The notes under the pieces: model-generated | Told to the model about the DNA's origin: nothing | Database searches by the model: none | What the model saw: the letters and a program-made list of their open reading frames with translations, nothing else | Shown here: positions 1 through 64,000 of the stretch, piece after piece | Layout of the letters: each line of letters opens with the position of its first letter | Numbering within the stretch: the first letter of the stretch is position 1 | Position numbers and translations under genes: made by a program | DNA from: Bacteroidota bacterium | GTDB lineage: Bacteria; Bacteroidota; Bacteroidia; B-17B0; Aurantibacillaceae | Assembly (NCBI GenBank): GCA_018267825.1 | Contig: JAFDXR010000011.1 | Span: 62,001-126,000, forward strand | DNA length: 64,000 bases | Reading direction: 5' to 3'

Positions 1-227
1 AAACACACAAACTGGAAACCGGCATTGGGTACACACCATTAATACGAACTTACAGAGGTGACTTTTATGACCTGAATAATTACACCGGTTTTCGTGTAGG
101 GTACCGTTATCAGCCTCCGAAAGAAGACTTCTTCTTTAAAGTCGGGGTTTTACTGGCGCGAAATATCGATCCGTATATTTCACGTTCCTTTATCACCGCA
201 GGTATTGCTTTTGGTCATTCATTTTAA
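1..227 (+). CDS. C-terminal end of a probable outer-membrane beta-barrel protein (partial)
   Basis: This reading frame is open from the window edge (codons from base 3) to a TAA at 225-227 and encodes about 74 residues. The sequence alternates polar and hydrophobic residues in strand-like blocks and ends in phenylalanine, as outer-membrane barrels commonly do. The start lies outside the window, so the family cannot be named. The next gene begins 10 bases downstream, so the two may be co-transcribed. Confidence 0.6.
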   Translation, partial: THKLETGIGYTPLIRTYRGDFYDLNNYTGFRVGYRYQPPKEDFFFKVGVLLARNIDPYISRSFITAGIAFGHSF

Positions 228-237
228 AACTCATCCT

Positions 238-612
238 ATGAAATTCATCCTCAGCACATTATTTTGCCTCACCCTTTTTTTGTTGGGTAGTTGTAAGAAA
301 GATTATCCGAAAGATATACCAACCTGGCTCAAACATGACATTGCCCAACTGAAACGAACCGGCTCCTGCCCAAAACGCCAGGCCTGTATTCAAGGAGCGG
401 GCATCTGGATCGAAGAATGTAAGGAAAGCACAACCAATACCACCTTATACAGATTTGGCAGTATTGATCCGGATGCTTACGACTATTATTCTGCGGATGG
501 TGTATATGTTGGCACAAGTAGCACCTGGACAAATTCTCCTACAATGGGGCCATACCTCAATGCCAACATTTATGTTACCCGCAAAATCTGGACGGCGCAA
601 GGTTGCAAATAG
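238..612 (+). CDS. Small predicted lipoprotein, unknown function
   Basis: The 124-residue product starts with a lipoprotein signal: a short basic start, a Leu/Phe-rich core and then LLGSC, so Cys would be lipidated at about residue 18. I chose the ATG at 238 because it begins the signal peptide. An in-frame upstream start at 205 would overlap the preceding gene and spoil the signal. The mature part has several cysteines, including CPKRQACIQG and two later ones, which suggests disulphides in the periplasm. I do not recognise a family. Confidence 0.65.
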   Translation: MKFILSTLFCLTLFLLGSCKKDYPKDIPTWLKHDIAQLKRTGSCPKRQACIQGAGIWIEECKESTTNTTLYRFGSIDPDAYDYYSADGVYVGTSSTWTNSPTMGPYLNANIYVTRKIWTAQGCK

Positions 613-714
613 AACATTCGGGGGCAACACCGGTTAATGGAAACACAGGAACAACCAAACAAAATCTCATTATATTTACGCTGTATGTATAATCCAATAG
701 CAGCGTACAACACT

Positions 715-1287
715 ATGAAAGTAAAATTTCTTGTTCTCGTTTTTTCTATACTGGGAATTAGCAGCACGCTGGCTCAGTCTAAAGGGACAAAATTTTCTGA
801 CAATGAAAAATTCGGAAAATATTATCAGATCGCCTCTACCGGTGTCTATGCCCCATTCCCCGGAGAACCCCATATTTCGCCTGTTCAGGACAATTTCATG
901 CTGACAACAGCCAGCTATCAATATGCTTATCCTGAAAAAGGCACACACACCAATTATCTGTATGGAGTAGATGTTTACACTTTTAAAAATGACACCCTCT
1001 TAAAAAGTGATGATGCAAAAGTTGCTCATATAGCCAGGAGCATGAGTTACTTTCTGGAGACCATGCAACATGGGAAAATGCTCAGGAATGAAAATGGTCG
1101 TTTTCAGGAAGCTCCATGTGTATGGCAAAAAACAAAAATAAGTCTGCCTGAATTGGGTGAAATTTACATTAACGCCGTTATTTTTTCACATAATAAAACC
1201 GTCATCCGAATATATACATTTACGCCTTTAGAGAAAGATGACAATGCACTTATAGAAGCCTACTTCAATTCGGTAAAGTATCAATAA
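715..1287 (+). CDS. Secreted or periplasmic protein of unknown function
   Basis: The ATG at 715 gives a 190-residue protein with a clear signal peptide: a Lys-containing start, a hydrophobic stretch, then a cleavage-like LAQ before SKG at about residue 20. A start at 637 is open in frame but would bury the signal, so it is rejected. The mature region has no motif I recognise. It lies between a small lipoprotein gene and a TPR protein gene on the same strand, with gaps of about 100 bases on each side. Confidence 0.55.
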   Translation: MKVKFLVLVFSILGISSTLAQSKGTKFSDNEKFGKYYQIASTGVYAPFPGEPHISPVQDNFMLTTASYQYAYPEKGTHTNYLYGVDVYTFKNDTLLKSDDAKVAHIARSMSYFLETMQHGKMLRNENGRFQEAPCVWQKTKISLPELGEIYINAVIFSHNKTVIRIYTFTPLEKDDNALIEAYFNSVKYQ

Positions 1288-1409
1288 CTACCACCTACAC
1301 ACTGTCTACCGGAAGTGGCAGCAAAAAAATTGCGGAAATCAATTGATATGATATCTTTATAATAGAGATTAGCTTTTCCGGCAACAGTCTCTGGCTAATT
1401 ACGTTTTTC

Positions 1410-3446
1410 ATGAAACAAAAAACCCTTGAAATCATTGCTTTCAGTTTGTTCCTTCTCGCTTTAATTTCTTTAAGAACCGAGAGTTCAATAGCTTATGCAT
1501 TTTCCATCATCATTCGCTTAATTCTGTTTCTGCTATTTTCAATCGGAGGGTATTTAATATTCAACGCTCCACAGGAAATACGCTTTGGAAGATTTCTATC
1601 TGTATTAAACGGAATCATCCTTGGTGTTGTCTGTTTTTTCATCCTCGAGGTCATAACGGTATCCGTTATTTACAACTCCAAATTAATTTGGTCCATAATT
1701 TCTATTATATCCATTTTGATTGCAATTCTAATGCTGATTTTATTCCTAAGTAACTATGGAAAAAAAGAAGTTAAATCTTATCTCAGAGCTGTTGTTATCC
1801 GCAACAGCGTGCCATTAATTTTTCTTGTTTTACTTACACTTCTACCAAATAAATTTCGCACAACCATTTTCTATGGGTCGAACTCCAATAAATACAAGAG
1901 TATTCTGCAAGAAGAATGTATCCAAAATGCATTCGAACAGGCTGAACGGAATGAGACTGATAAATCGGTTGAATCAGCACTTCTAGCTATACACTATGGG
2001 CGAGTACGTGAGGACACATTAGAAGAACTTTATCAAAGTTCTTTAAATGCACTTGGGTACTCATATTACATAGCCGGACAATATGAAAAATCAGATTCCG
2101 TATTCCGATGCGTGCTTGCACTTTCCAATTCTCTGTTTTCTGAGCCAACACACCAATACCATACAGCCATATATTATATGGGGCTTAATTACTCTGCTTA
2201 TGGATCATACAGGCAATCCGATTCATTGCTGCAAATCTGCCTTGAACAGTCATATGATCCTTCGAAGAAGGCGGACATTTTTCAACGACTGGCGTATAAT
2301 GCCAATTGCAGAGGGCAGTTAAAAAAAGCTGATTCGCTCTATCGGGCGTCATTAAATAGCTATAAGGACGCGGAATTTGAAAATTCAGAAAATATACTTT
2401 CTACGATGGAGGAAATGGGTTCTAACCTTGAGGATATGTCTATGTTTTCAGCCGCAGATTCTTTATACACACTTGCGTTAAAAAAAGCCAACGATCATTT
2501 CGGGGAAAACAGCAGTGAATCTGCCGTGATACTGAATTATTTAGCAAATCTTCATCGTGTTCTCGCTGAATATGATAAAGCACAAACATTTGCACTGAAA
2601 AGCCGTGAAATCAACAAGAAAATATCTGGGGTAAACAGTTCTCAATACTTGTATTCATGTTTAAATCTGGCATCTATAGAAATTTCGCTTTCCGAATATA
2701 ATGACGCAGAACCTCTGCTTCTGAAAACACTTGCAACGATTGAAGAGCACTTCAATGAAAACAGTCCACTTGCAGCAATCACCTATGACAACTTAGCTGA
2801 TATGTATGAAGACTTTGATGATTTTGACCGGGCGGAAATTTATACAGAAAAATCACTAAAGGCACGTTCCCTTTGGTATGGCAACTACCACCTTCAAACT
2901 GCCGGATCCATGAAGAACAGAGCCTACATCTATTATTGCAGGGGGAATTACGAAGTTGCTGATTCTCTTTACAGAAGAGCACTCCAAATAGAAAAACGAT
3001 TTCTTGGAGCAATAACACCCGTATACGCCAAAACACTTAATGGCCTGGGACTTGTAATGACTGCAACAAAATCCTTTGGAAAAGCCGATACCCTGTTTAT
3101 ATATGCTGCTGCTATTCTCAAAACAACAAAAGGAACCCGGCATCCCGACTATGGCACGGTGCTTCAGAATCAGGGAATCTTACTTACCAAAGAAGGTCAT
3201 TTAGATCATGCGGAAACCTATTTGAACAATGCCTTGTCTATTTACAAGGCAACCTTCAAAACGCAAAACACACTTATCGCAGAAACACTGATTCACCAAG
3301 CACGTATTCAATCACAAAAAAAGCGTTTCAATAATGCCAGGCAGCTTTATAACGAAGCGTCTGGGATATACAAAAATCTATTCCATTTCAAACACCCTAA
3401 ACTCGCTGTGATCGAAGCCGAATTAGCTGGCATTGCAAAGAAATAA
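1410..3446 (+). CDS. Membrane-anchored tetratricopeptide repeat protein
   Basis: This 678-residue protein has roughly five hydrophobic segments in its first 150 residues, including a Leu/Ile/Phe-rich run at about 8-50 and others at about 60-85, 90-115 and 125-150. A long helical region of about eleven kinesin-light-chain-like TPR units follows. The repeats show recurring A-x-S/T-L-Y, Y-x-x-A-x-x-L and G-x-Y-x-x-A-D-S-L-Y patterns. TPR arrays bind other proteins, so a scaffold role at the inner membrane is likely, but the partner is unknown. It stands alone, with about 120 to 145 bases of non-coding sequence on each side. There is no kinase or DNA-binding domain. Confidence 0.75.
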   Translation: MKQKTLEIIAFSLFLLALISLRTESSIAYAFSIIIRLILFLLFSIGGYLIFNAPQEIRFGRFLSVLNGIILGVVCFFILEVITVSVIYNSKLIWSIISIISILIAILMLILFLSNYGKKEVKSYLRAVVIRNSVPLIFLVLLTLLPNKFRTTIFYGSNSNKYKSILQEECIQNAFEQAERNETDKSVESALLAIHYGRVREDTLEELYQSSLNALGYSYYIAGQYEKSDSVFRCVLALSNSLFSEPTHQYHTAIYYMGLNYSAYGSYRQSDSLLQICLEQSYDPSKKADIFQRLAYNANCRGQLKKADSLYRASLNSYKDAEFENSENILSTMEEMGSNLEDMSMFSAADSLYTLALKKANDHFGENSSESAVILNYLANLHRVLAEYDKAQTFALKSREINKKISGVNSSQYLYSCLNLASIEISLSEYNDAEPLLLKTLATIEEHFNENSPLAAITYDNLADMYEDFDDFDRAEIYTEKSLKARSLWYGNYHLQTAGSMKNRAYIYYCRGNYEVADSLYRRALQIEKRFLGAITPVYAKTLNGLGLVMTATKSFGKADTLFIYAAAILKTTKGTRHPDYGTVLQNQGILLTKEGHLDHAETYLNNALSIYKATFKTQNTLIAETLIHQARIQSQKKRFNNARQLYNEASGIYKNLFHFKHPKLAVIEAELAGIAKK

Positions 3447-3501
3447 AATGAGCCTATAGTACGACACACATTTTAAGAAAAATGGATCATATACCACCCT
3501 C

Positions 3502-3533
3502 TGAACGGTTAACAATTCCTTCATAACTGTTCA
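3502..3533. promoter_or_regulatory. Imperfect 10-bp inverted repeat upstream of the retron operon
   Basis: TGAACGGTTA at 3502-3511 faces TAACTGTTCA at 3524-3533, which pair with one G/T difference across a 12-base spacer. It lies about 60 bases upstream of the proposed start of the WGR-domain gene, where an operator or the end of the upstream transcript could sit. A weak match to the Bacteroidota -7 box (TATTTTAG, 3565-3572) lies between it and the gene. The function is inferred from position only. Confidence 0.35.
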
Positions 3534-3591
3534 TCAAAAAATATGGTGATTTCAACCAGTCATTTATTTTAGCAGTAGCAATTTTCATTTT

Positions 3592-6500
3592 CTGAAACTG
3601 ATTAAATCCATACAACTGTTTTTTCAGGAGGGTAACTCCGATAAGGTTTACGAAATAGACCTTATCGAAACCAGTGATGACGCTTATGTCGTTAACTTCC
3701 GGTACGGACGGCGCGGCGCTTCCCTCAAGGAAGGAACTAAAACAGCATTTCCTGTAAGCCTTCACGATGCCGAAAAAATATTCGGCGAACTGGAAACAGA
3801 GAAGAGAAAAAAAGGCTACCTGGCTACAGGTGAAAACCCTAATTTTATAGCCGACATTTCGCCCGTGAGGCCTAAAAATAATGACCAGCGGCATAAAACC
3901 ATTCTCAAGCTGCTCAAAGCAGCATTAAATGATGATGAACACGAGAGCTGGCCATTATCAAGAATTATCTGGCGCGCCGGCGAAACAGGTATTACCGAAG
4001 CGACTCCGCTTATTATTAAACTGGCCGACAAAAAAGACCCATTGCAGCTTTATAGTTGCGTATGGGCACTGGGCCGATTGGGCGACCCGGCGGCATTACC
4101 GTTTCTTAAAGAAATCCACCAGCAACCACAGCCCTCTCATATTATTTCGCTGACCGAAGCGGCTATTCTGAATGTAAGCGACGAGGCTGCATTGTCTTCT
4201 GAAATAAAACGCCTTCAACAAACGCTGCCGGCAAGCCTTCAGCAGGCTATTCAAACCGGGGGATCGTTCCTCGAAACATTTATATCTGATCTCTTTACAA
4301 AATTCAACCAGGGTTCCGCCACCTTCCTGGTCACATTATATCTGGTATCCATCAAACAGGATACACTACGAAGCCTTCTGCTGAAAGGCCTGGCCGGGAT
4401 TCCCGTAAAAGCCGGCTATTTTAAAGCGATCCGCCAGATTTTCAAAATCAGTGAAATGCTCAACGATACAGCTGCATATGGAATTCTGACCAAGCGTCTC
4501 GAAGAGAACCGTGCCGGATATTCATCTTCTTATCAATATCTGGATGGTAAATGGGTAGATGTTGCTGCCGAATTAAAAAAAGAAGACAGCAGACTGGCAT
4601 TCTCTCAAAAAACCAAGGCTTATTTTGCAAGACGGGTTGTTCGCACATTACGACGAATGGGAACACTGGCATCTCCCATGTATACAAAATATGCAACGGA
4701 TATCTTATTAAGTTTTGATGACAAAAGAGATTTCGTTCAACCTGAAAAATTCGTTAAGACCTCTTATGTATACAATAGCCAGACCGGTGGCTATTCAACC
4801 TTTGAGAAAGTAACCTGGTACGATAGTTACGCTTCATTTGGCAGTTTATACTATATTCTATACGGACAAAGCTCGCGTTATATACTCAAACCTAAACGTA
4901 CACGCTGGGAATGTGTGCCTCCTTATACACCCGGTGCCACATTTGATCCCATGCGCGAAGAAGCATTCGCGACATTGTGGAACAAAGCGCCGGAAGATAT
5001 TATCCGCCTGCTTTCAAAGAGTTGCTGCGAACGGGTCAGTCAATTTGCCTGTTTTGTTTTTCGCAACAATGCGGCTTTCAAAACACATATTACGGAAACG
5101 CACCTCATTGAATTTCTGAAAAATCCTTCACTGCAGGTCCAGCTGCTTGCCTTTGAGCTTGTCAGAGATTTTTTTGAGACCAAAACTCCATCTTCCGCAT
5201 TAATTGCAGCGTTACTCCTGTCCCAGCCTGAAGACGCAAGGCTTTATGCGCAGCAATGTATTGATAAAGAGCCTCTGCGCTTTTGTAACGACACCGAGCT
5301 CTTGTTGATTCTTCTCCAAAACCATGATCCGGCTTCACACCAATGGCTGCAACAATTTCTGCTCCGCCATAAAGCACAAGCGTCTACACAAAAGGAGGTG
5401 CTTAATCGCTTTCTTCTTTCTGGTTTTCCGGCAGATGAAAAATACATCAGATCTGTAACAGACGTTATCGAAACCTGCTTCGCTGAAGCCATTCACGAAC
5501 TGGATCCAGCACTGATATTTACTCTCCTCAAAAGCCAGGATGTATATATACAAGGGTTTGCCGGAAGACTGCTTGTGCTGCGAAGAGTATCTCCTGGCCT
5601 GGTTCCCGACCAGATTATTTTTTCGTTATTGGAATCAGAAAGTAAAATGGCCCGTAAAGCAGCTATTGATTTACTGAACCTGGTCGATGATAAAGCCCTT
5701 TTGGAAAAACAAAGTCTTATACTCAGCCTTTGCCTTTCTCCACTTCAGGATGTTCGCCAGGCCGCGCAGTCTTTAATTGACAGGCTTCTTATCATTGAAC
5801 CCGAAGCAGGTCCGGGTCTTATTAACCTCTTCATCCCCGTTCTCACGGTTAAGGAAAAATATGAGGGGCTTCACCAGGATATACTCGGGCTTATTTCCAA
5901 CAAACTTATTACATACCTGAAGCATAGTTCCACCAAACAAATTCTTTCGCTCTGCACATCCCGCTACCTTGCTTCACAGGAACTGGGTAATATGCTCCTG
6001 CTTCAATCAAACCACACCTTCAGCATCAGGGAACTGAATCAGCTGGCAGGTTCCGCACTGATGCGAAACCGTGATTTTGTGAAACAGTATTACAGCAATA
6101 ACATTCAGAGAATCCGGGAAGAAAAAAAAGAAACCATTATGCTGGTTGATAACGGCTGGGGCGATGTGCGACAATTTGGCTTTGAGTATTTCAGAAAACA
6201 CTTTAGCGAACAGGATTGGCAACCCGAACTTTTTATTGCCCTGTGCGACAGCATTCATGAAGAAGTACAGGCCTTTGGCCGCGAAATGATCACGCGCTGG
6301 TTCGAAAAAGATAATGGATTCGATTACCTGCTCAGGTTGAGTCAACACCCCGACAGCCGCATGCAATTATTTGCTTCGGGGTTCCTCGACCGTTATGCAC
6401 GCAATAACCATGAGATGCTCAAAAAGCTGAGTGATTTCCTCATCCTGCTTTTATCGCAGGTCAACAAAGGACGTATCGCCAAAACAAGAGCAGTCCGGTT

Positions 6501-6717
6501 ATTAAGCGAAGAAGCGCTGAAACAGGAAGAAAATGCAGCGCTCATTGCTATCATATTCAACAGAATGTCGGCCACGGCATCCGTGCAGGATAAGGCCCTC
6601 TACATAGAAGCCATGCTGCGCATGGCAAAAGTATTCCCGGGCGTTCAACTCCTGTTGCAGATTCACGACACTCCCGTATATTCATCCAAACGTCACAATC
6701 ATGCTGTTCAATTATAA
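3592..6717 (+). CDS. WGR-domain and HEAT-repeat protein, retron accessory (ARM-type) subunit
   Basis: The frame encodes 1041 residues if it starts at the CTG at 3592. The first in-frame ATG/GTG codon, GTG 3865, would cut off a WGR domain at about residues 1-85 (LFFQEGNSDKVYEIDL, then the FRYGRRG core). The start LKLIKS fits the MKLIK-type beginning of such proteins. The rest is helical HEAT/ARM-like repeats, for example around LYSCVWALGRLGDPAALPFL. WGR domains in PARPs and in MolR/YehI-type proteins contact nucleic acid or partner domains. The gene overlaps the SWIM gene by 17 bases, and the retron RNA and reverse transcriptase follow. The domain layout matches the ARM protein of type XIII retrons as I recall them. 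Its biochemical role is unknown. Confidence 0.8.
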   Translation: MKLIKSIQLFFQEGNSDKVYEIDLIETSDDAYVVNFRYGRRGASLKEGTKTAFPVSLHDAEKIFGELETEKRKKGYLATGENPNFIADISPVRPKNNDQRHKTILKLLKAALNDDEHESWPLSRIIWRAGETGITEATPLIIKLADKKDPLQLYSCVWALGRLGDPAALPFLKEIHQQPQPSHIISLTEAAILNVSDEAALSSEIKRLQQTLPASLQQAIQTGGSFLETFISDLFTKFNQGSATFLVTLYLVSIKQDTLRSLLLKGLAGIPVKAGYFKAIRQIFKISEMLNDTAAYGILTKRLEENRAGYSSSYQYLDGKWVDVAAELKKEDSRLAFSQKTKAYFARRVVRTLRRMGTLASPMYTKYATDILLSFDDKRDFVQPEKFVKTSYVYNSQTGGYSTFEKVTWYDSYASFGSLYYILYGQSSRYILKPKRTRWECVPPYTPGATFDPMREEAFATLWNKAPEDIIRLLSKSCCERVSQFACFVFRNNAAFKTHITETHLIEFLKNPSLQVQLLAFELVRDFFETKTPSSALIAALLLSQPEDARLYAQQCIDKEPLRFCNDTELLLILLQNHDPASHQWLQQFLLRHKAQASTQKEVLNRFLLSGFPADEKYIRSVTDVIETCFAEAIHELDPALIFTLLKSQDVYIQGFAGRLLVLRRVSPGLVPDQIIFSLLESESKMARKAAIDLLNLVDDKALLEKQSLILSLCLSPLQDVRQAAQSLIDRLLIIEPEAGPGLINLFIPVLTVKEKYEGLHQDILGLISNKLITYLKHSSTKQILSLCTSRYLASQELGNMLLLQSNHTFSIRELNQLAGSALMRNRDFVKQYYSNNIQRIREEKKETIMLVDNGWGDVRQFGFEYFRKHFSEQDWQPELFIALCDSIHEEVQAFGREMITRWFEKDNGFDYLLRLSQHPDSRMQLFASGFLDRYARNNHEMLKKLSDFLILLLSQVNKGRIAKTRAVRLLSEEALKQEENAALIAIIFNRMSATASVQDKALYIEAMLRMAKVFPGVQLLLQIHDTPVYSSKRHNHAVQL

Positions 6718-8371
6718 ATTCAAAGGTGACACACAGGTGAGCCATAGTGCTACATCTACCGAAATGAATTTTTCGCCGGATGTGACACGTGAGCCTACTT
6801 TTTTTCACGGCGTTCTGAATAAACACATACCGTTTCGTGAGGCCGTTTCCGCATTGCATGATATTGTTGTATCCGATTACCGTTTCAAACCGAAAGATAA
6901 AACCGACTACAAAGCCTGGGCTAAAGAACAGGAAGATATCTGGCTGGCAGACTTCATGAAATCCATGCAAAATGCCGGTGAAAGAATCCAGGTCCTCAGA
7001 AAGGAACTGAGCGATGTGCGCCAGGAAAAAGAAAAACTCCTGGGCCCCTTTCACAAAGCCAGGCGCCGCTATTTTGATTACCTGTACAAAGCAGACAGAG
7101 ACATGTGGATCGTACTGGATCCTATCATTACTGTACATCCCGATGAATTGTTCTTTGAGTGCTTCAGCAAAGACGAATCATCCTATGGTCGTTTAAGCTG
7201 TAGCTACGAAGTATTTACCAATATCAACGATTTTAAATGCGGAACAACCAATATCGATTATTCCTCTGCACTGTATGACGAATTTCAGAAAATCCGCAGC
7301 TACAAAGAAACAAAATTTGTGATTGATCCGGGTGGATTCGAAGTGAGGACAAGCGATCAGGAATCATTCAAGGAAACAAAGATTGATGTTCCGGAAAGCT
7401 GGGTACGAGGCTTACTTCAGGTAAACTCTGCTATGATGCTCGGGGGAAGTGAGATAGAGCTTCACCCCATGGACATCTATAATATCTGCTTTCACCTGAA
7501 ACGAAAAAAGGAAAAAGAAGGACCGCGTTCACTGCGTTTTCAGCTTGCTCCGGGAAAACCGCTGCGTGTTATTTTTGAGCCCTGGAATTTTATACTGGAG
7601 TGTCCGCGCTCTGTGTATACAGGCGCACAAGAAACCGAAGTCCGCATATGGGGGCGGCGCAGGCTTCTCCTGCTCGAAAGGCTTATTCCGGTAACCAGAT
7701 CATTCCGGGCCATATTCATGGGCACAGGCCTGCCCTCTTTTTTCATTGCCGACATGGGCGATATGAGCTTTACACTCGGGCTCTCCGGATGGACTGCCAA
7801 CGATTGGTCGAATCAGGGAAATTTTGACCTTCTGGCACCGCGCATGCAGGTAGACCCCATGACAGCACAACAAGTATATTCCGCATTGCGAAAACCGTGG
7901 TTCAATACTGCAGATAAACTGGCGGGCGAATTAAATACCGACACAAAAACCGTGATGAGTGCTTTCATGACCTTTGCACAATCGGGGCGCGCTATGTACG
8001 ATATCAATAAAAAAGTTTTCAGGATCCGTGAATTAAGCCGGGAACCGCTGGACGGTTCAAAACTACGCTTTGCCAACGAGCGCGAAGAAGAAGCCAGAAC
8101 CCTCGCAGGAAGTGGTGCTGTAGAGATTACAGGTAACCAGACTCTGCCAAACGGAAACAGAAAACTCACGGGAACTGTTGCAGAAAAAGGAAAAAAATAT
8201 CATCCGGAAATTAATTTCAACACAGACGACGCTGTTGTTTCCGCGACATGTACTTGCCATTATTACACACAGAATAAATTATACAAGGGTCCATGCGGAC
8301 ACATGATCGCTTTGAACATCCAGTATCGCGAAAAAGAATTAACAACAAAAAAACTATTTAATATTTTTTAG
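6701..8371 (+). CDS. SWIM zinc-finger protein with winged-helix region, retron accessory (WHSWIM-type) subunit
   Basis: The 556-residue product ends with a SWIM finger of form CxCx12CxH: Cys517, Cys519, Cys532 and His534 (CTCHYY then PCGHM). Just before it, around residues 390-450, is a winged-helix-like stretch (AQQVYSALRKPWFNTADKLA, then a strand-rich FRIRELS). SWIM fingers bind DNA or proteins. The start overlaps the WGR/HEAT gene by 17 bases, which suggests translational coupling. The retron RNA begins 18 bases after its stop. A winged-helix SWIM protein paired with a HEAT/ARM protein and a retron reverse transcriptase is the reason for the type XIII assignment. I see no nuclease or ATPase motif, so the toxic activity, if any, is unexplained. 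Confidence 0.8.
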   Translation: MLFNYKFKGDTQVSHSATSTEMNFSPDVTREPTFFHGVLNKHIPFREAVSALHDIVVSDYRFKPKDKTDYKAWAKEQEDIWLADFMKSMQNAGERIQVLRKELSDVRQEKEKLLGPFHKARRRYFDYLYKADRDMWIVLDPIITVHPDELFFECFSKDESSYGRLSCSYEVFTNINDFKCGTTNIDYSSALYDEFQKIRSYKETKFVIDPGGFEVRTSDQESFKETKIDVPESWVRGLLQVNSAMMLGGSEIELHPMDIYNICFHLKRKKEKEGPRSLRFQLAPGKPLRVIFEPWNFILECPRSVYTGAQETEVRIWGRRRLLLLERLIPVTRSFRAIFMGTGLPSFFIADMGDMSFTLGLSGWTANDWSNQGNFDLLAPRMQVDPMTAQQVYSALRKPWFNTADKLAGELNTDTKTVMSAFMTFAQSGRAMYDINKKVFRIRELSREPLDGSKLRFANEREEEARTLAGSGAVEITGNQTLPNGNRKLTGTVAEKGKKYHPEINFNTDDAVVSATCTCHYYTQNKLYKGPCGHMIALNIQYREKELTTKKLFNIF

Positions 8372-8389
8372 TATCATTATAAAAACATT

Positions 8390-8401
8390 GGAAGAGGCAG
8401 T
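8390..8401 (+). repeat. Retron a1 repeat
   Basis: GGAAGAGGCAGT is the exact reverse complement of 8594-8605. Pairing stops at exactly 12 bp, because the flanking bases on both sides do not match. It marks the 5' end of the retron RNA and begins 18 bases after the stop of the SWIM gene. Confidence 0.88.
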
Positions 8402-8481
8402 ATTACATCTTGCAACCCGGTTCGTGTATCGCGATCCATGCCAACAGCTCAGTAACGCATCACTGGCCTGTTCTTTACTTT

Positions 8482-8554
8482 GCAATACTGCACCTACTGT
8501 ATCATTTCCGGTGAGACTTCCCGGAAGTGAAATAATACAGTAGGTGCGTATTGC
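8482..8554 (+). repeat. msd-type long hairpin
   Basis: The arms 8482-8502 and 8535-8554 form 20 base pairs with a single bulged T at 8489 (core GCACCTACTGTAT with ATACAGTAGGTGC). A second stem of nine pairs, one of them G-U, forms at 8503-8511 with 8521-8529 around a 9-base loop. An unpaired AAATA at 8530-8534 separates the two stems. This is the long hairpin expected to be reverse transcribed into the msDNA. Confidence 0.85.
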
Positions 8555-8593
8555 TTGAGTTGACCAATCCAGTCCTCAAGTAGTACGAAGAAA

Positions 8594-8605
8594 ACTGCCT
8601 CTTCC
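8594..8605 (+). repeat. Retron a2 repeat
   Basis: ACTGCCTCTTCC is the exact reverse complement of the a1 repeat at 8390-8401. It ends 13 bases before the GTG start of the reverse transcriptase, so the RNA and the reverse transcriptase message are probably made from one transcript. Confidence 0.88.
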
Positions 8606-8618
8606 TTTTTAAAGAAAC

Positions 8619-10121
8619 GTGAATCGCCAGGAAATATACGATCGTATAAAGAACTCATCCAAAGATGCCGTCATACTGGAGGAGATGAAGAAATTTGGTT
8701 TCTGGAATGAAACCGAAGGGCAATCGTCGCTTCCTGAACAGCTCATCATGCAGGAAGCCAGACTCAGCAAGGAACTCTACGACCTTCTGGAGAAACAGCG
8801 TAAGTATCAGGATCGTGAAAAAGCGCTGAAGGAAATGCGGACAGCACGTCTCCAGAAATCAAGGGAAAAGATTGCCGAAAACAAACGCCTGCGTAAAGAA
8901 AAAAAAGAACAAAGGGCACAGGACTGGAAAAACTCCAAACAAAAAGATATTATCTACCTGGGTCCCACCGTATCCAAAGGCCTGCAACAAACAGCAGACG
9001 GTGAGTCCGACAAGTTAAAACAAAAACAATTACCGCTCATTCATACTGCCGAAGAACTGGCCTCTCAAATGGGAATCGGGATCGGCGAACTTCGTTTTCT
9101 TTCCTATAACAGGCCCGTAAGTACAGTGAGCCATTACAGGCAGTTTCAGATGCCTAAAAAAACCGGTGGCTTCCGGAAAATATCAGCACCAATGCCTAAA
9201 CTCAAAGAGGCACAACACTGGATACTGCATTATATACTCAACAAGCTGCCTGTACATGAAAATGCACATGGGTTTACACTCAGGAAATCAATTGTTACAA
9301 ATGCACAACCCCATCTTCAAAAGGTTTTACTGATCAACATTGACCTGAAAGATTTTTTCCCCTCCATTCATTATCCCCGTGTAAAAGGCATGTTCAGAGG
9401 CATGGGTTACAATGAAAAAATAGCTACGCTGCTGGCCCTTATCTGCACGGAATCAGAAACAGACGAAGTAGAGCTCGACGGAAAAAAATATTTCGTAAAA
9501 AGTGGTAACCGTGCTTTACCCCAGGGTGCCCCAACAAGCCCGGCCATCACAAATTATCTCTGCCGCAGGCTTGATGCCAGATTGAGCGGACTTGCCCGTA
9601 AATATCATTTTACGTACACCCGGTACGCCGACGACATGACATTTTCTTTTTCTGCGGACCAACAGGACTCTATAAAAACCTGCATAGGTTTTATTAAGAA
9701 AACAATTCGCACCGAAAATTTCAACATCCATCCTGATAAATTCAAAGTTCTCAGAAAAGGTGCCCGCCATGAAGTTACCGGCGTTGTGGTTAACAATAAA
9801 TTATCGGTTGACAGCAAAAAACTCAAAAAATTCAGAGCTACACTTTACCAGATTGAGAAACACGGACTCCAGGGCAAACACTGGAATCACTCTCACAACC
9901 TGCTGGCTTCCTTAAAAGGCTATGCCAACTTCATCAATCAGGTAGATCCTGTAAAAGGAAAAATATATACTGAGCGTGTGCGGAAAATACTGGATCAATA
10001 TCAGTATAGACACGAAATTATTTTCAAACCAAAACCAAAACCTTCGCCGTTGAAGGAAATACCGAACCCAATACCTGCCCCGGAAGCAAAAACCAGGAAA
10101 CCATGGTGGAAATTCTGGTAA
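8619..10121 (+). CDS. Retron reverse transcriptase
   Basis: This 500-residue enzyme carries the reverse transcriptase palm motifs: motif A INIDLKDFF (about 239-247, Asp242), PQGAPTSP (301-308) and the catalytic YADD (336-339). It also has both retron-specific marks, NAQPH (228-232, the NAxxH motif of region X) and VTG (386-388, region Y). The first 140 residues are a Lys/Arg/Glu-rich probable coiled coil not needed for catalysis, longer than in many retron enzymes. The start is a GTG at 8619, thirteen bases after the a2 repeat. The product would copy the msd part of the upstream RNA into covalently branched msDNA. No maturase, endonuclease or diversity-generating partner is present, which argues against group II intron or DGR origin. 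Confidence 0.92.
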   Translation: MNRQEIYDRIKNSSKDAVILEEMKKFGFWNETEGQSSLPEQLIMQEARLSKELYDLLEKQRKYQDREKALKEMRTARLQKSREKIAENKRLRKEKKEQRAQDWKNSKQKDIIYLGPTVSKGLQQTADGESDKLKQKQLPLIHTAEELASQMGIGIGELRFLSYNRPVSTVSHYRQFQMPKKTGGFRKISAPMPKLKEAQHWILHYILNKLPVHENAHGFTLRKSIVTNAQPHLQKVLLINIDLKDFFPSIHYPRVKGMFRGMGYNEKIATLLALICTESETDEVELDGKKYFVKSGNRALPQGAPTSPAITNYLCRRLDARLSGLARKYHFTYTRYADDMTFSFSADQQDSIKTCIGFIKKTIRTENFNIHPDKFKVLRKGARHEVTGVVVNNKLSVDSKKLKKFRATLYQIEKHGLQGKHWNHSHNLLASLKGYANFINQVDPVKGKIYTERVRKILDQYQYRHEIIFKPKPKPSPLKEIPNPIPAPEAKTRKPWWKFW

Positions 10122-10182
10122 CCTCTCACTCTGCTTCTCTTGCAAAAAAATGTCATTGATTTTCAGCGCATTAACTCTTATT

Positions 10183-10199
10183 AGTGTATTTTTTACACT
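10183..10199. promoter_or_regulatory. NrtR-type operator 1
   Basis: AGTGTATTTTTTACACT is a perfect palindrome with half-sites AGTGTA and TACACT around five T. It resembles the TGTA-N5-TACA sites bound by NrtR NAD regulators. It lies 54 bases upstream of the regulator's own start. Confidence 0.7.
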
Positions 10200-10227
10200 T
10201 TGACAGGTATTGCCTTTGAAAAAAAAC

Positions 10228-10235
10228 TATCTTTG
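10228..10235 (+). promoter_or_regulatory. Promoter -7 box for the NAD/ADP-ribose operon
   Basis: TATCTTTG fits the Bacteroidota -7 consensus TAnnTTTG exactly. A TTTG at 10199-10202 is the best -33 candidate, although its 25-base spacing is a little long. The two operators flank or overlap these boxes, which fits repression by blocking RNA polymerase. Confidence 0.5.
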
Positions 10236-10250
10236 TGTATAAATTACACT
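10234..10250. promoter_or_regulatory. NrtR-type operator 2
   Basis: TGTGTATAAATTACACT holds the half-sites GTGTA and TACAC with a 5-base spacer, matching operator 1 in layout. The centres of the two sites are 51 bases apart, close to five helical turns. It overlaps the end of the TATCTTTG box and ends three bases before the ATG of the regulator gene, so bound protein would block initiation. Confidence 0.65.
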
Positions 10251-10253
10251 AAG

Positions 10254-10955
10254 ATGAAACAAAATACACGGCATACCTACGAATTTCCAAGACCCGCGCT
10301 TGCAACAGACTGTGTCATTTTTGGTTTCGATGGCGGTGAACTGAAACTACTTCTCACCGAAAGAGAAAAAGAGCCATTCAGAAATAAGTGGGCACTTCCA
10401 GGTGGATTTGTATTTATCGAAGAAACAACAGAAGCCTGTGCCAAAAGAATTCTGTTTGAAAAAGCAGGCGTAAAACATGTTTTCATCGAACAGCTTTACA
10501 CGTTCAGTGAACCCGATCGCGATCCGCGTGAACGCATTGTATCGGTAGCGTACTTCGCCCTTGTGAACAAACATCAGTACGATGTTATTGCGGGCCGCGA
10601 TACACTTAAAGCTGAATGGTTCGAAATTTCCAACCTTCCCAAACTGGCCTTTGACCACGGAAAAATGGTAAAAATGGCCATTCAGCGTCTGAAAGGAAAA
10701 GTTTCCTACCAGCCCATTGGTTTCGAATTACTGGATGAAAAATTTACCCTGTCGCAATTACAAACGCTCTACGAAGCCATCTTGGGAAACCCCATCGATA
10801 AAAGGAATTTTAGAAAAAAAATATTAGGCATGGGGCTGCTTACTGAACTCAATGAAAAAGAAAAAAATGTAGCCCGTAAAGCAGCCCGCTATTACAGTTT
10901 TAACAATAAAGCATACAAGGAACTAACACAAAAAGGATTTCACTTCGAATTATAA
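10254..10955 (+). CDS. nrtR: NrtR-family NAD metabolism transcriptional regulator (Nudix domain plus winged helix)
   Basis: The 233-residue protein has an N-terminal Nudix domain (about 20-150) and a C-terminal winged-helix region (about 150-233), the NrtR layout. The Nudix box starts as usual (PGGFVFIEET) but reads RILFEKAG where active enzymes have REUxEExG. Two catalytic glutamates are therefore lost, which points to an ADP-ribose sensor rather than a hydrolase. I chose ATG 10254, since the upstream TTG at 10200 lies within the operator region. NrtR proteins release DNA on binding ADP-ribose or related NAD metabolites. The gene heads an operon with NAD salvage genes and is preceded by two palindromic sites, so it is probably autoregulated. 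Confidence 0.82.
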   Translation: MKQNTRHTYEFPRPALATDCVIFGFDGGELKLLLTEREKEPFRNKWALPGGFVFIEETTEACAKRILFEKAGVKHVFIEQLYTFSEPDRDPRERIVSVAYFALVNKHQYDVIAGRDTLKAEWFEISNLPKLAFDHGKMVKMAIQRLKGKVSYQPIGFELLDEKFTLSQLQTLYEAILGNPIDKRNFRKKILGMGLLTELNEKEKNVARKAARYYSFNNKAYKELTQKGFHFEL

Positions 10956-10966
10956 AACTTCTTGCC

Positions 10967-11788
10967 ATGAAAACGATAAACCTATTTGAATCAAATGAAA
11001 CAGTGGAACTGAAAAAATTTGCAGGCGGTGAATGCCATGTGAAATTTCTCAAAGAATTCAATGACACCGATAAAGTCAGAATCAATACCCGGCTAAACTC
11101 CTCCGACGACATCATGAATCTCTGCCTCGCCGTGGATGCACTGCGTAACATGTACGTCGGATACATCGAAGTTTTTATTCCTTATATTCCCTACGCCCGC
11201 CAGGATAGAATTATGGTCGTCGGCGAACCTCTGTCTGTGAAGGTATTTGCAGGCATCATCAATAGCCTGAACCTGAACAGGGTAATTGTTTTTGATGCAC
11301 ATAGCGATGTCTCTGTCGCTCTGATAAACAATTGCACAAACATAACAAACCATGCAATGGTCAGACATTTCCTGGATGTTTTAAACCTGAGAGATTTTGT
11401 ACTCGTATCGCCAGACCTGGGTGCTTACAAAAAAGTGGATAAACTGGCTTCCAAACTTGATTACAAAGGCCGGATTGCCACAGGCATTAAAGTTCGCGAC
11501 CTCTCAACCGGACAGATCATTAAAAGTGATGTAAACACAGATGATCTGAAAGGAAAAGCCTGCGTAGTTGTAGACGACATCTGCGATGGAGGGCGCACGT
11601 TCATTGAACTGGGCACAGCACTGAAAGCGAAAGATGCCGGGGAGCTGTACTTCATAGCATCACATGGCATTTTCAGTCACAATGCTCTGGATCGTCTCAA
11701 AGAAGCCGGGTATAAAAGTGTGTGCAGTTCAAACTCCATCTCAAACATTGTTGAAACTGATTTCTATAAACAATATAATCTGTTCTGA
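10967..11788 (+). CDS. Ribose-phosphate pyrophosphokinase homologue (short PRPP-synthetase family)
   Basis: The protein is 273 residues against about 310 for housekeeping PRPP synthetases. It keeps the YARQDR motif (here PYARQDR), a metal/ATP region FDAHSD, a K-x-R pair in the flexible-loop region (GIKVRD), and the ribose-phosphate loop VVDDICDGGRT. The reaction would be pyrophosphoryl transfer from ATP to ribose-5-phosphate. Because it is 11 bases after nrtR and in an operon with a NAMPT homologue, it probably supplies that enzyme's co-substrate. Phage NARP1 pathways use a PRPP-synthetase homologue (Adps) that instead pyrophosphorylates ADP-ribose, so the true substrate here is open. Confidence 0.85.
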   Translation: MKTINLFESNETVELKKFAGGECHVKFLKEFNDTDKVRINTRLNSSDDIMNLCLAVDALRNMYVGYIEVFIPYIPYARQDRIMVVGEPLSVKVFAGIINSLNLNRVIVFDAHSDVSVALINNCTNITNHAMVRHFLDVLNLRDFVLVSPDLGAYKKVDKLASKLDYKGRIATGIKVRDLSTGQIIKSDVNTDDLKGKACVVVDDICDGGRTFIELGTALKAKDAGELYFIASHGIFSHNALDRLKEAGYKSVCSSNSISNIVETDFYKQYNLF

Positions 11789-11789
11789 A

Positions 11790-12341
11790 ATGAAATATTC
11801 AGTAGAGTGGCTCAAAGCTGAAATAGCAGACCACAAAACAAAAGACTATCTCTTTTTCTGGGGACACCGGGCTACCCGCAAAGGTGTTATCAGCAAAACC
11901 TGTTTCAGTCAATGGTGGCCTGCTGCATTCAAAGAGAATGACACCATGTATCAAACCGCAGAACATTATATGATGGTATCCAAAGCACGCTTATTTAAAG
12001 ACGATGAGATCGCCGGAAAAATACTCGCTAAAGAAAATCCAAAAGACGCCAAAGACCTAGGGCGACAGATCAGAAATTTTGATGCCACGGTCTGGGACAA
12101 CAAAAAGTACAATATTGTAAAACAGGGTAATTTTCTGAAATTTTCGCAACATGAAGACCTTTCGCTCTTCCTCCGGAAAACAGGTTCCAAAATACTTGTA
12201 GAAGCAAGTCCGGTTGATCCTATCTGGGGGATCGGACTTTCAGAAGATCACTCCGACGCCCTAACACCCCATCATTGGAAAGGTCAGAATCTGCTGGGAT
12301 TTGCCCTGATGGAAGTGCGTGATGAATTAAACAAACTATAA
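11790..12341 (+). CDS. NADAR-domain protein (YbiA-like)
   Basis: The 183-residue protein matches the NADAR/YbiA family: FFWGHRA near the start, FSQWWPAAF, YQTAEHYMMVSKA in the middle and DPIWGIGL with W-x-G-x-N-x-L-G toward the end. Members act as N-glycosidases on ribosylated or ADP-ribosylated substrates, including removal of ADP-ribose from guanine in nucleic acids and cleavage of riboflavin intermediates. It starts at 11790, one base after the previous stop. Its operon neighbours all handle NAD or ADP-ribose, so an ADP-ribose role is more likely here than a riboflavin one. Confidence 0.85.
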   Translation: MKYSVEWLKAEIADHKTKDYLFFWGHRATRKGVISKTCFSQWWPAAFKENDTMYQTAEHYMMVSKARLFKDDEIAGKILAKENPKDAKDLGRQIRNFDATVWDNKKYNIVKQGNFLKFSQHEDLSLFLRKTGSKILVEASPVDPIWGIGLSEDHSDALTPHHWKGQNLLGFALMEVRDELNKL

Positions 12342-12342
12342 A

Positions 12343-12951
12343 ATGAAACCATTGAATATCATATTATCCGCCATTGAATCCGAACTGATAGAGGCCTGGA
12401 GGCTTTATTTTCATAACGAACCAAACGTCTCTATAACCGATGAAGACATCACAAAAATCTCATGCTCTGCTATCGTAAGCCCGGCAAATTCATTCGGCTT
12501 TATGGATGGGGGACTCGACTATCAGCTCTCTGTCAGATTTGGTTGGGATTTAGAGAAAAGACTGCAAACAATTATCAAGTCTCTTCCTGAAGGTGAATTA
12601 CTCGTTGGCCAGGCAATCGTCATTGAAACCAATGATCAGGTGATTCCATATCTGATCTCGGCCCCAACAATGAGAATACCAACCAATTTCAACATTGATA
12701 CTTCTGTAAATGCTTACCTGGCTATGAAAGCCATTTTAATAAAAGCAACTCATGCTCCCGACATTTTATCTGTCGCAATTCCAGGTTTGTGTACAGGCAC
12801 TGGTCGTATGAAGCCTGAAATAGCAGCTAAACAGATGTATCAGGCATACAAAGAAATTATACTTGGTGAAAAAATGAATTTTAAAGAATTTGGAGAAGCT
12901 CAGAAATACCAATGGAACATGAACCCTCTTAGCCTTATCTGGACACATTAA
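12343..12951 (+). CDS. Macro-domain protein (ADP-ribose-binding or hydrolase)
   Basis: The 202-residue product has a macro-domain pattern: SCSAIVSPANSFGFMDGG (the VNAAN-like loop), a strand with PYLISAPT, and the second phosphate loop GLCTGTGRM. The family binds or hydrolyses ADP-ribose derivatives such as ADP-ribosylated macromolecules or ADP-ribose 1''-phosphate. This type, with SPANSFG, differs from the MacroD-like protein encoded at 17360-17875, so the operon has two distinct macro proteins. It sits one base after the NADAR gene and one base before the KptA gene, which would generate ADP-ribose 1'',2''-cyclic phosphate as a by-product. Confidence 0.8.
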   Translation: MKPLNIILSAIESELIEAWRLYFHNEPNVSITDEDITKISCSAIVSPANSFGFMDGGLDYQLSVRFGWDLEKRLQTIIKSLPEGELLVGQAIVIETNDQVIPYLISAPTMRIPTNFNIDTSVNAYLAMKAILIKATHAPDILSVAIPGLCTGTGRMKPEIAAKQMYQAYKEIILGEKMNFKEFGEAQKYQWNMNPLSLIWTH

Positions 12952-12952
12952 C

Positions 12953-13492
12953 ATGAAAGATTTAAAACATATCAGCAAATTCCTCAGTCTTATACTGAGA
13001 CATAAACCCGAAGAAATCGGAATCCACATGGATGCAAACGGTTGGGTATCGGTCGATGAACTCATTGAAAAATGCAACACACACAACCACAAACTCACCT
13101 TCGATCTGTTGGAAGAAGTTGTTTTTACAAATGATAAACAGCGTTTCACATTCAGCGACGACTACATGAGCATACGAGCCAACCAGGGACACACCGTGCA
13201 GGTTGATTTACAACTCGATGCGCAGCAACCACCGGAATACCTCTTCCATGGAACAGTAGCAAAATTCATGGATGCGATCCGCGAAAACGGTCTCCTTAAA
13301 ATGCAGAGGCAGCATGTCCACCTCAGCAAAGACCTCGAAACCGCTGTGAAAGTAGGAAGCCGGAGAGGAAGACCCATCATCCTCAAAATAAATGCCGCCG
13401 CCATGCACCTCGACGGATATACCTTCTACCATTCCAAAAATGGTGTCTGGCTATGCCATGAAGTTCCTGTTAAGTACATTCAATTTGAATAA
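12953..13492 (+). CDS. kptA: RNA 2'-phosphotransferase, KptA/Tpt1 family
   Basis: The 179-residue protein carries the family signatures: SKFLSLILRHKP with the catalytic Arg-His pair near residue 19, a winged-helix part with GWVSVDEL, then SIRANQGH, LFHGT and the Arg-rich RRGRP. KptA moves an internal RNA 2'-phosphate to NAD+, giving ADP-ribose 1'',2''-cyclic phosphate and nicotinamide. Related enzymes can also ADP-ribosylate nucleic acid ends. Bacteria have no intron-spliced tRNA that needs this step, so a role in RNA repair or nucleic-acid ADP-ribosylation within this NAD cluster is a reasonable inference. The gene is one base from the preceding macro-domain gene. Confidence 0.88.
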   Translation: MKDLKHISKFLSLILRHKPEEIGIHMDANGWVSVDELIEKCNTHNHKLTFDLLEEVVFTNDKQRFTFSDDYMSIRANQGHTVQVDLQLDAQQPPEYLFHGTVAKFMDAIRENGLLKMQRQHVHLSKDLETAVKVGSRRGRPIILKINAAAMHLDGYTFYHSKNGVWLCHEVPVKYIQFE

Positions 13493-13493
13493 C

Positions 13494-14042
13494 ATGAAAA
13501 AAACCGAGCTGGATTCTTTTATATACCTGATAGAAGATTTCCTGACCGCAGACGAATGCGATAACTATATTATCTGGAGTGAACAAAAAGGCTATGAAGA
13601 AGCCAAAGTTCAGGTATATGGCACGCAAATGATGATGAAAGCAGTACGTAACAATTCACGAATCACATTCATTGATCATGAATTAGCCGGAAAAATCTGG
13701 GACCGATTCAAACCATTTGCTCAGGAACGTTTTGCGAACAGCCACGTGTTGGGTCTAAATGAAATGTTCCGCTTCTATAAATACGAACCTGGTCAGCGTT
13801 TCAAAAAACATATTGACGGTAGTTACATTCGTAATGCCGAAGAAAGCAGCTACTTTACCCTGCTGATCTACCTGAACGATGATTTTGAAGGCGGCGAAAC
13901 CACCTTCCAGTATCATACCGTCAAACCCAAAAAGGGAACTGCACTTGTTTTCTACCATGGCATCAGGCATGCCGGTGAGCCCATCACCCGTGGAACAAAA
14001 TATGTATTGCGCACCGATGTCATGTATAAACTCATCGCATGA
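13494..14042 (+). CDS. 2-oxoglutarate/Fe(II)-dependent oxygenase (prolyl 4-hydroxylase-like)
   Basis: The 182-residue product has the double-stranded beta-helix iron site: H-x-D in KKHIDGSY, a distal His in IRHAGEP, and the 2-oxoglutarate-binding Arg in YVLRTD. GGETTFQ is typical of the P4Hc subgroup. Such enzymes hydroxylate proteins or nucleic acids using O2 and 2-oxoglutarate. The start is ATG 13494, one base after the KptA gene, and its end overlaps the next gene by four bases (ATGA). The substrate is unknown. Its place in the operon suggests oxidation of a modified macromolecule or nucleotide. Confidence 0.82.
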   Translation: MKKTELDSFIYLIEDFLTADECDNYIIWSEQKGYEEAKVQVYGTQMMMKAVRNNSRITFIDHELAGKIWDRFKPFAQERFANSHVLGLNEMFRFYKYEPGQRFKKHIDGSYIRNAEESSYFTLLIYLNDDFEGGETTFQYHTVKPKKGTALVFYHGIRHAGEPITRGTKYVLRTDVMYKLIA

Positions 14043-14776
14043 AACCAGAAACCTATATCATAGGCGATATCCACGGAGCTTTCAGGGCTCTCGAACAGGT
14101 TATTTCACAGGCTCCCCTGCAGGCCGCCGACACCCTCATTTTTCTTGGCGACTACGTCGATGGCTGGAGTCAGTCTGCTGAAGTAATCGATTACCTGATT
14201 ACACTGCGGCAAACCTATTCGTGTATTTTCATCAGGGGCAATCATGATACCTGGTGTGAATCCTGGCTGCAAAGCGGCAAAGCCGATGCAACATGGCTGT
14301 TCCATGGCGGACAATCTACCGTAACCGCTTACTGCAACCTGTCTGATGCAATAAAAAAACAGCATCTGGAATTTTTCAACCGGATGCAGGATTATTATGT
14401 GGATGCAAACAATGATTTATTCATACACGCCGGATACACCTCCATGCATGGCCCAGCCAAAGAAGTACATGCTTCGGATTATTCATGGGACCGTACACTC
14501 TGGGAAACAGCACTCTCTGCAGATCCTGCTCTGACCACACAGGACCTGTTTTTTCCAAAACGCCTGAGCCTGTTCCGGAATATATATATCGGGCATACAC
14601 CTACAACCCATTATAATGTGTTCACGCCTATGCAGGCCCTCAACGTATGGAACATTGATACCGGTGCCGCATTTCATGGCAAGCTAACCATGATGCAGGT
14701 ATCCACAAAACAATACTGGCAAAGCGAAACCGTGCAAACACTCTATCCCGGCGAAAAGGGAAGAAATAAAGATTAA
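14039..14776 (+). CDS. Serine/threonine phosphatase-type metallophosphatase
   Basis: This 245-residue enzyme shows the full calcineurin-like metal-site series: GDIHG near residue 8, GDYVDG near 40, GNHD near 66, an IHAG stretch in the middle and GHTPT toward the end. Bacterial relatives (PrpA/ApaH-like) dephosphorylate proteins, diadenosine tetraphosphate, or polynucleotide termini. The start overlaps the preceding stop (ATGA). In this setting a phosphatase acting on ADP-ribose phosphates or RNA ends would fit, but the sequence alone does not decide. Confidence 0.83.
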   Translation: MKPETYIIGDIHGAFRALEQVISQAPLQAADTLIFLGDYVDGWSQSAEVIDYLITLRQTYSCIFIRGNHDTWCESWLQSGKADATWLFHGGQSTVTAYCNLSDAIKKQHLEFFNRMQDYYVDANNDLFIHAGYTSMHGPAKEVHASDYSWDRTLWETALSADPALTTQDLFFPKRLSLFRNIYIGHTPTTHYNVFTPMQALNVWNIDTGAAFHGKLTMMQVSTKQYWQSETVQTLYPGEKGRNKD

Positions 14777-14780
14777 TACA

Positions 14781-15422
14781 ATGCATTTTGAAAAATATAC
14801 AGACCAACTACAAAGATTGCCCAAACAGGGGAAACACATTATTGGGCACCTGGAAAACAACACAATCACCGTGTACCAGGCGTTTAATCCGCTTATTGCG
14901 GAATACGCTGCAGAGCGCCAGGTTTTCGGAGGCCCCCATTACAGCTTCAGTCGCATGTCATGGATCAAACCCGGATTTCTCTGGATGATGTACCGTGCCG
15001 GATGGGCCTCTAAAGAACATCAGCAAAACATCCTGGCCATTACACTACCCTTGGAACACTTTTATACCATCCTGTCAAAAGCTACACATAGCTCATACAA
15101 CCAGAATGTGTATCCTACAAAAGAAGCCTGGCAAAAAGAACTTGAACAAACGGAAGTGCGGATCCAGTGGGACCCTGACCATGATCCGGTCGGGAAAAAA
15201 CAAGACCGCCGGGCCATACAACTCGGACTCAAAGGAGAAACATTACAAAAATTTGCTACGCAGTGGATCAGCCGGATCGATGACATAACGCCCTTTGTAA
15301 AAAATGAATATGAAAAATTAAAAGCCGGATATAGCAACGATCTCCTGGTTCCTTTCGAAAACGTTTTAAAAATCGAAAATCCATCCATTGCTAAACGCAT
15401 CGGTATCTATGAAAATAATTAA
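14781..15422 (+). CDS. DUF4291 family protein
   Basis: The 213-residue product fits the DUF4291 family as I recognise it: VYQAFNPLIAEYAA near residue 35, then SFSRMSWIKPGFLWMMYR, and QWDPDHDP before a conserved basic RRAIQLGL. No biochemical activity is established to my knowledge. It starts four bases after the phosphatase gene and overlaps the next gene by 14 bases, so it is firmly part of the NAD/ADP-ribose operon. This makes a nucleotide- or NAD-related role plausible. Confidence 0.75.
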   Translation: MHFEKYTDQLQRLPKQGKHIIGHLENNTITVYQAFNPLIAEYAAERQVFGGPHYSFSRMSWIKPGFLWMMYRAGWASKEHQQNILAITLPLEHFYTILSKATHSSYNQNVYPTKEAWQKELEQTEVRIQWDPDHDPVGKKQDRRAIQLGLKGETLQKFATQWISRIDDITPFVKNEYEKLKAGYSNDLLVPFENVLKIENPSIAKRIGIYENN

Positions 15423-15873
15423 GCCCCCATATTCCCTGAAGGATTCAGACAATCACTACACCATCTTCCTCGCAGGTTCCATCGAAATGGGAAACGCAGA
15501 AGACTGGCAAAGTCAGGTTACCTCAGCCTTTCAGGAAACAGAAAACATTTGCTTTCTGAATCCGCGGCGCACCGACTGGGATAGCAGCTGGAAACAAGAC
15601 ATCGGCAATCCTGGCTTTCTTGAGCAGGTAACCTGGGAACTCCATGGTCTTGAAAAAGCCGACCTCATCCTGTTTTATTTTTCACCTGAAACAAAATCGC
15701 CGGTAAGTTTACTGGAGCTTGGATTATTTGCACGAAGCAAAAAAACAGTCGTCTGCTGCCCGCATGGCTTTTGGCGCAAAGGAAACATAGATATCGTATG
15801 CAGACGCTTTGATATCCCACAACTGGAAACAATCACCGAATTAATAAACCATATAAAAACAATTGCTTTATGA
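15409..15873 (+). CDS. Nucleoside 2-deoxyribosyltransferase-like protein
   Basis: The 154-residue protein has a Rossmann-like fold signature of the deoxyribosyltransferase family: FLAGSIEMG near the start, FLNPRR in the middle and LEKADLILFYF followed by SLLELG, where the Glu is the usual nucleophile. Family members transfer or hydrolyse N-glycosidic bonds of nucleosides and nucleotides, including NAD-like substrates. I chose ATG 15409, which overlaps the DUF4291 gene by 14 bases. Its stop overlaps the next start by four bases. The precise substrate cannot be read from the sequence. Confidence 0.75.
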   Translation: MKIIKPPYSLKDSDNHYTIFLAGSIEMGNAEDWQSQVTSAFQETENICFLNPRRTDWDSSWKQDIGNPGFLEQVTWELHGLEKADLILFYFSPETKSPVSLLELGLFARSKKTVVCCPHGFWRKGNIDIVCRRFDIPQLETITELINHIKTIAL

Positions 15874-17363
15874 GAATCAATCCTTTAATGTTAATCGACT
15901 TCTACAAAGCCGACCACAGGCGCCAGTACCCCGAAGGTACCGAAATGGTGTATTCAAACTTTACTCCACGCAAATCGCGCCAGGCCGGTAACGAAAACCT
16001 CGTATTCTTTGGCTTGCAGTACTTTGTCAAAGAGTACCTCATCAAACAATGGAACGAGGGATTTTTTAATCTGCCAAAAGAAAAGGTTGTGGCCGATTAT
16101 AAACGGCGCATGGATAATGCCCTCGGGAAAGACAGTATTCCGGTAGAGCACATTGCCGAACTTCATGACCTCGGCTATCTCCCCCTGGTTGTTAAGGGCC
16201 TGCCTGAAGGCACAATCGTATCACCAAAAATTCCGGTAGTAACCGTCTACAATACCAAACCGAAATTTTTCTGGCTCACCAATTACCTGGAATCCCTCAT
16301 GTCGGCTATTCTCTGGAAACCATCTACCAGTGCAACAACGGCATTTCAATATAGAAAAACTTTCAACGAATATGCACGGAATACTGTAAGCGACACAAAC
16401 ATCGACTTCGTATACTGGCAAGGCCATGACTTCAGCTTCAGAGGTATGAGCGGTATCGAAGATGCATGCATCAGTGCCGCCGGGCACCTCCTTTCATTCT
16501 ACGGGACAGATACTGTTCCGGCTATTGATTTTCATGAATTATACTACGGAGGAAATTCGGACAGGGAACTCATTGGCGGCAGTGTGCCTGCCACTGAACA
16601 CTCCGTGATGTGCATGGGCACAAAAGACAATGAAATAGGTACTTTTGAACGTTTGATCACCGAACTTTATCCTGCAGGTATTGTGTCGATCGTATCCGAC
16701 ACCTGGGATTTCTGGCAAGTCATCACAGACTATCTGCCTCAGCTGAAAAACAAAATTCTCGCCCGTCCCGGAAAAGTAGTGATTCGCCCGGATAGCGGTG
16801 ACCCTGTAAAAATCATTGTTGGCGATAAGGATGCCACTCCCGGAAGCCCGGAATACAAAGGCGCTATAGAATGTATGTGGGAAACCTTTGGCGGTACCAT
16901 TACCGAAAAAGGTTATAAACTCCTGGATGAACATATCGGGCTTATCTATGGTGACAGCATCACGCTGCAACGCCAGCAAGCCATCCTGGAAGGACTCCGG
17001 GAAAAAGGATTTGCATCTTTCAATGTCGTGCTTGGCATTGGTTCCTATACATACGAATACGTAACCCGCGATACCTACGGTTTTGCCATGAAAGCAACCT
17101 ATGGTGAAGTAAACGGCGAAGCCCGCAATATTTTCAAGGATCCTAAAACCGATGACGGAACAAAAAAATCAGCCAAAGGTCTCTTATGCGTGTACGAAGA
17201 AAATGGCACACTTCATTTAAAAGACCAATGCTCCTGGACTGAAGAGAAACAAGGGCTCCTTCAAACTGTATTCGAAAACGGAAAAATGGTAAATGAACAA
17301 TCCCTGTCAGAGATCCGAAATCGGATCAACAATCAACTGGAAAAAACATCGCTTTCCAAATGA
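15870..17363 (+). CDS. nadV: Nicotinamide phosphoribosyltransferase (NAMPT/NadV family)
   Basis: The 497-residue protein is the length of NAMPT and shows its key regions: YKADHRRQYPEGTEMVYSNF near the start, FSFRGMSGIEDA with GTDTVPA, the phosphohistidine motif ATEHS, SDTWDFWQV, VIRPDSGDP and GIGSYTYEYVTRDTYGFAMK. The reaction joins nicotinamide with PRPP to give NMN, the first step of one-enzyme nicotinamide salvage. Its co-substrate could come from the PRPP-synthetase homologue at 10967-11788. Phage Namat enzymes are NAMPT homologues that use ADP-ribose pyrophosphate, and motif reading cannot exclude that alternative. It overlaps both neighbours by four bases. Confidence 0.9.
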   Translation: MRINPLMLIDFYKADHRRQYPEGTEMVYSNFTPRKSRQAGNENLVFFGLQYFVKEYLIKQWNEGFFNLPKEKVVADYKRRMDNALGKDSIPVEHIAELHDLGYLPLVVKGLPEGTIVSPKIPVVTVYNTKPKFFWLTNYLESLMSAILWKPSTSATTAFQYRKTFNEYARNTVSDTNIDFVYWQGHDFSFRGMSGIEDACISAAGHLLSFYGTDTVPAIDFHELYYGGNSDRELIGGSVPATEHSVMCMGTKDNEIGTFERLITELYPAGIVSIVSDTWDFWQVITDYLPQLKNKILARPGKVVIRPDSGDPVKIIVGDKDATPGSPEYKGAIECMWETFGGTITEKGYKLLDEHIGLIYGDSITLQRQQAILEGLREKGFASFNVVLGIGSYTYEYVTRDTYGFAMKATYGEVNGEARNIFKDPKTDDGTKKSAKGLLCVYEENGTLHLKDQCSWTEEKQGLLQTVFENGKMVNEQSLSEIRNRINNQLEKTSLSK

Positions 17364-17875
17364 GTGTTATTGAAGTCATACAGGCCGATATTACAAAACT
17401 ACAGGTAGATGCCATTGTCAACGCCGCCAATAACGCCCTTATGGGAGGTGGCGGTGTTGACTGGGCTATTCACCGCGCGGCCGGACCAGAACTCCTGGAT
17501 GCATGCCGGGCACTGAAAGGTTGTGAAACCGGCAAAGCCAAAATAACAAAAGGATTTAACCTCCCGGCATTATACATCATTCATGCCGCAGGGCCCGTAT
17601 GGAACAATGGATGTGAAAATGAAGAACAACTGCTGGCCTCCTGCTATACAGAATCATTGAAACTGGCCATGCAATATGGAATCAAAACAATAGCATTCCC
17701 GGCCATCAGCACAGGAGCCTACCGTTTTCCTTTCGACAAAGCGCTTACGGTGGCCGTTCGCACCATTGCGGAGTTTATACAATACAACGACAGCCTCACC
17801 AAAATTTACCTCGTGTTTTTCAGCAACAAAGAGTTTGAGAATGCACAACGCCTTTACAAAAAAATAACAGCATGA
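17360..17875 (+). CDS. MacroD/YmdB-type O-acetyl-ADP-ribose deacetylase
   Basis: The 171-residue macro domain has the classic MacroD sequence: QADITKLQVDAIVNAANNAL, GGGGVDWAIHRAAG with the catalytic Asp, then YIIHAAGPVW and AFPAISTGAYRFP for the second loop. These enzymes hydrolyse O-acetyl-ADP-ribose and remove ADP-ribose from acidic protein residues and nucleic-acid ends. It is the last gene of the operon, overlapping the NAMPT gene by four bases, and no gene follows for 189 bases. Together with the macro protein at 12343-12951, it gives the operon two ADP-ribose-processing activities. Confidence 0.9.
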   Translation: MSVIEVIQADITKLQVDAIVNAANNALMGGGGVDWAIHRAAGPELLDACRALKGCETGKAKITKGFNLPALYIIHAAGPVWNNGCENEEQLLASCYTESLKLAMQYGIKTIAFPAISTGAYRFPFDKALTVAVRTIAEFIQYNDSLTKIYLVFFSNKEFENAQRLYKKITA

Positions 17876-18064
17876 ATGCAATAACATGATACCGGCCCGT
17901 CGGACAAAAGGAAATGGAATTAATTATCCGGTCTCGCTATAAAGCCTTCCCTCCAAGACTTTCGTGGCAACCTGTTTTTTTTTGTACTCGATTATGAAAC
18001 AGCCATCTTCTGTTCTTTCTTTTTCCCATCAAATCCTCTAACTTCGTTTGAAGTAATAAACCCC

Positions 18065-18358
18065 ATGAGCAAACTACATTACTTTCTTCGCCTCAATCCG
18101 CCGCGTGCGTCATTCATGAACGATATGACGGAAGCCGAACGCAGCATCATGCAACAGCATGTAGCCTATTGGGCCCCCTTTGTACAGGATGGCACTATGA
18201 TTGTGCTTGGCCCAGTGATGGATCCAAAAGGAGGATTTGGGATGGCCGTGGTTGCCGTCGAAAGCGAATCTCACTTACAGGAGCTCATGAAACAGGACCC
18301 CGCCAATGGACTGAACCGTTATGAATATTATCCCATGCGTGCCGTTACAAAACAATAG
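18065..18358 (+). CDS. YciI-like protein
   Basis: The 97-residue product has the YciI fold pattern: a first strand LHYFLRLNPP, a helix ending MQQHVAYW with the conserved His, and GPVMDPKGGFGMAVVAVES before LMKQDPA. Family members are small ferredoxin-like domain proteins, sometimes fused to sigma factors or lyases. No fixed activity is known for this one. Three bases separate it from a VOC-family gene, so they are probably co-transcribed. Confidence 0.75.
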   Translation: MSKLHYFLRLNPPRASFMNDMTEAERSIMQQHVAYWAPFVQDGTMIVLGPVMDPKGGFGMAVVAVESESHLQELMKQDPANGLNRYEYYPMRAVTKQ

Positions 18359-18360
18359 CC

Positions 18361-18750
18361 ATGCTTCCGCTTAAAAACATTCACCATATTGCCATCATCT
18401 GCTCTGACTACGAACGTTCCAAAGCCTTTTACACACAGGATCTGGGCTTTACCATCGTTCGCGAGGTTTATCGGGCCGAACGCCGGTCTTACAAACTTGA
18501 TCTGGCGTTGAATGGGCAATACCTTATCGAACTATTCTCCTTTCCTTCGCCGCCTCCCCGCCCCTCACGTCCTGAAGCAAGCGGACTCAGGCACATCGCA
18601 TTTGAAGTGGAGAACCTGGATGCCTGCATACAACTCCTCACTCAGAAAAACATTCCGGCAGAACCCATTCGCGTGGATGAATACACCGGCAGGCGCTTCA
18701 CATTTATATCTGATCCCGATCAGTTACCCATTGAACTATACGAACGTTAA
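18361..18750 (+). CDS. VOC/glyoxalase-family protein (YaeR/SMU1112c-like)
   Basis: The 129-residue single-domain protein has paired VOC motifs: IHHIAIICSDYERSKAFYTQ at the start and GLRHIAFEVENLDACIQ near residue 78, with likely metal ligands in the His residues and in the final PIELYE. This is the pattern of the YaeR-like lactoylglutathione lyase relatives. The substrate is unknown. It lies three bases after the YciI gene and six bases before a Crp/Fnr regulator gene. Confidence 0.8.
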   Translation: MLPLKNIHHIAIICSDYERSKAFYTQDLGFTIVREVYRAERRSYKLDLALNGQYLIELFSFPSPPPRPSRPEASGLRHIAFEVENLDACIQLLTQKNIPAEPIRVDEYTGRRFTFISDPDQLPIELYER

Positions 18751-18755
18751 TCCGA

Positions 18756-19340
18756 ATGAACATGTATACCCCACTTCGCCAGCAGATCGAACGCTTTGTA
18801 AAACTCAGCGATGCCGAGTGGAATATGCTTCTGCCTCACCTGGAAATACGTAAAATCCGCAAACACGACCGCTTTGCCGAAGAAGGAGAAAAGGCTCACG
18901 AAATCGGTTTTGTACTCGAAGGTATGTTCCGCCATTTCTATATACACCAGGGCGAAGAACGAACCACATACTTTTATTTCGAAAATCATTTCATCACCTC
19001 CTACATCAGCTGCATCACCGGGCAACCTTCACAACTCACCATTGAAGCCCTGAGCGATGCGACGCTTATTGTATTTCCTTACCGTGTGCTGGCCGGTTTT
19101 TTTGAAATCAACCTCAACTGGCAGAAATTCGGGCGCCTCATTGCCGAATACCTGGCTATTGGCCTGGAAGAACGTATGGTGGGCCTTCTCACACTCAGCC
19201 CCGAAGAGCGTTACCTCGAACTTATACAAGGCAACAAGAAAAAAATCATTGAGCGTATTCCGCAACACTATATCGCCAATTACCTTGGCATTACCCCCGT
19301 AAGCATGAGTAGAATCCGCAACCGCGTTCTCAAAAAATAA
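18756..19340 (+). CDS. Crp/Fnr-family transcriptional regulator
   Basis: The 194-residue protein has an N-terminal cyclic-nucleotide-binding-type barrel (about 20-115, with RFAEEGEKAHEIGFVLEG) and a short C-terminal helix-turn-helix region containing IPQHYIANYLGITPVSMSRI. Bacteroidota commonly have such single-domain-sensor regulators that may not bind cAMP. It is probably co-transcribed with the YciI and VOC genes, six bases upstream, and may control them. No effector-binding Cys pattern for an FeS cluster is visible. Confidence 0.85.
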   Translation: MNMYTPLRQQIERFVKLSDAEWNMLLPHLEIRKIRKHDRFAEEGEKAHEIGFVLEGMFRHFYIHQGEERTTYFYFENHFITSYISCITGQPSQLTIEALSDATLIVFPYRVLAGFFEINLNWQKFGRLIAEYLAIGLEERMVGLLTLSPEERYLELIQGNKKKIIERIPQHYIANYLGITPVSMSRIRNRVLKK

Positions 19341-19419
19341 GCTTTCTGCTTTTTATTATCTTTTGTTATCGTTTTGAGCCTCCTCCCTGTAGCAACTTTG
19401 TGCTGTCAAATTAAACACC

Positions 19420-19971
19420 ATGTTATACAAACTAAGCCTGCTCACCATCCTGATAGGCATCACAGGACTCCGGGCACAAAACCTCAACACCATGAAAACC
19501 CAGCCGAACCAAAACCCAGAAGGTCAAATCATCAAGCACGGAAAACTCCTGTATACCGAAATCACCATACAGGCCAGCCCTGAAACCGTATGGAATATCC
19601 TCACCGATTTCAACAACTATCCACAATGGAATCCGTTTATTAAATCCCTGAAAGGAGCGCCTCAACCCGGACAAAACATCGAGGTATTTCTTCAGCCTCC
19701 GGGTGCCAAAGGCATGCTGTTCAAACCAAAAGTACTTCGCTATGATCCCAACAAAGAGTTTCGCTGGATCGGGCGCTTTATCATGCCACGCCTCTTCGAC
19801 GGAGAGCATGGCTTTCGACTCATCGATAATGGCAACGGCACAATAACCTTTCAGCAGTTCGAAAGATTCCGCGGCATACTGCTCCCATTTCTCAAAAAAA
19901 TGCTCGATAAAAACACACACGAAGGCTTCACCGGCATGAACCAGGCCCTGAAAATCCGCGCCGAGCAATAA
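19420..19971 (+). CDS. SRPBCC-domain protein with signal peptide
   Basis: The 183-residue protein begins with a hydrophobic signal (LSLLTILIGITGLRAQ). A START/polyketide cyclase-like domain follows, with ASPETVWNILTDFNNYPQWN, PPGAKGM and FQQFERFRGILLP. SRPBCC domains hold small hydrophobic ligands. It starts 79 bases after the Crp/Fnr gene and ends just before a bidirectional terminator. A shorter start at the internal ATG 19492 would remove the signal and is possible. Confidence 0.75.
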   Translation: MLYKLSLLTILIGITGLRAQNLNTMKTQPNQNPEGQIIKHGKLLYTEITIQASPETVWNILTDFNNYPQWNPFIKSLKGAPQPGQNIEVFLQPPGAKGMLFKPKVLRYDPNKEFRWIGRFIMPRLFDGEHGFRLIDNGNGTITFQQFERFRGILLPFLKKMLDKNTHEGFTGMNQALKIRAEQ

Positions 19972-19973
19972 AC

Positions 19974-20004
19974 AAAAAGCCCCCGGAACTTCCGGAGGCT
20001 TTTC
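19974..20004. terminator. Bidirectional intrinsic terminator
   Basis: AAAAAGCCCCCGGAA faces TTCCGGAGGCTTTTC with a one-base loop and one C-A mismatch. It sits between two convergent genes and has A and T tracts on both sides. Confidence 0.8.
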
Positions 20005-20022
20005 ATTTGCGTTGAAAACAAA

Positions 20023-20730
20023 TTATTCCTTGATGAATTTACGCGTAAGAATTCTTGTGCCGTCATGAATCTGCAGGAAATAAACGCCCGCATTTAATGC
20101 ACGAACATCAATAGTTGTCTGGGTAGCATAATTGGCATCATGTGTCAGCACAACATTGCCTAAAGCATCAATAATCTGAACTTTGCCGAAATTAAAATCA
20201 GCATTCAGGTTCAGGTCCGATTTAGCAGGGTTTGGCGCCAAAACTATTGTAGATGGCAGCATAGCGATGGTTTTAATGCCTGTGGTGGTTGCCGGATCTA
20301 CAGTCAGCATCCAGGCAGCCGTTACAGGGAATGCGCCGAAGTTAGTGTTAGCAGTGACGTTAGCAGTTACCGTGTAATTACCTGCCGTACCTGCAGCCGG
20401 AGTGCCTGTAATAAGCATACAACCGTTACCACCCGCCGGAATAACCCCACTGGTCGGGTTTAGTGAATATGACATACCGGTTGGCAAACCGCTCACCGAT
20501 GTAATGGTGGCATTGGTAATGGTAGCAATCGAATATGTTGTACCCACACTCATTTGTATTGTCGTATTGTATGCTGTTCCTACCGTGGCATTCGGAAGAC
20601 TGCTACCCGCTGTTGGGGTGGTGCAATAACCATTTGAACCAACTGAACAACCGGGAGTAATGGTACACTGTGCCGACATGCTTACCATGCCGCTTACCAT
20701 AAGTGTTAAAGAGAGTAAAAGTTTCTTCAT
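20023..20730 (-). CDS. Secreted protein with T9SS type A sorting domain
   Basis: The 235-residue protein has a signal peptide ending MSMSAQ, an Ig/cadherin-like middle of low complexity rich in Thr, Gly and Val (for example GLPTGMSYSLNPTSGVIPAG), and a C-terminal T9SS sorting domain of about 75 residues. That domain runs from LAPNPAKSDLNL through GVYFLQIHDG to the final LTRKFIKE. The sorting domain directs export across the outer membrane by the PorSS machinery. The PorZ-like gene elsewhere in the window supports a working system. Confidence 0.85.
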   Translation of the reverse strand: MKKLLLSLTLMVSGMVSMSAQCTITPGCSVGSNGYCTTPTAGSSLPNATVGTAYNTTIQMSVGTTYSIATITNATITSVSGLPTGMSYSLNPTSGVIPAGGNGCMLITGTPAAGTAGNYTVTANVTANTNFGAFPVTAAWMLTVDPATTTGIKTIAMLPSTIVLAPNPAKSDLNLNADFNFGKVQIIDALGNVVLTHDANYATQTTIDVRALNAGVYFLQIHDGTRILTRKFIKE

Positions 20731-20778
20731 ATAATTGGGGTTTAAGATTTAGTTCTAAATTAATATTATTTCAGGCAT

Positions 20779-20811
20779 AAAAAAAGCCCCGTATAGCTAC
20801 GGGGCTTTTTT
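20779..20811 (-). terminator. Intrinsic terminator of clpP
   Basis: AAAAAAGCCCCGTA and TACGGGGCTTTTTT form a perfect stem around TAGC, flanked by A and T runs. It is 17 bases after the clpP stop on the minus strand. Confidence 0.85.
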
Positions 20812-20827
20812 ACTTATTAAATCTGTG

Positions 20828-21499
20828 TTATTTTTTAGCAAGTACTTCGTCGATCATGCCGTAATCCTTGGCTTCCTGAGCAGTCATCCAGTAGTCACGG
20901 TCACTATCCGCCCAGACTTTCTCGTAAGTCTGTCCGCTGTGGTTGGCAATGATTTCATAAAGTTCCTTTTTCAGTTTCTGGATCTCACGTGCCGTGATCT
21001 CGATATCAGAAGCCTGTCCTTCAGCACCACCTAATGGCTGGTGAATCATCACGCGGGCATGTTTCAGGGCTGTACGTTTTCCTTTGGCACCTGCACACTG
21101 CAGCACGGCGCCCATACTGGCGGCCATACCTGTACAAATGGTAGCCACATCAGGCTTCACAATCTGCATAGTGTCATAAATACCTAAGCCGGCATAAACC
21201 GATCCGCCCGGAGAGTTAATGTAGATCTGAATATCTTTCTTCGCGTCAACCGACTCGAGGAATAACAACTGGGCCTGAACAATATTGGCCACCTGGTCGT
21301 TGATACCGGTACCGAGGAAAATGATACGATCCATCATCAAACGTGAAAACACGTCCATCTGGGCTACGTTCAGCGAACGCTCCTCAATGATATATGGAGT
21401 CAGTGAAGAACTGATACGGGATGTATAACTATCGAATGTTAAGCTGTTAATGCCGGCGTGTTTCGTGGCATATTTGCGGAATTCATTATTATCAAACAT
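20828..21499 (-). CDS. clpP: ATP-dependent Clp protease proteolytic subunit
   Basis: The 223-residue protein has the ClpP catalytic residues in their usual settings: Ser in [11 protein letters not shown], His in MIHQPLGG and an Asp further on. [12 protein letters not shown] and the [12 protein letters not shown] stretch are also typical. ClpP forms a 14-subunit barrel that degrades proteins fed by ClpX or ClpA-type unfoldases. No clpX is adjacent here. A strong Bacteroidota promoter precedes it and a perfect terminator follows, so it is probably a single-gene unit. Confidence 0.96.
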
Positions 21500-21522
21500 A
21501 AAATTTTGGTTTAGTGATTAAA

Positions 21523-21553
21523 CAAATGTAACTGTTGCTCTATGTTTACCAAA
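21523..21553 (-). promoter_or_regulatory. clpP promoter
   Basis: On the minus strand, TTTG (21550-21553) is followed after exactly 19 bases by TACATTTG (21523-21530). This fits the Bacteroidota -33/-7 consensus TTTG-N19-TAnnTTTG. It lies 24 bases upstream of the clpP ATG. Confidence 0.8.
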
Positions 21554-21648
21554 TTAATGCCATGCCTATTTGCTAACAAATACATGTCAGGATGACACAG
21601 ATCAGGCTCCAAAAATATGTTAAATCTAAATTGCTGGCCATTATTTCG

Positions 21649-21656
21649 TAAATTTG
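21649..21656 (+). promoter_or_regulatory. Promoter -7 box
   Basis: TAAATTTG matches TAnnTTTG and lies 51 bases before the ATG at 21707. No clear TTTG -33 box was seen at the usual distance. Confidence 0.5.
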
Positions 21657-21706
21657 GTATAAGAATTGGCAGTAGTCAATTACAAATATCTCCAAATCAG
21701 GAAACC

Positions 21707-22174
21707 ATGAAAAACCTGCTTTTAATTATCGCTTTTACTGCCGCAGGATTAAGCCTGCAGGCACAGACAACCACCGCCACGGCAACACTCCTGCCCGACC
21801 AGAACCCGAATTATCAGAAAAGCCGTGATAAATACATGGCCAAAAGTGATGAACTCACGGCCAACGAGGGCAAAACAGTTCAGCAAACCTATAAGGCCAT
21901 TGATGATATGCAGGCCAAACAGGAGCGTAAGGACCTGGCTGCCCAACGTCGCCACGAACGCAGAATGGCCCGGATTCAGTCCCGTAACCGTGGCTATAAC
22001 AATGGCCGATATTACAACCCTAATTACTATAATGGTTATTCAAACCCCTACGGTTATTATTCGCCCTACTATTACAGCAACAATATGTATGGCAACAATA
22101 TGTATGGTAACATTAACTCCGTGATGAATACCGCTTTACTGGGTATCGCCATCTGGTCACTCCTTAAAAAATAA
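21707..22174 (+). CDS. Secreted Tyr/Asn/Gly-rich protein of unknown function
   Basis: ATG 21707 gives 155 residues with a signal peptide ending LSLQAQ. An acidic/basic helical part (EGKTVQQTYKAIDDMQAKQE, then RRHERRMARIQSRNRG) follows, then a repeat-like tail of NYYNGYSNPYGYYSPYYYSN and NNMYGNNMYGN. It ends in a short hydrophobic helix (LLGIAIWSLLKK). The low-complexity YNG tail suggests surface or envelope association. It is 12 bases upstream of the LpoB-like lipoprotein gene, and the three following genes look like an envelope unit. Confidence 0.65.
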   Translation: MKNLLLIIAFTAAGLSLQAQTTTATATLLPDQNPNYQKSRDKYMAKSDELTANEGKTVQQTYKAIDDMQAKQERKDLAAQRRHERRMARIQSRNRGYNNGRYYNPNYYNGYSNPYGYYSPYYYSNNMYGNNMYGNINSVMNTALLGIAIWSLLKK

Positions 22175-22185
22175 TACAAGCCTTT

Positions 22186-22773
22186 ATGAATAAAATTATC
22201 GTAGCATCCTTAGGTGCCCTGTTATTAGTGGGTTCGGTTTCGTGTAACCGCAAAGTAACCCGCATCAGCGAAAACAAAGAAGTGGATTTAAGCGGCCGCT
22301 GGAATAATACCGACTCCCGCTTAACTGCCGAAGAAATCATTAAAGAATGTAATTCCGGAAAATGGATCACCAATTTCACCAGTAAAAATCCCGACAAAAA
22401 ACCAGCCGTGATCGTTGGCTTCGTAAAAAACAAAAGCCATGAGCACATTGATGCCGAAACATTTATGCTGGACCTCGAAAAATCGTTCATCAATCAGGGG
22501 CAGGTGAGGCTGATCCAGGGTGGTGAAAAACGCCAGGAAATCCGCGGTGAACGCGCCGACCAACAGGATAACGCCAGCGAAAGCACCATGAAAAAATTCG
22601 GATTGGAAGTGGGTGCCGATTATATGCTCCAGGGCGACATCAACTCAATAGTAGATTCTTATAAAAACAAAAAAGTAGTATACTACCAGATTAACCTTCA
22701 GCTCACCGACCTTCAAAGCAACGAGGTAGTATGGATCGGCGATAAAAAAATCACCAAATACGTGAAAAACTAA
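22186..22773 (+). CDS. lpoB: LpoB-like penicillin-binding protein activator lipoprotein
   Basis: The 195-residue lipoprotein has a signal ending VGSVSC, so Cys at about residue 20 would be lipidated. The body follows the LpoB/COG3417 pattern: KKPAVIVGFVKNKSHEHIDA, LEKSFINQGQVRLI and ADYMLQGDINSI, with a final EVVWIGDKKITKYVK. In Enterobacteria LpoB stimulates PBP1B peptidoglycan synthesis. The neighbouring gene is a COG3014-like lipoprotein, a pairing seen with LpoB elsewhere, which supports the call. Confidence 0.82.
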   Translation: MNKIIVASLGALLLVGSVSCNRKVTRISENKEVDLSGRWNNTDSRLTAEEIIKECNSGKWITNFTSKNPDKKPAVIVGFVKNKSHEHIDAETFMLDLEKSFINQGQVRLIQGGEKRQEIRGERADQQDNASESTMKKFGLEVGADYMLQGDINSIVDSYKNKKVVYYQINLQLTDLQSNEVVWIGDKKITKYVKN

Positions 22774-22796
22774 TCGCTTCAATCAACAAAAACAGG

Positions 22797-22830
22797 ATAT
22801 CCATACAAAGTATTTTGTATGGATATTTTT
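22797..22830 (+). terminator. Hairpin with T tract between two lipoprotein genes
   Basis: ATATCCATACAA and TTGTATGGATAT form a perfect 12-bp stem around AGTATT, followed by TTTTT. It sits between the lpoB-like stop and the next start, and its T tract ends only a few bases before ATG 22834. It may be a terminator, an attenuator, or a stem that hides the next ribosome binding site. Confidence 0.65.
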
Positions 22831-22833
22831 TAT

Positions 22834-24237
22834 ATGCGCAAAGCCTTTTACATAATTGGTTTACTTTTCCTGCTGGCTTCATGTCGCTCCTACTACGACG
22901 TGGTTCAAAGCTATCATCAGCACCTCGATCAGAACGATTTTAAAGGGGCCGAAAATCAGCTCAAAAAGAGCCGCTTTCTGAAAAAGAAACGCAACCAGAT
23001 TCTGCTCTGCCTCGAGCTGGGCAAAACCATGCACCTGCAGGCCGATTATGATTCCAGCAATTACTACCTCAACAAAGCCGACCTGCTCATGGACGAAAAA
23101 ACTGTGGTTGGCGATGTATCCGCATCGGTACTTGTGAATGAAGCCATGACACGCTACAAAGGCGAGGATTTTGAGCGGGTACTCATTCACTATTACAAAG
23201 CCCTCAATTACCTCTACCTGAATCAACCCGATGAAGCACTTGTAGAAGCCAAACGGATCAACCTCCGCCTCAATGAGCTCAGCGACAAACAGATTTTCTC
23301 GGGCCGCCGTTATAAATCCGATGCACTGGCTCAGATCCTGATGGGCTGGGTTTATGAAAAACAAAACAACTACAACGATGCCTTTATTGCGTATCGCAAT
23401 GCCATTGAATTATACACCAAAAATGATTCTACCGAATACATGGGGGCCGCCATCCCGGAGCAATTAAAAATTGATCTTATCAATGCTGCCGATAAAAGCG
23501 GGTTTTATCCAGAACGCGACGAATACTGCCGCCGCTTCAACATGCCTTTTGAAAGTGTACGCGACACGTCCCGCTCGTCGCTTGTGTTTATATGGGAGAA
23601 CGGACTGGCGCCGATCAAACAACAGGAAGACATTTTCCTGTTCCTGGTGAAAGGAGCCGGCGGTGTGCTCACGTTTACCGATAAATCCGGAACCATCAAT
23701 ATTCCTGTAATATTACCGGATGATAAAAAAGACCAGGCTTCCAAATTATCCGATTTTAATACCATCCGGGTTTCTTTCCCGAAATACGTGGATGTACCGG
23801 TGTATTATACCAACCTGCGCATCACGCACGACAGCAGTACCTATGTACCTCAGCTCGCCGAAAATGTGGCTTATATTGCCCGGGTAAACCTGAAGGAACG
23901 CTTTTTAAAGGAGATGACCTATACCACCTCGCGCATCGTTTTGCGTAAACTGGCAGAAGCTGAAATAAAAAAACAAAATGAACTGGCCGGCGCCCTGTTC
24001 GACGTAGCCGGACTGGTGGTTGAAAAAGCCGATACCCGTAACTGGCAAAGCCTGCCTTCGCAGATTTCATACACCCGTATTCCGCTCACACCCAACAGTA
24101 CAAACACCCTCAACCTGCAATTGAACTCCATGAATGGTCCGTCTAAAACCGATGCTATCCGGGTGGATGCCAAAAGCAGGTTGCAATTCCTCGACTATCA
24201 TACCCTCCAGCATCTGCCACCGCTAATTGTGCGCTAA
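22834..24237 (+). CDS. COG3014-like TPR lipoprotein
   Basis: The ATG at 22834 gives 467 residues with a lipoprotein signal LLFLLASC. An upstream ATG at 22819 lies in the preceding hairpin and is less likely. The first 180 residues are TPR-like helices (HLDQNDFKGAENQLKKSR, YNDAFIAYRNAIELY). The rest is beta-rich, with a conserved LVFIWENGLAPIKQ segment that I associate with COG3014 proteins of unknown function. It follows the LpoB-like gene, so a role in cell-wall assembly is likely but unproven. Confidence 0.7.
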   Translation: MRKAFYIIGLLFLLASCRSYYDVVQSYHQHLDQNDFKGAENQLKKSRFLKKKRNQILLCLELGKTMHLQADYDSSNYYLNKADLLMDEKTVVGDVSASVLVNEAMTRYKGEDFERVLIHYYKALNYLYLNQPDEALVEAKRINLRLNELSDKQIFSGRRYKSDALAQILMGWVYEKQNNYNDAFIAYRNAIELYTKNDSTEYMGAAIPEQLKIDLINAADKSGFYPERDEYCRRFNMPFESVRDTSRSSLVFIWENGLAPIKQQEDIFLFLVKGAGGVLTFTDKSGTINIPVILPDDKKDQASKLSDFNTIRVSFPKYVDVPVYYTNLRITHDSSTYVPQLAENVAYIARVNLKERFLKEMTYTTSRIVLRKLAEAEIKKQNELAGALFDVAGLVVEKADTRNWQSLPSQISYTRIPLTPNSTNTLNLQLNSMNGPSKTDAIRVDAKSRLQFLDYHTLQHLPPLIVR

Positions 24238-24287
24238 TATCTACGGGGGCTGATACAGATATACATTCTAAGCCGTACATTTACAGT

Positions 24288-25532
24288 ATGGTAATAACCC
24301 TTCTGAAAGAAAGTATTCACTTTGCCTGGCAATCGCTTGTAGGCAATAAGCTGCGTACATTTCTCAGTCTCATTGGTATTACCATTGGTATATTTCTGAT
24401 CATTACCGTATTTACCGTTGTTGACAGCCTCGAACGCAATATCCGCGACAGCGTACAAAGCCTGGGCGAGAATGTTGTATTTGTGATGAAATGGCCCTGG
24501 ACCTTCGGCCCCGATTATCCATGGTGGAAATACATGAACCGCCCGCAACCGCAGTATTTCGAGATGACCGACATCAAACGTAAAACGGCCTCTGCTGAAG
24601 CTGTGGCTTTTCGTATCGGAGTTCGTAAAACGATCAAACAAAAAAACAATGTGGTTGAAAACGCCATTGTTGCCGGTTGCTCATACGAATACGGAACCAT
24701 CAAAAATTTTGACCTGGAAGAGGGCCGTTATTTTACGGAAGTGGAAGCCGACGGCGGATACAAAGTAGCCATTCTGGGTAAAAGCATTGCCGAGGGCCTG
24801 TTCCCGAATAATGAACCTCCGATCGGAAAGATCATTAAGATCGCCGGTTACAATACAAAGGTTATCGGTGTATTTAAGCGTGAAGGGGAAAGTATGCTGG
24901 GGAATACGATGGATAACCAGGTTCTGATTCCTTTTAACTACATACGCCTGCTCATGGATGTGAAGTCTGAAAACTATGAGCCCTTTATTGCTGTGAAAGC
25001 AAAACCCGGGGTAACCAATGCCCAGCTGAAAGATGAGCTTACCGGGGTGATGCGTGGCATCAGGCGTTTAAAACCGGCTGTAGAGGACGATTTCGCCCTG
25101 AACGAGACCAACCTGCTCAGCAAGAATTTCGACAGCCTGTTTGACCTTGTAGGCATTGCAGGAGCAATTATCGGCGGGTTTTCCATCCTGGTTGGAGGCT
25201 TCGGCATTGCCAATATTATGTTTGTATCGGTACGTGAGCGTACCAACATCATCGGGATTCAGAAATCCCTGGGAGCCAAGAATTATTTCATTCTGGCTCA
25301 GTTCCTGTTCGAATCGGTATTTCTGTCGCTTATTGGCGGCATCATTGGTCTTTTAATGATCTTCCTGCTCTCGCTCTTTGCATCGAGCGCCATGGACATG
25401 CAGATCAGTTTAACGCAATCGAATGTTGTACTCGGCCTCACCATATCCATCATAATCGGGATCATCAGCGGGTTTATTCCGGCTTATGGTGCATCGCAGA
25501 TGGATCCGGTAGAAGCTATACGCAGTAATTAA
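24288..25532 (+). CDS. MacB/FtsX-type ABC transporter permease
   Basis: The 414-residue protein has the MacB layout: one N-terminal membrane helix after NKLRTFLSLIGITIGIFLI, a periplasmic MacB_PCD domain (about 45-265), and a C-terminal FtsX domain with three helices (FSILVGGFGIANIMFVSV, then FESVFLSLIGGIIGLL, ending GFIPAYGASQMDPVEAIR). It would pair with a separate ATPase. None is adjacent. Only one base separates it from the small membrane protein gene that follows. Confidence 0.87.
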   Translation: MVITLLKESIHFAWQSLVGNKLRTFLSLIGITIGIFLIITVFTVVDSLERNIRDSVQSLGENVVFVMKWPWTFGPDYPWWKYMNRPQPQYFEMTDIKRKTASAEAVAFRIGVRKTIKQKNNVVENAIVAGCSYEYGTIKNFDLEEGRYFTEVEADGGYKVAILGKSIAEGLFPNNEPPIGKIIKIAGYNTKVIGVFKREGESMLGNTMDNQVLIPFNYIRLLMDVKSENYEPFIAVKAKPGVTNAQLKDELTGVMRGIRRLKPAVEDDFALNETNLLSKNFDSLFDLVGIAGAIIGGFSILVGGFGIANIMFVSVRERTNIIGIQKSLGAKNYFILAQFLFESVFLSLIGGIIGLLMIFLLSLFASSAMDMQISLTQSNVVLGLTISIIIGIISGFIPAYGASQMDPVEAIRSN

Positions 25533-25533
25533 T

Positions 25534-25881
25534 ATGGCCATTGTCAAAAGACCCCGTATCATCAGTATTATCTGTATCGCCCTGGTACTGGGATGTCTTG
25601 TTTCTTTTTTCTACTTGTTTGCTCCTTCTATTAAAAAACTGGGGGGGCTTATTCCGGCGGTTTTAGGGCTTATTATTACCCTGCAGTTTGTGTCCGTGAT
25701 CGGCCTCTGGCATATGAAACGCTGGGGTGTTCAGTTGTTTCTTATCAGCTACTTTATCCGCTTCATTACATTTTATCTCCTGGGCATACTCAGCACCTAT
25801 CAGAGTGTGGCTGCGGTTTTCATGACATTCTACATTATTGTTTTCCTCGTTCATTATCGTAAAATGGACATCAATCTCTGA
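25534..25881 (+). CDS. Small four-helix membrane protein
   Basis: The 115-residue product is mostly hydrophobic, with about four membrane segments (ISIICIALVLGCLVSFFYLF, VLGLIITLQFVSVIGLW, FLISYFIRFITFYLLGIL and VAAVFMTFYIIVFLVHY). The conserved W-H-M-K-R-W-G between segments 2 and 3 resembles DoxX-like or DUF2127-like small membrane proteins. The family is uncertain. It is translated immediately after the MacB-like permease, one base apart, so the two are co-transcribed. Confidence 0.6.
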   Translation: MAIVKRPRIISIICIALVLGCLVSFFYLFAPSIKKLGGLIPAVLGLIITLQFVSVIGLWHMKRWGVQLFLISYFIRFITFYLLGILSTYQSVAAVFMTFYIIVFLVHYRKMDINL

Positions 25882-25970
25882 TTTTCAGCAGAAAAGCCCT
25901 TTCGGGATTTTGCCTTTCATCGTTCAATTTAATGTGTTTGTCTGGAAATGCCATTTTCCTATCAAATTGT

Positions 25971-26003
25971 TTTGTTCGTATGTCAAAAAATAGTATATCT
26001 TTA
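25971..26003 (+). promoter_or_regulatory. recQ promoter
   Basis: TTTG (25971-25974) and TATCTTTA (25996-26003) are 21 bases apart. The -7 box has one mismatch to TAnnTTTG. It lies about 60 bases upstream of the recQ start. Confidence 0.55.
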
Positions 26004-26063
26004 TAGAAGAATTGAAAAAATTCCACTCACTCACTAAAACACACACTCTAATCAGTTAAACAC

Positions 26064-28271
26064 ATGGTTGAAGAAGTAGAAATCCAGAGTATGCACGAAA
26101 CTTTACAGAGCTTTTTTGGCTTTGACGGGTTTAAGGGCAACCAGGAAGCAATCATCGGAAGCATCTTAAATGGCAATGATACCTTTGTAATTATGCCTAC
26201 AGGTGGCGGAAAATCACTCTGTTACCAGTTACCGGCCATTATGAGCGAAGGAACAGCCATTGTGGTATCTCCGCTGATCGCACTGATGAAAAACCAGGTA
26301 GACGCTATCCGTGGTTTCAGCAACGAACGTGGTATTGCCCACTTCCTGAATTCTTCACTCAACAAATCAGATATTGCCAAGGTAAAAGCCGATGTATTGG
26401 CCGGCCGCACCAAATTATTATATGTAGCTCCGGAAACACTCAATAAAGAAGATAATATCGAGTTTTTCTCTGAATTCAAGATTTCCTTCTTTGCCATCGA
26501 CGAAGCTCACTGTATTTCGGAATGGGGACACGATTTCCGTCCTGAATACCGCCGCCTCCGCCCTATTATTGACAAGCTCGGCTCTGTACCGGTTATGGCC
26601 CTTACGGCTACAGCCACACCAAAAGTGCAGCAGGATATCCAGAAAAACCTGGGTATGATGAATGCCCGGCTTTACAAATCCTCTTTCAACCGCCCGAATC
26701 TCTATTACGATGTACGTCCCAAGCAAAACGTCATCAAGGAGATTATCAAATACATTAAGCAAAACACCGGAAAATCGGGCATTATTTACTGCCTGAGCCG
26801 CAAAAAAGTTGAAGAGATCTCCGAAGCTCTTAAAGTAAACGGGATCAAAGCGGCAGCATACCATGCCGGCCTCGACGCCAAGGAGCGCGCCAAAACACAG
26901 GATATGTTCCTGATGGAAGAACTGGACGTGATTGTGGCTACCATTGCCTTCGGGATGGGTATCGACAAACCGGACGTACGCTATGTGATTCACCACGATA
27001 TTCCGAAATCGCTCGAAGGTTATTACCAGGAAACAGGCCGTGCCGGCCGCGATGGCGGTGAAGGAAACTGCCTGACTTTCTATAGCTATGATGATATTAT
27101 CAAACTGGAGAAATTCATGAAGGATAAACCGGTAGCCGAACAGGAAATCGGTAAACAAATGCTCAGCGAAACGGCTGCTTTTGCAGAAACCTCATCCTGC
27201 CGCCGTAAATTCATTCTGCATTATTTCGGTGAGGAGTTTGAAGAGTCCAATTGCAACGGCATGTGCGACAACTGCCGCCATCCTAAACAACGTTTTGAAG
27301 CCAAGGATGACCTGGAACTTGTCATTGAAGCTGTACTTGAGGTTAAAGAAAAACATAAGATCAAAGACATTGTTCATCTGCTGATGGGAACACTGACTGC
27401 GACCGGAAAATCCTATAAACACAATACCCTTGAAGTTTGGTCGAAAGGTGTGGAAGACGATAAGGACGAGAAATTCTGGAATGCCGTATTACGCCAGGCT
27501 GTTGTAAATGGTTACCTGCAGAAAGATGTAGAGAACTATGGCATCCTGAAAGTAACCGACAAGGGAAAAGCCTTCCTGAAAAAACCACACAGCATTAAAT
27601 TTACCCGCGACCACGATTTCAGTAATACCGATGCCGATGAGGATGATATCATTGCCAGTGGCAAAGGCAGCGGCGGTGCAGATCAGGTTCTTTTCGGGAT
27701 TCTGAAAGACCTGACCAAAAAAATTGCCAAACAGAATAACCTGCCTCCCTATGTGATCTTTCAGGAAACATCGCTCGAAGAGATGTCGATCCAGTATCCG
27801 ATCACTATGGATGAACTCACCAAGATTACGGGTGTTGGCGCCGGAAAAGCTGCTAAATACGGCAAACCGTTTATCGACCTGATCAAGAAACATGTGGAGG
27901 ACAACGAAATTGAGCGTCCGGTTGACATGGTGATTAAATCGGTGGTTAATAAATCCGGCTTAAAAGTTTTTATTATTCAGAGCATTGACCGCAAGGTGAA
28001 CCTGGAAGATATGGCCAAAACCAAAAACATGAAGGTGAATGAACTCCTCACTGAGATCGAAACCATTGTGGCCAGCGGAACCAAGGTAAATATCAATTAT
28101 TACATCAACGATGTGATCGATGAAGAAAAACAGGAAGAAGTTTACGAATACCTTCGTGAAGCTGAAACCGACGATATCCAGGCTGCTCTCAAAGAACTGG
28201 GAGAAGATGATTACAGCGAAGAAGAAATCCGCCTGATGCGCATTAAGTTCATCAGTGAATTTGGCAACTAG
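26064..28271 (+). CDS. recQ: ATP-dependent DNA helicase RecQ
   Basis: The 735-residue helicase has Walker A TGGGKSLCYQLPA near residue 42, the DEAH box in AIDEAHCISEWGHDFRPEY, motif VI QETGRAGRDG, an RQC zinc site (Cys in TSSCRRKF, then CNGMCDNC), an RQC winged helix, and an HRDC-like ITGVGAGKAAKYG. RecQ unwinds recombination intermediates and stalled forks 3' to 5'. It has about 110 extra C-terminal residues after HRDC, common in Bacteroidota. A terminator follows directly. Confidence 0.96.
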   Translation: MVEEVEIQSMHETLQSFFGFDGFKGNQEAIIGSILNGNDTFVIMPTGGGKSLCYQLPAIMSEGTAIVVSPLIALMKNQVDAIRGFSNERGIAHFLNSSLNKSDIAKVKADVLAGRTKLLYVAPETLNKEDNIEFFSEFKISFFAIDEAHCISEWGHDFRPEYRRLRPIIDKLGSVPVMALTATATPKVQQDIQKNLGMMNARLYKSSFNRPNLYYDVRPKQNVIKEIIKYIKQNTGKSGIIYCLSRKKVEEISEALKVNGIKAAAYHAGLDAKERAKTQDMFLMEELDVIVATIAFGMGIDKPDVRYVIHHDIPKSLEGYYQETGRAGRDGGEGNCLTFYSYDDIIKLEKFMKDKPVAEQEIGKQMLSETAAFAETSSCRRKFILHYFGEEFEESNCNGMCDNCRHPKQRFEAKDDLELVIEAVLEVKEKHKIKDIVHLLMGTLTATGKSYKHNTLEVWSKGVEDDKDEKFWNAVLRQAVVNGYLQKDVENYGILKVTDKGKAFLKKPHSIKFTRDHDFSNTDADEDDIIASGKGSGGADQVLFGILKDLTKKIAKQNNLPPYVIFQETSLEEMSIQYPITMDELTKITGVGAGKAAKYGKPFIDLIKKHVEDNEIERPVDMVIKSVVNKSGLKVFIIQSIDRKVNLEDMAKTKNMKVNELLTEIETIVASGTKVNINYYINDVIDEEKQEEVYEYLREAETDDIQAALKELGEDDYSEEEIRLMRIKFISEFGN

Positions 28272-28292
28272 CAACAAAAACACACAAACAAC

Positions 28293-28322
28293 AAAAAAGC
28301 CCCGGCAATGCCGGGGCTTTTT
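28293..28322. terminator. Bidirectional intrinsic terminator
   Basis: AAAAAAGCCCCGGC and GCCGGGGCTTTTT flank a two-base loop. It lies between convergent recQ and the T9SS-target gene. Confidence 0.85.
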
Positions 28323-28342
28323 CATATAAGCACACTCATGAA

Positions 28343-30577
28343 TTATTGCTTAACAACTTTCAGTATCTGCTGATGGTTGTTTTGTCTGGCTTTGATATAA
28401 TAAACACCATTCGCCTGTTCAGCCAGGCTGATGCTGTGTTTACCGGCATCGAATGTTTCGGTGAGTATAACAGCCCCTAACAGGTTACAGATTTCGATCT
28501 GCGTTCTGCCATTTGTTTCCAGCATAAACTGTCCTGAGGTCGGATTCGGATAAATCATGATGATGTTTTTACCCGCGTTGAGCTCTTCCACACCGGTACA
28601 AGGGAGCACATTCTGTGTAACCGTGGCCGAAGCTTTGCAACCATTGGCATTGGTACCACTTACAGTATAGGTTGTAGTTACAGAAGGAGTTACTGTAATA
28701 CCTGCTGTGGTTTGGGTTGTACTCCAGCTATAGGTAGAAGCACCGCTTGCTGTAAGGGTGGCTGTCTGGCCGGCACAAATCTGGGTATTGCTGGTTACTG
28801 CATTTACCACTGGTAAAGGATTCACGGTAAGTGATTGTGTAGCGGTGTTACTGCAGCCATTGGCATCTGTTCCGGTAACCGTATAAACACTTGTAGCAGT
28901 CGGGCTTACAACAGCATTAGCTGTTGTTGCACCGGTACTCCACGTATAGGTCGACGCGCCTGAAGCAGAGAGAGTGGCTGTTTTGCCGGCACACACCTGG
29001 GTGGTATTACTGCTGGCACTCACTACAGGCAGGTTGTTAATGCCAATCGTTACGGTAAAATCGTTCACACAACCGTTGGCATCGGTACCGGTAAGTGTAT
29101 AATCTGTAGCCACTGTAGGACTTACTGAAATACTGGTGGTATTAACTCCCGTACTCCAGGTATATGTGGTAGCCCCTGAGGCTGTTAATACCTCTGAAGA
29201 ACCGATACATACAGCAGATGGTCCGTTGATTGCCACAGAAGGCAATGCCGAAACCGTTACGGTTACAGCTGTTGAACCGGTACATCCGTTTGCATCCACA
29301 CCCGCTACCGTGTAAACTGTTGTAGCTGTGGGTGTCACTACCGCTGAAGCAGTCAGGTCACCTGTATTCCAGGCATAAGTAGAAGCTCCCGACGCCGTGA
29401 GTGTATTGGAACCTGCACCGCAGATAATATTATTACCTGATACGGCAACAGTTGGTGTCGGATACACGTTAACGGCTACTGTGGTGGTCGCAGCTGTATT
29501 GGCTGAACAACCCGCGATATTAGCAGCTCCGGATACAGTGTACACTGTGCTTGATGTTGGTGCCACGCTGTATGTGTTCGATACCGTGCCGGAAGGCTGC
29601 CAGGTAAAGGTCATTCCACTTAATGAAGAAGATGCTGTAAATGTAACACTTTGTCCCGGACAGATGCTGGCCGTACTTTGTGCCACAGCCAACAGAGGAC
29701 CCTGGTTAGCTGTATAGGTAGGCGCCGGGCTTACATTGTTTTTAATGTAAAACATAAGATCTACATAACCATAGTGCATACCACTGAGGGAGTTAGTTGG
29801 AAATGTATTCTGTCCGCAGCTATTGCAGTAACGCATATCATAAAAAGTGAGATGCGGGTTGATCTGAGGCGCAGCACCGAAATAATAGCCATCTGAATTT
29901 CCCTGATAAATCTCCAGGATGTATTGTGTTCCCTGGGTCAGCCAAAGCGGGCTGGCTGTAGCCGAATAGCTGTACTGAGCTGCTGGTCCGCTTACCTGAT
30001 TCTGACTTAGAATCGCCTGCGATGAAAAATCGAATAATGTCACGTAACGTGTAGAGCCGGTTGGTTCATTCTTACCGAATTGTGTTACGAGAATATCTTC
30101 ATTCGGTGAAAAACGGAAACCACGCTGTGAGTTGGTAACACCACCTGTATTAGCACCGGACACGCTATCGGTAGCTGATACAGGGCCAATGAATACCGAT
30201 GGAATAGACGATACTGCCGTGGCAGATGCATTTCCATAGAACATAAAGAATGTACGCGAAGTATTCGCCGGGATGGTATCGATTTTTACCCAGATATTGG
30301 TTGATGCCGTATTCATACCACTTTCGATCCAGTAATTGTAAAGGGTAGAACCGTCGCAGTATTTACCAAAACGGATATCATCGCCGCTTGCCAGCATTTG
30401 CGAAGCAGAAACGAGGCTTTGCGTATTGATGTTAATTTTAAGCTGATAGTTTACGATGCTTGTTGTAGCGGTATTACTTACAGTAATGGGCATGGCGTTT
30501 GACCAGCCCGTTAATTGTGCAAAAGCCCCGGTTGATAAAACAACAGCTGTTATGAATGGGAGTAAATGTTTTTTCAT
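28343..30577 (-). CDS. Large secreted protein with DUF2341 domain, Ig-like repeats and T9SS sorting domain
   Basis: The 744-residue protein has a signal peptide ending GAFAQ and a DUF2341-like domain over about residues 20-130 (with GDDIRFGKYCDGSTLYNYWI). A DUF4082/lectin-like middle follows, then about five Ig-like repeats of roughly 72-80 residues (recurring Q-x-C-A-G-x-T-A-T-L and T-G-T-D-A-N-G-C), and a C-terminal T9SS sorting domain (IYPNPTSGQFML to the end). It would be exported to the cell surface or medium. The repeats occupy about 28600-29680 and are near-identical in places, so assembly or length variation is possible. Confidence 0.85.
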   Translation of the reverse strand: MKKHLLPFITAVVLSTGAFAQLTGWSNAMPITVSNTATTSIVNYQLKININTQSLVSASQMLASGDDIRFGKYCDGSTLYNYWIESGMNTASTNIWVKIDTIPANTSRTFFMFYGNASATAVSSIPSVFIGPVSATDSVSGANTGGVTNSQRGFRFSPNEDILVTQFGKNEPTGSTRYVTLFDFSSQAILSQNQVSGPAAQYSYSATASPLWLTQGTQYILEIYQGNSDGYYFGAAPQINPHLTFYDMRYCNSCGQNTFPTNSLSGMHYGYVDLMFYIKNNVSPAPTYTANQGPLLAVAQSTASICPGQSVTFTASSSLSGMTFTWQPSGTVSNTYSVAPTSSTVYTVSGAANIAGCSANTAATTTVAVNVYPTPTVAVSGNNIICGAGSNTLTASGASTYAWNTGDLTASAVVTPTATTVYTVAGVDANGCTGSTAVTVTVSALPSVAINGPSAVCIGSSEVLTASGATTYTWSTGVNTTSISVSPTVATDYTLTGTDANGCVNDFTVTIGINNLPVVSASSNTTQVCAGKTATLSASGASTYTWSTGATTANAVVSPTATSVYTVTGTDANGCSNTATQSLTVNPLPVVNAVTSNTQICAGQTATLTASGASTYSWSTTQTTAGITVTPSVTTTYTVSGTNANGCKASATVTQNVLPCTGVEELNAGKNIIMIYPNPTSGQFMLETNGRTQIEICNLLGAVILTETFDAGKHSISLAEQANGVYYIKARQNNHQQILKVVKQ
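28600..29680 (-). repeat. Tandem Ig-like repeat region inside the secreted protein
   Basis: Five consecutive units encode variants of ASGASTYxWST followed by TVTGTDANGCxxxxT. The pattern is clear at protein level, and the DNA of the later units is also similar. The exact unit boundaries are approximate. Confidence 0.7.
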
Positions 30578-30588
30578 GCAGTAAAAGG

Positions 30589-30855
30589 TTAATGGGTGGA
30601 TGATTTGATTTTTGCTTTTTTAACCAGCTCCAGTTCCTTTTTTTCGGCCTGAAGATCGGCTGCCGGATAGGTCTGATCGATGGTATTGATCTTTATCCGT
30701 TGTTCCAGCTCATGGATTTTCTGTTGTTTTTCTGCTGCCGACGTAAAAGTTATTTCCTTTTGGGCGGGGGTACCTTTCTGAGCCGGCGTTTGTGCCTGTG
30801 TAGCCATGCACACAGCCATGCCAGCCACGAGGGCCATTAGGGTTGTTTTTTTCAT
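30589..30855 (-). CDS. Small secreted Lys/Gln-rich protein
   Basis: The 88-residue product has a signal peptide ending MATQAQ and a mature part with a short repeat (QKGTPAQKE) and a helical EKQQKIHELEQRIKI stretch, then a basic tail. It lies 11 bases upstream of the large T9SS-target gene and is probably co-transcribed. No domain is recognised. Confidence 0.6.
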   Translation of the reverse strand: MKKTTLMALVAGMAVCMATQAQTPAQKGTPAQKEITFTSAAEKQQKIHELEQRIKINTIDQTYPAADLQAEKKELELVKKAKIKSSTH

Positions 30856-30994
30856 AGGGTTGTTGTTTATTAAATATACGGTTTACACTAAAAAGCTGTT
30901 TGGGAGTTTAACCAAAAATACAACTTCTGTTTTTCATGAGTGTAGGTATAAATACCTGTTTTTCAAATAAGCATTGTTAACTGATATAAATCAT

Positions 30995-31017
30995 AAAAGC
31001 CGCGCGGGGCGGCTTTT
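30995..31017 (-). terminator. Intrinsic terminator of the enoyl-CoA hydratase gene
   Basis: AAAAGCCGC and GCGGCTTTT form a perfect 9-bp stem around a short G/C-rich loop, with T's on the minus-strand 3' side. It is 28 bases past the gene's stop. Confidence 0.75.
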
Positions 31018-31044
31018 ACAGAATATTATAAGAATTAAACAGGT

Positions 31045-31827
31045 TTAGTTTCCAGGGAAATTGGCTTTGCGTTTTTCCAGGAATGCTGATACCCCCTCTT
31101 TAAAATCGGCAGTGCCAAAGCTTTTTCCGAATTCCTCGATTTCTACTTCGTATCCATTCAGTTTATTATTATATCCTGAATTGATAACTTTAATGGCTGT
31201 ACGGATGGCAACAGGCGATTTGCTGGCGATTTTGGACGTGATATCAAAACACTTATTAAGTAATTCTTCCTGAGTTGTCACATAGTTCACCAGACCCCAT
31301 TTATAGGCATCCTGTGCATTGATCATATCGGCAGTTACGATCATTTCAAATGCTTTTCCTTTGCCAACGAGTTGCGCCAGGCGTTGTGTTCCGCCGTAAC
31401 CGGGAATAACCCCCAGGCTTACTTCCGGAAGTCCCATTTTTGCATTATCACTGGCAATACGGAAGTGACAGGCCATGGCAAGTTCCAGGCCTCCGCCTAA
31501 AGCAAAACCATTGATTGCTGCGATAATAGGCTTGGAATAATTCTCAATGAAATTGAAGATTTTGAAATGCCCGATAGAGCTTAATTGTTTGCCCTGTTCT
31601 ACAGAATAGTCGGCAAACTCTGCAATATCTGCGCCGGCAACAAAGGCCTTCTGGCCGGCTCCGGTAATGATAAGCGATTTGATCTCCTTGTCGTTTTCTG
31701 CGTCTACCAGCGTTTCATGGAGTTCTTCGATGGTTTGCTTGTTGAGTGCATTCAGTTTTTCGGGGCGGTTAATGGTAACCACTAAAACGCCATTTTTTAT
31801 TTCGGTCGAGATATTTTCGAGAGTCAT
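31045..31827 (-). CDS. Enoyl-CoA hydratase/isomerase
   Basis: The 260-residue crotonase-fold protein has the acyl-CoA site AGADIAEF and the oxyanion/catalytic stretch INGFALGGGLELAMACHFRI, with Glu in PEVSLGVIPGYGGTQRL. It hydrates trans-2-enoyl-CoA in beta-oxidation or aromatic-acid breakdown. The ATG at 31827 gives a normal family N terminus (MTLENIS). The longer start at 31863 adds an unlikely basic tail. It stands apart from the phenylacetate genes near 49000 but could serve that pathway. Confidence 0.92.
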   Translation of the reverse strand: MTLENISTEIKNGVLVVTINRPEKLNALNKQTIEELHETLVDAENDKEIKSLIITGAGQKAFVAGADIAEFADYSVEQGKQLSSIGHFKIFNFIENYSKPIIAAINGFALGGGLELAMACHFRIASDNAKMGLPEVSLGVIPGYGGTQRLAQLVGKGKAFEMIVTADMINAQDAYKWGLVNYVTTQEELLNKCFDITSKIASKSPVAIRTAIKVINSGYNNKLNGYEVEIEEFGKSFGTADFKEGVSAFLEKRKANFPGN

Positions 31828-31940
31828 TGTTAACGCCATTTTTGTATGTTTTGAATGCGACAAATATACAGGGATAACGCGAAAATCAGGAAAAAGTTAT
31901 TAACCCTTATTTAAGATTCTGCGGGGCTTTGTGACTAAAA

Positions 31941-34900
31941 TTATGCCACATTTTTAGCTATGGGAAGACGTATAAAAAATGTTGTTCCTTTATCTACTTC
32001 TGTTTCAAACCAGATGGTACCATTAAATGAGGTGATGATGTTTTTTACCATCGCCAGGCCAAGACCTGTGCCGGCCGATTTCGTGGTGAAGTTCGGCGTA
32101 AATATTTTTGCGCGGTGCTGCTCTTCGATGCCTGTGCCATTGTCGTGTATGGAAATAAGAGCATTATCACCATCTGTAATGGAGTGAACGCGGATCCGGC
32201 CCTTTCGTCCGGGAGGAATAGATTGCTCGGCATTACGGAGCAGGTTGGTAAACACACGGATGAGTTGTTCTCTATCCGCCAATACAAACAGTTCTTCGTG
32301 CGCATCGAGTTCAATATCCGATTGATTATCCTGTCTGAATAGTTCAACAACATTGCGTAATACTTCGCAGAGGTTTATATCCTCGATCGTCGCGCGTGGA
32401 AGTTTTGCAAAATTTGAAAACTCATTGGCAATGTGTGTCAACGTATCGATCTGTTCTATGAGCAGATTGGCTACTTTATTCACACGCTCATTCACGTCTT
32501 CGGGATGTAATTCAATAACCCGTTGCAGGTGCTGTATATTGAGTTTCATTGGCGTGAGCGGATTCTTAATTTCGTGTGCCACCTGCTTGGCCATTTCGCG
32601 CCAGGCGCTTTCACGTTCGGAGCGCGCCAGCAGCTCGGAACTGGCTTCCAGCTTGGCCAGCATATTATTGTACTCTTTTACCAGGTCACCGATTTCATCA
32701 TTGGTATTCCAGTCGAGGCGGTCGTTATACTTTCCAAGTCCTATATTGGAAAGTTGCTGCTGAATGAGGCGTAGTGGTTTTGTGAGGTAATTGGATACCA
32801 CTAATGCTATGAGTGTGGTGCAGGCAAACAGAATCGTATAAATGTTGATGAGGGTTGTGAGATAGGCTGTCAGCTCTTTCTCCAGATCTTTCTGGCGTGA
32901 GAAATAAGGTAAGTTAATGTAGCCGATGAGCTGATCATTGGTGTTGTAAAACGGAACATAGGCCGAGAGATAATTGAGCTCACCGATATTTTCTTTCAGG
33001 GAATAGCTGGCCGGTTGTTCCTGTATAAATGCAGAGAATGCCATCGGGTTCATAAACCGCGACACCATGCCCTGCTCATAGATAATAGGCCTGGATGTCG
33101 AGAATAAACGCCCTTCTTTATCGTATACTGAAATATCACTGCCAAAAAGGTTGGCCAGTTTCTTGAGCACAAAAGATGTATAGTCCCTGTAATTCAACTC
33201 GAGCTTATCCTGCAGGCCGATACTTTGTTGCAGCTCATTTACCACATTCTGCGATTTGGCGAGGAGCTCCTTTTTATTTTTTTCCTCGGATTGCGAAGCC
33301 ACAACCGATACGGTTCCAATAACAACACCTGCCAGTGAAAACACAACGATGATCACGAGAATAAACTGAATGCGTGTATTGAGCGAACGTATAAACACCC
33401 TTCGGTTGACGATGATGGTATTGAGGAAAATAACGAGTAATACAATAGTTGAGAAAAACACAAAGAAATACGATACGGATGTAAATCGGTACCAGGCCGT
33501 ATTCCGCTTATCTGTAATGACAACGGTTGTGGCGGGTTCATTTTTAAAAACATGGTGCGTGACTTCGGGATCCTGATTATCGGTGTAGGCTTTGTTTTCG
33601 AACAAGGTATAATTATAATCGCCGTACTTACTGATCAGTCGGCCTTTGTTATACAAGGCATACGAAATGTTTCCAAGGTTGAGTTGATTCTGCAGGGAAC
33701 GATCGATCAGCAGATCCGGGAATGAACCAAGGTCTGATACCTGTTTGGGTTCGAACTGTGCATAGAGACGATAACGCTTCTCCGGATTCCCGGGATCATC
33801 AATATCAATTTTGGCAATGTACCGAACCTTCGGGCTGTTCTCTTCAATAAAAAAGAGATCGTCGCTCACAGTTTGAATTCCGCCGGAATCGATCTGGGCC
33901 TGGAAATAATCCTCGTTCATATATTCCGGGCGAATGGATTTAAAATACGGATGGCATTGCTCATCGAACAATGATATAACCACATCATACCTGTCGAAAT
34001 AGCCGCTGAAATTGATCTGCCGGATGCGCTGTTCGGTATGTTCGGCGCTCAAAGGCAAAAGATTCAGCAGGTTCTTAAGCTTGTTATCTGTTTTGATATT
34101 CCGGCTGATCTTTTCAAATTCATTCTCCGCAATGATGTCCTGTTTGTCTGAAAGTTTATAAGAAATGGCCTCGTATTTATCGAGCGTATTTCGTTTTTCG
34201 TTGCGCGTGAACAGGTAAGATGTTGTAATCGCAGCCACAACAATAAGTAAACCTACATTGATAAAATTATAGGAGGCTTTGTATTTACGAAGCAGGAACG
34301 AAATAGCAATGAACAGAAACGGCCAGATAGTTTCGGGATACGCATATCCCATGCCATGCAACAGAAATATATAAATGACGGAGAAAAAGAAAATAAGCAG
34401 AATGAGCCGGATGGAGGCAATTTCATGAATCAGCAGTACAATGAGTTTTTCGACACACACATAAAATGAAAATAATAACAGGCAAACCGAAATGAATGCC
34501 ACAATACTATACCAGGAAAGATCAAACAGTTCATTGATGTTGTAGGAAATGGTTGAATTGACCACAAGGCTTCGGATGAGCACCATGATCTTGAATGAAA
34601 AATAAAATATGAGCACACCACCGGCAAGTGTTGTGAAATAGCGCAGGCGTTTGCTGATATTATTGGTATCGAAGTAGCGATATACCAATACAGCGAGCAC
34701 AAAAATGACCATGCTGTTTATCAGGATATCACCCAGGGAGGAGTAGAAGAACGAATTTGCATCCGCAAATTTGGACGGATCAAAAAGCAGGGTATTGTAA
34801 AACACTTTGGGCCAGTGCAACCATATCATGGCTGCCCGGAGCATAAACACGAAGCCTGTGAGCAGCAGCATGGCCAATGCCTGGTTCATGTAGTAGTGCC

Positions 34901-35600
34901 TGAAGAAGACAATAAGTGCAATGAAAAATAAAATAACGGCTGTGATGGCACACAGAAAAGCAGCCAGTTCGACCTGTTTGCTCCGGTAAACCCCATTTTT
35001 ATTGACAACCTCAAACAATGGCATGCCGGTGTATGATCTGACGGCATGGGGCAGATAATTGATCGGTTCTTTTATATCCGTATTTTCCGGAAGCCCCAGC
35101 CAGCGTTCAAACCGATTAAGAAGGTATTTGTTTTCGATATCGTATTCCTCCTTGATGGCGATCAGGGCTGCACCAGAGTAGTGCGGGTTCATACTGTCTT
35201 TCTGGCGTATGAACTCAAACCAACCATTCCGGAGCTTTATAATCTGAATATCCCGTTCATTGGTATATGCATTGAGGTCGACGGCGGCATGGTTATCAGA
35301 CCAAAAACACAAACTATCATTCTGGTAAGCCAGGATAACGATTCCTTCACGCTTATACAGATCCGTAATGGACCCCTCATAGAGTGAAAACAATTTTTTT
35401 GGTGGTGTTTTCTTTAAAAACTTCGTCAGTAACCGGAGTCGGTCCTTGGCCAGTAATTCTTTGCGGTGCAGTACTTTTTCAGCATCTGCTACCAGCTCCA
35501 CCGTGGTTTTCACGTTCGAATTGCTGACCGCCCAAGACACAATGGCCAGAACCGTAGCAATAAAGAGCAGCCAAACGATATATTTCCGCTTATTTAACAC
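31941..35600 (-). CDS. NtrY-like membrane sensor histidine kinase
   Basis: The 1219-residue protein has many membrane helices in the N-terminal half, then extracytoplasmic sensing parts. A HAMP domain (NYLTKPLRLIQQQLS) is followed by the dimerisation/phosphoacceptor HEIKNPLTPMKLNIQHLQ and the ATPase boxes LTNLLRNAEQSIP, IHDNGTGIE and GTGLGLAM. That kinase core is of the NtrY type. No response regulator gene adjoins it, so its partner is elsewhere. The next gene, on the opposite strand, starts 75 bases away. Confidence 0.9.
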   Translation of the reverse strand: MLNKRKYIVWLLFIATVLAIVSWAVSNSNVKTTVELVADAEKVLHRKELLAKDRLRLLTKFLKKTPPKKLFSLYEGSITDLYKREGIVILAYQNDSLCFWSDNHAAVDLNAYTNERDIQIIKLRNGWFEFIRQKDSMNPHYSGAALIAIKEEYDIENKYLLNRFERWLGLPENTDIKEPINYLPHAVRSYTGMPLFEVVNKNGVYRSKQVELAAFLCAITAVILFFIALIVFFRHYYMNQALAMLLLTGFVFMLRAAMIWLHWPKVFYNTLLFDPSKFADANSFFYSSLGDILINSMVIFVLAVLVYRYFDTNNISKRLRYFTTLAGGVLIFYFSFKIMVLIRSLVVNSTISYNINELFDLSWYSIVAFISVCLLLFSFYVCVEKLIVLLIHEIASIRLILLIFFFSVIYIFLLHGMGYAYPETIWPFLFIAISFLLRKYKASYNFINVGLLIVVAAITTSYLFTRNEKRNTLDKYEAISYKLSDKQDIIAENEFEKISRNIKTDNKLKNLLNLLPLSAEHTEQRIRQINFSGYFDRYDVVISLFDEQCHPYFKSIRPEYMNEDYFQAQIDSGGIQTVSDDLFFIEENSPKVRYIAKIDIDDPGNPEKRYRLYAQFEPKQVSDLGSFPDLLIDRSLQNQLNLGNISYALYNKGRLISKYGDYNYTLFENKAYTDNQDPEVTHHVFKNEPATTVVITDKRNTAWYRFTSVSYFFVFFSTIVLLVIFLNTIIVNRRVFIRSLNTRIQFILVIIVVFSLAGVVIGTVSVVASQSEEKNKKELLAKSQNVVNELQQSIGLQDKLELNYRDYTSFVLKKLANLFGSDISVYDKEGRLFSTSRPIIYEQGMVSRFMNPMAFSAFIQEQPASYSLKENIGELNYLSAYVPFYNTNDQLIGYINLPYFSRQKDLEKELTAYLTTLINIYTILFACTTLIALVVSNYLTKPLRLIQQQLSNIGLGKYNDRLDWNTNDEIGDLVKEYNNMLAKLEASSELLARSERESAWREMAKQVAHEIKNPLTPMKLNIQHLQRVIELHPEDVNERVNKVANLLIEQIDTLTHIANEFSNFAKLPRATIEDINLCEVLRNVVELFRQDNQSDIELDAHEELFVLADREQLIRVFTNLLRNAEQSIPPGRKGRIRVHSITDGDNALISIHDNGTGIEEQHRAKIFTPNFTTKSAGTGLGLAMVKNIITSFNGTIWFETEVDKGTTFFIRLPIAKNVA

Positions 35601-35675
35601 AATAAATTACCAGCAATTTAATGATTTTTAATAGAATAATTATATTTGTAAGTTTAGAGTCTATTAATTAAATCT

Positions 35676-38372
35676 ATGAGTACACAAGCGGCAGCGGTAA
35701 AGCAACCCAAATTTGATGAGTTAAAAAATTCGTTCAAATTTTTCCCATTCATGAATCAGGTCCAGGCGTACCTGGTTCTGCTAATTCTTGGTGTTATTTT
35801 CAACATTACCTCCCTGCATAATGAGTATGCTCTCGATGATGGGATTATTATTCACCAGAATGAGTTCGTGCTTAAAGGCTCTAAAGGTATTGACAGTATC
35901 CTGACCCGTGATGCTTATCGTAGTTTTTACAAACGTATGAACGCCACCGATCAGCTGAGTGGTGGCCGTTACCGTCCATTGTCCGTTGTGAGTTTTGCTA
36001 TGGAGCAGGAATATTTACACCCATATAAGAACGGCGTATATGATGCTAAAACTGGCCCAAACACCTATAATTGTTGGGATCTAAACGGAAATGACAAGAA
36101 TGATCCTGAGGAAGATATCAATGAAGATGGTGTTTTCAACGAAGTGGACTGTCAGGTTAACGGGGCCACGCTTCGTCATGCTGTCAATATTTTCACATAC
36201 ATTATAGCAGTGTTACTTCTTTACATGTTTTTCAGTACCTGTATTTTTAAAGACGCACAAGATATTGCTTTCCTCTCTGCCCTGCTCTTCCTCATGCATC
36301 CGATGCATACAGAGGTTATAGCCAACGTCAAGAGCCGGGATGAAATCTTTTCATTGATTTTCATTTCACTCACTTTCTTTTTTTCATATAAGTATGTTGA
36401 CTATAAAAATTACTTCGGCAAACCAAGTTTTGCTCTTAATGGCTCCCCTGAAGTCAAGAAAATTCTTTTAGTGCTTGTATCAGCAGTTACACTTTTTCTT
36501 ATTTATTTCATGAGGCACGCAGGTTTCCTTGTGCTGCTGTCCTCGGTTGCGATTGGTGGCCTTATAATCTACAGATCTTATAACTCATTCATTCGGAATA
36601 AACAATACACCAAAATTGAGCTTTTATTCTGGGCCTTTCTTTCCTTTTTTTTAGCACTGTTGTCAAAAGAATACGCTATTATGCTGCTTATGTTGGTCCC
36701 ATTCTGCTTCTTTATTTTCAAAAAAGTAGAGTTGGATCTGAAGAACATTGTTATTTGGGGGATACTTCTCGGTGTTTGTTTAGCTCCTGGTATATACACT
36801 AAAAACATATTTTATGGCCTTCTTGGGGCCGGCGCTTTTATGATTGCATTACATATGAAAGCTCCAAAGGACATTGTTGACCTTTTTTCTCCTTTTGTTC
36901 TTTTTTTAGTTTCTGCCGTTCTGATGCTTTACATGAAAGCCAATAAAACAGGCCCTAGACCAAAAGATTACTTTGTTGCTCTTCCATTTATCTTTGGTGG
37001 TGTTATTTTCCTGGCATACTTTAAAATTATTAAAAGTCACAATCTATACTCACTAATGATTTTCATGTATTCTGCCTTCCTTTTTTACTGGGCTATGCGT
37101 TTAACCGCCGTTGTTATCAAGCCATCGGTACCTGATACCGAGATTCTGAATAACCCGTACCTGCTTGCCACCGGCGAGGAAAAATGGGCTTCCAAAATAT
37201 ATGTCTTATTCAAGTACCTGCGCTTATTGGTATTCCCTCATCCTTTATCATCTGACTACTCATACAACACTATTGAGTATCGCCATTTCAGCAGTCCTGA
37301 CTTCCTGTTCTCACTGGCGCTTCACCTGGCACTCGGTGCATTAACCGTATACCTGTTTATTAAACGTCATGTCTTAGGCTTTGCGTTGCTTGTATATTTT
37401 GCATTTCTGATGATGATCGGCAACATCCTGATGGATATCGGTGCTACTATGGGTGAACGTCTGATTTTCCACTCATCTATTGGTTTTGCCATTGCGGTGG
37501 CATGGCTCCTGATCAAGGGACTTGACAAACTGCCATCACTCAATTTCAATGTGCGCCGGGCTGGCCTCATTCTTTTACTGGCCGGAGCGGGATTCCTTTA
37601 CGGCTGCAAATACTGGGAACGTAACTGGGATTGGAAAAATGACATTACACTCTTCATTAAAGATGCCAATACAGTACCGAACAGTGTGCTCGTGCTTGGT
37701 AATGCCGGCGCACGTTGGGTAGACCTTGCAGATACGCGTTTCTTCAATGTGCCGCCAAACGACACGGTGAAGCCACCATTCAGCACCTTTAAAGATGAGA
37801 TGCTCAACATTACCATTTCCGACAAAGAATTGAAAAACGGATTAACCCGTGACAGTATTATTATTCCAAATACCACGGGCAACCAGCAGGGTCTCAACAG
37901 ACGTCAATTATGCCTTTACAAGGGTATTGGTTATCTGAAACACGCCACGCAGTTGCACCCACGCTATGTAAACGGTTACCTGAACCTCGGGCTTGCGTAC
38001 TACAAACTAAAACGTGACCGCGAAGCACTCTTCTACTGGAAACATGCCGAGCGCCTGTATCCAAATAACCCATACCTGAAAAACTATTACATTGTTTTCT
38101 ATAATGATCTGTTGGGTCGTGGTTATCAGAAAGCACAGCGTCAGCAACTCGACAGTGCGGTGTATGAGCTCAACAAATGCATTATCCTGGATAAACTTAA
38201 TCCGGAAGGCTGGTACCAGCTGGGCGGTGCTTATTACACCAAGAAAAACTACGCTGAGGCAAAACGTTGCTGGGAAGAGTGTATACGTCTTAACCCAAGC
38301 CATGCACAGGCCAAGCAAGGCCTTTCAACGATCGTAACAACAACCGTATCGATTCCGGTTGACAAAAAATAA
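35676..38372 (+). CDS. GT-C-like multi-spanning membrane protein with TPR tail
   Basis: The 898-residue protein has about a dozen membrane helices and an N-terminal loop with the acidic EYALDD motif typical of GT-C glycosyltransferases of the PMT/TMTC kind. Its C terminus carries three or more TPR units (RYVNGYLNLGLAYYKLKRD, GWYQLGGAYYTKKNYAEA). TMTC proteins transfer mannose to proteins. A bacterial substrate cannot be named. Inside the first loop, around residues 135-160, is an acidic calcium-loop-like stretch (see findings). Confidence 0.75.
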   Translation: MSTQAAAVKQPKFDELKNSFKFFPFMNQVQAYLVLLILGVIFNITSLHNEYALDDGIIIHQNEFVLKGSKGIDSILTRDAYRSFYKRMNATDQLSGGRYRPLSVVSFAMEQEYLHPYKNGVYDAKTGPNTYNCWDLNGNDKNDPEEDINEDGVFNEVDCQVNGATLRHAVNIFTYIIAVLLLYMFFSTCIFKDAQDIAFLSALLFLMHPMHTEVIANVKSRDEIFSLIFISLTFFFSYKYVDYKNYFGKPSFALNGSPEVKKILLVLVSAVTLFLIYFMRHAGFLVLLSSVAIGGLIIYRSYNSFIRNKQYTKIELLFWAFLSFFLALLSKEYAIMLLMLVPFCFFIFKKVELDLKNIVIWGILLGVCLAPGIYTKNIFYGLLGAGAFMIALHMKAPKDIVDLFSPFVLFLVSAVLMLYMKANKTGPRPKDYFVALPFIFGGVIFLAYFKIIKSHNLYSLMIFMYSAFLFYWAMRLTAVVIKPSVPDTEILNNPYLLATGEEKWASKIYVLFKYLRLLVFPHPLSSDYSYNTIEYRHFSSPDFLFSLALHLALGALTVYLFIKRHVLGFALLVYFAFLMMIGNILMDIGATMGERLIFHSSIGFAIAVAWLLIKGLDKLPSLNFNVRRAGLILLLAGAGFLYGCKYWERNWDWKNDITLFIKDANTVPNSVLVLGNAGARWVDLADTRFFNVPPNDTVKPPFSTFKDEMLNITISDKELKNGLTRDSIIIPNTTGNQQGLNRRQLCLYKGIGYLKHATQLHPRYVNGYLNLGLAYYKLKRDREALFYWKHAERLYPNNPYLKNYYIVFYNDLLGRGYQKAQRQQLDSAVYELNKCIILDKLNPEGWYQLGGAYYTKKNYAEAKRCWEECIRLNPSHAQAKQGLSTIVTTTVSIPVDKK

Positions 38373-38390
38373 TCTGCTGATTTTTCACAC

Positions 38391-38422
38391 AAAAAAGGCT
38401 GCACCGGTGTGCAGCCTTTTTT
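38391..38422. terminator. Bidirectional intrinsic terminator
   Basis: AAAAAAGGCTGCAC and GTGCAGCCTTTTTT form a perfect stem around CGGT. It separates the GT-C/TPR gene from convergent recO. Confidence 0.88.
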
Positions 38423-38423
38423 A

Positions 38424-39146
38424 TTACTCGTAAAGCGTTTCCTGGAACACCCTGTATGATTTGAATTCCGGCAGACCCGGTACCTGCATCTTATAATAGG
38501 CCATCAGGCAATCGAGCAGTACCTGGCGTTCCTGGCGGAGAAAATGATTTTGATTACCGAGATCATGATCAAATAACCGCGCAAAGAGTTCAGAACAGGT
38601 CTCATCAAAACCCAATGGAAAACTCCGCGACATGGCATGGAATTTACCTTCGCGTGTATCAAAATATTTATCCTGTGTACTCCGGTTGTTGGTAGGATAA
38701 AAGCCCAGGTGCTTGGTAAGTTCAAACAGAAAAAATACATGCAGATCACTGTAACCCTGTTCTGCCACATCGAGCCATTGGTAAGCCCGTGTAATAAGCT
38801 GAAACAGGTCTTCGTTGCGCGATTGTTCTTTGATACATTTATACAGAACTTCATTCATAAACTGGGCGATGCTGAGTTTCAGAAAATCGACCGGTATATT
38901 CTGATATACGTAATAACACTTGGCTTCGACAAGCTGGTGTACTTCCTTGTTTTCTTTGAGCGACAATACAAGCTCAACCTGCGACAGGGGCTGGATTACA
39001 GCAGCGCGAACCCCGGAGCGTGGCGATTTGCCAACATTCACATTCAGGCTCAGCAAGCCAAAGTCTTTTGTATAGATTTTGGAAATAAGTTTTTTATCGG
39101 CGTATCTGACATTGTGAAGTACAATGCCTTCGGTGGTATAGAGCAT
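38424..39146 (-). CDS. recO: DNA repair protein RecO
   Basis: The 240-residue protein has the RecO OB-fold start (YTTEGIVLHNVRYADKKLI, then SLNVNV) and a helical rest with FELTKHLGFYP and the DxREGxF stretch typical of Bacteroidota RecO. It works with RecR and RecF to load RecA. The ATG at 39146 overlaps the stop of the PorZ-like gene as TAATG, so translation is coupled. A long upstream extension of the frame to 39293 would run back into PorZ and is rejected. Confidence 0.93.
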   Translation of the reverse strand: MLYTTEGIVLHNVRYADKKLISKIYTKDFGLLSLNVNVGKSPRSGVRAAVIQPLSQVELVLSLKENKEVHQLVEAKCYYVYQNIPVDFLKLSIAQFMNEVLYKCIKEQSRNEDLFQLITRAYQWLDVAEQGYSDLHVFFLFELTKHLGFYPTNNRSTQDKYFDTREGKFHAMSRSFPLGFDETCSELFARLFDHDLGNQNHFLRQERQVLLDCLMAYYKMQVPGLPEFKSYRVFQETLYE

Positions 39147-41494
39147 TAATTCACAACAAGCAATTTTGTAACAGCTGTTTTTGCACCATCTGATGAAGCA
39201 CAGTAGATTACATATACGCCGGAGGCTACACGTGTGCCGGAGAATGTTTTCAGATCCCATTCGATCTGACCGCCTTCTGATTTGGTCTCCCACACAAGGT
39301 TTCCGGCTACATCCGTTACTTTTACAATGGCTTCATCAATGAGTCCGGTAATGTATACATTGCTGTTATATCCAGGCCGGATCGGATTCGGATAAGCATG
39401 TACATTGGTAAAATCGTCAAAGCCCTTAATGATTACTGTACGATACGACTGAATGCCTTTGTCGGTAGCTATAAACACATCGCCTGTAGTCTCATCGGTT
39501 ACAATATCGCGTACGGTATTGGAGTAAAGCGGGCTGTTGTCAATGGCAAAGTGATAAATCTGTGTGAGACCATCCGGCGAAAAGCAATACACGCCTGAAC
39601 TTTGTGTTCCCACCCATTTCCGGTTGGCTCCGTCTACGGCAATAGCCGTTACAACTTCTGTCTGCAATAAGATCTGAACGTGCCCGTCCTGCTCAATCAG
39701 GATTTGCTGACTATCCCAGTTTCCACCGTTGAATACGTTTTCCGGATTATAAAACACGGCAATACCTTCGCCGGTTCCGACCCAGATATGCCCATCCTTA
39801 TCTTCGGCCATTGAATAAACATCATTTGTTGGCAGCGCCCCCGAGTTTTTTGCCACGGTTACCATTTTGGTATTGGAGTTGTTTGGCTGCGGGAAAGCCC
39901 CTGATCCTTTGTAGATCAGCATTCCTACACCACGTGGTAGTTGCAGCCAGGTCTGATCATTTTTATCAATAAGTATTTTCCCGGATGTAGGGTTGCTGGA
40001 AATAAAATTGGTGAAATCGAGTACACTCCATGTGCCATTCGGTTTAAGAATATTCAGGAATTTATTGTTGTGGCTGGCCGAAACCCATAGGTTTGAGTTC
40101 TTATCGAAAAGCAGGCCCCCGATGCGCACTACACCGGTTCCGTAAGCTCCCTGTAAAGAACTGTTTATCGTATTGTAAGCATGTACCACACTGTTGTTCC
40201 GCATTTCCAGAAGTCCGTTACCCCATGAGCCATAGGCCACATGGCGTTTATCATTGGGATCAACAGCCACACAGTTGATGTCGAGCATGGTATCTGTTAC
40301 AATCGGGTGTAATGTATTCCATTGTTTTTCCTGATATACATCTAAAGCTGTTTTCACATAACTGTTACTCCATTCGGGACCAAGGTCTGTTGGCGCTACA
40401 TACAGATAACCATCGTTGACATCGAGGTCGGCTGCAAAATTAGTTGAAGGCCCATTGACCGGAATAGCTGAATTGGGATCCGGGTATCCTCCCTTGGATT
40501 CTACAAGCCCATAGTTATTGTCGGCAATCCAGAACAGGTTGTAGTTTGGTGAGTGGTCCTCGTAAAACATATCATTGATAGATGGTGTTGCGAAGCCATA
40601 GTTTGTTACATATGACACCAGATTAGGCACTGTATTCTTAAGAAGCTTTAACCCGAAGTTGTCGACGAAAGCCGTTTTACTGTTATCATTGAAATTATAC
40701 ATCCGCCGGATGGTATAAGGGAATGAGGTCAGGGAGAATTTGGACCAGGCTGCACCATCGAATTGGTAAATGGTATCGGAAGGCGCCGTGGGTGATTGAT
40801 TGGATTTTATGAAGGCCGAGTAATTACAAAGTATGTCGGAGTTAAAAATGGAAATGCCATTGTAAGGGCCTACAGGCAAACCATTGACCTTATGCCAGTT
40901 TTGGTAATTGTTGAGCAGGGTATTGGTATTGGCATAATAGATTCCGGTTTCGGTGGCGGCCAGCAGAGAGGTATCGTTACTGGCAACCTGGTAAATAAAC
41001 ACATTGGAACCTCCATTCCCGATGTAATAGGTGTCTTTGATTTCCAGTTTATCAGTATCAAAAACAATGATCCCGAAACCGCAGGCCAGATAGGCATACT
41101 GGTTGTGGAAATACACCTCATTAATGACCTTGTTACCGGTAATAACTTTGCGTTTGATATCAGAAAAATTAATAATGGCGTCATTCTGAATGATATCGAT
41201 ATTGGCATTATCGTATATAATCATCAGGGTATTATTGTAGGGGTTATAGCGAAGGAGTTTTACGCCGATATCTGACAGGCCATTGATCTTGGTGAGTTTT
41301 TCGATGCTGTTGTCACTTACATGGTAACGGGCCAATCCGCTGCCATTGGAAACATAAACAAAACTACCCGCACGGGCTACACTATTGGCATAGTTGTAGC
41401 AGAGATGGTCGTTCCACTGACCCACTTTTACCTGGGCACGGGAAAGCACAGTCAGAAAAAGAAGAGGCAGAAAAAGACAAATTCTCAAAATCAT
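39146..41494 (-). CDS. porZ: PorZ-type beta-propeller protein of the type IX secretion system
   Basis: The 782-residue protein has a signal peptide ending LSRAQ, then a QVKVGQWNDHLCYN start shared by PorZ proteins. Two seven-bladed propeller-like regions follow (for example DGHIWVGTGEGIAVFYNPEN and RKWVGTQSSGVYCFS), and the protein ends with a T9SS-type sorting domain (AYPNPIRPGYNSNVYI to the end). PorZ is part of the attachment complex that anchors T9SS cargo. Length and layout match. The start is ATG 41494. The open frame runs further to 41638 through the tRNA gene, which is not coding. Confidence 0.85.
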   Translation of the reverse strand: MILRICLFLPLLFLTVLSRAQVKVGQWNDHLCYNYANSVARAGSFVYVSNGSGLARYHVSDNSIEKLTKINGLSDIGVKLLRYNPYNNTLMIIYDNANIDIIQNDAIINFSDIKRKVITGNKVINEVYFHNQYAYLACGFGIIVFDTDKLEIKDTYYIGNGGSNVFIYQVASNDTSLLAATETGIYYANTNTLLNNYQNWHKVNGLPVGPYNGISIFNSDILCNYSAFIKSNQSPTAPSDTIYQFDGAAWSKFSLTSFPYTIRRMYNFNDNSKTAFVDNFGLKLLKNTVPNLVSYVTNYGFATPSINDMFYEDHSPNYNLFWIADNNYGLVESKGGYPDPNSAIPVNGPSTNFAADLDVNDGYLYVAPTDLGPEWSNSYVKTALDVYQEKQWNTLHPIVTDTMLDINCVAVDPNDKRHVAYGSWGNGLLEMRNNSVVHAYNTINSSLQGAYGTGVVRIGGLLFDKNSNLWVSASHNNKFLNILKPNGTWSVLDFTNFISSNPTSGKILIDKNDQTWLQLPRGVGMLIYKGSGAFPQPNNSNTKMVTVAKNSGALPTNDVYSMAEDKDGHIWVGTGEGIAVFYNPENVFNGGNWDSQQILIEQDGHVQILLQTEVVTAIAVDGANRKWVGTQSSGVYCFSPDGLTQIYHFAIDNSPLYSNTVRDIVTDETTGDVFIATDKGIQSYRTVIIKGFDDFTNVHAYPNPIRPGYNSNVYITGLIDEAIVKVTDVAGNLVWETKSEGGQIEWDLKTFSGTRVASGVYVIYCASSDGAKTAVTKLLVVN

Positions 41495-41538
41495 GGTATA
41501 ATAACTCAAAATTCCCTGAAATATTGCTCTAATATACC

Positions 41539-41546
41539 TATTTTTG
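41539..41546 (+). promoter_or_regulatory. Promoter -7 box of the tRNA-Arg gene
   Basis: TATTTTTG matches TAnnTTTG and lies ten bases before the first tRNA base. No -33 TTTG was found at the usual distance. Confidence 0.5.
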
Positions 41547-41556
41547 CCGGATAATT

Positions 41557-41630
41557 GGCTCCGTAGTTCAACTGGATAGAATGACAGATTCCGGTTCTGT
41601 TGGTTGGAGGTTCGAATCCTCTCGGAGTCA
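41557..41630 (+). tRNA. tRNA-Arg(CCG)
   Basis: The 74-base cloverleaf has acceptor stem GGCTCCG with CGGAGTC (one G-U), an anticodon stem ACAGA/TCTGT around the loop TTCCGGT, and a T arm GGAGG-TTCGAAT-CCTCT. The anticodon CCG reads the arginine codon CGG. The discriminator base is A, and CCA is not encoded. It sits alone between two genes on the opposite strand. Confidence 0.94.
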
Positions 41631-41640
41631 CTAAACAATG

Positions 41641-41667
41641 AAGGTCTGGAGATTTCCAGGCCTTTTT
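41641..41667 (+). terminator. Terminator of the tRNA gene
   Basis: AAGGTCTGG pairs with CCAGGCCTT (one G-U) and is followed by five T's, ten bases after the tRNA. Confidence 0.75.
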
Positions 41668-41687
41668 AATCTTGTCAGAAAGTATAA

Positions 41688-41704
41688 AACCGGCTTAGCC
41701 GGTT
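41688..41704 (-). terminator. Terminator of the histidine kinase gene
   Basis: AACCGGC and GCCGGTT form a seven-bp stem around TTA. On the minus strand it lies five bases after the stop of the LytS-like kinase, and a TTTATAC tail follows. Confidence 0.6.
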
Positions 41705-41709
41705 ATTCT

Positions 41710-44706
41710 TTAATCGATAGTGTATTCTGGCAAAACAATTTCGATGAGCGTGCCGTGTAGTCCCGAGGCCGGGTCATTTTTGTTCACAATGGAAAACGAT
41801 GCGCCTGCAATGTTCCGGATCCTGGTGCGGATGTTCGACAATCCGATGGATTCATAACCGTGTTTACTGGATTTCTGCGGTTGATAACCAACACCGTTAT
41901 CTTCCACGGTGATGATAATGCGATCATCAACCCTGTTTATAACCACGTGAATAGTGCCCTGCTCAGATTGATCAAGCGGCAGGATACCGTGAATAATAGC
42001 GTTTTCGAGCAGAGGCTGAATGAGCATGTTTGGAATCGCTGTCCGCGCATTGATAAGGGTTGAAACGGTAACAATATAATTCAGGCGGTTGCCATGTCTC
42101 AGTTTTTCCAGCTCCAGGTACAACTGAATACGACTCATCTCTTCGCTGAGGAGTATATCCTTATGACTGGCGTAGTTGAGGGTAATGCGGATAAGTCTTG
42201 CAAATTTCGCAATATAATCAGACGCTTTGTACGGATCACTGTTTGCTACATAACTTTGAATGGAGCCAAGTACATTATATATAAAATGAGGATTCATCTG
42301 CGACTGAACCAATGCCAGTTTCAGGTTCGAGAGCTCCAGTTCCGTTTCCTTTTCCATGTTTAACTTCCGCTGTCTCTTATGTCGCACACGCAATATCAGA
42401 GCAAAGGGAATAGAAGCAATCAGAATCGCAATGAGGTATCTGACCCATATGTTTTCCAAAAAATCCGGGTGCACCTTTATATAGAATGATTTATACAGAT
42501 TAGAACCTACGAGTTTCAACTCAAAGAGGTATTCACCGGGAGGCAGCTCCGAAAATCGCACACTCCGACCCTCGATATCAGTCCAATGCTCATTCAGTTC
42601 AGTCATCTTATACTGAAAGTGCATATTGCTTTGTCCATAAAATGTCGGGACGGCAAATGCGATATGGATTCCATTTTTAGAACCCTGTATCTCGACTACC
42701 CCCTGCTCCAATTGTACCTGAGAACCATTAACATCTATTTCATCTATCACAAGGGCTCTCCGCTGATGATGACTGATTTCAAATGCCTTCTTCGGATTAA
42801 CCCTGATAGGGGCTTCCACGCCCGAAAACCAGATAAAGCCGGCTGTATCCCTGAATGCTTTGTTCTGCGTTCTGGAATTAAATTCAACATTTCCCAAACC
42901 ATCGCTTTCCAGGTAATGGCTTGATTCTATTTTAGAATTGCCATCTTCAGCGAAAGCATTAAGGTTTTGTTTATTAACCCGGTAAATACCCTGATTGGAG
43001 CTCATCCACAGGTAACCATAGTTATCCTCAACAATGGCCCATACATTTTGATTGATCTGATCATTGTTCAAAGGATATTGCGTTATTTCTCCATCTTTAA
43101 TCCTGCATAATCCATAACCTGCTGTCCCGACCCAAACAGCTCCATCCTTATCCGGATATACCGACCTGATATCATTTGTTGGAAGTCCGTGTTGCATATC
43201 GTAAAACGTCCACTTCCCATTAAACCTATGGCCCAGACCTGTTCTTGAAGCAATCCAAAGGCCATGCTCCGGGTCTTCAGCAAACTGGTATATATTCTTC
43301 AGACAGGCTGCTTCTTTAAGCGGTATAAAATGAAAATAATCGTTGGACACATACGGTCCGTCATTGGTATCAATCCAGATAGTTTTATCACTGGATTGAA
43401 AAACCGTGCGGAGTTTCTTATCATCCTGAGACCCTATTAAAATGAAATCGGGCCTGGCATCAAAACTCCTTTGCTTCAGAAAATACTTGCTACCATCACC
43501 AAACCACAAATTACGCTTGTCGTCCATAAGCATACACCATGGATGCGACGGATACGGAAACTGCCGATACACTTCCTTTCCATTTTCAACCTTCAGATTG
43601 ATAAGGCCTGATACCTTGGCATCGAACCATATCCCGGAACCATCGGGAGCCTCGTAAACAAAAGTTCCACCGGGATGTTTCCCGATTTTTGCGTAAATTT
43701 CTTTATCATAGGTTTTTGCAATTTTCGGATACAACTCGTAAATACCCTGGCCAGGTGTCAATAGCCAGATATTATCTTCCCTGTCTTTGAATATGCCTGA
43801 AACACCAATCACCATATCGCTCTTTGTATCGCCAATAATCTCTTCCCGGCTGTGTTCAGAGCTGTTTATGATGACCAGTGTATTATTGCGGACATAATAG
43901 TATTCATTGTTTCCAAATTGCCTGACAATACATTCCCCGTATTTCACGCTATCTGCAAAGGATATTACTTTCCTGAATTTCCCGGGGCCTTTTATTTCAT
44001 AAAATACATTTCCGGCCATAAATGTGAGTTTATCTCCAAACGTGTAAATCTCCTGTGATGCCGGAAGTTTTTCTATAAGTACTTCTACCTTACCCGGGGC
44101 GATTCTGGCCACCAGTCCATCCTGCCTCCTGATATAGAGCCCGTTCCTGTTGCTTTTTAAATAGTTTAAATGTATGTTCGCGGACTCATATATTTTCGTA
44201 TACCCTGTATCGTTTATTTTATATACTGATTCTCCGAATGCCATGTATACCTCATTATTAAACTCAGTCAATATAAGGGGGTACATAAATACTCCGCCCG
44301 GTAGTTTCCGCAAACTGATCTGATCATGATCAATACAGATCAGTTCTTCTTCTGTTACAGCCCAGGTACGATCTTTAGAATCAACAAGAAGGCTCAGAAT
44401 CAAATCGGACTTAAGTCCATGGATCTGACGGACACCAAAATTTTTAAATGAGTTTCCGTCAAACCGAACAATACCAGCAAGTGTTCCGAGCCATATAAAG
44501 CCATCTTTGGATTGACTAAACGAGTTCGTGGTATTCTGAGGAAGTCCGTTGGAAGAATTAAAGTGGAAAATAGTATAGTTTTCTGAAAAACTGAATCCTC
44601 TCTGTGAAAAGGTTTGCAGATTGAAAAAAACGGTAAAAAAAATCAGAATACAGCGTGTAATGAATGTTGCCAAATGACTCTGTCTGTCATTGTTTTTCTG
44701 TTCCAT
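41710..44706 (-). CDS. Two-component propeller sensor histidine kinase, LytS-type
   Basis: The 998-residue protein has an N-terminal signal, about 14 propeller repeats (such as DGAVWVGTAGYGLCRI) and a Y_Y_Y-type domain near 680-760. One membrane helix (VRYLIAILIASIPFALIL) follows, then a His_kinase domain with the phosphoacceptor QSQMNPHFIYNVLGSIQ and an ATPase end (VEDNGVGYQP). This is the HTCC-like type but without the response regulator and AraC parts. The LytTR regulator 14 bases upstream is its likely partner. Confidence 0.9.
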   Translation of the reverse strand: MEQKNNDRQSHLATFITRCILIFFTVFFNLQTFSQRGFSFSENYTIFHFNSSNGLPQNTTNSFSQSKDGFIWLGTLAGIVRFDGNSFKNFGVRQIHGLKSDLILSLLVDSKDRTWAVTEEELICIDHDQISLRKLPGGVFMYPLILTEFNNEVYMAFGESVYKINDTGYTKIYESANIHLNYLKSNRNGLYIRRQDGLVARIAPGKVEVLIEKLPASQEIYTFGDKLTFMAGNVFYEIKGPGKFRKVISFADSVKYGECIVRQFGNNEYYYVRNNTLVIINSSEHSREEIIGDTKSDMVIGVSGIFKDREDNIWLLTPGQGIYELYPKIAKTYDKEIYAKIGKHPGGTFVYEAPDGSGIWFDAKVSGLINLKVENGKEVYRQFPYPSHPWCMLMDDKRNLWFGDGSKYFLKQRSFDARPDFILIGSQDDKKLRTVFQSSDKTIWIDTNDGPYVSNDYFHFIPLKEAACLKNIYQFAEDPEHGLWIASRTGLGHRFNGKWTFYDMQHGLPTNDIRSVYPDKDGAVWVGTAGYGLCRIKDGEITQYPLNNDQINQNVWAIVEDNYGYLWMSSNQGIYRVNKQNLNAFAEDGNSKIESSHYLESDGLGNVEFNSRTQNKAFRDTAGFIWFSGVEAPIRVNPKKAFEISHHQRRALVIDEIDVNGSQVQLEQGVVEIQGSKNGIHIAFAVPTFYGQSNMHFQYKMTELNEHWTDIEGRSVRFSELPPGEYLFELKLVGSNLYKSFYIKVHPDFLENIWVRYLIAILIASIPFALILRVRHKRQRKLNMEKETELELSNLKLALVQSQMNPHFIYNVLGSIQSYVANSDPYKASDYIAKFARLIRITLNYASHKDILLSEEMSRIQLYLELEKLRHGNRLNYIVTVSTLINARTAIPNMLIQPLLENAIIHGILPLDQSEQGTIHVVINRVDDRIIITVEDNGVGYQPQKSSKHGYESIGLSNIRTRIRNIAGASFSIVNKNDPASGLHGTLIEIVLPEYTID

Positions 44707-44720
44707 GACCCGGTCTCTTT

Positions 44721-45494
44721 TTACTGTAGCGGGGAAGACATTCTTCCTCTCATAATCATGAACTTCCGAAAGCTGGCTTGTTTGGGTTGTGCAACCCGAA
44801 GTTTGATGTTTTCATTCAGAATTACCAGTGGTCCTTTATTGTCCCTTATATACTCGCTTATATACTGCGTATTGATGATATAGGATTTATGGATCCTGAA
44901 AAATACCTCTTTGGATAAAAGGGCTTCGTAATACTTGATTGTCTTCGCCGAGGAAATGGTTTTACCACTGACCAGATAAATTTTCGTGTAATTACTGTCA
45001 GCTTCCAGCCATAAAATGTCTTTATCATCCAGAAAAAGATAGGTATTATTATTCTGTATAACGATTCGTTGTTTTTGATTCCCCGGTATCATTTCCGGTT
45101 CAGCTGCACCATTCTTTGCTTCACGGTTCCGCATGTTTTCACGGACACGGTCAACAGCCTGTATGAGTTCGTCTGACAAAATCGGTTTAAGCAGGTAGTG
45201 TATTGCATTTTGTCTCAATGCGTCAATAGCAAACTCTGAGTAGGCAGTTATAAATACAACATCAAAGTTTCGCTCACCAAAAGACCTCAACAAATCAATG
45301 CCATTCACTTTGGGCATATTGATATCCAGAAACACAAGATCAGGCTGAAACTTTTCGATCTTGGCTTTAGCGTCGAAAGCATCGTTTGCCGTAGCAACAA
45401 TATCTACGTCCTTGCAAAATTTATTCAGAATAGATTGGACTGTGTCAATTAATAATGGTTCATCGTCAACAATAATGGCTTTAATTGAGTTCAT
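44721..45494 (-). CDS. LytTR-family response regulator
   Basis: The 257-residue protein has a receiver domain (IIVDDEPLL start, phosphoacceptor Asp in LVFLDINMP, Lys in YLLKPI) and a C-terminal LytTR DNA-binding domain (ILWLEADSNYTKIYL, FFRIHKSYIIN). I chose ATG 45494, which begins MNSIKAIIVDD. A start five codons earlier is possible. It precedes the histidine kinase gene by 14 bases in the same direction, forming a two-component operon. Confidence 0.92.
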   Translation of the reverse strand: MNSIKAIIVDDEPLLIDTVQSILNKFCKDVDIVATANDAFDAKAKIEKFQPDLVFLDINMPKVNGIDLLRSFGERNFDVVFITAYSEFAIDALRQNAIHYLLKPILSDELIQAVDRVRENMRNREAKNGAAEPEMIPGNQKQRIVIQNNNTYLFLDDKDILWLEADSNYTKIYLVSGKTISSAKTIKYYEALLSKEVFFRIHKSYIINTQYISEYIRDNKGPLVILNENIKLRVAQPKQASFRKFMIMRGRMSSPLQ

Positions 45495-45604
45495 ACAGGG
45501 TTTACTCATTCAGATTAAAAACTATAAAAAAAATCGTTTCGTCTACCAATATACTAAATTTATCGTCATTTTCAATAAAATTATCGTTGTTTTGCTTAAA
45601 AAGA

Positions 45605-45620
45605 GGAAAAGTCACTTTCC
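45605..45620. promoter_or_regulatory. Near-palindromic GGAAAAGTCACTTTCC site
   Basis: The motif is close to its own reverse complement (GGAAAGTGACTTTTCC). A shorter form, GGAAGTGACTTTCC, occurs at 48900-48913 in front of paaA. It may be an operator shared by the two promoters. The binding protein is unknown. Confidence 0.3.
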
Positions 45621-45830
45621 AAAAACGCCAACATGAATTAACCCGCGTTAATAAACCTGTAAATATTCGGACCCGGGGCCGGCTGACCCAGAAGTACATA
45701 CGTCAGGTCATCGACCGTAGCATCTAAGCCCATAATTCGCTGTTAAATGCCGGAGCATCACGTTTTCTTGCAGCAATCGATATAAGAAAATGCATCAAAA
45801 GCCTATTACGCAAACCTCTTCATTTCTTCG

Positions 45831-45838
45831 TAAATTTG
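45831..45838 (+). promoter_or_regulatory. -7 box of the Crp/Fnr gene
   Basis: TAAATTTG fits TAnnTTTG and lies 32 bases before ATG 45871. No clear -33 box was seen. Confidence 0.45.
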
Positions 45839-45870
45839 AAATCACATTATCGAATTACCAATCACTGCCA

Positions 45871-46482
45871 ATGACACTCTCCATTTTTACCGATAAAGGA
45901 CTTATAGCCGAAATTGAAAAACACGGACGCCAGAAAACAATCGCCAAAGACACCGTTATTACCAAACCGGGTGATGAGATTCTTTTTATTCCCATTGTTC
46001 TCAAAGGCAGTATCCGCATCATACGCCAGGACAATGACGGGCAGGAAGTATTCCTCTATCACCTTTACCCCGGACAAACCTGCGCCATGTCGCTTACCTG
46101 TTGCCAGGCCGGCAAAAAAAGCATGATCAAAGCCGTAGCGGAAACCGACACCGAATTGGTTCAGATTCCTGTAAACCTGATGGAAGAATGGTATCAATAC
46201 CCGCAGTGGCGCGATTACATCAGCAACAATTATCAAAATCGTTTTGCAGAACTTATCCAGGTTATCGACCTGATTGCCTTCAGCCACATGGATAAGCAAC
46301 TGCTGCATTACCTGCGAGAACGCTCCAAAGCGCTGAACACACGCATACTCGACATCACGCACCAGGAAATTGCCGATGAACTGCATGCCCACCGTGAAGC
46401 CATCAGCCGACTGCTTCGTACCATGGAACAAAAAAAACTCGTGAAGCTGGGCCGGAATCAGATCGAGGTTTTAAACAGCTAA
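45871..46482 (+). CDS. Crp/Fnr-family transcriptional regulator
   Basis: The 203-residue protein has a sensor barrel (TITKPGDEILFIPIVLKGS, then a Cys-containing CAMSLTCCQAGKK) and a C-terminal helix-turn-helix with ITHQEIADELHAHREAISRL. The ATG at 45871 matches the family N terminus better than one at 45790. The extra cysteines in the barrel could sense redox or sulphur state. Rhodanese, thioredoxin and OsmC-family genes follow on the same strand, so it likely regulates them. Confidence 0.88.
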   Translation: MTLSIFTDKGLIAEIEKHGRQKTIAKDTVITKPGDEILFIPIVLKGSIRIIRQDNDGQEVFLYHLYPGQTCAMSLTCCQAGKKSMIKAVAETDTELVQIPVNLMEEWYQYPQWRDYISNNYQNRFAELIQVIDLIAFSHMDKQLLHYLRERSKALNTRILDITHQEIADELHAHREAISRLLRTMEQKKLVKLGRNQIEVLNS

Positions 46483-46549
46483 TGGAACAAATGTTCCGGT
46501 AAGAGTCTGAGCACCACCTTACCTTTATTCCATATTTAAAATCAACATT

Positions 46550-46756
46550 ATGAAAAAGAATATGGGATCTATTGACAAAGCTATCAGGATACTGATTGCC
46601 GTTACCATCGCTATTTTGTATTTCACCAACCAGATCAGTGGCACGCTGGCTATTATCGGATTGGTAGTATCGGGGATTTTCATTCTCACAAGCCTCATCA
46701 GTTTCTGTCCGTTGTATCTGCCTTTTGGCTTGTCGACACGAAAAAAAGGAGATTAA
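46550..46756 (+). CDS. DUF2892 (YgaP-like) small membrane protein
   Basis: The 68-residue product has the DUF2892 pattern: a start MGSIDKAIRI, two membrane helices (LIAVTIAILYF and LAIIGLVVSGIFILTSLISF) and the ending CPLYLPFGL. In YgaP this module is fused to rhodanese. Here two separate rhodanese genes follow. Confidence 0.88.
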   Translation: MKKNMGSIDKAIRILIAVTIAILYFTNQISGTLAIIGLVVSGIFILTSLISFCPLYLPFGLSTRKKGD

Positions 46757-46849
46757 CATTTTTTTGAAATAATCACCGGCTTATCCAACACATGTTACAA
46801 TAAACCTATATTAAACAACGGAACTTTGTATCCATAAAAACCAAAACGA

Positions 46850-47122
46850 ATGAAAACACTGGAAGAATTAATCAGCAGCGGCCAGGCCAATGTGATCGAT
46901 GTGAGAACACCCGCTGAATTTATGGGAGGCCACGTGGCCGGAAGTAAAAACATTCCGCTCGACGAGCTCCCCGAACATCTTGATGAACTCCGCAGCATGA
47001 AACACATTGTACTTTGCTGCGCCTCAGGAAACCGCAGCGGCCGTGCAGCCTCATTTTTAAAGCAAAACCAGATCGATTGCGAAAACGGCGGATCGTGGAT
47101 GGATGTAAACCGTTATTGTTAA
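46850..47122 (+). CDS. Rhodanese-like sulphurtransferase
   Basis: The 90-residue protein has DVRTPAEFMGGHVAGSKNIP and the active loop CCASGNRSGRA with the catalytic Cys. It moves sulphane sulphur to thiol acceptors. It precedes a second rhodanese gene by 18 bases. Both share the GGSW motif near the end. Confidence 0.88.
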   Translation: MKTLEELISSGQANVIDVRTPAEFMGGHVAGSKNIPLDELPEHLDELRSMKHIVLCCASGNRSGRAASFLKQNQIDCENGGSWMDVNRYC

Positions 47123-47140
47123 TCATAAAAAAATAAAACT

Positions 47141-47458
47141 ATGTTACAGGCATTAAAAAACATCTTAGGCATAGGGCCTAAAGTGGATCTCGGCGAACTG
47201 ATTGCTAAGGGCGCTATTATTGTTGATGTGCGTACACCCGGCGAATATGCTGGCGGCCACATCCGCGGCTCTATCAATATCCCGGTGGATCAGATCGGAC
47301 AACAGACCAAGAAACTGAAAAGCAAGGACCAGGTTATTATTACCTGTTGTGCATCAGGTATGCGGAGCGGTTCCGCCAAGCATATCCTGAAAGCCAAGGG
47401 CTACACACATGTGCACAATGGCGGATCGTGGTACAACCTGAAAGCTTACGAAAAATGA
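47141..47458 (+). CDS. Second rhodanese-like sulphurtransferase
   Basis: The 105-residue product has DVRTPGEYAGGHIRGSINIP and the active loop CCASGMRSGSA, then NGGSWYNL. It is close in sequence to the preceding rhodanese but longer at the N terminus, so the pair probably arose by duplication. Its stop overlaps the next start as ATGA. Confidence 0.9.
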   Translation: MLQALKNILGIGPKVDLGELIAKGAIIVDVRTPGEYAGGHIRGSINIPVDQIGQQTKKLKSKDQVIITCCASGMRSGSAKHILKAKGYTHVHNGGSWYNLKAYEK

Positions 47459-47700
47459 ACAGTCTTAAAATAGCCTTATTTACCAACTGGCACCTGATGC
47501 GTTGGGTAAGGCTTGCCCTCGGTCTATTCATCGGCATTCAGGCTATTCAATCGCGCGATACTTTTTCAGGACTGATTGCAGGGTTCTTTCTGTTCCAGGC
47601 TGTTTTCAATACAGGTTGCTGCGGAACGAGCTGCGCAACCCCAACCAACAGCGACAGCAAAAAAATAACAGAAGAAACAACATTTGAAGAAATAAAATAA
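47455..47700 (+). CDS. Small membrane protein of a rhodanese cluster
   Basis: The 81-residue product has two hydrophobic segments ([15 protein letters not shown] and [15 protein letters not shown]) and a Cys-rich motif TGCCGTSCA. It resembles a YgaP-type membrane domain with a metal- or sulphur-handling cysteine cluster. It overlaps the second rhodanese gene by four bases and is one base before the thioredoxin gene. Confidence 0.75.
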
Positions 47701-47701
47701 C

Positions 47702-47998
47702 ATGGCAACTTTTCAGGAAATAATAAACTCCGACAAACCTGTGCTGGTCGATTTTTCGGCCGAATGGTGCGGCCCCTGCAAAATGATGGCACCTATTCTG
47801 GAACAGGTGAAACAAATGGTGGGCGACAAAGCCACTATTATAAAAGTAGATGTCGACAAAAACCCGGGAGCCGCCGCCGCTTATAAAATACGGGGCGTCC
47901 CCACACTGCTGGTTTTTAAAAACGGTATTGTAAAATGGCAGCAATCCGGTGTTGTTCCCGCCGAACATCTCAAACAAATTATTGAATCCAATATCTGA
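47702..47998 (+). CDS. trxA: Thioredoxin
   Basis: The 98-residue protein has the redox motif WCGPCKM, the cis-Pro loop RGVPTLLVF and the VDVDKNP stretch. It reduces disulphides and probably supports the rhodanese and OsmC enzymes encoded beside it. The gene is one base after the preceding membrane protein gene. Confidence 0.94.
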
Positions 47999-48002
47999 CA
48001 CC

Positions 48003-48458
48003 ATGAGTACAACAGCACACTATTATGAAATGTCGGTGAACTGGCAATCAGACCGCAAGGGTCTGATGACCTCACCTGAATTAACAGCCAGTATAGAAGT
48101 AGCTACACCACCGCAATTCCCAAAGGGCATTGAAGGCATATGGTCGCCCGAACATCTTTTTGTGGCCGCCATCAACAGCTGTCTCATGACCACATTTTTG
48201 TCGATCGCTGAAAATTCAAAACTTGAATTCACCAATTTTTCATCGCGTGCCCACGGCAAACTGGAAATTGTGGATGGCAAATACATGATGAGTGAAGTAA
48301 CACTTATGCCCGTGGTTCATATCACAGACCCGCAGCAAAAAGACCGTGCAGAAAGGGTTCTACAAAAATCAGAAGCGAATTGCCTGATTTCGAATTCGGT
48401 CAAATCGACCATTGTATTCAAACCCGAAATTATTGTAAACAGTACCTCTCTTGTATAA
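48003..48458 (+). CDS. OsmC-family peroxide-reductase-like protein
   Basis: The 151-residue protein has the OsmC fold with its two redox cysteines, one in INSCLMTTFL and one in SEANCLISNSV. It starts at ATG 48003, four bases after the thioredoxin stop. OsmC/Ohr proteins reduce organic hydroperoxides with dithiol cofactors, which suits the neighbouring thioredoxin. Confidence 0.85.
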   Translation: MSTTAHYYEMSVNWQSDRKGLMTSPELTASIEVATPPQFPKGIEGIWSPEHLFVAAINSCLMTTFLSIAENSKLEFTNFSSRAHGKLEIVDGKYMMSEVTLMPVVHITDPQQKDRAERVLQKSEANCLISNSVKSTIVFKPEIIVNSTSLV

Positions 48459-48463
48459 TTACC

Positions 48464-48832
48464 ATGATTGTAGGTTACAGAAAAGCTCTGAATAACTGGG
48501 CGCGGCAATTCAGAACCTATATTGATCCCGAACGGCGTATGTTTCAATTACAGGAACGCCTGTTCGGGATTTTTAAATGGGGTACATTCAAACCCCTCCC
48601 CAAACTCGACTATGTTTTGGTCTTCCGGCATTTCTATGCCAAATGCGAAGCCTGCACGATTGATGATCAGAAAGATAATCCTTATTCTTATTTCCAGGTA
48701 AGCCTGGTTCATCACAACAACCGCCGGATCATTGTACATGAAACCAAAAACCGCGAAGAGGCTCTCCGGATGGCCGATACACTGGCAGGTGACTTGCGCC
48801 TCCGCGTTCGTAATTCTACTGCAGACAGGTAA
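48464..48832 (+). CDS. Hypothetical protein
   Basis: ATG 48464 gives 122 residues, a mixed alpha/beta protein with ERLFGIFKWGTFKP near residue 30 and ETKNREEALRMADTLA near the end, where a basic tail follows. I do not recognise a family. It is five bases after the OsmC gene, so it may belong to the same operon, and 138 bases before paaA. Confidence 0.55.
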   Translation: MIVGYRKALNNWARQFRTYIDPERRMFQLQERLFGIFKWGTFKPLPKLDYVLVFRHFYAKCEACTIDDQKDNPYSYFQVSLVHHNNRRIIVHETKNREEALRMADTLAGDLRLRVRNSTADR

Positions 48833-48899
48833 ATCAAACACCCCTTTACTCTCCTTATATCTTTCAAAAAGTAACAAAAATCATTTCCTTTTTTGAGCA

Positions 48900-48934
48900 G
48901 GAAGTGACTTTCCTCACCTTTTTTCTTCACTTCC
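48900..48934. promoter_or_regulatory. Inverted repeat in the paa promoter region
   Basis: GGAAGTGA (48900-48907) and TCACTTCC (48927-48934) form a perfect 8-bp inverted repeat with a 19-base spacer. It lies just upstream of the -7 box TACATTTG, where a TetR-like repressor of phenylacetate genes could bind. The role is inferred from position. Confidence 0.45.
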
Positions 48935-48939
48935 GCAAA

Positions 48940-48947
48940 TACATTTG
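48940..48947 (+). promoter_or_regulatory. -7 box of the paa operon
   Basis: TACATTTG fits TAnnTTTG and lies 23 bases before the paaA ATG. Confidence 0.6.
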
Positions 48948-48970
48948 TTCTATACCAAATGTTTCTACAC

Positions 48971-49918
48971 ATGAGTACAGAACACATTCAAAACGCTTTT
49001 CAGCAACGTCTCGACAAAGGTGACTTCATTGAACCTAAAGACGATATGCCGGATGGGTATAGAACCCACCTGATCCGCCAGATTTCACAGCATGCACATT
49101 CGGAAGTAATAGGCATGCAACCCGAAGGGAACTGGATAACGCGGGCCCCCAGCCTGCGGGCAAAACAAATTCTGCTTGCCAAAATCCAGGACGAAGGAGG
49201 ACATGGCCTGTACCTATACAGTGCCGCCGAAACACTGGGTATCACCCGCTCCGAAATGATACAGCAACTGCATTCCGGAAAAGCAAAATATTCCAACATC
49301 TTTAATTATCCCGCACTGACCTGGGCCGATATAGGAGCTATCGGATGGCTTGTAGATGGTGCCGCCATTGTAAACCAGGTATCCCTGCAGCGTACATCGT
49401 TTGGGCCATACAGCAGAGCCATGGTACGTATATGCAAAGAAGAAAGCTTTCATCAGAGACAAGGCTACGAAATTATGGCGCACATGATGAATGGTACCGC
49501 CGATCAGAAAGAAATGGCACAGGATGCCATGAACCGCTGGTGGTGGCCTGCCCTCATGATGTTTGGTCCGCACGACAGCGATTCACCACACTCGGGCGAT
49601 GCTTTCAAATGGAAAATAAAACGCGAAAGCAATGATGAATTGCGCCAGCGTTTCATCGATAAAACCGTGCAGCAGGCTGAAGTCATTGGCCTCACCATTC
49701 CGGACCCTAAACTGAAATGGAATGAAGCCAAAAACCACTATGACCACGGTGAAATAAACTGGAACGAATTTCATGAAGTTATCCGCGGGAATGGTCCATG
49801 CAACAAACAGCGTATGGAACATCACATCAAAGTACACGAAGCAGGTGCATGGGTACGCGAAGCTGCAGAGGCCTATAAGAAAAAACGTTTGAACAAAGAA
49901 TCGTTAGTCACTATTTAA
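48971..49918 (+). CDS. paaA: 1,2-phenylacetyl-CoA epoxidase, catalytic subunit A
   Basis: The 315-residue protein has the PaaA diiron site ligands in [16 protein letters not shown] and [15 protein letters not shown], and the PaaA signature [15 protein letters not shown]. It epoxidises phenylacetyl-CoA with O2. I chose ATG 48971 (MSTEH), since the ATG at 48959 would add four unlikely residues. The B, C and D subunits follow, but no PaaE reductase gene is in this run. Confidence 0.95.
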
Positions 49919-49929
49919 AAACTTACACC

Positions 49930-50220
49930 ATGTCAAAAGATACACAACTCGACCTCTGGGAGGTATTTATCCAGGGAAAATCCGGAAACCCTTATGTACA
50001 TGCAGGCAGTGTGCATGCTTCCGATAAAAAAATGGCCATTCAGAACGCGCGTGATATTTACACACGTCGGGGCGAAGGCACGAGTATATGGGTTGTTCCA
50101 TCGAACAACATAACGGCTTCCAACCCGCACGATGCCGATATGCTGTTTGAACCGTCGAACGATAAGATTTACAGACACCCTACTTTTTATGTCATGCCTG
50201 AAGGCGCTAAACAAATTTAA
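49930..50220 (+). CDS. paaB: 1,2-phenylacetyl-CoA epoxidase subunit B
   Basis: The 96-residue protein has the PaaB pattern: LWEVFIQGKSGNPYVHAGSV near the start, RDIYTRRGEGTSIWVVPS in the middle. PaaB bridges the PaaAC heterotetramers. Only eleven bases separate it from paaA and ten from paaC. Confidence 0.93.
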   Translation: MSKDTQLDLWEVFIQGKSGNPYVHAGSVHASDKKMAIQNARDIYTRRGEGTSIWVVPSNNITASNPHDADMLFEPSNDKIYRHPTFYVMPEGAKQI

Positions 50221-50230
50221 TGTATACATT

Positions 50231-50989
50231 ATGACACAGACAGAAGCATTATACCACTATACACTCCGTCTGGGCGACAACTCCCTCATCAGCGGGCATC
50301 GCCTTTCGGAATGGTGCAGCCGCGGACCTATACTCGAAGAGGACCTGGCCCTTACCAACATGGCACTTGATCATATTGGCCGTGCCCAGGCATTTCTGAA
50401 ATATGCCGGTGAACTCAGTGAAAAAAAACAAACAGAAGATGATCTCGCCTATAAACGCGGTGAGCGGCAATTCCTCAACAACCTGATTACCGAATTACCA
50501 AACCAGGACTTTGCTTTTACCATTGCGCGACAATTAATTATCTCCTGTTTTGAATTTTACCTCTATACGGAGCTATGCAACAGCAATGATCCTATTGTAG
50601 CAGGCATTTCAGAGAAAGCTGTAAAAGAAGTGAAATACCACCTGGCGCATGCTACCGACTGGACCTGCCGCCTGGGTGATGGCACTGAACTGAGTCATCA
50701 GAAAATGCAGAAGGCCCTGAACGACATCTGGATGTTTACCGGCGAGCTGTTTGAAATGGACGAAACCGACCAGGTGTTACTCAAAGCCGGAATTGCCGCT
50801 GACATGACCCTTATTAAACCACTCTGGTACAACCATCTGAAACAGGTAACAACTGAGGCCGGACTTAAACTTCCGGAAGATGCCTATATGCAAAGTGGCA
50901 GCCGGAAAGGCATTCATACCGAATACCTCGGCCATATACTTTCTGAAATGCAATACCTGCAAAGAGCGTATCCTACCGCACAATGGTAA
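50231..50989 (+). CDS. paaC: 1,2-phenylacetyl-CoA epoxidase structural subunit C
   Basis: The 252-residue protein has the helical ferritin-like PaaC pattern: LRLGDNSLISGHRLSEW near residue 10, EEDLALTNMALDHIGRA and LAHATDWTCRLGDGT. It is the inactive partner of PaaA. It begins at ATG 50231 and its end overlaps paaD by seven bases. Confidence 0.93.
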   Translation: MTQTEALYHYTLRLGDNSLISGHRLSEWCSRGPILEEDLALTNMALDHIGRAQAFLKYAGELSEKKQTEDDLAYKRGERQFLNNLITELPNQDFAFTIARQLIISCFEFYLYTELCNSNDPIVAGISEKAVKEVKYHLAHATDWTCRLGDGTELSHQKMQKALNDIWMFTGELFEMDETDQVLLKAGIAADMTLIKPLWYNHLKQVTTEAGLKLPEDAYMQSGSRKGIHTEYLGHILSEMQYLQRAYPTAQW

Positions 50990-51480
50990 GCCCGGCACAT
51001 AGCAAAGAAGAACTGTTTCAGCTCCTGTCTGAAATTCCTGATCCGGAAATTCCTGTGGTGAGTATCCGCGAGATGGGGATGCTGCGCGACATAAACATCC
51101 TCGACGATGGCTATGAAGTGGTGATTACGCCCACCTATACAGGATGCCCCGCCATGTCGATGATTGAGAGCGACATTAAAAGCACCTTACAAAAACATGG
51201 TATTTCACCTGTATCTGTAAAGCTTGTTTACTCTCCGGCCTGGACCACCGACTGGATGAGTGCAGAGGCCAAGGAAAAAATGCGCAAGTACGGCATTGCT
51301 CCTCCCATGCAATCGACCTGCAACAAATGGTCGGCTGTCGGAAAACCTGTAGTAATCAGCTGTCCGCGATGCCAGTCGAAACACACACATGTCATCAGTC
51401 ATTTCGGATCAACAGCCTGCAAAGCTTTATACTTCTGCGAAAGCTGCAAAGAACCTTTCGAATATTTTAAATGTCATTAA
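50983..51480 (+). CDS. paaD: Phenylacetate-CoA oxygenase subunit PaaD
   Basis: The 165-residue protein has the MIP18/SufT-like fold with SEIPDPEIPVVSIREMGML and TPTYTGCPAMSMIESDI. Its C-terminal zinc-ribbon cysteines are CPRCQSK and CESCKEPFEYFKCH. PaaD (PaaJ) is thought to help mature the FeS cluster of the reductase PaaE. A PaaE gene is not seen in this window. Confidence 0.92.
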   Translation: MVSPAHSKEELFQLLSEIPDPEIPVVSIREMGMLRDINILDDGYEVVITPTYTGCPAMSMIESDIKSTLQKHGISPVSVKLVYSPAWTTDWMSAEAKEKMRKYGIAPPMQSTCNKWSAVGKPVVISCPRCQSKHTHVISHFGSTACKALYFCESCKEPFEYFKCH

Positions 51481-51492
51481 AACCTAAACACC

Positions 51493-52665
51493 ATGCCTGT
51501 ATATCAATCACAAGGTAAAATCCCACAGAAACGTCATGTTGTATTCCGCAAAAACGACGGAAGTCTTTATCATGAAGAGCTTTTCGGCACTGAAGGATTT
51601 TCGAGTACATCTTCACTGGTGTACCATTTAGCACCACCAACAATGGTTCGCAATATGGGAACACCGTATTCCGTGCGTCCCGAAATTGCCATTGAAGATA
51701 ACCTCAAGGCGCTGAGCTTTCAGACCTTCGATGTAGCACCTGAAGCCGATTACATCAACAGCCGCAAAATTCTTTTTTTGAACGATGACCTTTCTATCGG
51801 TATTGCTGCACCATCGGAATCCATGAGTAGTTATTTTTTTAAAAATGCGGATTCAGATGAATTGATTTTCATTCACAAAGGTTCCGGGGTTCTTAAAACC
51901 ATGTACGGCTCTGTCGACTTCGGGTATGGCGATTACCTGGTTATTCCGCGTGGTACAGTTTACCAGATGCAGTTTGACACCAATGAAAACAAGCACCTGG
52001 TGATTGAATCACACAGCCCGGTGAGAACTCCGAAGCGCTATCGCAATGAGTTCGGGCAGATGCTGGAGCATTCGCCGTTCTGTGAGCGTGATTTTGTATT
52101 CCCACACTCTCTCGAAACACATGATGAAACGGGAGCGTTTGAAGTCCGCATCAAAAAACGCGGACTGATCTATCCTTACATTTACGAAACGCATCCCTTT
52201 GATGTGGTAGGCTGGGATGGCTACAACTACCCCTATGCCTTTTCCATTTTCAACTTTGAACCGATCACCGGCCGCATTCACATGCCACCGCCCATTCATC
52301 AGAATTTTGAAGGACGTGGATTCGTTATCTGTTCTTTCGTTCCGCGTTTATACGATTATCATCCGGACGCTATTCCGGCACCATATCACCACAGCAATAT
52401 TGATTCCGATGAATTGCTTTATTATGTTGACGGCGATTTCATGAGCCGCAATAATATCAGCAAAGGTCAGATTACATTACACCCTGCCGGCATTCCTCAC
52501 GGTCCGCATCCCGGAGCCATTGAACGAAGCATCGGCAAAAAAGAAACCCAGGAACTGGCTGTCATGATTGATCCGTTCAGTCCTGTGAAAATCACCAAAG
52601 AAGCGCTCAAGCTCGAAGTCAAAAACTATTACCAGTCGTGGGTATCGCAACCTGCCGGTGTATAA
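51493..52665 (+). CDS. hmgA: Homogentisate 1,2-dioxygenase
   Basis: The 390-residue protein has the cupin pattern of homogentisate dioxygenase: PKRHVVFRK near the start, FIHKGSGVLKTMYG in the middle, and the iron ligands in SDELLYYVDGDF and HPAGIPHGPHPG. It cleaves the ring of homogentisate to maleylacetoacetate, a step of tyrosine breakdown. It is shorter than the ~440-residue enzymes of other phyla. It is twelve bases after paaD and 32 bases before the HPPD gene. Confidence 0.92.
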   Translation: MPVYQSQGKIPQKRHVVFRKNDGSLYHEELFGTEGFSSTSSLVYHLAPPTMVRNMGTPYSVRPEIAIEDNLKALSFQTFDVAPEADYINSRKILFLNDDLSIGIAAPSESMSSYFFKNADSDELIFIHKGSGVLKTMYGSVDFGYGDYLVIPRGTVYQMQFDTNENKHLVIESHSPVRTPKRYRNEFGQMLEHSPFCERDFVFPHSLETHDETGAFEVRIKKRGLIYPYIYETHPFDVVGWDGYNYPYAFSIFNFEPITGRIHMPPPIHQNFEGRGFVICSFVPRLYDYHPDAIPAPYHHSNIDSDELLYYVDGDFMSRNNISKGQITLHPAGIPHGPHPGAIERSIGKKETQELAVMIDPFSPVKITKEALKLEVKNYYQSWVSQPAGV

Positions 52666-52697
52666 AACCAATACAAACTCCAAAAAATTACATAGCC

Positions 52698-53849
52698 ATG
52701 AAAGATCTCACCACAGTCGAAAACTACACCTACAGCGGTGAAAAAGTATTCGAAAAAGCACAGGACTTCCTGCCCATCCTGGGGACGGACTACGTCGAAA
52801 TGTATGTGGGCAATGCCAAGCAGGCCGCACACTATTATAAAACAGCTTTCGGCTTTCAGTCGGTGGCCTATTGCGGGCTGGAAACAGGCGATCGCGAAAA
52901 AACATCGTATGTACTCCAGCAGGACAAAATCAGACTTGTATTAACCACACCATTTAACCCCGACAGCGACATTTCACATCACATCCGTATGCATGGTGAC
53001 GGTGTGAAATTCATTTCACTTTGGGTAGACGATGCCCGCAAGGCCTTTGAAGAAACCACCAGGCGGGGCGCCAGGCCATACCTCGAACCAACTGCTGTAA
53101 AAGATGCTGATGGGGAAATCGTAAAATCCGGCATTCATACATATGGCGACACAATTCACCTGTTCATTGAACGCAAAAATTACAAAGGTATTTTCCTCCC
53201 TGGCTTTGTGGCCTGGAAATCGGACTACAATCCAACACCTACCGGTCTTCGCTATATCGACCACATGGTGGGTAATGTGAACCTCGGCGACATGAATAAA
53301 GTTGCCAAGTTTTACGAAGATGTGATGGGCTTCGCCAATCTCATTACGTTCGACGACAAAGATATCTCCACGCAGTTCACAGCGCTTATGAGCAAAGTGA
53401 TGACCAACGGTAACGGGCGAATTAAATTCCCGATCAACGAACCAGCTGCCGGTCTGAAAAAATCGCAGATCGAAGAGTTCCTCGATTTCTATAAAGGTCC
53501 GGGATGCCAGCACATTGCGGTAGCCACCGACAACATTGTGTTCACCGTTTCGGAAATGCGCAAGCGTGGTATTGAGTTCCTGCATGTTCCGGGCGAGTAT
53601 TACGACACCGTAACAGATCGCGTGGGCATTATCGAAGAAGACATGAAGGTGCTGAAAAGCCTTGGTATCATGGTAGACCGCGACGAAGAAGGTTACCTCT
53701 TACAGATTTTTACAAAACCTGTGGAAGACCGTCCGACACTTTTCTTTGAAATCATTCAACGTAAAGGTGCCAAATCTTTTGGCAAAGGAAATTTCAAAGC
53801 TTTGTTTGAATCTATCGAAGCTGAACAGGAAAGAAGAGGAACCCTTTAA
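52698..53849 (+). CDS. hppD: 4-hydroxyphenylpyruvate dioxygenase
   Basis: The 383-residue enzyme has two VOC domains and the iron site: His in YIDHMVGNV, His in CQHIAVATDN and Glu in FFEIIQR. It converts 4-hydroxyphenylpyruvate to homogentisate, the substrate of the upstream gene product. The start is ATG 52698. The next gene, tryptophan dioxygenase, starts ten bases after the stop. Confidence 0.95.
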   Translation: MKDLTTVENYTYSGEKVFEKAQDFLPILGTDYVEMYVGNAKQAAHYYKTAFGFQSVAYCGLETGDREKTSYVLQQDKIRLVLTTPFNPDSDISHHIRMHGDGVKFISLWVDDARKAFEETTRRGARPYLEPTAVKDADGEIVKSGIHTYGDTIHLFIERKNYKGIFLPGFVAWKSDYNPTPTGLRYIDHMVGNVNLGDMNKVAKFYEDVMGFANLITFDDKDISTQFTALMSKVMTNGNGRIKFPINEPAAGLKKSQIEEFLDFYKGPGCQHIAVATDNIVFTVSEMRKRGIEFLHVPGEYYDTVTDRVGIIEEDMKVLKSLGIMVDRDEEGYLLQIFTKPVEDRPTLFFEIIQRKGAKSFGKGNFKALFESIEAEQERRGTL

Positions 53850-53859
53850 TACTAAAAAA

Positions 53860-54780
53860 ATGACTGATCTACAGAAATCGCTCCTGGAGCGTATTGAAGA
53901 CAAATTCAAATCCATCGACCAGAATCCGGATGTGCACCTGGAAGGTTTGATTTGGGCAAAACCCATTACCTACTGGGACTACATACAAACGGATGCGCTG
54001 CTCAATCTGCAGGTGCAGCGTACCACGCTTCCCGACGAAATGGTATTTATCATGTACCACCAGATCAACGAAATTCTTTTCAAGATGATCTTATGGGAAA
54101 TCGAACAGGTATCCGGTTGTGAAGCCATTAAAGCCGATTTCTTCGCCGAAAAACTGGCACGTATCAGTCGTTATTTCGACATGCTCTCGTCATCGTTCAG
54201 CATCATGCAGAACGGCATGGAGACCGCACAGTATCTGAAATTCAGAAATACGCTCACTCCAGCCAGTGGTTTTCAGAGCGCTCAATACCGGTTAATTGAA
54301 TTTGCTTCTACCGAATTGATCAACCTCATTGATCACCGGTACCGCGCTACCATAGACCGCAATACCCCGTATGAGCATGCCTACGATCATCTGTACTGGC
54401 AGGCTGCAGGCAAGGACCACAGCACCGGCAAAAAAAGCACACTTATCCGCCTGTTTGAAGAGAAATACAAAAATATGTTCCTGCAAAAAATGGAAGTGTA
54501 TAACACGAGTAACCTGTGGACCCGTTACAAATCACTGCCAGAAAGCGAAAAACAAAACAAGGCACTGATTGCAGCCATGAGGCATTACGACAAAACAGTA
54601 AACATTACCTGGGTGATGGCACATTACCATGCCGCTGAAAAATACCTGGAAAGCGAAGGCAAAACGGCCGAAGCCACAGGAGGCAGCAACTGGAAAAAAT
54701 ACATGCATCCTAAATACCAGCGCCGCATTTTCTTCCCAGAACTCTGGACAAAAGAAGAACTTGCAAGCTGGGGAGAATAA
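53860..54780 (+). CDS. kynA: Tryptophan 2,3-dioxygenase
   Basis: The 306-residue protein has the TDO landmarks: MYHQINEILFKMILWEIEQ, NTLTPASGFQSAQYR, the His-rich AHYHAAEKYLE and a TGGSNWKKYM loop ending FFPELW. It is a haem enzyme that opens the indole ring of tryptophan to N-formylkynurenine. It is the third aromatic amino acid ring-opening enzyme in the row. The halogenase-like gene follows by 18 bases. Confidence 0.94.
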   Translation: MTDLQKSLLERIEDKFKSIDQNPDVHLEGLIWAKPITYWDYIQTDALLNLQVQRTTLPDEMVFIMYHQINEILFKMILWEIEQVSGCEAIKADFFAEKLARISRYFDMLSSSFSIMQNGMETAQYLKFRNTLTPASGFQSAQYRLIEFASTELINLIDHRYRATIDRNTPYEHAYDHLYWQAAGKDHSTGKKSTLIRLFEEKYKNMFLQKMEVYNTSNLWTRYKSLPESEKQNKALIAAMRHYDKTVNITWVMAHYHAAEKYLESEGKTAEATGGSNWKKYMHPKYQRRIFFPELWTKEELASWGE

Positions 54781-54798
54781 TACAGATCAAAAGAAACT

Positions 54799-56031
54799 AT
54801 GAAAACAGAAAAGACAGATGTGTTGGTAATTGGCGCCGGGCCCGCAGGTTGCGTGGCAGCATCCATGATCAACCAACAGGGGTTTAAGGTAAAAATTGTA
54901 GAGAAGGAAAAATTTCCGCGTTTTGTTATCGGCGAAAGCCTGTTGCCCCGCGTGATGGATAACCTGGAAGAAGCGGGACTACTGGAAGCTGTAAAAAAAG
55001 CCGGGTTCCAGGAGAAATTCGGAGCTAAGTTTGTACGTGGTGAAGAGATCTGTGATTTCAATTTCTCGGATCAGTTCAGCAAAGGCTGGACGTGGACCTG
55101 GCAGGTGCCCCGCGGACAGTTCGATTCCATTCTTGCTGAAACCGTTGAATCCATGGGAGTTCCCGTAGAGTTTCAGACAGCCGTAAACAATATTGTTTTC
55201 AATGGCACCGATTCCGTAACAACCGTTACCGATAAAGATGGCAACAGCCGGCAGATCGAAGCGCGGTTCATCGTAGATGCGAGCGGCTATGGACGTGTTA
55301 TTCCCCGTATGTTCGGTTTGGATGAACCTTCATCGCTCGGCAAACGAAAAACACATTTCACACACTACAAAGATCTGAAACGGCCCGGAGGTATCGACGG
55401 AAACAGGATCACCGTGGTGGTACATCAGCAGCGTGTGTGGATTTGGATCATCCCTTTTTCAAATGGCATAACCTCCGTTGGTTTTGTAGCCGATCCTGAA
55501 TTCTTCGATGCATTTCCGAATGATCCTGTGGAGCGCATGAAAGCCATCATTGCTTCTGATCCCAATACGGCTGACCGTTTCAAAGATGCCGACATGATGT
55601 TTGAACCGCGTACCATTGAGGGTTATTCTATCTCCACCAAACAACTCTACGGCGATGGTTTTGCTCTTGTTGGTAATGCCACCGAGTTTCTGGATCCCGT
55701 ATTCTCATCGGGTGTTACATTTGCTGTAGAATCAGGCCGCAGAGCCGGAAAACTAACTGCTGCATTTCTGAAGGGAGAAAAACCAGACTGGCAGAAAGAC
55801 TATACAGATTACATGATGCAGGGCATCAATACATTCCGCACATACGTTTCGACCTGGTATACCGGTGAGTTACACGATATTTTCTTCTCACAGAACCAGG
55901 ACCCTGAAATCAAAAAACAGATTTGCTCTGTGCTGGCAGGCTATGTATGGGACCTGGACAATCCGTTTGTGAAAAAACACGAACAGGCCGTGAGGTCGTT
56001 GCACAAAGTTCTTAAACTGAGCGAAGCTTAA
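54799..56031 (+). CDS. Flavin-dependent halogenase/oxidoreductase-like protein
   Basis: The 410-residue protein has an FAD-binding GAGPAGCVAASM at about 13-24 and the FPRFVIGESLLPRVM stretch of phenolic halogenases. A GAKFV region near residue 76 may carry the catalytic Lys. The halogenase-specific WxWxIP motif appears as VWIWIIPF near residue 216. These features set it apart from geranylgeranyl reductases. Halogenases need reduced flavin and act on aromatic compounds, and the gene follows tryptophan 2,3-dioxygenase. Many Bacteroidota homologues are annotated only as NAD(P)/FAD-dependent oxidoreductases, so activity is unproven. Confidence 0.75.
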   Translation: MKTEKTDVLVIGAGPAGCVAASMINQQGFKVKIVEKEKFPRFVIGESLLPRVMDNLEEAGLLEAVKKAGFQEKFGAKFVRGEEICDFNFSDQFSKGWTWTWQVPRGQFDSILAETVESMGVPVEFQTAVNNIVFNGTDSVTTVTDKDGNSRQIEARFIVDASGYGRVIPRMFGLDEPSSLGKRKTHFTHYKDLKRPGGIDGNRITVVVHQQRVWIWIIPFSNGITSVGFVADPEFFDAFPNDPVERMKAIIASDPNTADRFKDADMMFEPRTIEGYSISTKQLYGDGFALVGNATEFLDPVFSSGVTFAVESGRRAGKLTAAFLKGEKPDWQKDYTDYMMQGINTFRTYVSTWYTGELHDIFFSQNQDPEIKKQICSVLAGYVWDLDNPFVKKHEQAVRSLHKVLKLSEA

Positions 56032-56041
56032 CCCGGACCTT

Positions 56042-57283
56042 ATGCGCAAACAACGATCCATTGAACTGATGGCACCGGCAGGCTCCTATGAATCGCTCAT
56101 GGCGGCTATTCATGCGGGCTGCGACTCTGTTTACTTTGGTGTGGAGCAGCTGAACATGCGGGCACGCTCGAGCAACAATTTCACGCTCGAAGATCTGAAG
56201 AAAATAGCTCAAACAGGTAAAGAGCATGGTGTAAAAACATACCTCACGATTAATACCGTGCTGTATGATCACGACATTAACCTCATGAAAAGCATTGTGG
56301 ATGCAGCTAAAGATAATGGGATCACTGCCATCATCGCATCCGATCATGCTGCGATGAACTACGCCAAAAAAATCGGCATGGAAGTTCATATTTCCACACA
56401 GGCCAATATTTCAAATATCGACACTATCGAGTTTTACGCGAATTTTGCGGACGTAGTGGTACTGGCCCGTGAGCTGAGCCTGAAACAGGTGGCAGATATC
56501 TGCCGCGAAATCAGGAGACGACATATTACAGGTCCGGCAGGCAAACTCATTGAAGTAGAAATTTTCGCTCATGGTGCTCTTTGCATGGCCGTTTCCGGCA
56601 AATGCTACATGAGCCTTCACTCTAATTTTGCTTCGGCCAATCGTGGAGCCTGTATTCAGAATTGCAGAAGAAGTTATATTGTTACCGATAAAGAAGAAGG
56701 TGTTGAGTTTGAAATTGACAACGAGTATATCATGTCTGCCAAAGACCTGTGCACCATTGATTTTCTCGATAAGATCATAGAAAGTGGTGTGAGTGTGCTG
56801 AAAATTGAAGGAAGAGGGCGTTCAGCCGATTATGTGCATACCGTAGTGGCATGCTACGACGAAGCAATTGCTGCCTGTATGGAAGGAACCTATACCGATG
56901 AAAAGATAGTAGCCTGGAAAGAAAGACTGGCCACTGTTTTTAACCGTGGTTTCTGGGACGGTTATTACCTGGGTCGTAAGATGGGTGAATGGAACGATAG
57001 CTATGGTTCCAAAGCCACACGCCGGAAAATATACATAGGCCGAGGCCTGCATTACTATGACCAGGTTGGGGTTGGTGAATTCAAACTCGAAAGTCATGAT
57101 CTCCGCCTGGGCGATACCATTATGATCACTGGCCCCACAACCGGCTATATAGAGCTTGCTGTGGATAATCTGCGAATTGATAATGTACCGAATGAGCTTG
57201 CCAGAAAAGGCGATGTGATTACGTTTCCGGTGGCACAGCGGATAAGGCCATCCGATAAACTTTACAAACTGGTAGATGCCTGA
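56042..57283 (+). CDS. U32-family (TrhP-type) tRNA hydroxylation protein or peptidase
   Basis: The 413-residue protein has the U32 start LMAPAGSYESLMAAIHAG and the four-Cys FeS signature: ALCMAVSGKCYMSL and RGACIQNCRRSY. Related E. coli TrhP (YegQ) hydroxylates tRNA uridine-34, and others act on rRNA or as collagenase-like peptidases. The ferredoxin gene two bases downstream is a likely electron donor. This supports a redox modification role over peptidase activity. Confidence 0.85.
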   Translation: MRKQRSIELMAPAGSYESLMAAIHAGCDSVYFGVEQLNMRARSSNNFTLEDLKKIAQTGKEHGVKTYLTINTVLYDHDINLMKSIVDAAKDNGITAIIASDHAAMNYAKKIGMEVHISTQANISNIDTIEFYANFADVVVLARELSLKQVADICREIRRRHITGPAGKLIEVEIFAHGALCMAVSGKCYMSLHSNFASANRGACIQNCRRSYIVTDKEEGVEFEIDNEYIMSAKDLCTIDFLDKIIESGVSVLKIEGRGRSADYVHTVVACYDEAIAACMEGTYTDEKIVAWKERLATVFNRGFWDGYYLGRKMGEWNDSYGSKATRRKIYIGRGLHYYDQVGVGEFKLESHDLRLGDTIMITGPTTGYIELAVDNLRIDNVPNELARKGDVITFPVAQRIRPSDKLYKLVDA

Positions 57284-57285
57284 TC

Positions 57286-57513
57286 ATGATTCGCATCACC
57301 CAGCAACGAGCAAAATGCATAGGCTGTAATGCCTGTGTAGAAGCGGCCGAAGAACGTTGGCGTATCTCGCGTAAAGACGGCAAATGTACGCTTGTAGGCG
57401 GAATCGACAAAAAAGGATTTTATACCGTTGTGGTACCCGATCACGAATATGATGCCAATCGTATGGCTCAGCAAAACTGCCCGGTCAACATTATCCGCAT
57501 TACTCAATTATAA
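57286..57513 (+). CDS. Small ferredoxin
   Basis: The 75-residue protein has one Fe-S site: CIGCNACVEAA near residue 11 and NCPVNIIRI near the end. It would carry one [4Fe-4S] cluster. It is two bases after the U32 gene, so the two are very likely a functional pair. Confidence 0.9.
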   Translation: MIRITQQRAKCIGCNACVEAAEERWRISRKDGKCTLVGGIDKKGFYTVVVPDHEYDANRMAQQNCPVNIIRITQL

Positions 57514-57549
57514 ATACCAGCAATTTTAACCAACCTGTTCCTTTAGCCC

Positions 57550-57954
57550 ATGAAACCTGACATTACAACACGAGAAGACATAGCCCGCATAGTGGATGCA
57601 TTCTATGAAAAAGTAAAAGCCGATGCATTGCTTGGTCATATATTCACAGATATCGTGAAAGTCGACTGGTCGCATCATTTGCCCAAGATGTATGGTTTCT
57701 GGGAAAATGTTTTATTTCAGACAGGATCGTATCGCGGACAACCTTTTCTGCCACACCTCGACATCAATGCCAAGGAAACACTCACGCCTGATCATTTCGG
57801 CCGGTGGTTAAAATTATTTCACGCCACAATTGATGAGCTTTACGAGGGTACCAAAGCGCGTGAGTTAAAGTTCAAATCGCAGAACATTAAGGAAGTGTGG
57901 AATTACAAAATGGATTACATCAATCACTACGACGAAACGCACCCTTCATCCTGA
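57550..57954 (+). CDS. Group III truncated haemoglobin
   Basis: The 134-residue protein has the group III pattern: VDAFYEKVKADALLGHIFTD at the start, LPKMYGFWENVLF in the middle and the proximal His in RWLKLFHATIDE. It binds O2 or NO through haem. It starts 36 bases after the ferredoxin gene and ends before a convergent response regulator gene. Confidence 0.9.
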   Translation: MKPDITTREDIARIVDAFYEKVKADALLGHIFTDIVKVDWSHHLPKMYGFWENVLFQTGSYRGQPFLPHLDINAKETLTPDHFGRWLKLFHATIDELYEGTKARELKFKSQNIKEVWNYKMDYINHYDETHPSS

Positions 57955-57959
57955 CAGTA

Positions 57960-58409
57960 TCAGTCGACTGCTTGCTGGGATGTTTTGTTCAGCAGGAGCC
58001 AGTATAATCCAAGCTCACTGATCGTAGCCAGAAAATCGCTGAAAGCAGTTGGCTTCACAATGTAGCTATTGGCGCCGAGCCTGTAGCTATTGGCTATATC
58101 GGGATCGTCGGGCGAAGCGGTCAGTACAACCACCGGTATCACCTTCAGTACATCGTGCGATTTTAATTCGCTGAGAATTTTGAGGGCATTGCCATCTTCC
58201 ATTTTCAAATCGAGCATGATGAGTTTCGGAAGATCCATAATCGGGCTGAGTGATTTTTCGCCGGTTCCGAAAAAGAAATCTGTGGCTTCTTTCCTGTTTT
58301 TAAGGTGGATCAGTTTATCAGCTAGGCTATATTTGGTAAGTGCGCGTATGGTTAACTCGGCATCCCTTATATTTTCTTCGATCAGTACAACGTCAATAGT
58401 TGGATTCAT
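57960..58409 (-). CDS. Single-domain response regulator (Rcp1-like)
   Basis: The 149-residue protein is a lone receiver: IDVVLIEENIRDAEL at the start, the phosphoacceptor Asp in LIMLDLKMEDG, Thr in VVVLTASPDD and Lys in YIVKPTAFS. No output domain is fused. Such proteins act as phosphorelay intermediates with hybrid kinases. It lies 27 bases downstream of a DUF3606 gene on the same strand. Confidence 0.88.
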   Translation of the reverse strand: MNPTIDVVLIEENIRDAELTIRALTKYSLADKLIHLKNRKEATDFFFGTGEKSLSPIMDLPKLIMLDLKMEDGNALKILSELKSHDVLKVIPVVVLTASPDDPDIANSYRLGANSYIVKPTAFSDFLATISELGLYWLLLNKTSQQAVD

Positions 58410-58436
58410 AGGTTTCTCTTTTCTTATGATCGTAAC

Positions 58437-58628
58437 CTAGCGGTTCGACCGGCAATTCATACTTAGAAATGCCTCGACAGAAATGGCGCTGTCGCCCACC
58501 TTTAATACAGCATGTACCAGGTCGTTTTCTCTACAGCCCAATAAGCGACACCAATATTCAATTTCGTTTTGTTTATTGATGTTTACTTTCTTCCCTTTCA
58601 AATGTTCGTCGCGTAGTTTCATCATCAC
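58437..58628 (-). CDS. DUF3606 protein
   Basis: The 63-residue product has the DUF3606 pattern: VNINKQNEIEYWCRLLGC followed by LVHAVLKVGDSAISVEAFL. The start is uncertain between 58628 and two later Mets, with ATG 58622 equally possible. Function is unknown. A -7-like TACTTTTG lies upstream on the minus strand at 58643-58650. Confidence 0.8.
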   Translation of the reverse strand: MMMKLRDEHLKGKKVNINKQNEIEYWCRLLGCRENDLVHAVLKVGDSAISVEAFLSMNCRSNR

Positions 58629-58820
58629 ACAAGCCTTGCACTCAAAAGTATTTGTTTGATCTGAGTTTCGGTATCCGTAAAAACACGCATTTTTCGAGTA
58701 GGTATAATTACCTATTTTGATAGGTATATTTACGGATTTTAAATCTTTCTAAAATTAATTAAATTGCTATTTTTCAACAGATTAGATAGTAAAATTTCTG
58801 CAACAGCTTCAGATATTCCT

Positions 58821-58849
58821 TTTGTGTTAACGTGCTTTTACTACATTTG
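58821..58849 (+). promoter_or_regulatory. Promoter of the small Gly-rich-tail gene
   Basis: TTTG (58821-58824) and TACATTTG (58842-58849) are 17 bases apart and match the Bacteroidota -33/-7 consensus. The gene starts 36 bases downstream. Confidence 0.75.
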
Positions 58850-58885
58850 AAAAAAACATAGTATTAACCTTTAAAATTTACGATT

Positions 58886-59197
58886 ATGGCTTTCACTGGC
58901 GATGAATCAGACCCAATCAGCTTAGCTACGGGTTCTCAATGGACAGCAAACTACAGAAATGCTAGTCCGAATTCCACAAACGCTCACTTCTTCGGCTATA
59001 AGAAGTTAAACTCAATTTTAAAGCAAGATGGGTGCATAGGCATCCGGGCTTATTACGCACTCGATGATCAGGGCCAGAAACAATTGATCCTTGTCGGTGT
59101 TGATGCTAATGAAAAAGACTTGAGCGCAGGCATTATCCTTGACCGTTCGTTCCCTTGCCCACCATATTGCGGTGGCGGTGGAGGCCTTGGCGGATAA
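58886..59197 (+). CDS. Small protein with CPPYC and Gly-rich C-terminal tail
   Basis: The 103-residue product starts MAFTGDESDPISLATG and has a conserved-looking core (AHFFGYKKLNSILKQDGCIG, then IRAYYALDDQGQKQLILVGV). It ends with SFPCPPYCGGGGGLGG, two cysteines and seven glycines. It has no signal peptide or membrane segment. I do not know a function. It has its own consensus promoter and terminator, so it is a real, single-gene unit. Confidence 0.75.
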   Translation: MAFTGDESDPISLATGSQWTANYRNASPNSTNAHFFGYKKLNSILKQDGCIGIRAYYALDDQGQKQLILVGVDANEKDLSAGIILDRSFPCPPYCGGGGGLGG

Positions 59198-59215
59198 TTA
59201 ATAAAATAATTACAG

Positions 59216-59246
59216 AAAAAGGCATTGTTATAATGCCTTTTTTTTT
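59216..59246 (+). terminator. Intrinsic terminator
   Basis: AAAAAGGCATT pairs with AATGCCTTTTT around GTTAT and is followed by a run of T's. It is 18 bases after the small Gly-rich-tail gene. Confidence 0.85.
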
Positions 59247-59270
59247 AACTTGATCACGTAAACTTCGGTT

Positions 59271-59921
59271 ATGTCTCAGGATTATCAGTTTTATTATTGG
59301 CTGGCGCAATTGGCTATTGTGAGCACTCTTATTCCGCTGATAACAGGGATATTCAGGTACAGATATTTTCCGGCAGAATCCAGAATTCTTTTCTTCCTGC
59401 TCTTTTCCTATCTGATACTCGACACAGCCAGTTATATCATCGCACAAAAAGGCTACAGCAACCTTTATATGATCCGGTTAAATACCCTGAGTGAATTTAT
59501 TTTCCTGAGTCTTTTTTTCATCAAAGTATTTACACGGAAAATCATTCATTACGCCATTCTATCGCTCCTGATTCTATTTATTGCGCTGGCAGGATTTGAT
59601 TTATATCTGCACGGACGAAATGGCATCGACAGCTTAAGCACAACGATTGAAGCCATTTTGTTCATGATATACTCACTGGGTGCATTTTATAAACTGATAA
59701 CACGTACCACACATGTCAACATCTTATCTGTCCCCCTATTCTGGTTTAGCAGCGGAATCCTGCTTTACTTCTCCGGCGATCTTATCCTGTTCATCTTTGA
59801 GGAATTCATTGTCGGGAAAAACATCAATACATCCGCGGCACTCTGGGCTATACACTCCGTTATGCACACGCTGTACTTTATACTTATAACTGTAGGATTT
59901 TGGAAAACGAAAAACATATAG
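59271..59921 (+). CDS. Membrane protein with about seven helices
   Basis: The 216-residue product is mostly hydrophobic, with segments such as LAQLAIVSTLIPLITGIF, FFLLFSYLILDTASYII and ILSLLILFIALAGFDLYL. It overlaps the start of the downstream sensor kinase gene by 22 bases. No known family is recognised. It may be a sensor partner for that kinase. Confidence 0.65.
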   Translation: MSQDYQFYYWLAQLAIVSTLIPLITGIFRYRYFPAESRILFFLLFSYLILDTASYIIAQKGYSNLYMIRLNTLSEFIFLSLFFIKVFTRKIIHYAILSLLILFIALAGFDLYLHGRNGIDSLSTTIEAILFMIYSLGAFYKLITRTTHVNILSVPLFWFSSGILLYFSGDLILFIFEEFIVGKNINTSAALWAIHSVMHTLYFILITVGFWKTKNI

Positions 59922-60712
59922 ACGTTGTACTACTTGTTGTAGGTGGTACATCGGGCATGCTCATCCTGGTGTTTGCCATTATCATTTTTGTGGTATACTA
60001 CCAGAAAAAAGTACTGGCACAGCAAAACCAGATTCAGCTCGCCGAAAACGAATACCAGCGCCAGCTTCTCAAAGCCACTATCCAGGTCGAAGAGAAAGAA
60101 CGGGAACGGATTGCCAAAAACATCCATGACGATGTAGGCACCCTGCTGAATGTACTTAAACTCACACTGACAAAACTGACCCGCAATACTGACAACAAGG
60201 AACTCACTGAAACACTTTCTTCGGAAAGTATTCACCTGCTGGACGAATCCATTCAAAGCGTACGCAATGTAGCTAAGGACCTCGTTTCGCCGACACTCAT
60301 TAAACTGGGCTATCTGAAAGCTACACACGAACTCTGCAAGCTGATCACAAATTCGGGCCAGCTGTTTGCCGACCTCGTATACGATGCTTCACTGGCCGGT
60401 ACCCGTTTCCCCGATGGCACGGAAGTGCAGTTGTATCGTGTCACGCAGGAGCTCATCAATAATATCATGAAACATGCCGGCGCCAGCGAACTTACCATCG
60501 AATACATCAAACAGGAACATGCTCACCTGATTACCCTGACCCATAATGGTAAAGGGATCAACGATCGCGATGTAGAGGAAATATCCAGGCAGGAAAGAGG
60601 CCTTGGTCTGAAAAGTATCCAGAGCCGCGCACAACTCATTAACGCCACCGTTCACTACTATAATGAAGCAAACTTAAAACCAAGTATCAATATAACTCTC
60701 CCTATTGTATGA
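59900..60712 (+). CDS. NarL-type sensor histidine kinase
   Basis: The 270-residue protein has one N-terminal membrane helix (LILVFAIIIFVVYY), a coiled coil, and the HisKA_3 phosphoacceptor ERIAKNIHDDVGTLL. The ATPase end has ERGLGLKSIQSRA. The start is a TTG at 59900, with an ATG at 59957 an alternative that would remove part of the membrane segment. The cognate regulator overlaps its end by four bases. Confidence 0.88.
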   Translation: MENEKHIDVVLLVVGGTSGMLILVFAIIIFVVYYQKKVLAQQNQIQLAENEYQRQLLKATIQVEEKERERIAKNIHDDVGTLLNVLKLTLTKLTRNTDNKELTETLSSESIHLLDESIQSVRNVAKDLVSPTLIKLGYLKATHELCKLITNSGQLFADLVYDASLAGTRFPDGTEVQLYRVTQELINNIMKHAGASELTIEYIKQEHAHLITLTHNGKGINDRDVEEISRQERGLGLKSIQSRAQLINATVHYYNEANLKPSINITLPIV

Positions 60713-61353
60713 AAAAGATCAAATTAGCCGTTGTTGATGATCAGGAATTATTCCGTCGCGGAATTATTTCATTACTGAAAGAAAATGAGGAGCTCAGCGT
60801 CGTGATCGAGGCTCAGAATGGAAAGGAACTTGTAGACGCCATGAAACGCCGAAAGCCGAACATCGTTCTGCTTGATATTGAAATGCCCATTATGGATGGT
60901 ATCGCTACTACCGAATACCTTCATGCCACATACCCCGATGTGAAAATCCTGATTCTCACCATGCACGATGATGATGAATTTGTGATTCACCTCATTGATA
61001 AGGGAGCCCACGGTTTTCTCCTGAAAAACAATTCCATCGATGTGGTAGTTGACGCCATCTACTCGATCATGGGCAATGGCTACTATTTCAACGATCACGT
61101 TTCCAAAATGATGATCAAGGGCCTGGTGCGGTCCAAAAAAATAAAACCGAACTTTAACCCGGTAAACCTTTCCGATCGCGAGATCGAAGTCATTAAACTG
61201 ATCTGCAAGGAACATACAACCAGTGAAATATCAACCAAACTTTGCCTCAGTGTTCGCACGGTTGACAATCACCGGGAAAGCATTCTTGAAAAAACAGGTG
61301 CACGCAATGTTGCCGGAATTGTTATGTTTGCTATCAAAAATAATCTGCTCTGA
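60709..61353 (+). CDS. NarL/LuxR-family response regulator
   Basis: The 214-residue protein has a receiver domain (AVVDDQELF, phosphoacceptor Asp in IVLLDIEMPIMDG, Lys in LLKNN) and a LuxR helix-turn-helix at the end (LSDREIEVIKLICKEHTTSE, LSVRTVDNHRESI). It overlaps the kinase stop as ATGA, and the next gene probably starts within its stop codon. Confidence 0.93.
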   Translation: MKKIKLAVVDDQELFRRGIISLLKENEELSVVIEAQNGKELVDAMKRRKPNIVLLDIEMPIMDGIATTEYLHATYPDVKILILTMHDDDEFVIHLIDKGAHGFLLKNNSIDVVVDAIYSIMGNGYYFNDHVSKMMIKGLVRSKKIKPNFNPVNLSDREIEVIKLICKEHTTSEISTKLCLSVRTVDNHRESILEKTGARNVAGIVMFAIKNNLL

Positions 61354-61841
61354 GTGCTGAAATTGCATATACATCTTCGCCCGTTGGCTCACTTGAAATT
61401 CATGCAGATAATGATGCCATTACAGCCATATGGTTTCGCGGAGATCAGCCTGCACCGGCTTATATGGGAAATGCCCCGGTAATCTTAAAATGCATCCGTC
61501 AGCTCCAGGAATATTTCACCGGCGACCGTATCTTCTTTGATGTGGCCATGAATCCGGAAGGAACCGATTTTCAAAAACGCGTATGGACAGAACTTACGCG
61601 GATTCCTTATGGCGATACCATCAGTTACCTGGAACTTGCCAGAAGGCTTGGTGATGAAAAATGCATCCGCGCAGCTGGTACTGCCAATGGAAAAAATCCT
61701 ATACCGGTTATCATTCCATGCCACCGTGTGATTGGCACATCAGGCAAACTCGTTGGTTACTCCGGCGAGCTCTGGCGTAAAGAATCGCTGTTACGCCACG
61801 AAGCCCGGTATGCACCAAAAAAAGCAGGTCGTTTATTTTAA
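61350..61841 (+). CDS. ogt: Methylated-DNA-protein-cysteine methyltransferase
   Basis: The frame is open from 61344, and the best start is CTG 61350, which overlaps the upstream TGA as CTGA. It gives 163 residues beginning MSAEIAYTSSPVGSLEIH, the family N terminus, whereas ATG 61464 would remove the first 38 residues. The catalytic site PCHRVIG has Cys124, and the DNA-binding AAGTANGKNPIP is upstream. It moves alkyl groups from O6-alkylguanine to Cys. No other in-frame start codon (ATG, GTG, TTG) lies between. Confidence 0.88.
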   Translation: MSAEIAYTSSPVGSLEIHADNDAITAIWFRGDQPAPAYMGNAPVILKCIRQLQEYFTGDRIFFDVAMNPEGTDFQKRVWTELTRIPYGDTISYLELARRLGDEKCIRAAGTANGKNPIPVIIPCHRVIGTSGKLVGYSGELWRKESLLRHEARYAPKKAGRLF

Positions 61842-61950
61842 GGTCGAAAAATCATTTAGTCAGAAAAGACCAGCCTCACGCGGGTTTCAGCACGCAAGTT
61901 CATCCGGAAATCATCTGGTGTGTGTTGCAGAATATAAATACAGGCAGAAA

Positions 61951-63534
61951 TTAAAATTCACTTTTCACATGGAATTTTATTTCCGGGAATTTTTCCTGGG
62001 CCATTTGCAGAAGCCAGGCACTTTCAGCCAGGAACACCGGTCTGTTTTCCTTATCGTAAGCAATGTGGTTGGCTTTATCGAGCATGAACTCATCCATCTT
62101 TTTCTTATCGTCGCACTCGATCCAGAGCGCTTTATATAAGCTGATGGAATCGTAACCACAGGATGCGTTATATTCGCTTTTCAAACGGTGCTGAATAACC
62201 TCAAACTGGAGTGCTCCCACCGTTCCGAGTACTTTACGACCATCTGTTTTCTTTGTAAATAACTGCGCCACACCTTCGTCTGTAAGCTGTTCCAGGCCTT
62301 TCTGAAGCTGCTTGGTTTTCATCGGATCCAGGTTGGTAACATATTTGAACAGCTCCGGTGAGAAACTCGGAATCCCCTTGAAATTAAATTTCGCGCCTTC
62401 TGTCAGCGTATCGCCGATCTTGAAATTACCGGAGTCGTATAAACCAATCACATCGCCCGGGAAAGACTCATCGATCACCGATTTCTGCTGTGCCATGAAA
62501 GCCGTCGGGTTGCTGAACCGCATGTCTTTACCCTCACGCACATTGTAATAATAGGTGTTACGTTCAAACTTCCCGCTCACCACACGTAAAAATGCAATAC
62601 GATCGCGGTGCTTAGGGTCGAGGTTGGCATGAATCTTAAAAATGAATCCGCTGAATTTCGGATCGGTGGCTTTAATTTCGCCGGCCACATCCGTATCGCG
62701 TCCCTGGGGTGTTGGGGCTATTTCCACAAAGCAATCCAGCAATTCCTTGATCCCGAAGTTATTGACCGCACTTCCGAAAAATACAGGACTCACTTCGGCC
62801 TGCAGGTATTTCTTTTTATCAAAGTCGTCATATACGCCATCAATCAGTTCTACGTCTGCGCGAAGCTGCGACGAAAAATCCTCACTGATGTATTTCTCCA
62901 GGCTTCCATTGTTCAGGTCACTGATTTCAATGGTTTCCTCGACCGTAGTTTTACTGTCGCCCTGGAAAAGGTTCAGGGATTTTTCATACAAACTATAAAC
63001 TCCTTTGAAGGATTTACCAATGCCGATCGGCCATGTAAGCGGCCTCACCCGAATTTTAAGCTCTTTCTCGATTTCATCGAGCAGATCAAAAGGATTACGG
63101 CCTTCACGGTCCATTTTATTCACAAACACAATTACCGGCGTGTTGCGCATGCGGCAAACCTCCAGTAATTTCCGGGTCTGCGGCTCCACCCCTTTCACAC
63201 AGTCGATCACCATAATAACGCTGTCGACTGCTGATAGTGTGCGGTAAGTATCTTCCGCAAAATCCTCGTGACCCGGTGTATCCAGGATATTCACCTTGAA
63301 ATCCTTATAATCGAAGGCCATCACCGAAGTAGAAACAGAAATTCCACGCTGCTTCTCAATTTCCATGAAATCGGAGGTCGTGGCTTTTTTAATTTTATTG
63401 GATTTTACTGCGCCGGCCGTTTGAATTGCCCCTCCGAATAAGAGAAGTTTCTCGGTAAGTGTTGTTTTACCGGCATCGGGGTGGGCAATAATGGCAAAGG
63501 TCTTGCGGCGGTTTAATTCGTCTATAAAACTCAT
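61951..63534 (-). CDS. prfC: Peptide chain release factor 3
   Basis: The 527-residue GTPase has the P-loop [10 protein letters not shown], the switch I region with [10 protein letters not shown], and [12 protein letters not shown] and the RF3-type C terminus. It recycles RF1 and RF2 after termination. It faces the alkyltransferase gene with about 110 bases of non-coding sequence between the stops. Confidence 0.95.
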
Positions 63535-63612
63535 GAACTGATTTAATAAAGGGGCAAAGATACGTTTTTGCCGGCAACCTGTAAAAATACTCCGCCAACC
63601 GCTATAAGCCCC

Positions 63613-64000
63613 TTAGAACGGATAACCGATACCGAAGTTCAGAATGGATGTTTTGCGGATCGGCTGTTTATCAAAGGTCCAGCGGTTTCCCAAGGCGTAT
63701 TGCGGATCATAAACCCTGAACGCCCCATCGAGCCTGAGTACAAAGAAGCTGAAATCGTAACGGATACCAAATCCTGTACCCACCCCAAACTCCTTGTAAA
63801 ACGTATTGAATTTAAACTCACCGTTTGGCTTCGACGACTGGGGCCTCGAAAGCCAGACATTACCGGCATCGGCAAACCAGGCACCATAAAACGCTTTGAA
63901 AATATGGAAACGGTATTCGAAGTTCCCCTCCATCTGGATATCGCCAAGTTTATCGTATCGGGCTGTACTCTGCGAGGGGTCGTATGATCCCGGACCGAGT
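63613..64000 (-). CDS. C-terminal end of a BamA/TamA-like outer-membrane protein (partial)
   Basis: The frame is open from the window edge to the TAA at 63613-63615. It encodes about 128 residues with GDIQMEGNFEYRF, then FADAGNVW, GVGTGFGIRYDFSFFVLRLD and a terminal GIGYPF. This matches the last strands of surface-antigen/BamA-type barrels, including the terminal Phe. The start is outside the window. The visible ATG at 63933 is internal. Confidence 0.85.
   Translation of the reverse strand, partial: LGPGSYDPSQSTARYDKLGDIQMEGNFEYRFHIFKAFYGAWFADAGNVWLSRPQSSKPNGEFKFNTFYKEFGVGTGFGIRYDFSFFVLRLDGAFRVYDPQYALGNRWTFDKQPIRKTSILNFGIGYPF

What the first reader, a model, noticed from the sequence alone, without database searches (positions are those of the whole stretch)
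3592..10121. Complete retron: WGR/HEAT protein, winged-helix SWIM protein, msr-msd RNA and reverse transcriptase
Four parts lie in one direction with tight spacing: two accessory proteins overlapping by 17 bases, then a structured RNA gap, then a reverse transcriptase bearing NAQPH, VTG and YADD. As I recall the published retron classification, ARM/HEAT plus WHSWIM is type XIII. Retrons are anti-phage systems, but how this type acts is not established to my knowledge. The WGR domain on the HEAT protein is a notable extra, since WGR binds nucleic acid or partner domains in PARPs and could contact msDNA.
Basis: partly seen in the sequence, partly recalled or inferred. Interest (0 to 1): 0.93.

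Follow-up and report, generated by a model that had tools for sequence, protein, structure and literature searches.

The report
Complete type XIII retron defence locus
This is an intact, already classified (type XIII) bacterial retron, a likely anti-virus system that makes a small DNA from a structured RNA and carries two partner proteins of unknown action; related loci show that the RNA structure is conserved and suggest that the protein pair was borrowed from another kind of bacterial conflict system.

Summary
At 3592-10121 lie, in one direction, a WGR/HEAT protein, a SWIM protein (17-base overlap), a 247-nt gap holding a strongly folded RNA, and a reverse transcriptase (RT). PADLOC's own type XIII retron profiles match all three proteins almost end to end (WGR_XIII 5e-300, SWIM_XIII 2e-227, RT_XIII 7e-182), so the classification is right. 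The 'extra' WGR domain is not extra: it is part of the published profile. The RNA is real: in 14 loci 37 of 49 pairs change on both sides and still pair, none of 500 shuffles reaches this, and it is not in Rfam. Beyond the known: (1) strong SWIM_XIII hits occur in exactly the RT_XIII genomes of a 395-genome sample, but distant SWIM homologues sit beside another WGR-superhelix protein in loci without RT, in one genome in a row with a MoxR AAA+/bpX cassette; (2) the WGR gene starts with a non-ATG codon in 12 of 13 loci where it comes first; (3) RT and SWIM protein carry type-specific, coiled-coil-like additions. Best mechanism: RT-msDNA holds the WGR/SWIM pair in check until phage infection; this is inferred, not shown. 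New member of a known kind.

The parts
3592..6717 (+). WGR-HEAT accessory protein (1041 aa), CTG start; WGR domain about 3592-3828, HEAT repeats from about 3913 to the end
   Evidence: PADLOC WGR_XIII E 4.8e-300; Pfam WGR 7.6e-07 and HEAT_2 2.7e-12; alignment A3 of 12 homologues; low-confidence all-helical solenoid model, pLDDT 60
3592..3594 (+). Inferred non-canonical start codon CTG of the WGR-HEAT gene
   Evidence: No ATG/GTG/TTG in frame before codon 91; homologues start at the same place with TTG, CTG or GTG
6701..8371 (+). SWIM accessory protein (556 aa), ATG start; CxC...CxH zinc finger at about 8231-8323
   Evidence: PADLOC SWIM_XIII E 2.4e-227; Pfam SWIM 3.4e-04; C517, C519, C532, H534 invariant in 16 homologues
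8390..8605 (+). msr-msd non-coding RNA: a1 8390-8401 pairs with a2 8594-8605
   Evidence: Fold z -9.5; inverted repeats; 37 of 49 pairs with both-side changes; model R1 124.6 bits here and no other match at E up to 1 elsewhere in the genome; no Rfam match
8412..8412 (+). Candidate branching guanosine in the invariant CTTGC just 3' of a1 (inferred)
   Evidence: C30 T31 T32 G33 C34 of alignment A1 invariant; assignment by analogy with known retrons (PMC8989520)
8419..8437 (+). msr stem-loop 1
   Evidence: Helix 2: 98.2% of cells paired, 6 of 8 pairs with both-side changes
8462..8573 (+). Conserved closing helix ACTGG (8462-8466) with CCAGT (8569-8573) around the msd hairpin
   Evidence: Helix 3: 97.1% of cells paired, 3 of 5 pairs with both-side changes
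8481..8554 (+). Long msd hairpin, presumed reverse-transcription template
   Evidence: Arms 8490-8508/8529-8547, extended by the fold; helices 5-7 covary
8585..8590 (+). Invariant ACGAAG next to a2, presumed start of the template (inferred)
   Evidence: Invariant in all aligned loci
8619..10121 (+). Retron reverse transcriptase (500 aa), GTG start: N-terminal extension aa 1-131, RT core about 132-460, aromatic/basic C-terminal tail ...KPWWKFW
   Evidence: PADLOC RT_XIII E 6.9e-182; Pfam RVT_1 5.4e-21; best solved relative Ec86 retron RT; alignment A4; tree

Best explanation
The locus is a complete type XIII retron. SHOWN by sequence: one operon-like set encodes a WGR-HEAT protein, a SWIM protein, a covarying msr-msd RNA and a retron RT. 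INFERRED from established retron biology: the RT binds the folded RNA, primes from the 2'-OH of a guanosine just after a1 (candidate G8412) and copies the msd hairpin into msDNA. INFERRED: the RT-RNA-msDNA complex binds the WGR-HEAT/SWIM pair and keeps it inactive; an infecting phage disturbs the msDNA or the complex (for example by nuclease, DNA-binding or modifying proteins), which frees or rearranges the pair, and the cell stops growing before the phage is made. The WGR-HEAT/SWIM pair would act as one nucleic-acid-binding effector unit: HEAT solenoid as scaffold, WGR and SWIM as nucleic-acid or partner-binding ends. The type-specific coiled-coil-like additions on the RT N-terminus and on the SWIM protein are the likely docking parts. 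Non-ATG starts would keep the WGR-HEAT protein scarce relative to its restrainer. [quoted passage not shown]
For: Identity: PADLOC type XIII profiles for all three proteins; RT relatives are retron RTs and the WGR-bearing type XIII RTs form a supported clade (SH-aLRT 95). RNA: z -9.5, 37 of 49 pairs with both-side changes, 95.8% of cells paired against 33.7-48.8% when slid, single copy in the genome. Unit of three proteins: in a 395-genome sample the 6 genomes with strong SWIM_XIII (E up to 1e-169) are the same 6 that have RT_XIII. Docking additions: RT residues 1-131 lie outside the match to Ec86 RT yet are conserved; SWIM residues about 77-135 are absent from RT-less homologues and resemble the geminin coiled coil only by weak hits. 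Scarcity: non-ATG start in 12 of 13 WGR-first loci, SWIM ATG in all those read. Recruitment: RT-less SWIM homologues (hhalign 99.8%, E 1e-28) beside WGR+DUF6493 proteins, in a row with bpMoxR/bpX-like genes in L154. Analogy: in other retrons accessory proteins can be toxins neutralised by RT and msDNA (PMC8989520); a type IX retron uses msDNA plus a winged-helix protein to hold back its toxin (PMC13405049 abstract).
Against: [quoted passage not shown] Nothing shows msDNA, toxicity or phage defence for this locus or, in the papers held, for any type XIII retron. The HEAT region of the RT-less WGR proteins is not detectably homologous to that of type XIII; only the WGR part aligns (89%), so recruitment as a pair is not proved. 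Start-codon counts come from related loci and are not independent. Structure models were poor (SWIM pLDDT 34, WGR-HEAT 60).
Confidence: 0.5

Rival explanations
1. The WGR-HEAT/SWIM pair is not itself toxic: it is a sensor-adaptor that recruits a host machine (for example a MoxR-type AAA+ chaperone or an RNA-processing enzyme) when msDNA is disturbed, and that host machine does the damage.
For: No catalytic domain in either protein; RT-less homologues lie beside bpMoxR/bpX genes in G421 and on the same contig stretch in G371.
Against: The window's genome and most type XIII genomes have no bpMoxR gene, so a bpMoxR partner cannot be general; several SWIM/WGR pairs also occur in genomes without bpMoxR.
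Confidence: 0.25
2. The RT, RNA and pair serve a cellular role (stress response, DNA or RNA repair) rather than phage defence.
For: In the window and in G047 the gene set just downstream includes RNA-repair and NAD/ADP-ribose genes.
Against: Downstream genes differ at every other locus, the system is rare and patchy (6 of 395 genomes), and degraded copies exist, as expected of mobile defence genes rather than a housekeeping function.
Confidence: 0.15
3. Inactive relic: the locus no longer works because the WGR gene has lost its start codon.
For: No ATG/GTG/TTG start near the WGR domain in this window.
Against: The same CTG occurs in G047, and other relatives use TTG or GTG at the same site; all frames are open, catalytic motifs intact and the RNA well paired.
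Confidence: 0.05

Closest known systems
Type XIII retrons (PADLOC retron XIII: RT_XIII, WGR_XIII or HEAT-ARM_XIII, SWIM_XIII)
   Same: All three proteins match their profiles nearly end to end; same gene order as most relatives
   Different: Nothing essential; CTG start of the WGR gene, also seen in G047
Ec86 (Retron-Eco1) and other retrons with solved RT structures
   Same: RT core homologous over aa 132-420 (E 8e-37); a1/a2-flanked RNA
   Different: Type XIII RT has an extra conserved N-terminal 131 aa and an aromatic/basic C-terminal tail; partners are WGR-HEAT and SWIM proteins instead of an NDT-type effector
Type IX retron-Kva2 (HEPN RNase plus winged-helix protein)
   Same: Two accessory proteins, one a presumed winged-helix nucleic-acid binder (PMC13405049)
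   Different: No HEPN or other RNase domain found here
MoxR-vWA-beta-propeller ternary conflict systems (bpMoxR, bpX0/1/3/4; PMC7159879)
   Same: In L154 such a cassette runs in a row with a WGR-superhelix gene and a homologous SWIM gene
   Different: No bpMoxR in the window's genome; no RNA of this kind in those loci

Membership tests
Type XIII retron | RT of the retron lineage with type XIII best match | tested here: met
   RT_XIII 603.6 bits, next best retron profile 288; PDB relatives are retron RTs; tree places it with retron RTs (only one, very long-branched, non-retron RT as outgroup)
Type XIII retron | Retron RT motifs NAxxH, YxDD, VTG | tested here: met
   NAQPH 228-232, YADD 336-339, VTG 386-388; N, A, H and VTG invariant in 15 relatives. 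That these motifs mark retron RTs is from general knowledge
Type XIII retron | WGR/HEAT-ARM and SWIM accessory genes | tested here: met
   WGR_XIII 4.8e-300, SWIM_XIII 2.4e-227
Type XIII retron | Structured msr-msd RNA flanked by a1/a2 inverted repeats near the RT | tested here: met
Type XIII retron | Priming guanosine next to a1 and 2'-5' branched msDNA | not testable with these tools
   An invariant G (8412) sits at the expected place; the product needs an experiment
Type XIII retron | Anti-phage activity | not testable with these tools
   No assay; no paper found on type XIII function, but the key retron classification paper is not held
MoxR-vWA-beta-propeller ternary system | bpMoxR AAA+ ATPase gene | tested here: not met
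   PF20030 search of the whole genome: none at E 1e-20
MoxR-vWA-beta-propeller ternary system | vWA/bpX component next to it | tested here: not met
   No vWA or bpX match among the ten proteins scanned around the locus

The most novel reading that the evidence does not exclude
Type XIII retrons are a chimera: a retron RT and RNA took over a ready-made WGR-superhelix/SWIM module of the kind found beside MoxR-vWA-beta-propeller conflict systems, so that msDNA replaces the AAA+/vWA chaperone pair as the switch. Two poorly understood systems without recognised effectors would then share one unknown way of acting.
Probability: 0.3. Interest if true: 0.7.

Novelty: new member of a known kind. Interest (0 to 1): 0.45.

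Why it matters
How type XIII retrons act is, as far as the held literature shows, unknown, and neither accessory protein has a recognisable enzyme. The locus gives a complete, intact example with a defined, covariation-supported RNA (no Rfam family), testable docking parts, and a link between this retron type and a second conflict system described as lacking conventional effectors. Finding the action of the shared WGR-superhelix/SWIM pair could explain both.

Tried and rejected
(1) WGR as a special addition to this locus: rejected, it is in PADLOC's type XIII profile and in 13 of the 16 loci tabulated. (2) Functional link to the downstream NAD/ADP-ribose/RNA-repair cluster: G047 also has RNA-repair genes downstream (RNA ligase, Thg1), but the ORFs listed downstream at other loci show no such recurrence (those were judged by sequence clustering, not by domain scans), so treated as neighbourhood chance. 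Not used as evidence beyond 'helical solenoid'. (4) E. coli yeh operon (WGR, MoxR-family, vWA and SWIM genes together) as a homologue: YehQ shares no detectable similarity with the type XIII SWIM protein beyond the finger; kept as an analogy only. (5) Viral copies: SWIM_XIII not found in IMG/VR; viral retron RTs found there are distant, at most 40% identity, as are those in phage records (at most 38%). (6) ncRNA in the HEAT-only type XIII variant: RNA model R1 finds none, and SWIM-RT spacing there is about 10 bases. (7) Literature: no paper on type XIII function found; the classification paper is not held.

Full report
OBSERVATION. The four parts exist as described. Frames, coordinates and the 17-base overlap are confirmed. 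The gap 8372-8618 folds far better than shuffled sequence (z -9.5) and is closed by an inverted repeat.

IDENTITY. PADLOC names all three proteins type XIII retron components: WGR_XIII (4.8e-300, profile 2-971 of 973), SWIM_XIII (2.4e-227), RT_XIII (6.9e-182; next best retron profile less than half the bits). Pfam adds WGR, HEAT_2, SWIM finger and RVT_1. In the PDB the RT's relatives are retron RTs, led by Ec86 (E 8e-37), far ahead of the GsI-IIC intron RT (1e-4). In a tree with 28 RTs from viral contigs, the 15 WGR-bearing type XIII RTs group together (SH-aLRT 95) and the window lies with its family members (99); the HEAT-only type XIII RTs form a second group (99), and the union has only weak support (64). 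The sole outgroup is a very long branch, so the tree supports retron membership less strongly than the profile scores do.

RELATIVES. Matching loci were found in Chitinophagaceae (G033/L006 Sediminibacterium, G047), a second Bacteroidota family (f5 in the tool's labels, ten or more genomes), f57 (G859, G872), a more distant member of the phylum (G366) and Methylobacterium bullatum. Type XIII is rare: 6 of 395 genomes of the phylum. The ORFs downstream differ from locus to locus, as for mobile cargo. Two loci (L027, L028) have the order RT-WGR-SWIM with the RNA still upstream of the RT. Three (L031, L038, L039) have a HEAT protein without WGR, and no room for the RNA between SWIM and RT.

THE RNA. 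Fourteen loci were aligned. RNAalifold gives 49 pairs, 37 with at least one both-side change. A fixed-structure count gives 95.8% of cells paired, against 77.8% in column shuffles and 33.7-48.8% with partners slid by 1-3 columns; 0 of 500 shuffles reach any of the five measures (the structure was derived from the same alignment, which favours it in the slide control, and related rows inflate cell counts). All seven helices have both-side changes, including the a1/a2 helix (7 of 8 pairs) and the ACTGG/CCAGT helix that encloses the msd hairpin (ACCGG/CCGGT in L006, ACTGA/TCAGT in the f5 loci). CTTGC just after a1 and ACGAAG just before a2 are invariant; by analogy with known retrons (PMC8989520) they should hold the priming guanosine and the start of the template. 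A covariance model of the msd half finds the window copy (124.6 bits) and no other in the genome, none in the RT-less SWIM/WGR loci searched, and none in HEAT-only loci (one antisense match to the same hairpin at E 0.36). Rfam 15 has no match.

THE PROTEINS. The SWIM protein keeps CxC...CxH (C517, C519, C532, H534) in all 16 homologues. A winged helix before it is weakly supported. In the 395-genome sample, strong SWIM_XIII matches fall in exactly the six RT_XIII genomes, so this form goes with the retron. Weaker matches (E about 1e-62 and 1e-28) fall in genomes mostly without it. These shorter SWIM proteins (about 440 aa) are true homologues (hhalign 99.8%, E 1.3e-28 over 434 columns). In the loci read they adjoin a large superhelical protein; in five this begins with a WGR-like domain, and in the two scanned with Pfam it is followed by DUF6493/DUF7824/DUF7825. 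In L154 the pair runs on into genes of 210, 377 (AAA ATPase), 244, 817 and 572 aa; in G371 the counterparts are bpX4, bpMoxR, an unscanned protein, bpX0/bpX1 and bpX3, components that Pfam assigns to MoxR-vWA-beta-propeller ternary systems, and there they lie tail to tail with the type XIII retron and about 7 kb from a second WGR/SWIM pair. Kaur et al. describe those systems as showing no conventional effector modules (PMC7159879). A bpMoxR search found it in 7 of 26 genomes; five genomes with RT-less SWIM homologues lack it, so the pair does not depend on it. The superhelical parts of the two WGR proteins are not detectably alike; only the WGR part aligns. Kinship of the SWIM genes is therefore well supported; recruitment of the pair and its direction are inference.

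TYPE-SPECIFIC PARTS. The RT's first 131 residues lie outside the match to Ec86 RT but are conserved in type XIII (ILEEMKxxGFW motif, charged helix-like stretch). The SWIM protein has a stretch of about 60 residues absent from RT-less homologues. Both look like coiled coils by composition; this was not tested formally. I infer that they dock to each other. Many type XIII RTs end in an aromatic/basic tail (KPWWKFW, KKLFSWFK), and the Methylobacterium RT ends in a membrane-hairpin-like segment, which hints at membrane contact.

START CODONS. In 13 loci where the WGR gene comes first, the start is TTG (9), CTG (2, including the window), GTG (1) or ATG (1, Methylobacterium). The exact starts are inferred from alignment of the WGR domain; L033 has an in-frame ATG 22 codons upstream, so its true start is less sure. 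The SWIM gene starts with ATG in all loci read. The rows are related, but three different rare codons at one site suggest that weak initiation is kept by selection.

MECHANISM. The best-supported model is the tripartite one: RT and msDNA hold the WGR-HEAT/SWIM unit until infection. Identity as a type XIII retron: about 0.97. Toxicity of the pair, the trigger and the target are unknown; overall confidence in the mechanism is 0.5. Rivals: an adaptor recruiting host machinery (0.25), a cellular role (0.15), a relic (0.05).

LIMITS. No held paper treats type XIII function, and the paper that defines retron types is not held, so 'unknown' is limited to this library.

Noticed in passing
window 10200-17363: Downstream cluster: NrtR-type Nudix regulator, short PRPP-synthetase-like protein (273 aa), NADAR, macro domain, KptA/Tpt1, oxygenase-like and phosphatase-like genes, NAMPT-like enzyme. 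Looks like NAD salvage plus ADP-ribose/RNA-end repair; from memory the Prs/NAMPT pair resembles NAD+ reconstitution enzymes of phages, not tested.
   Followed up: partly
L043 10025-11026 (own genome contig C32, about 110.5-111.5 kb): A second, stand-alone retron-like RT (333 aa) nearest to type XI/I-C/XII profiles, in an island with a serine-recombinase-like gene and DUF262-like genes by eye; no fused effector seen in the open frame.
   Followed up: partly
L031, L038, L039: HEAT-only type XIII variant without WGR: SWIM and RT about 10 bases apart, RNA not found by model R1; a Flavo-1 RNA lies just upstream of the HEAT gene in L038 and L039, and L038 has a near-perfect 20-bp hairpin further upstream. 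Where its msr-msd lies is open.
   Followed up: partly
L025 10000-10785: The Methylobacterium bullatum type XIII RT carries a long C-terminal extension ending in two hydrophobic segments and a basic tail, as if membrane-anchored.
   Followed up: no
L026 3096-5050 (G047): RNA ligase and tRNA-His guanylyltransferase (Thg1) genes directly downstream of the G047 retron.
   Followed up: partly
L041 (G067) and L042 (G015): Degraded type XIII-like RTs: only the C-terminal half in G067, two in-frame stops in G015.
   Followed up: no
L159 4475-18945 (E. coli K-12 yehF-yehQ): WGR, DUF4132, MoxR-family, DUF5682, vWA and SWIM genes in a row: an analogous gene company in E. coli without detectable SWIM-protein homology beyond the finger.
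   Followed up: yes
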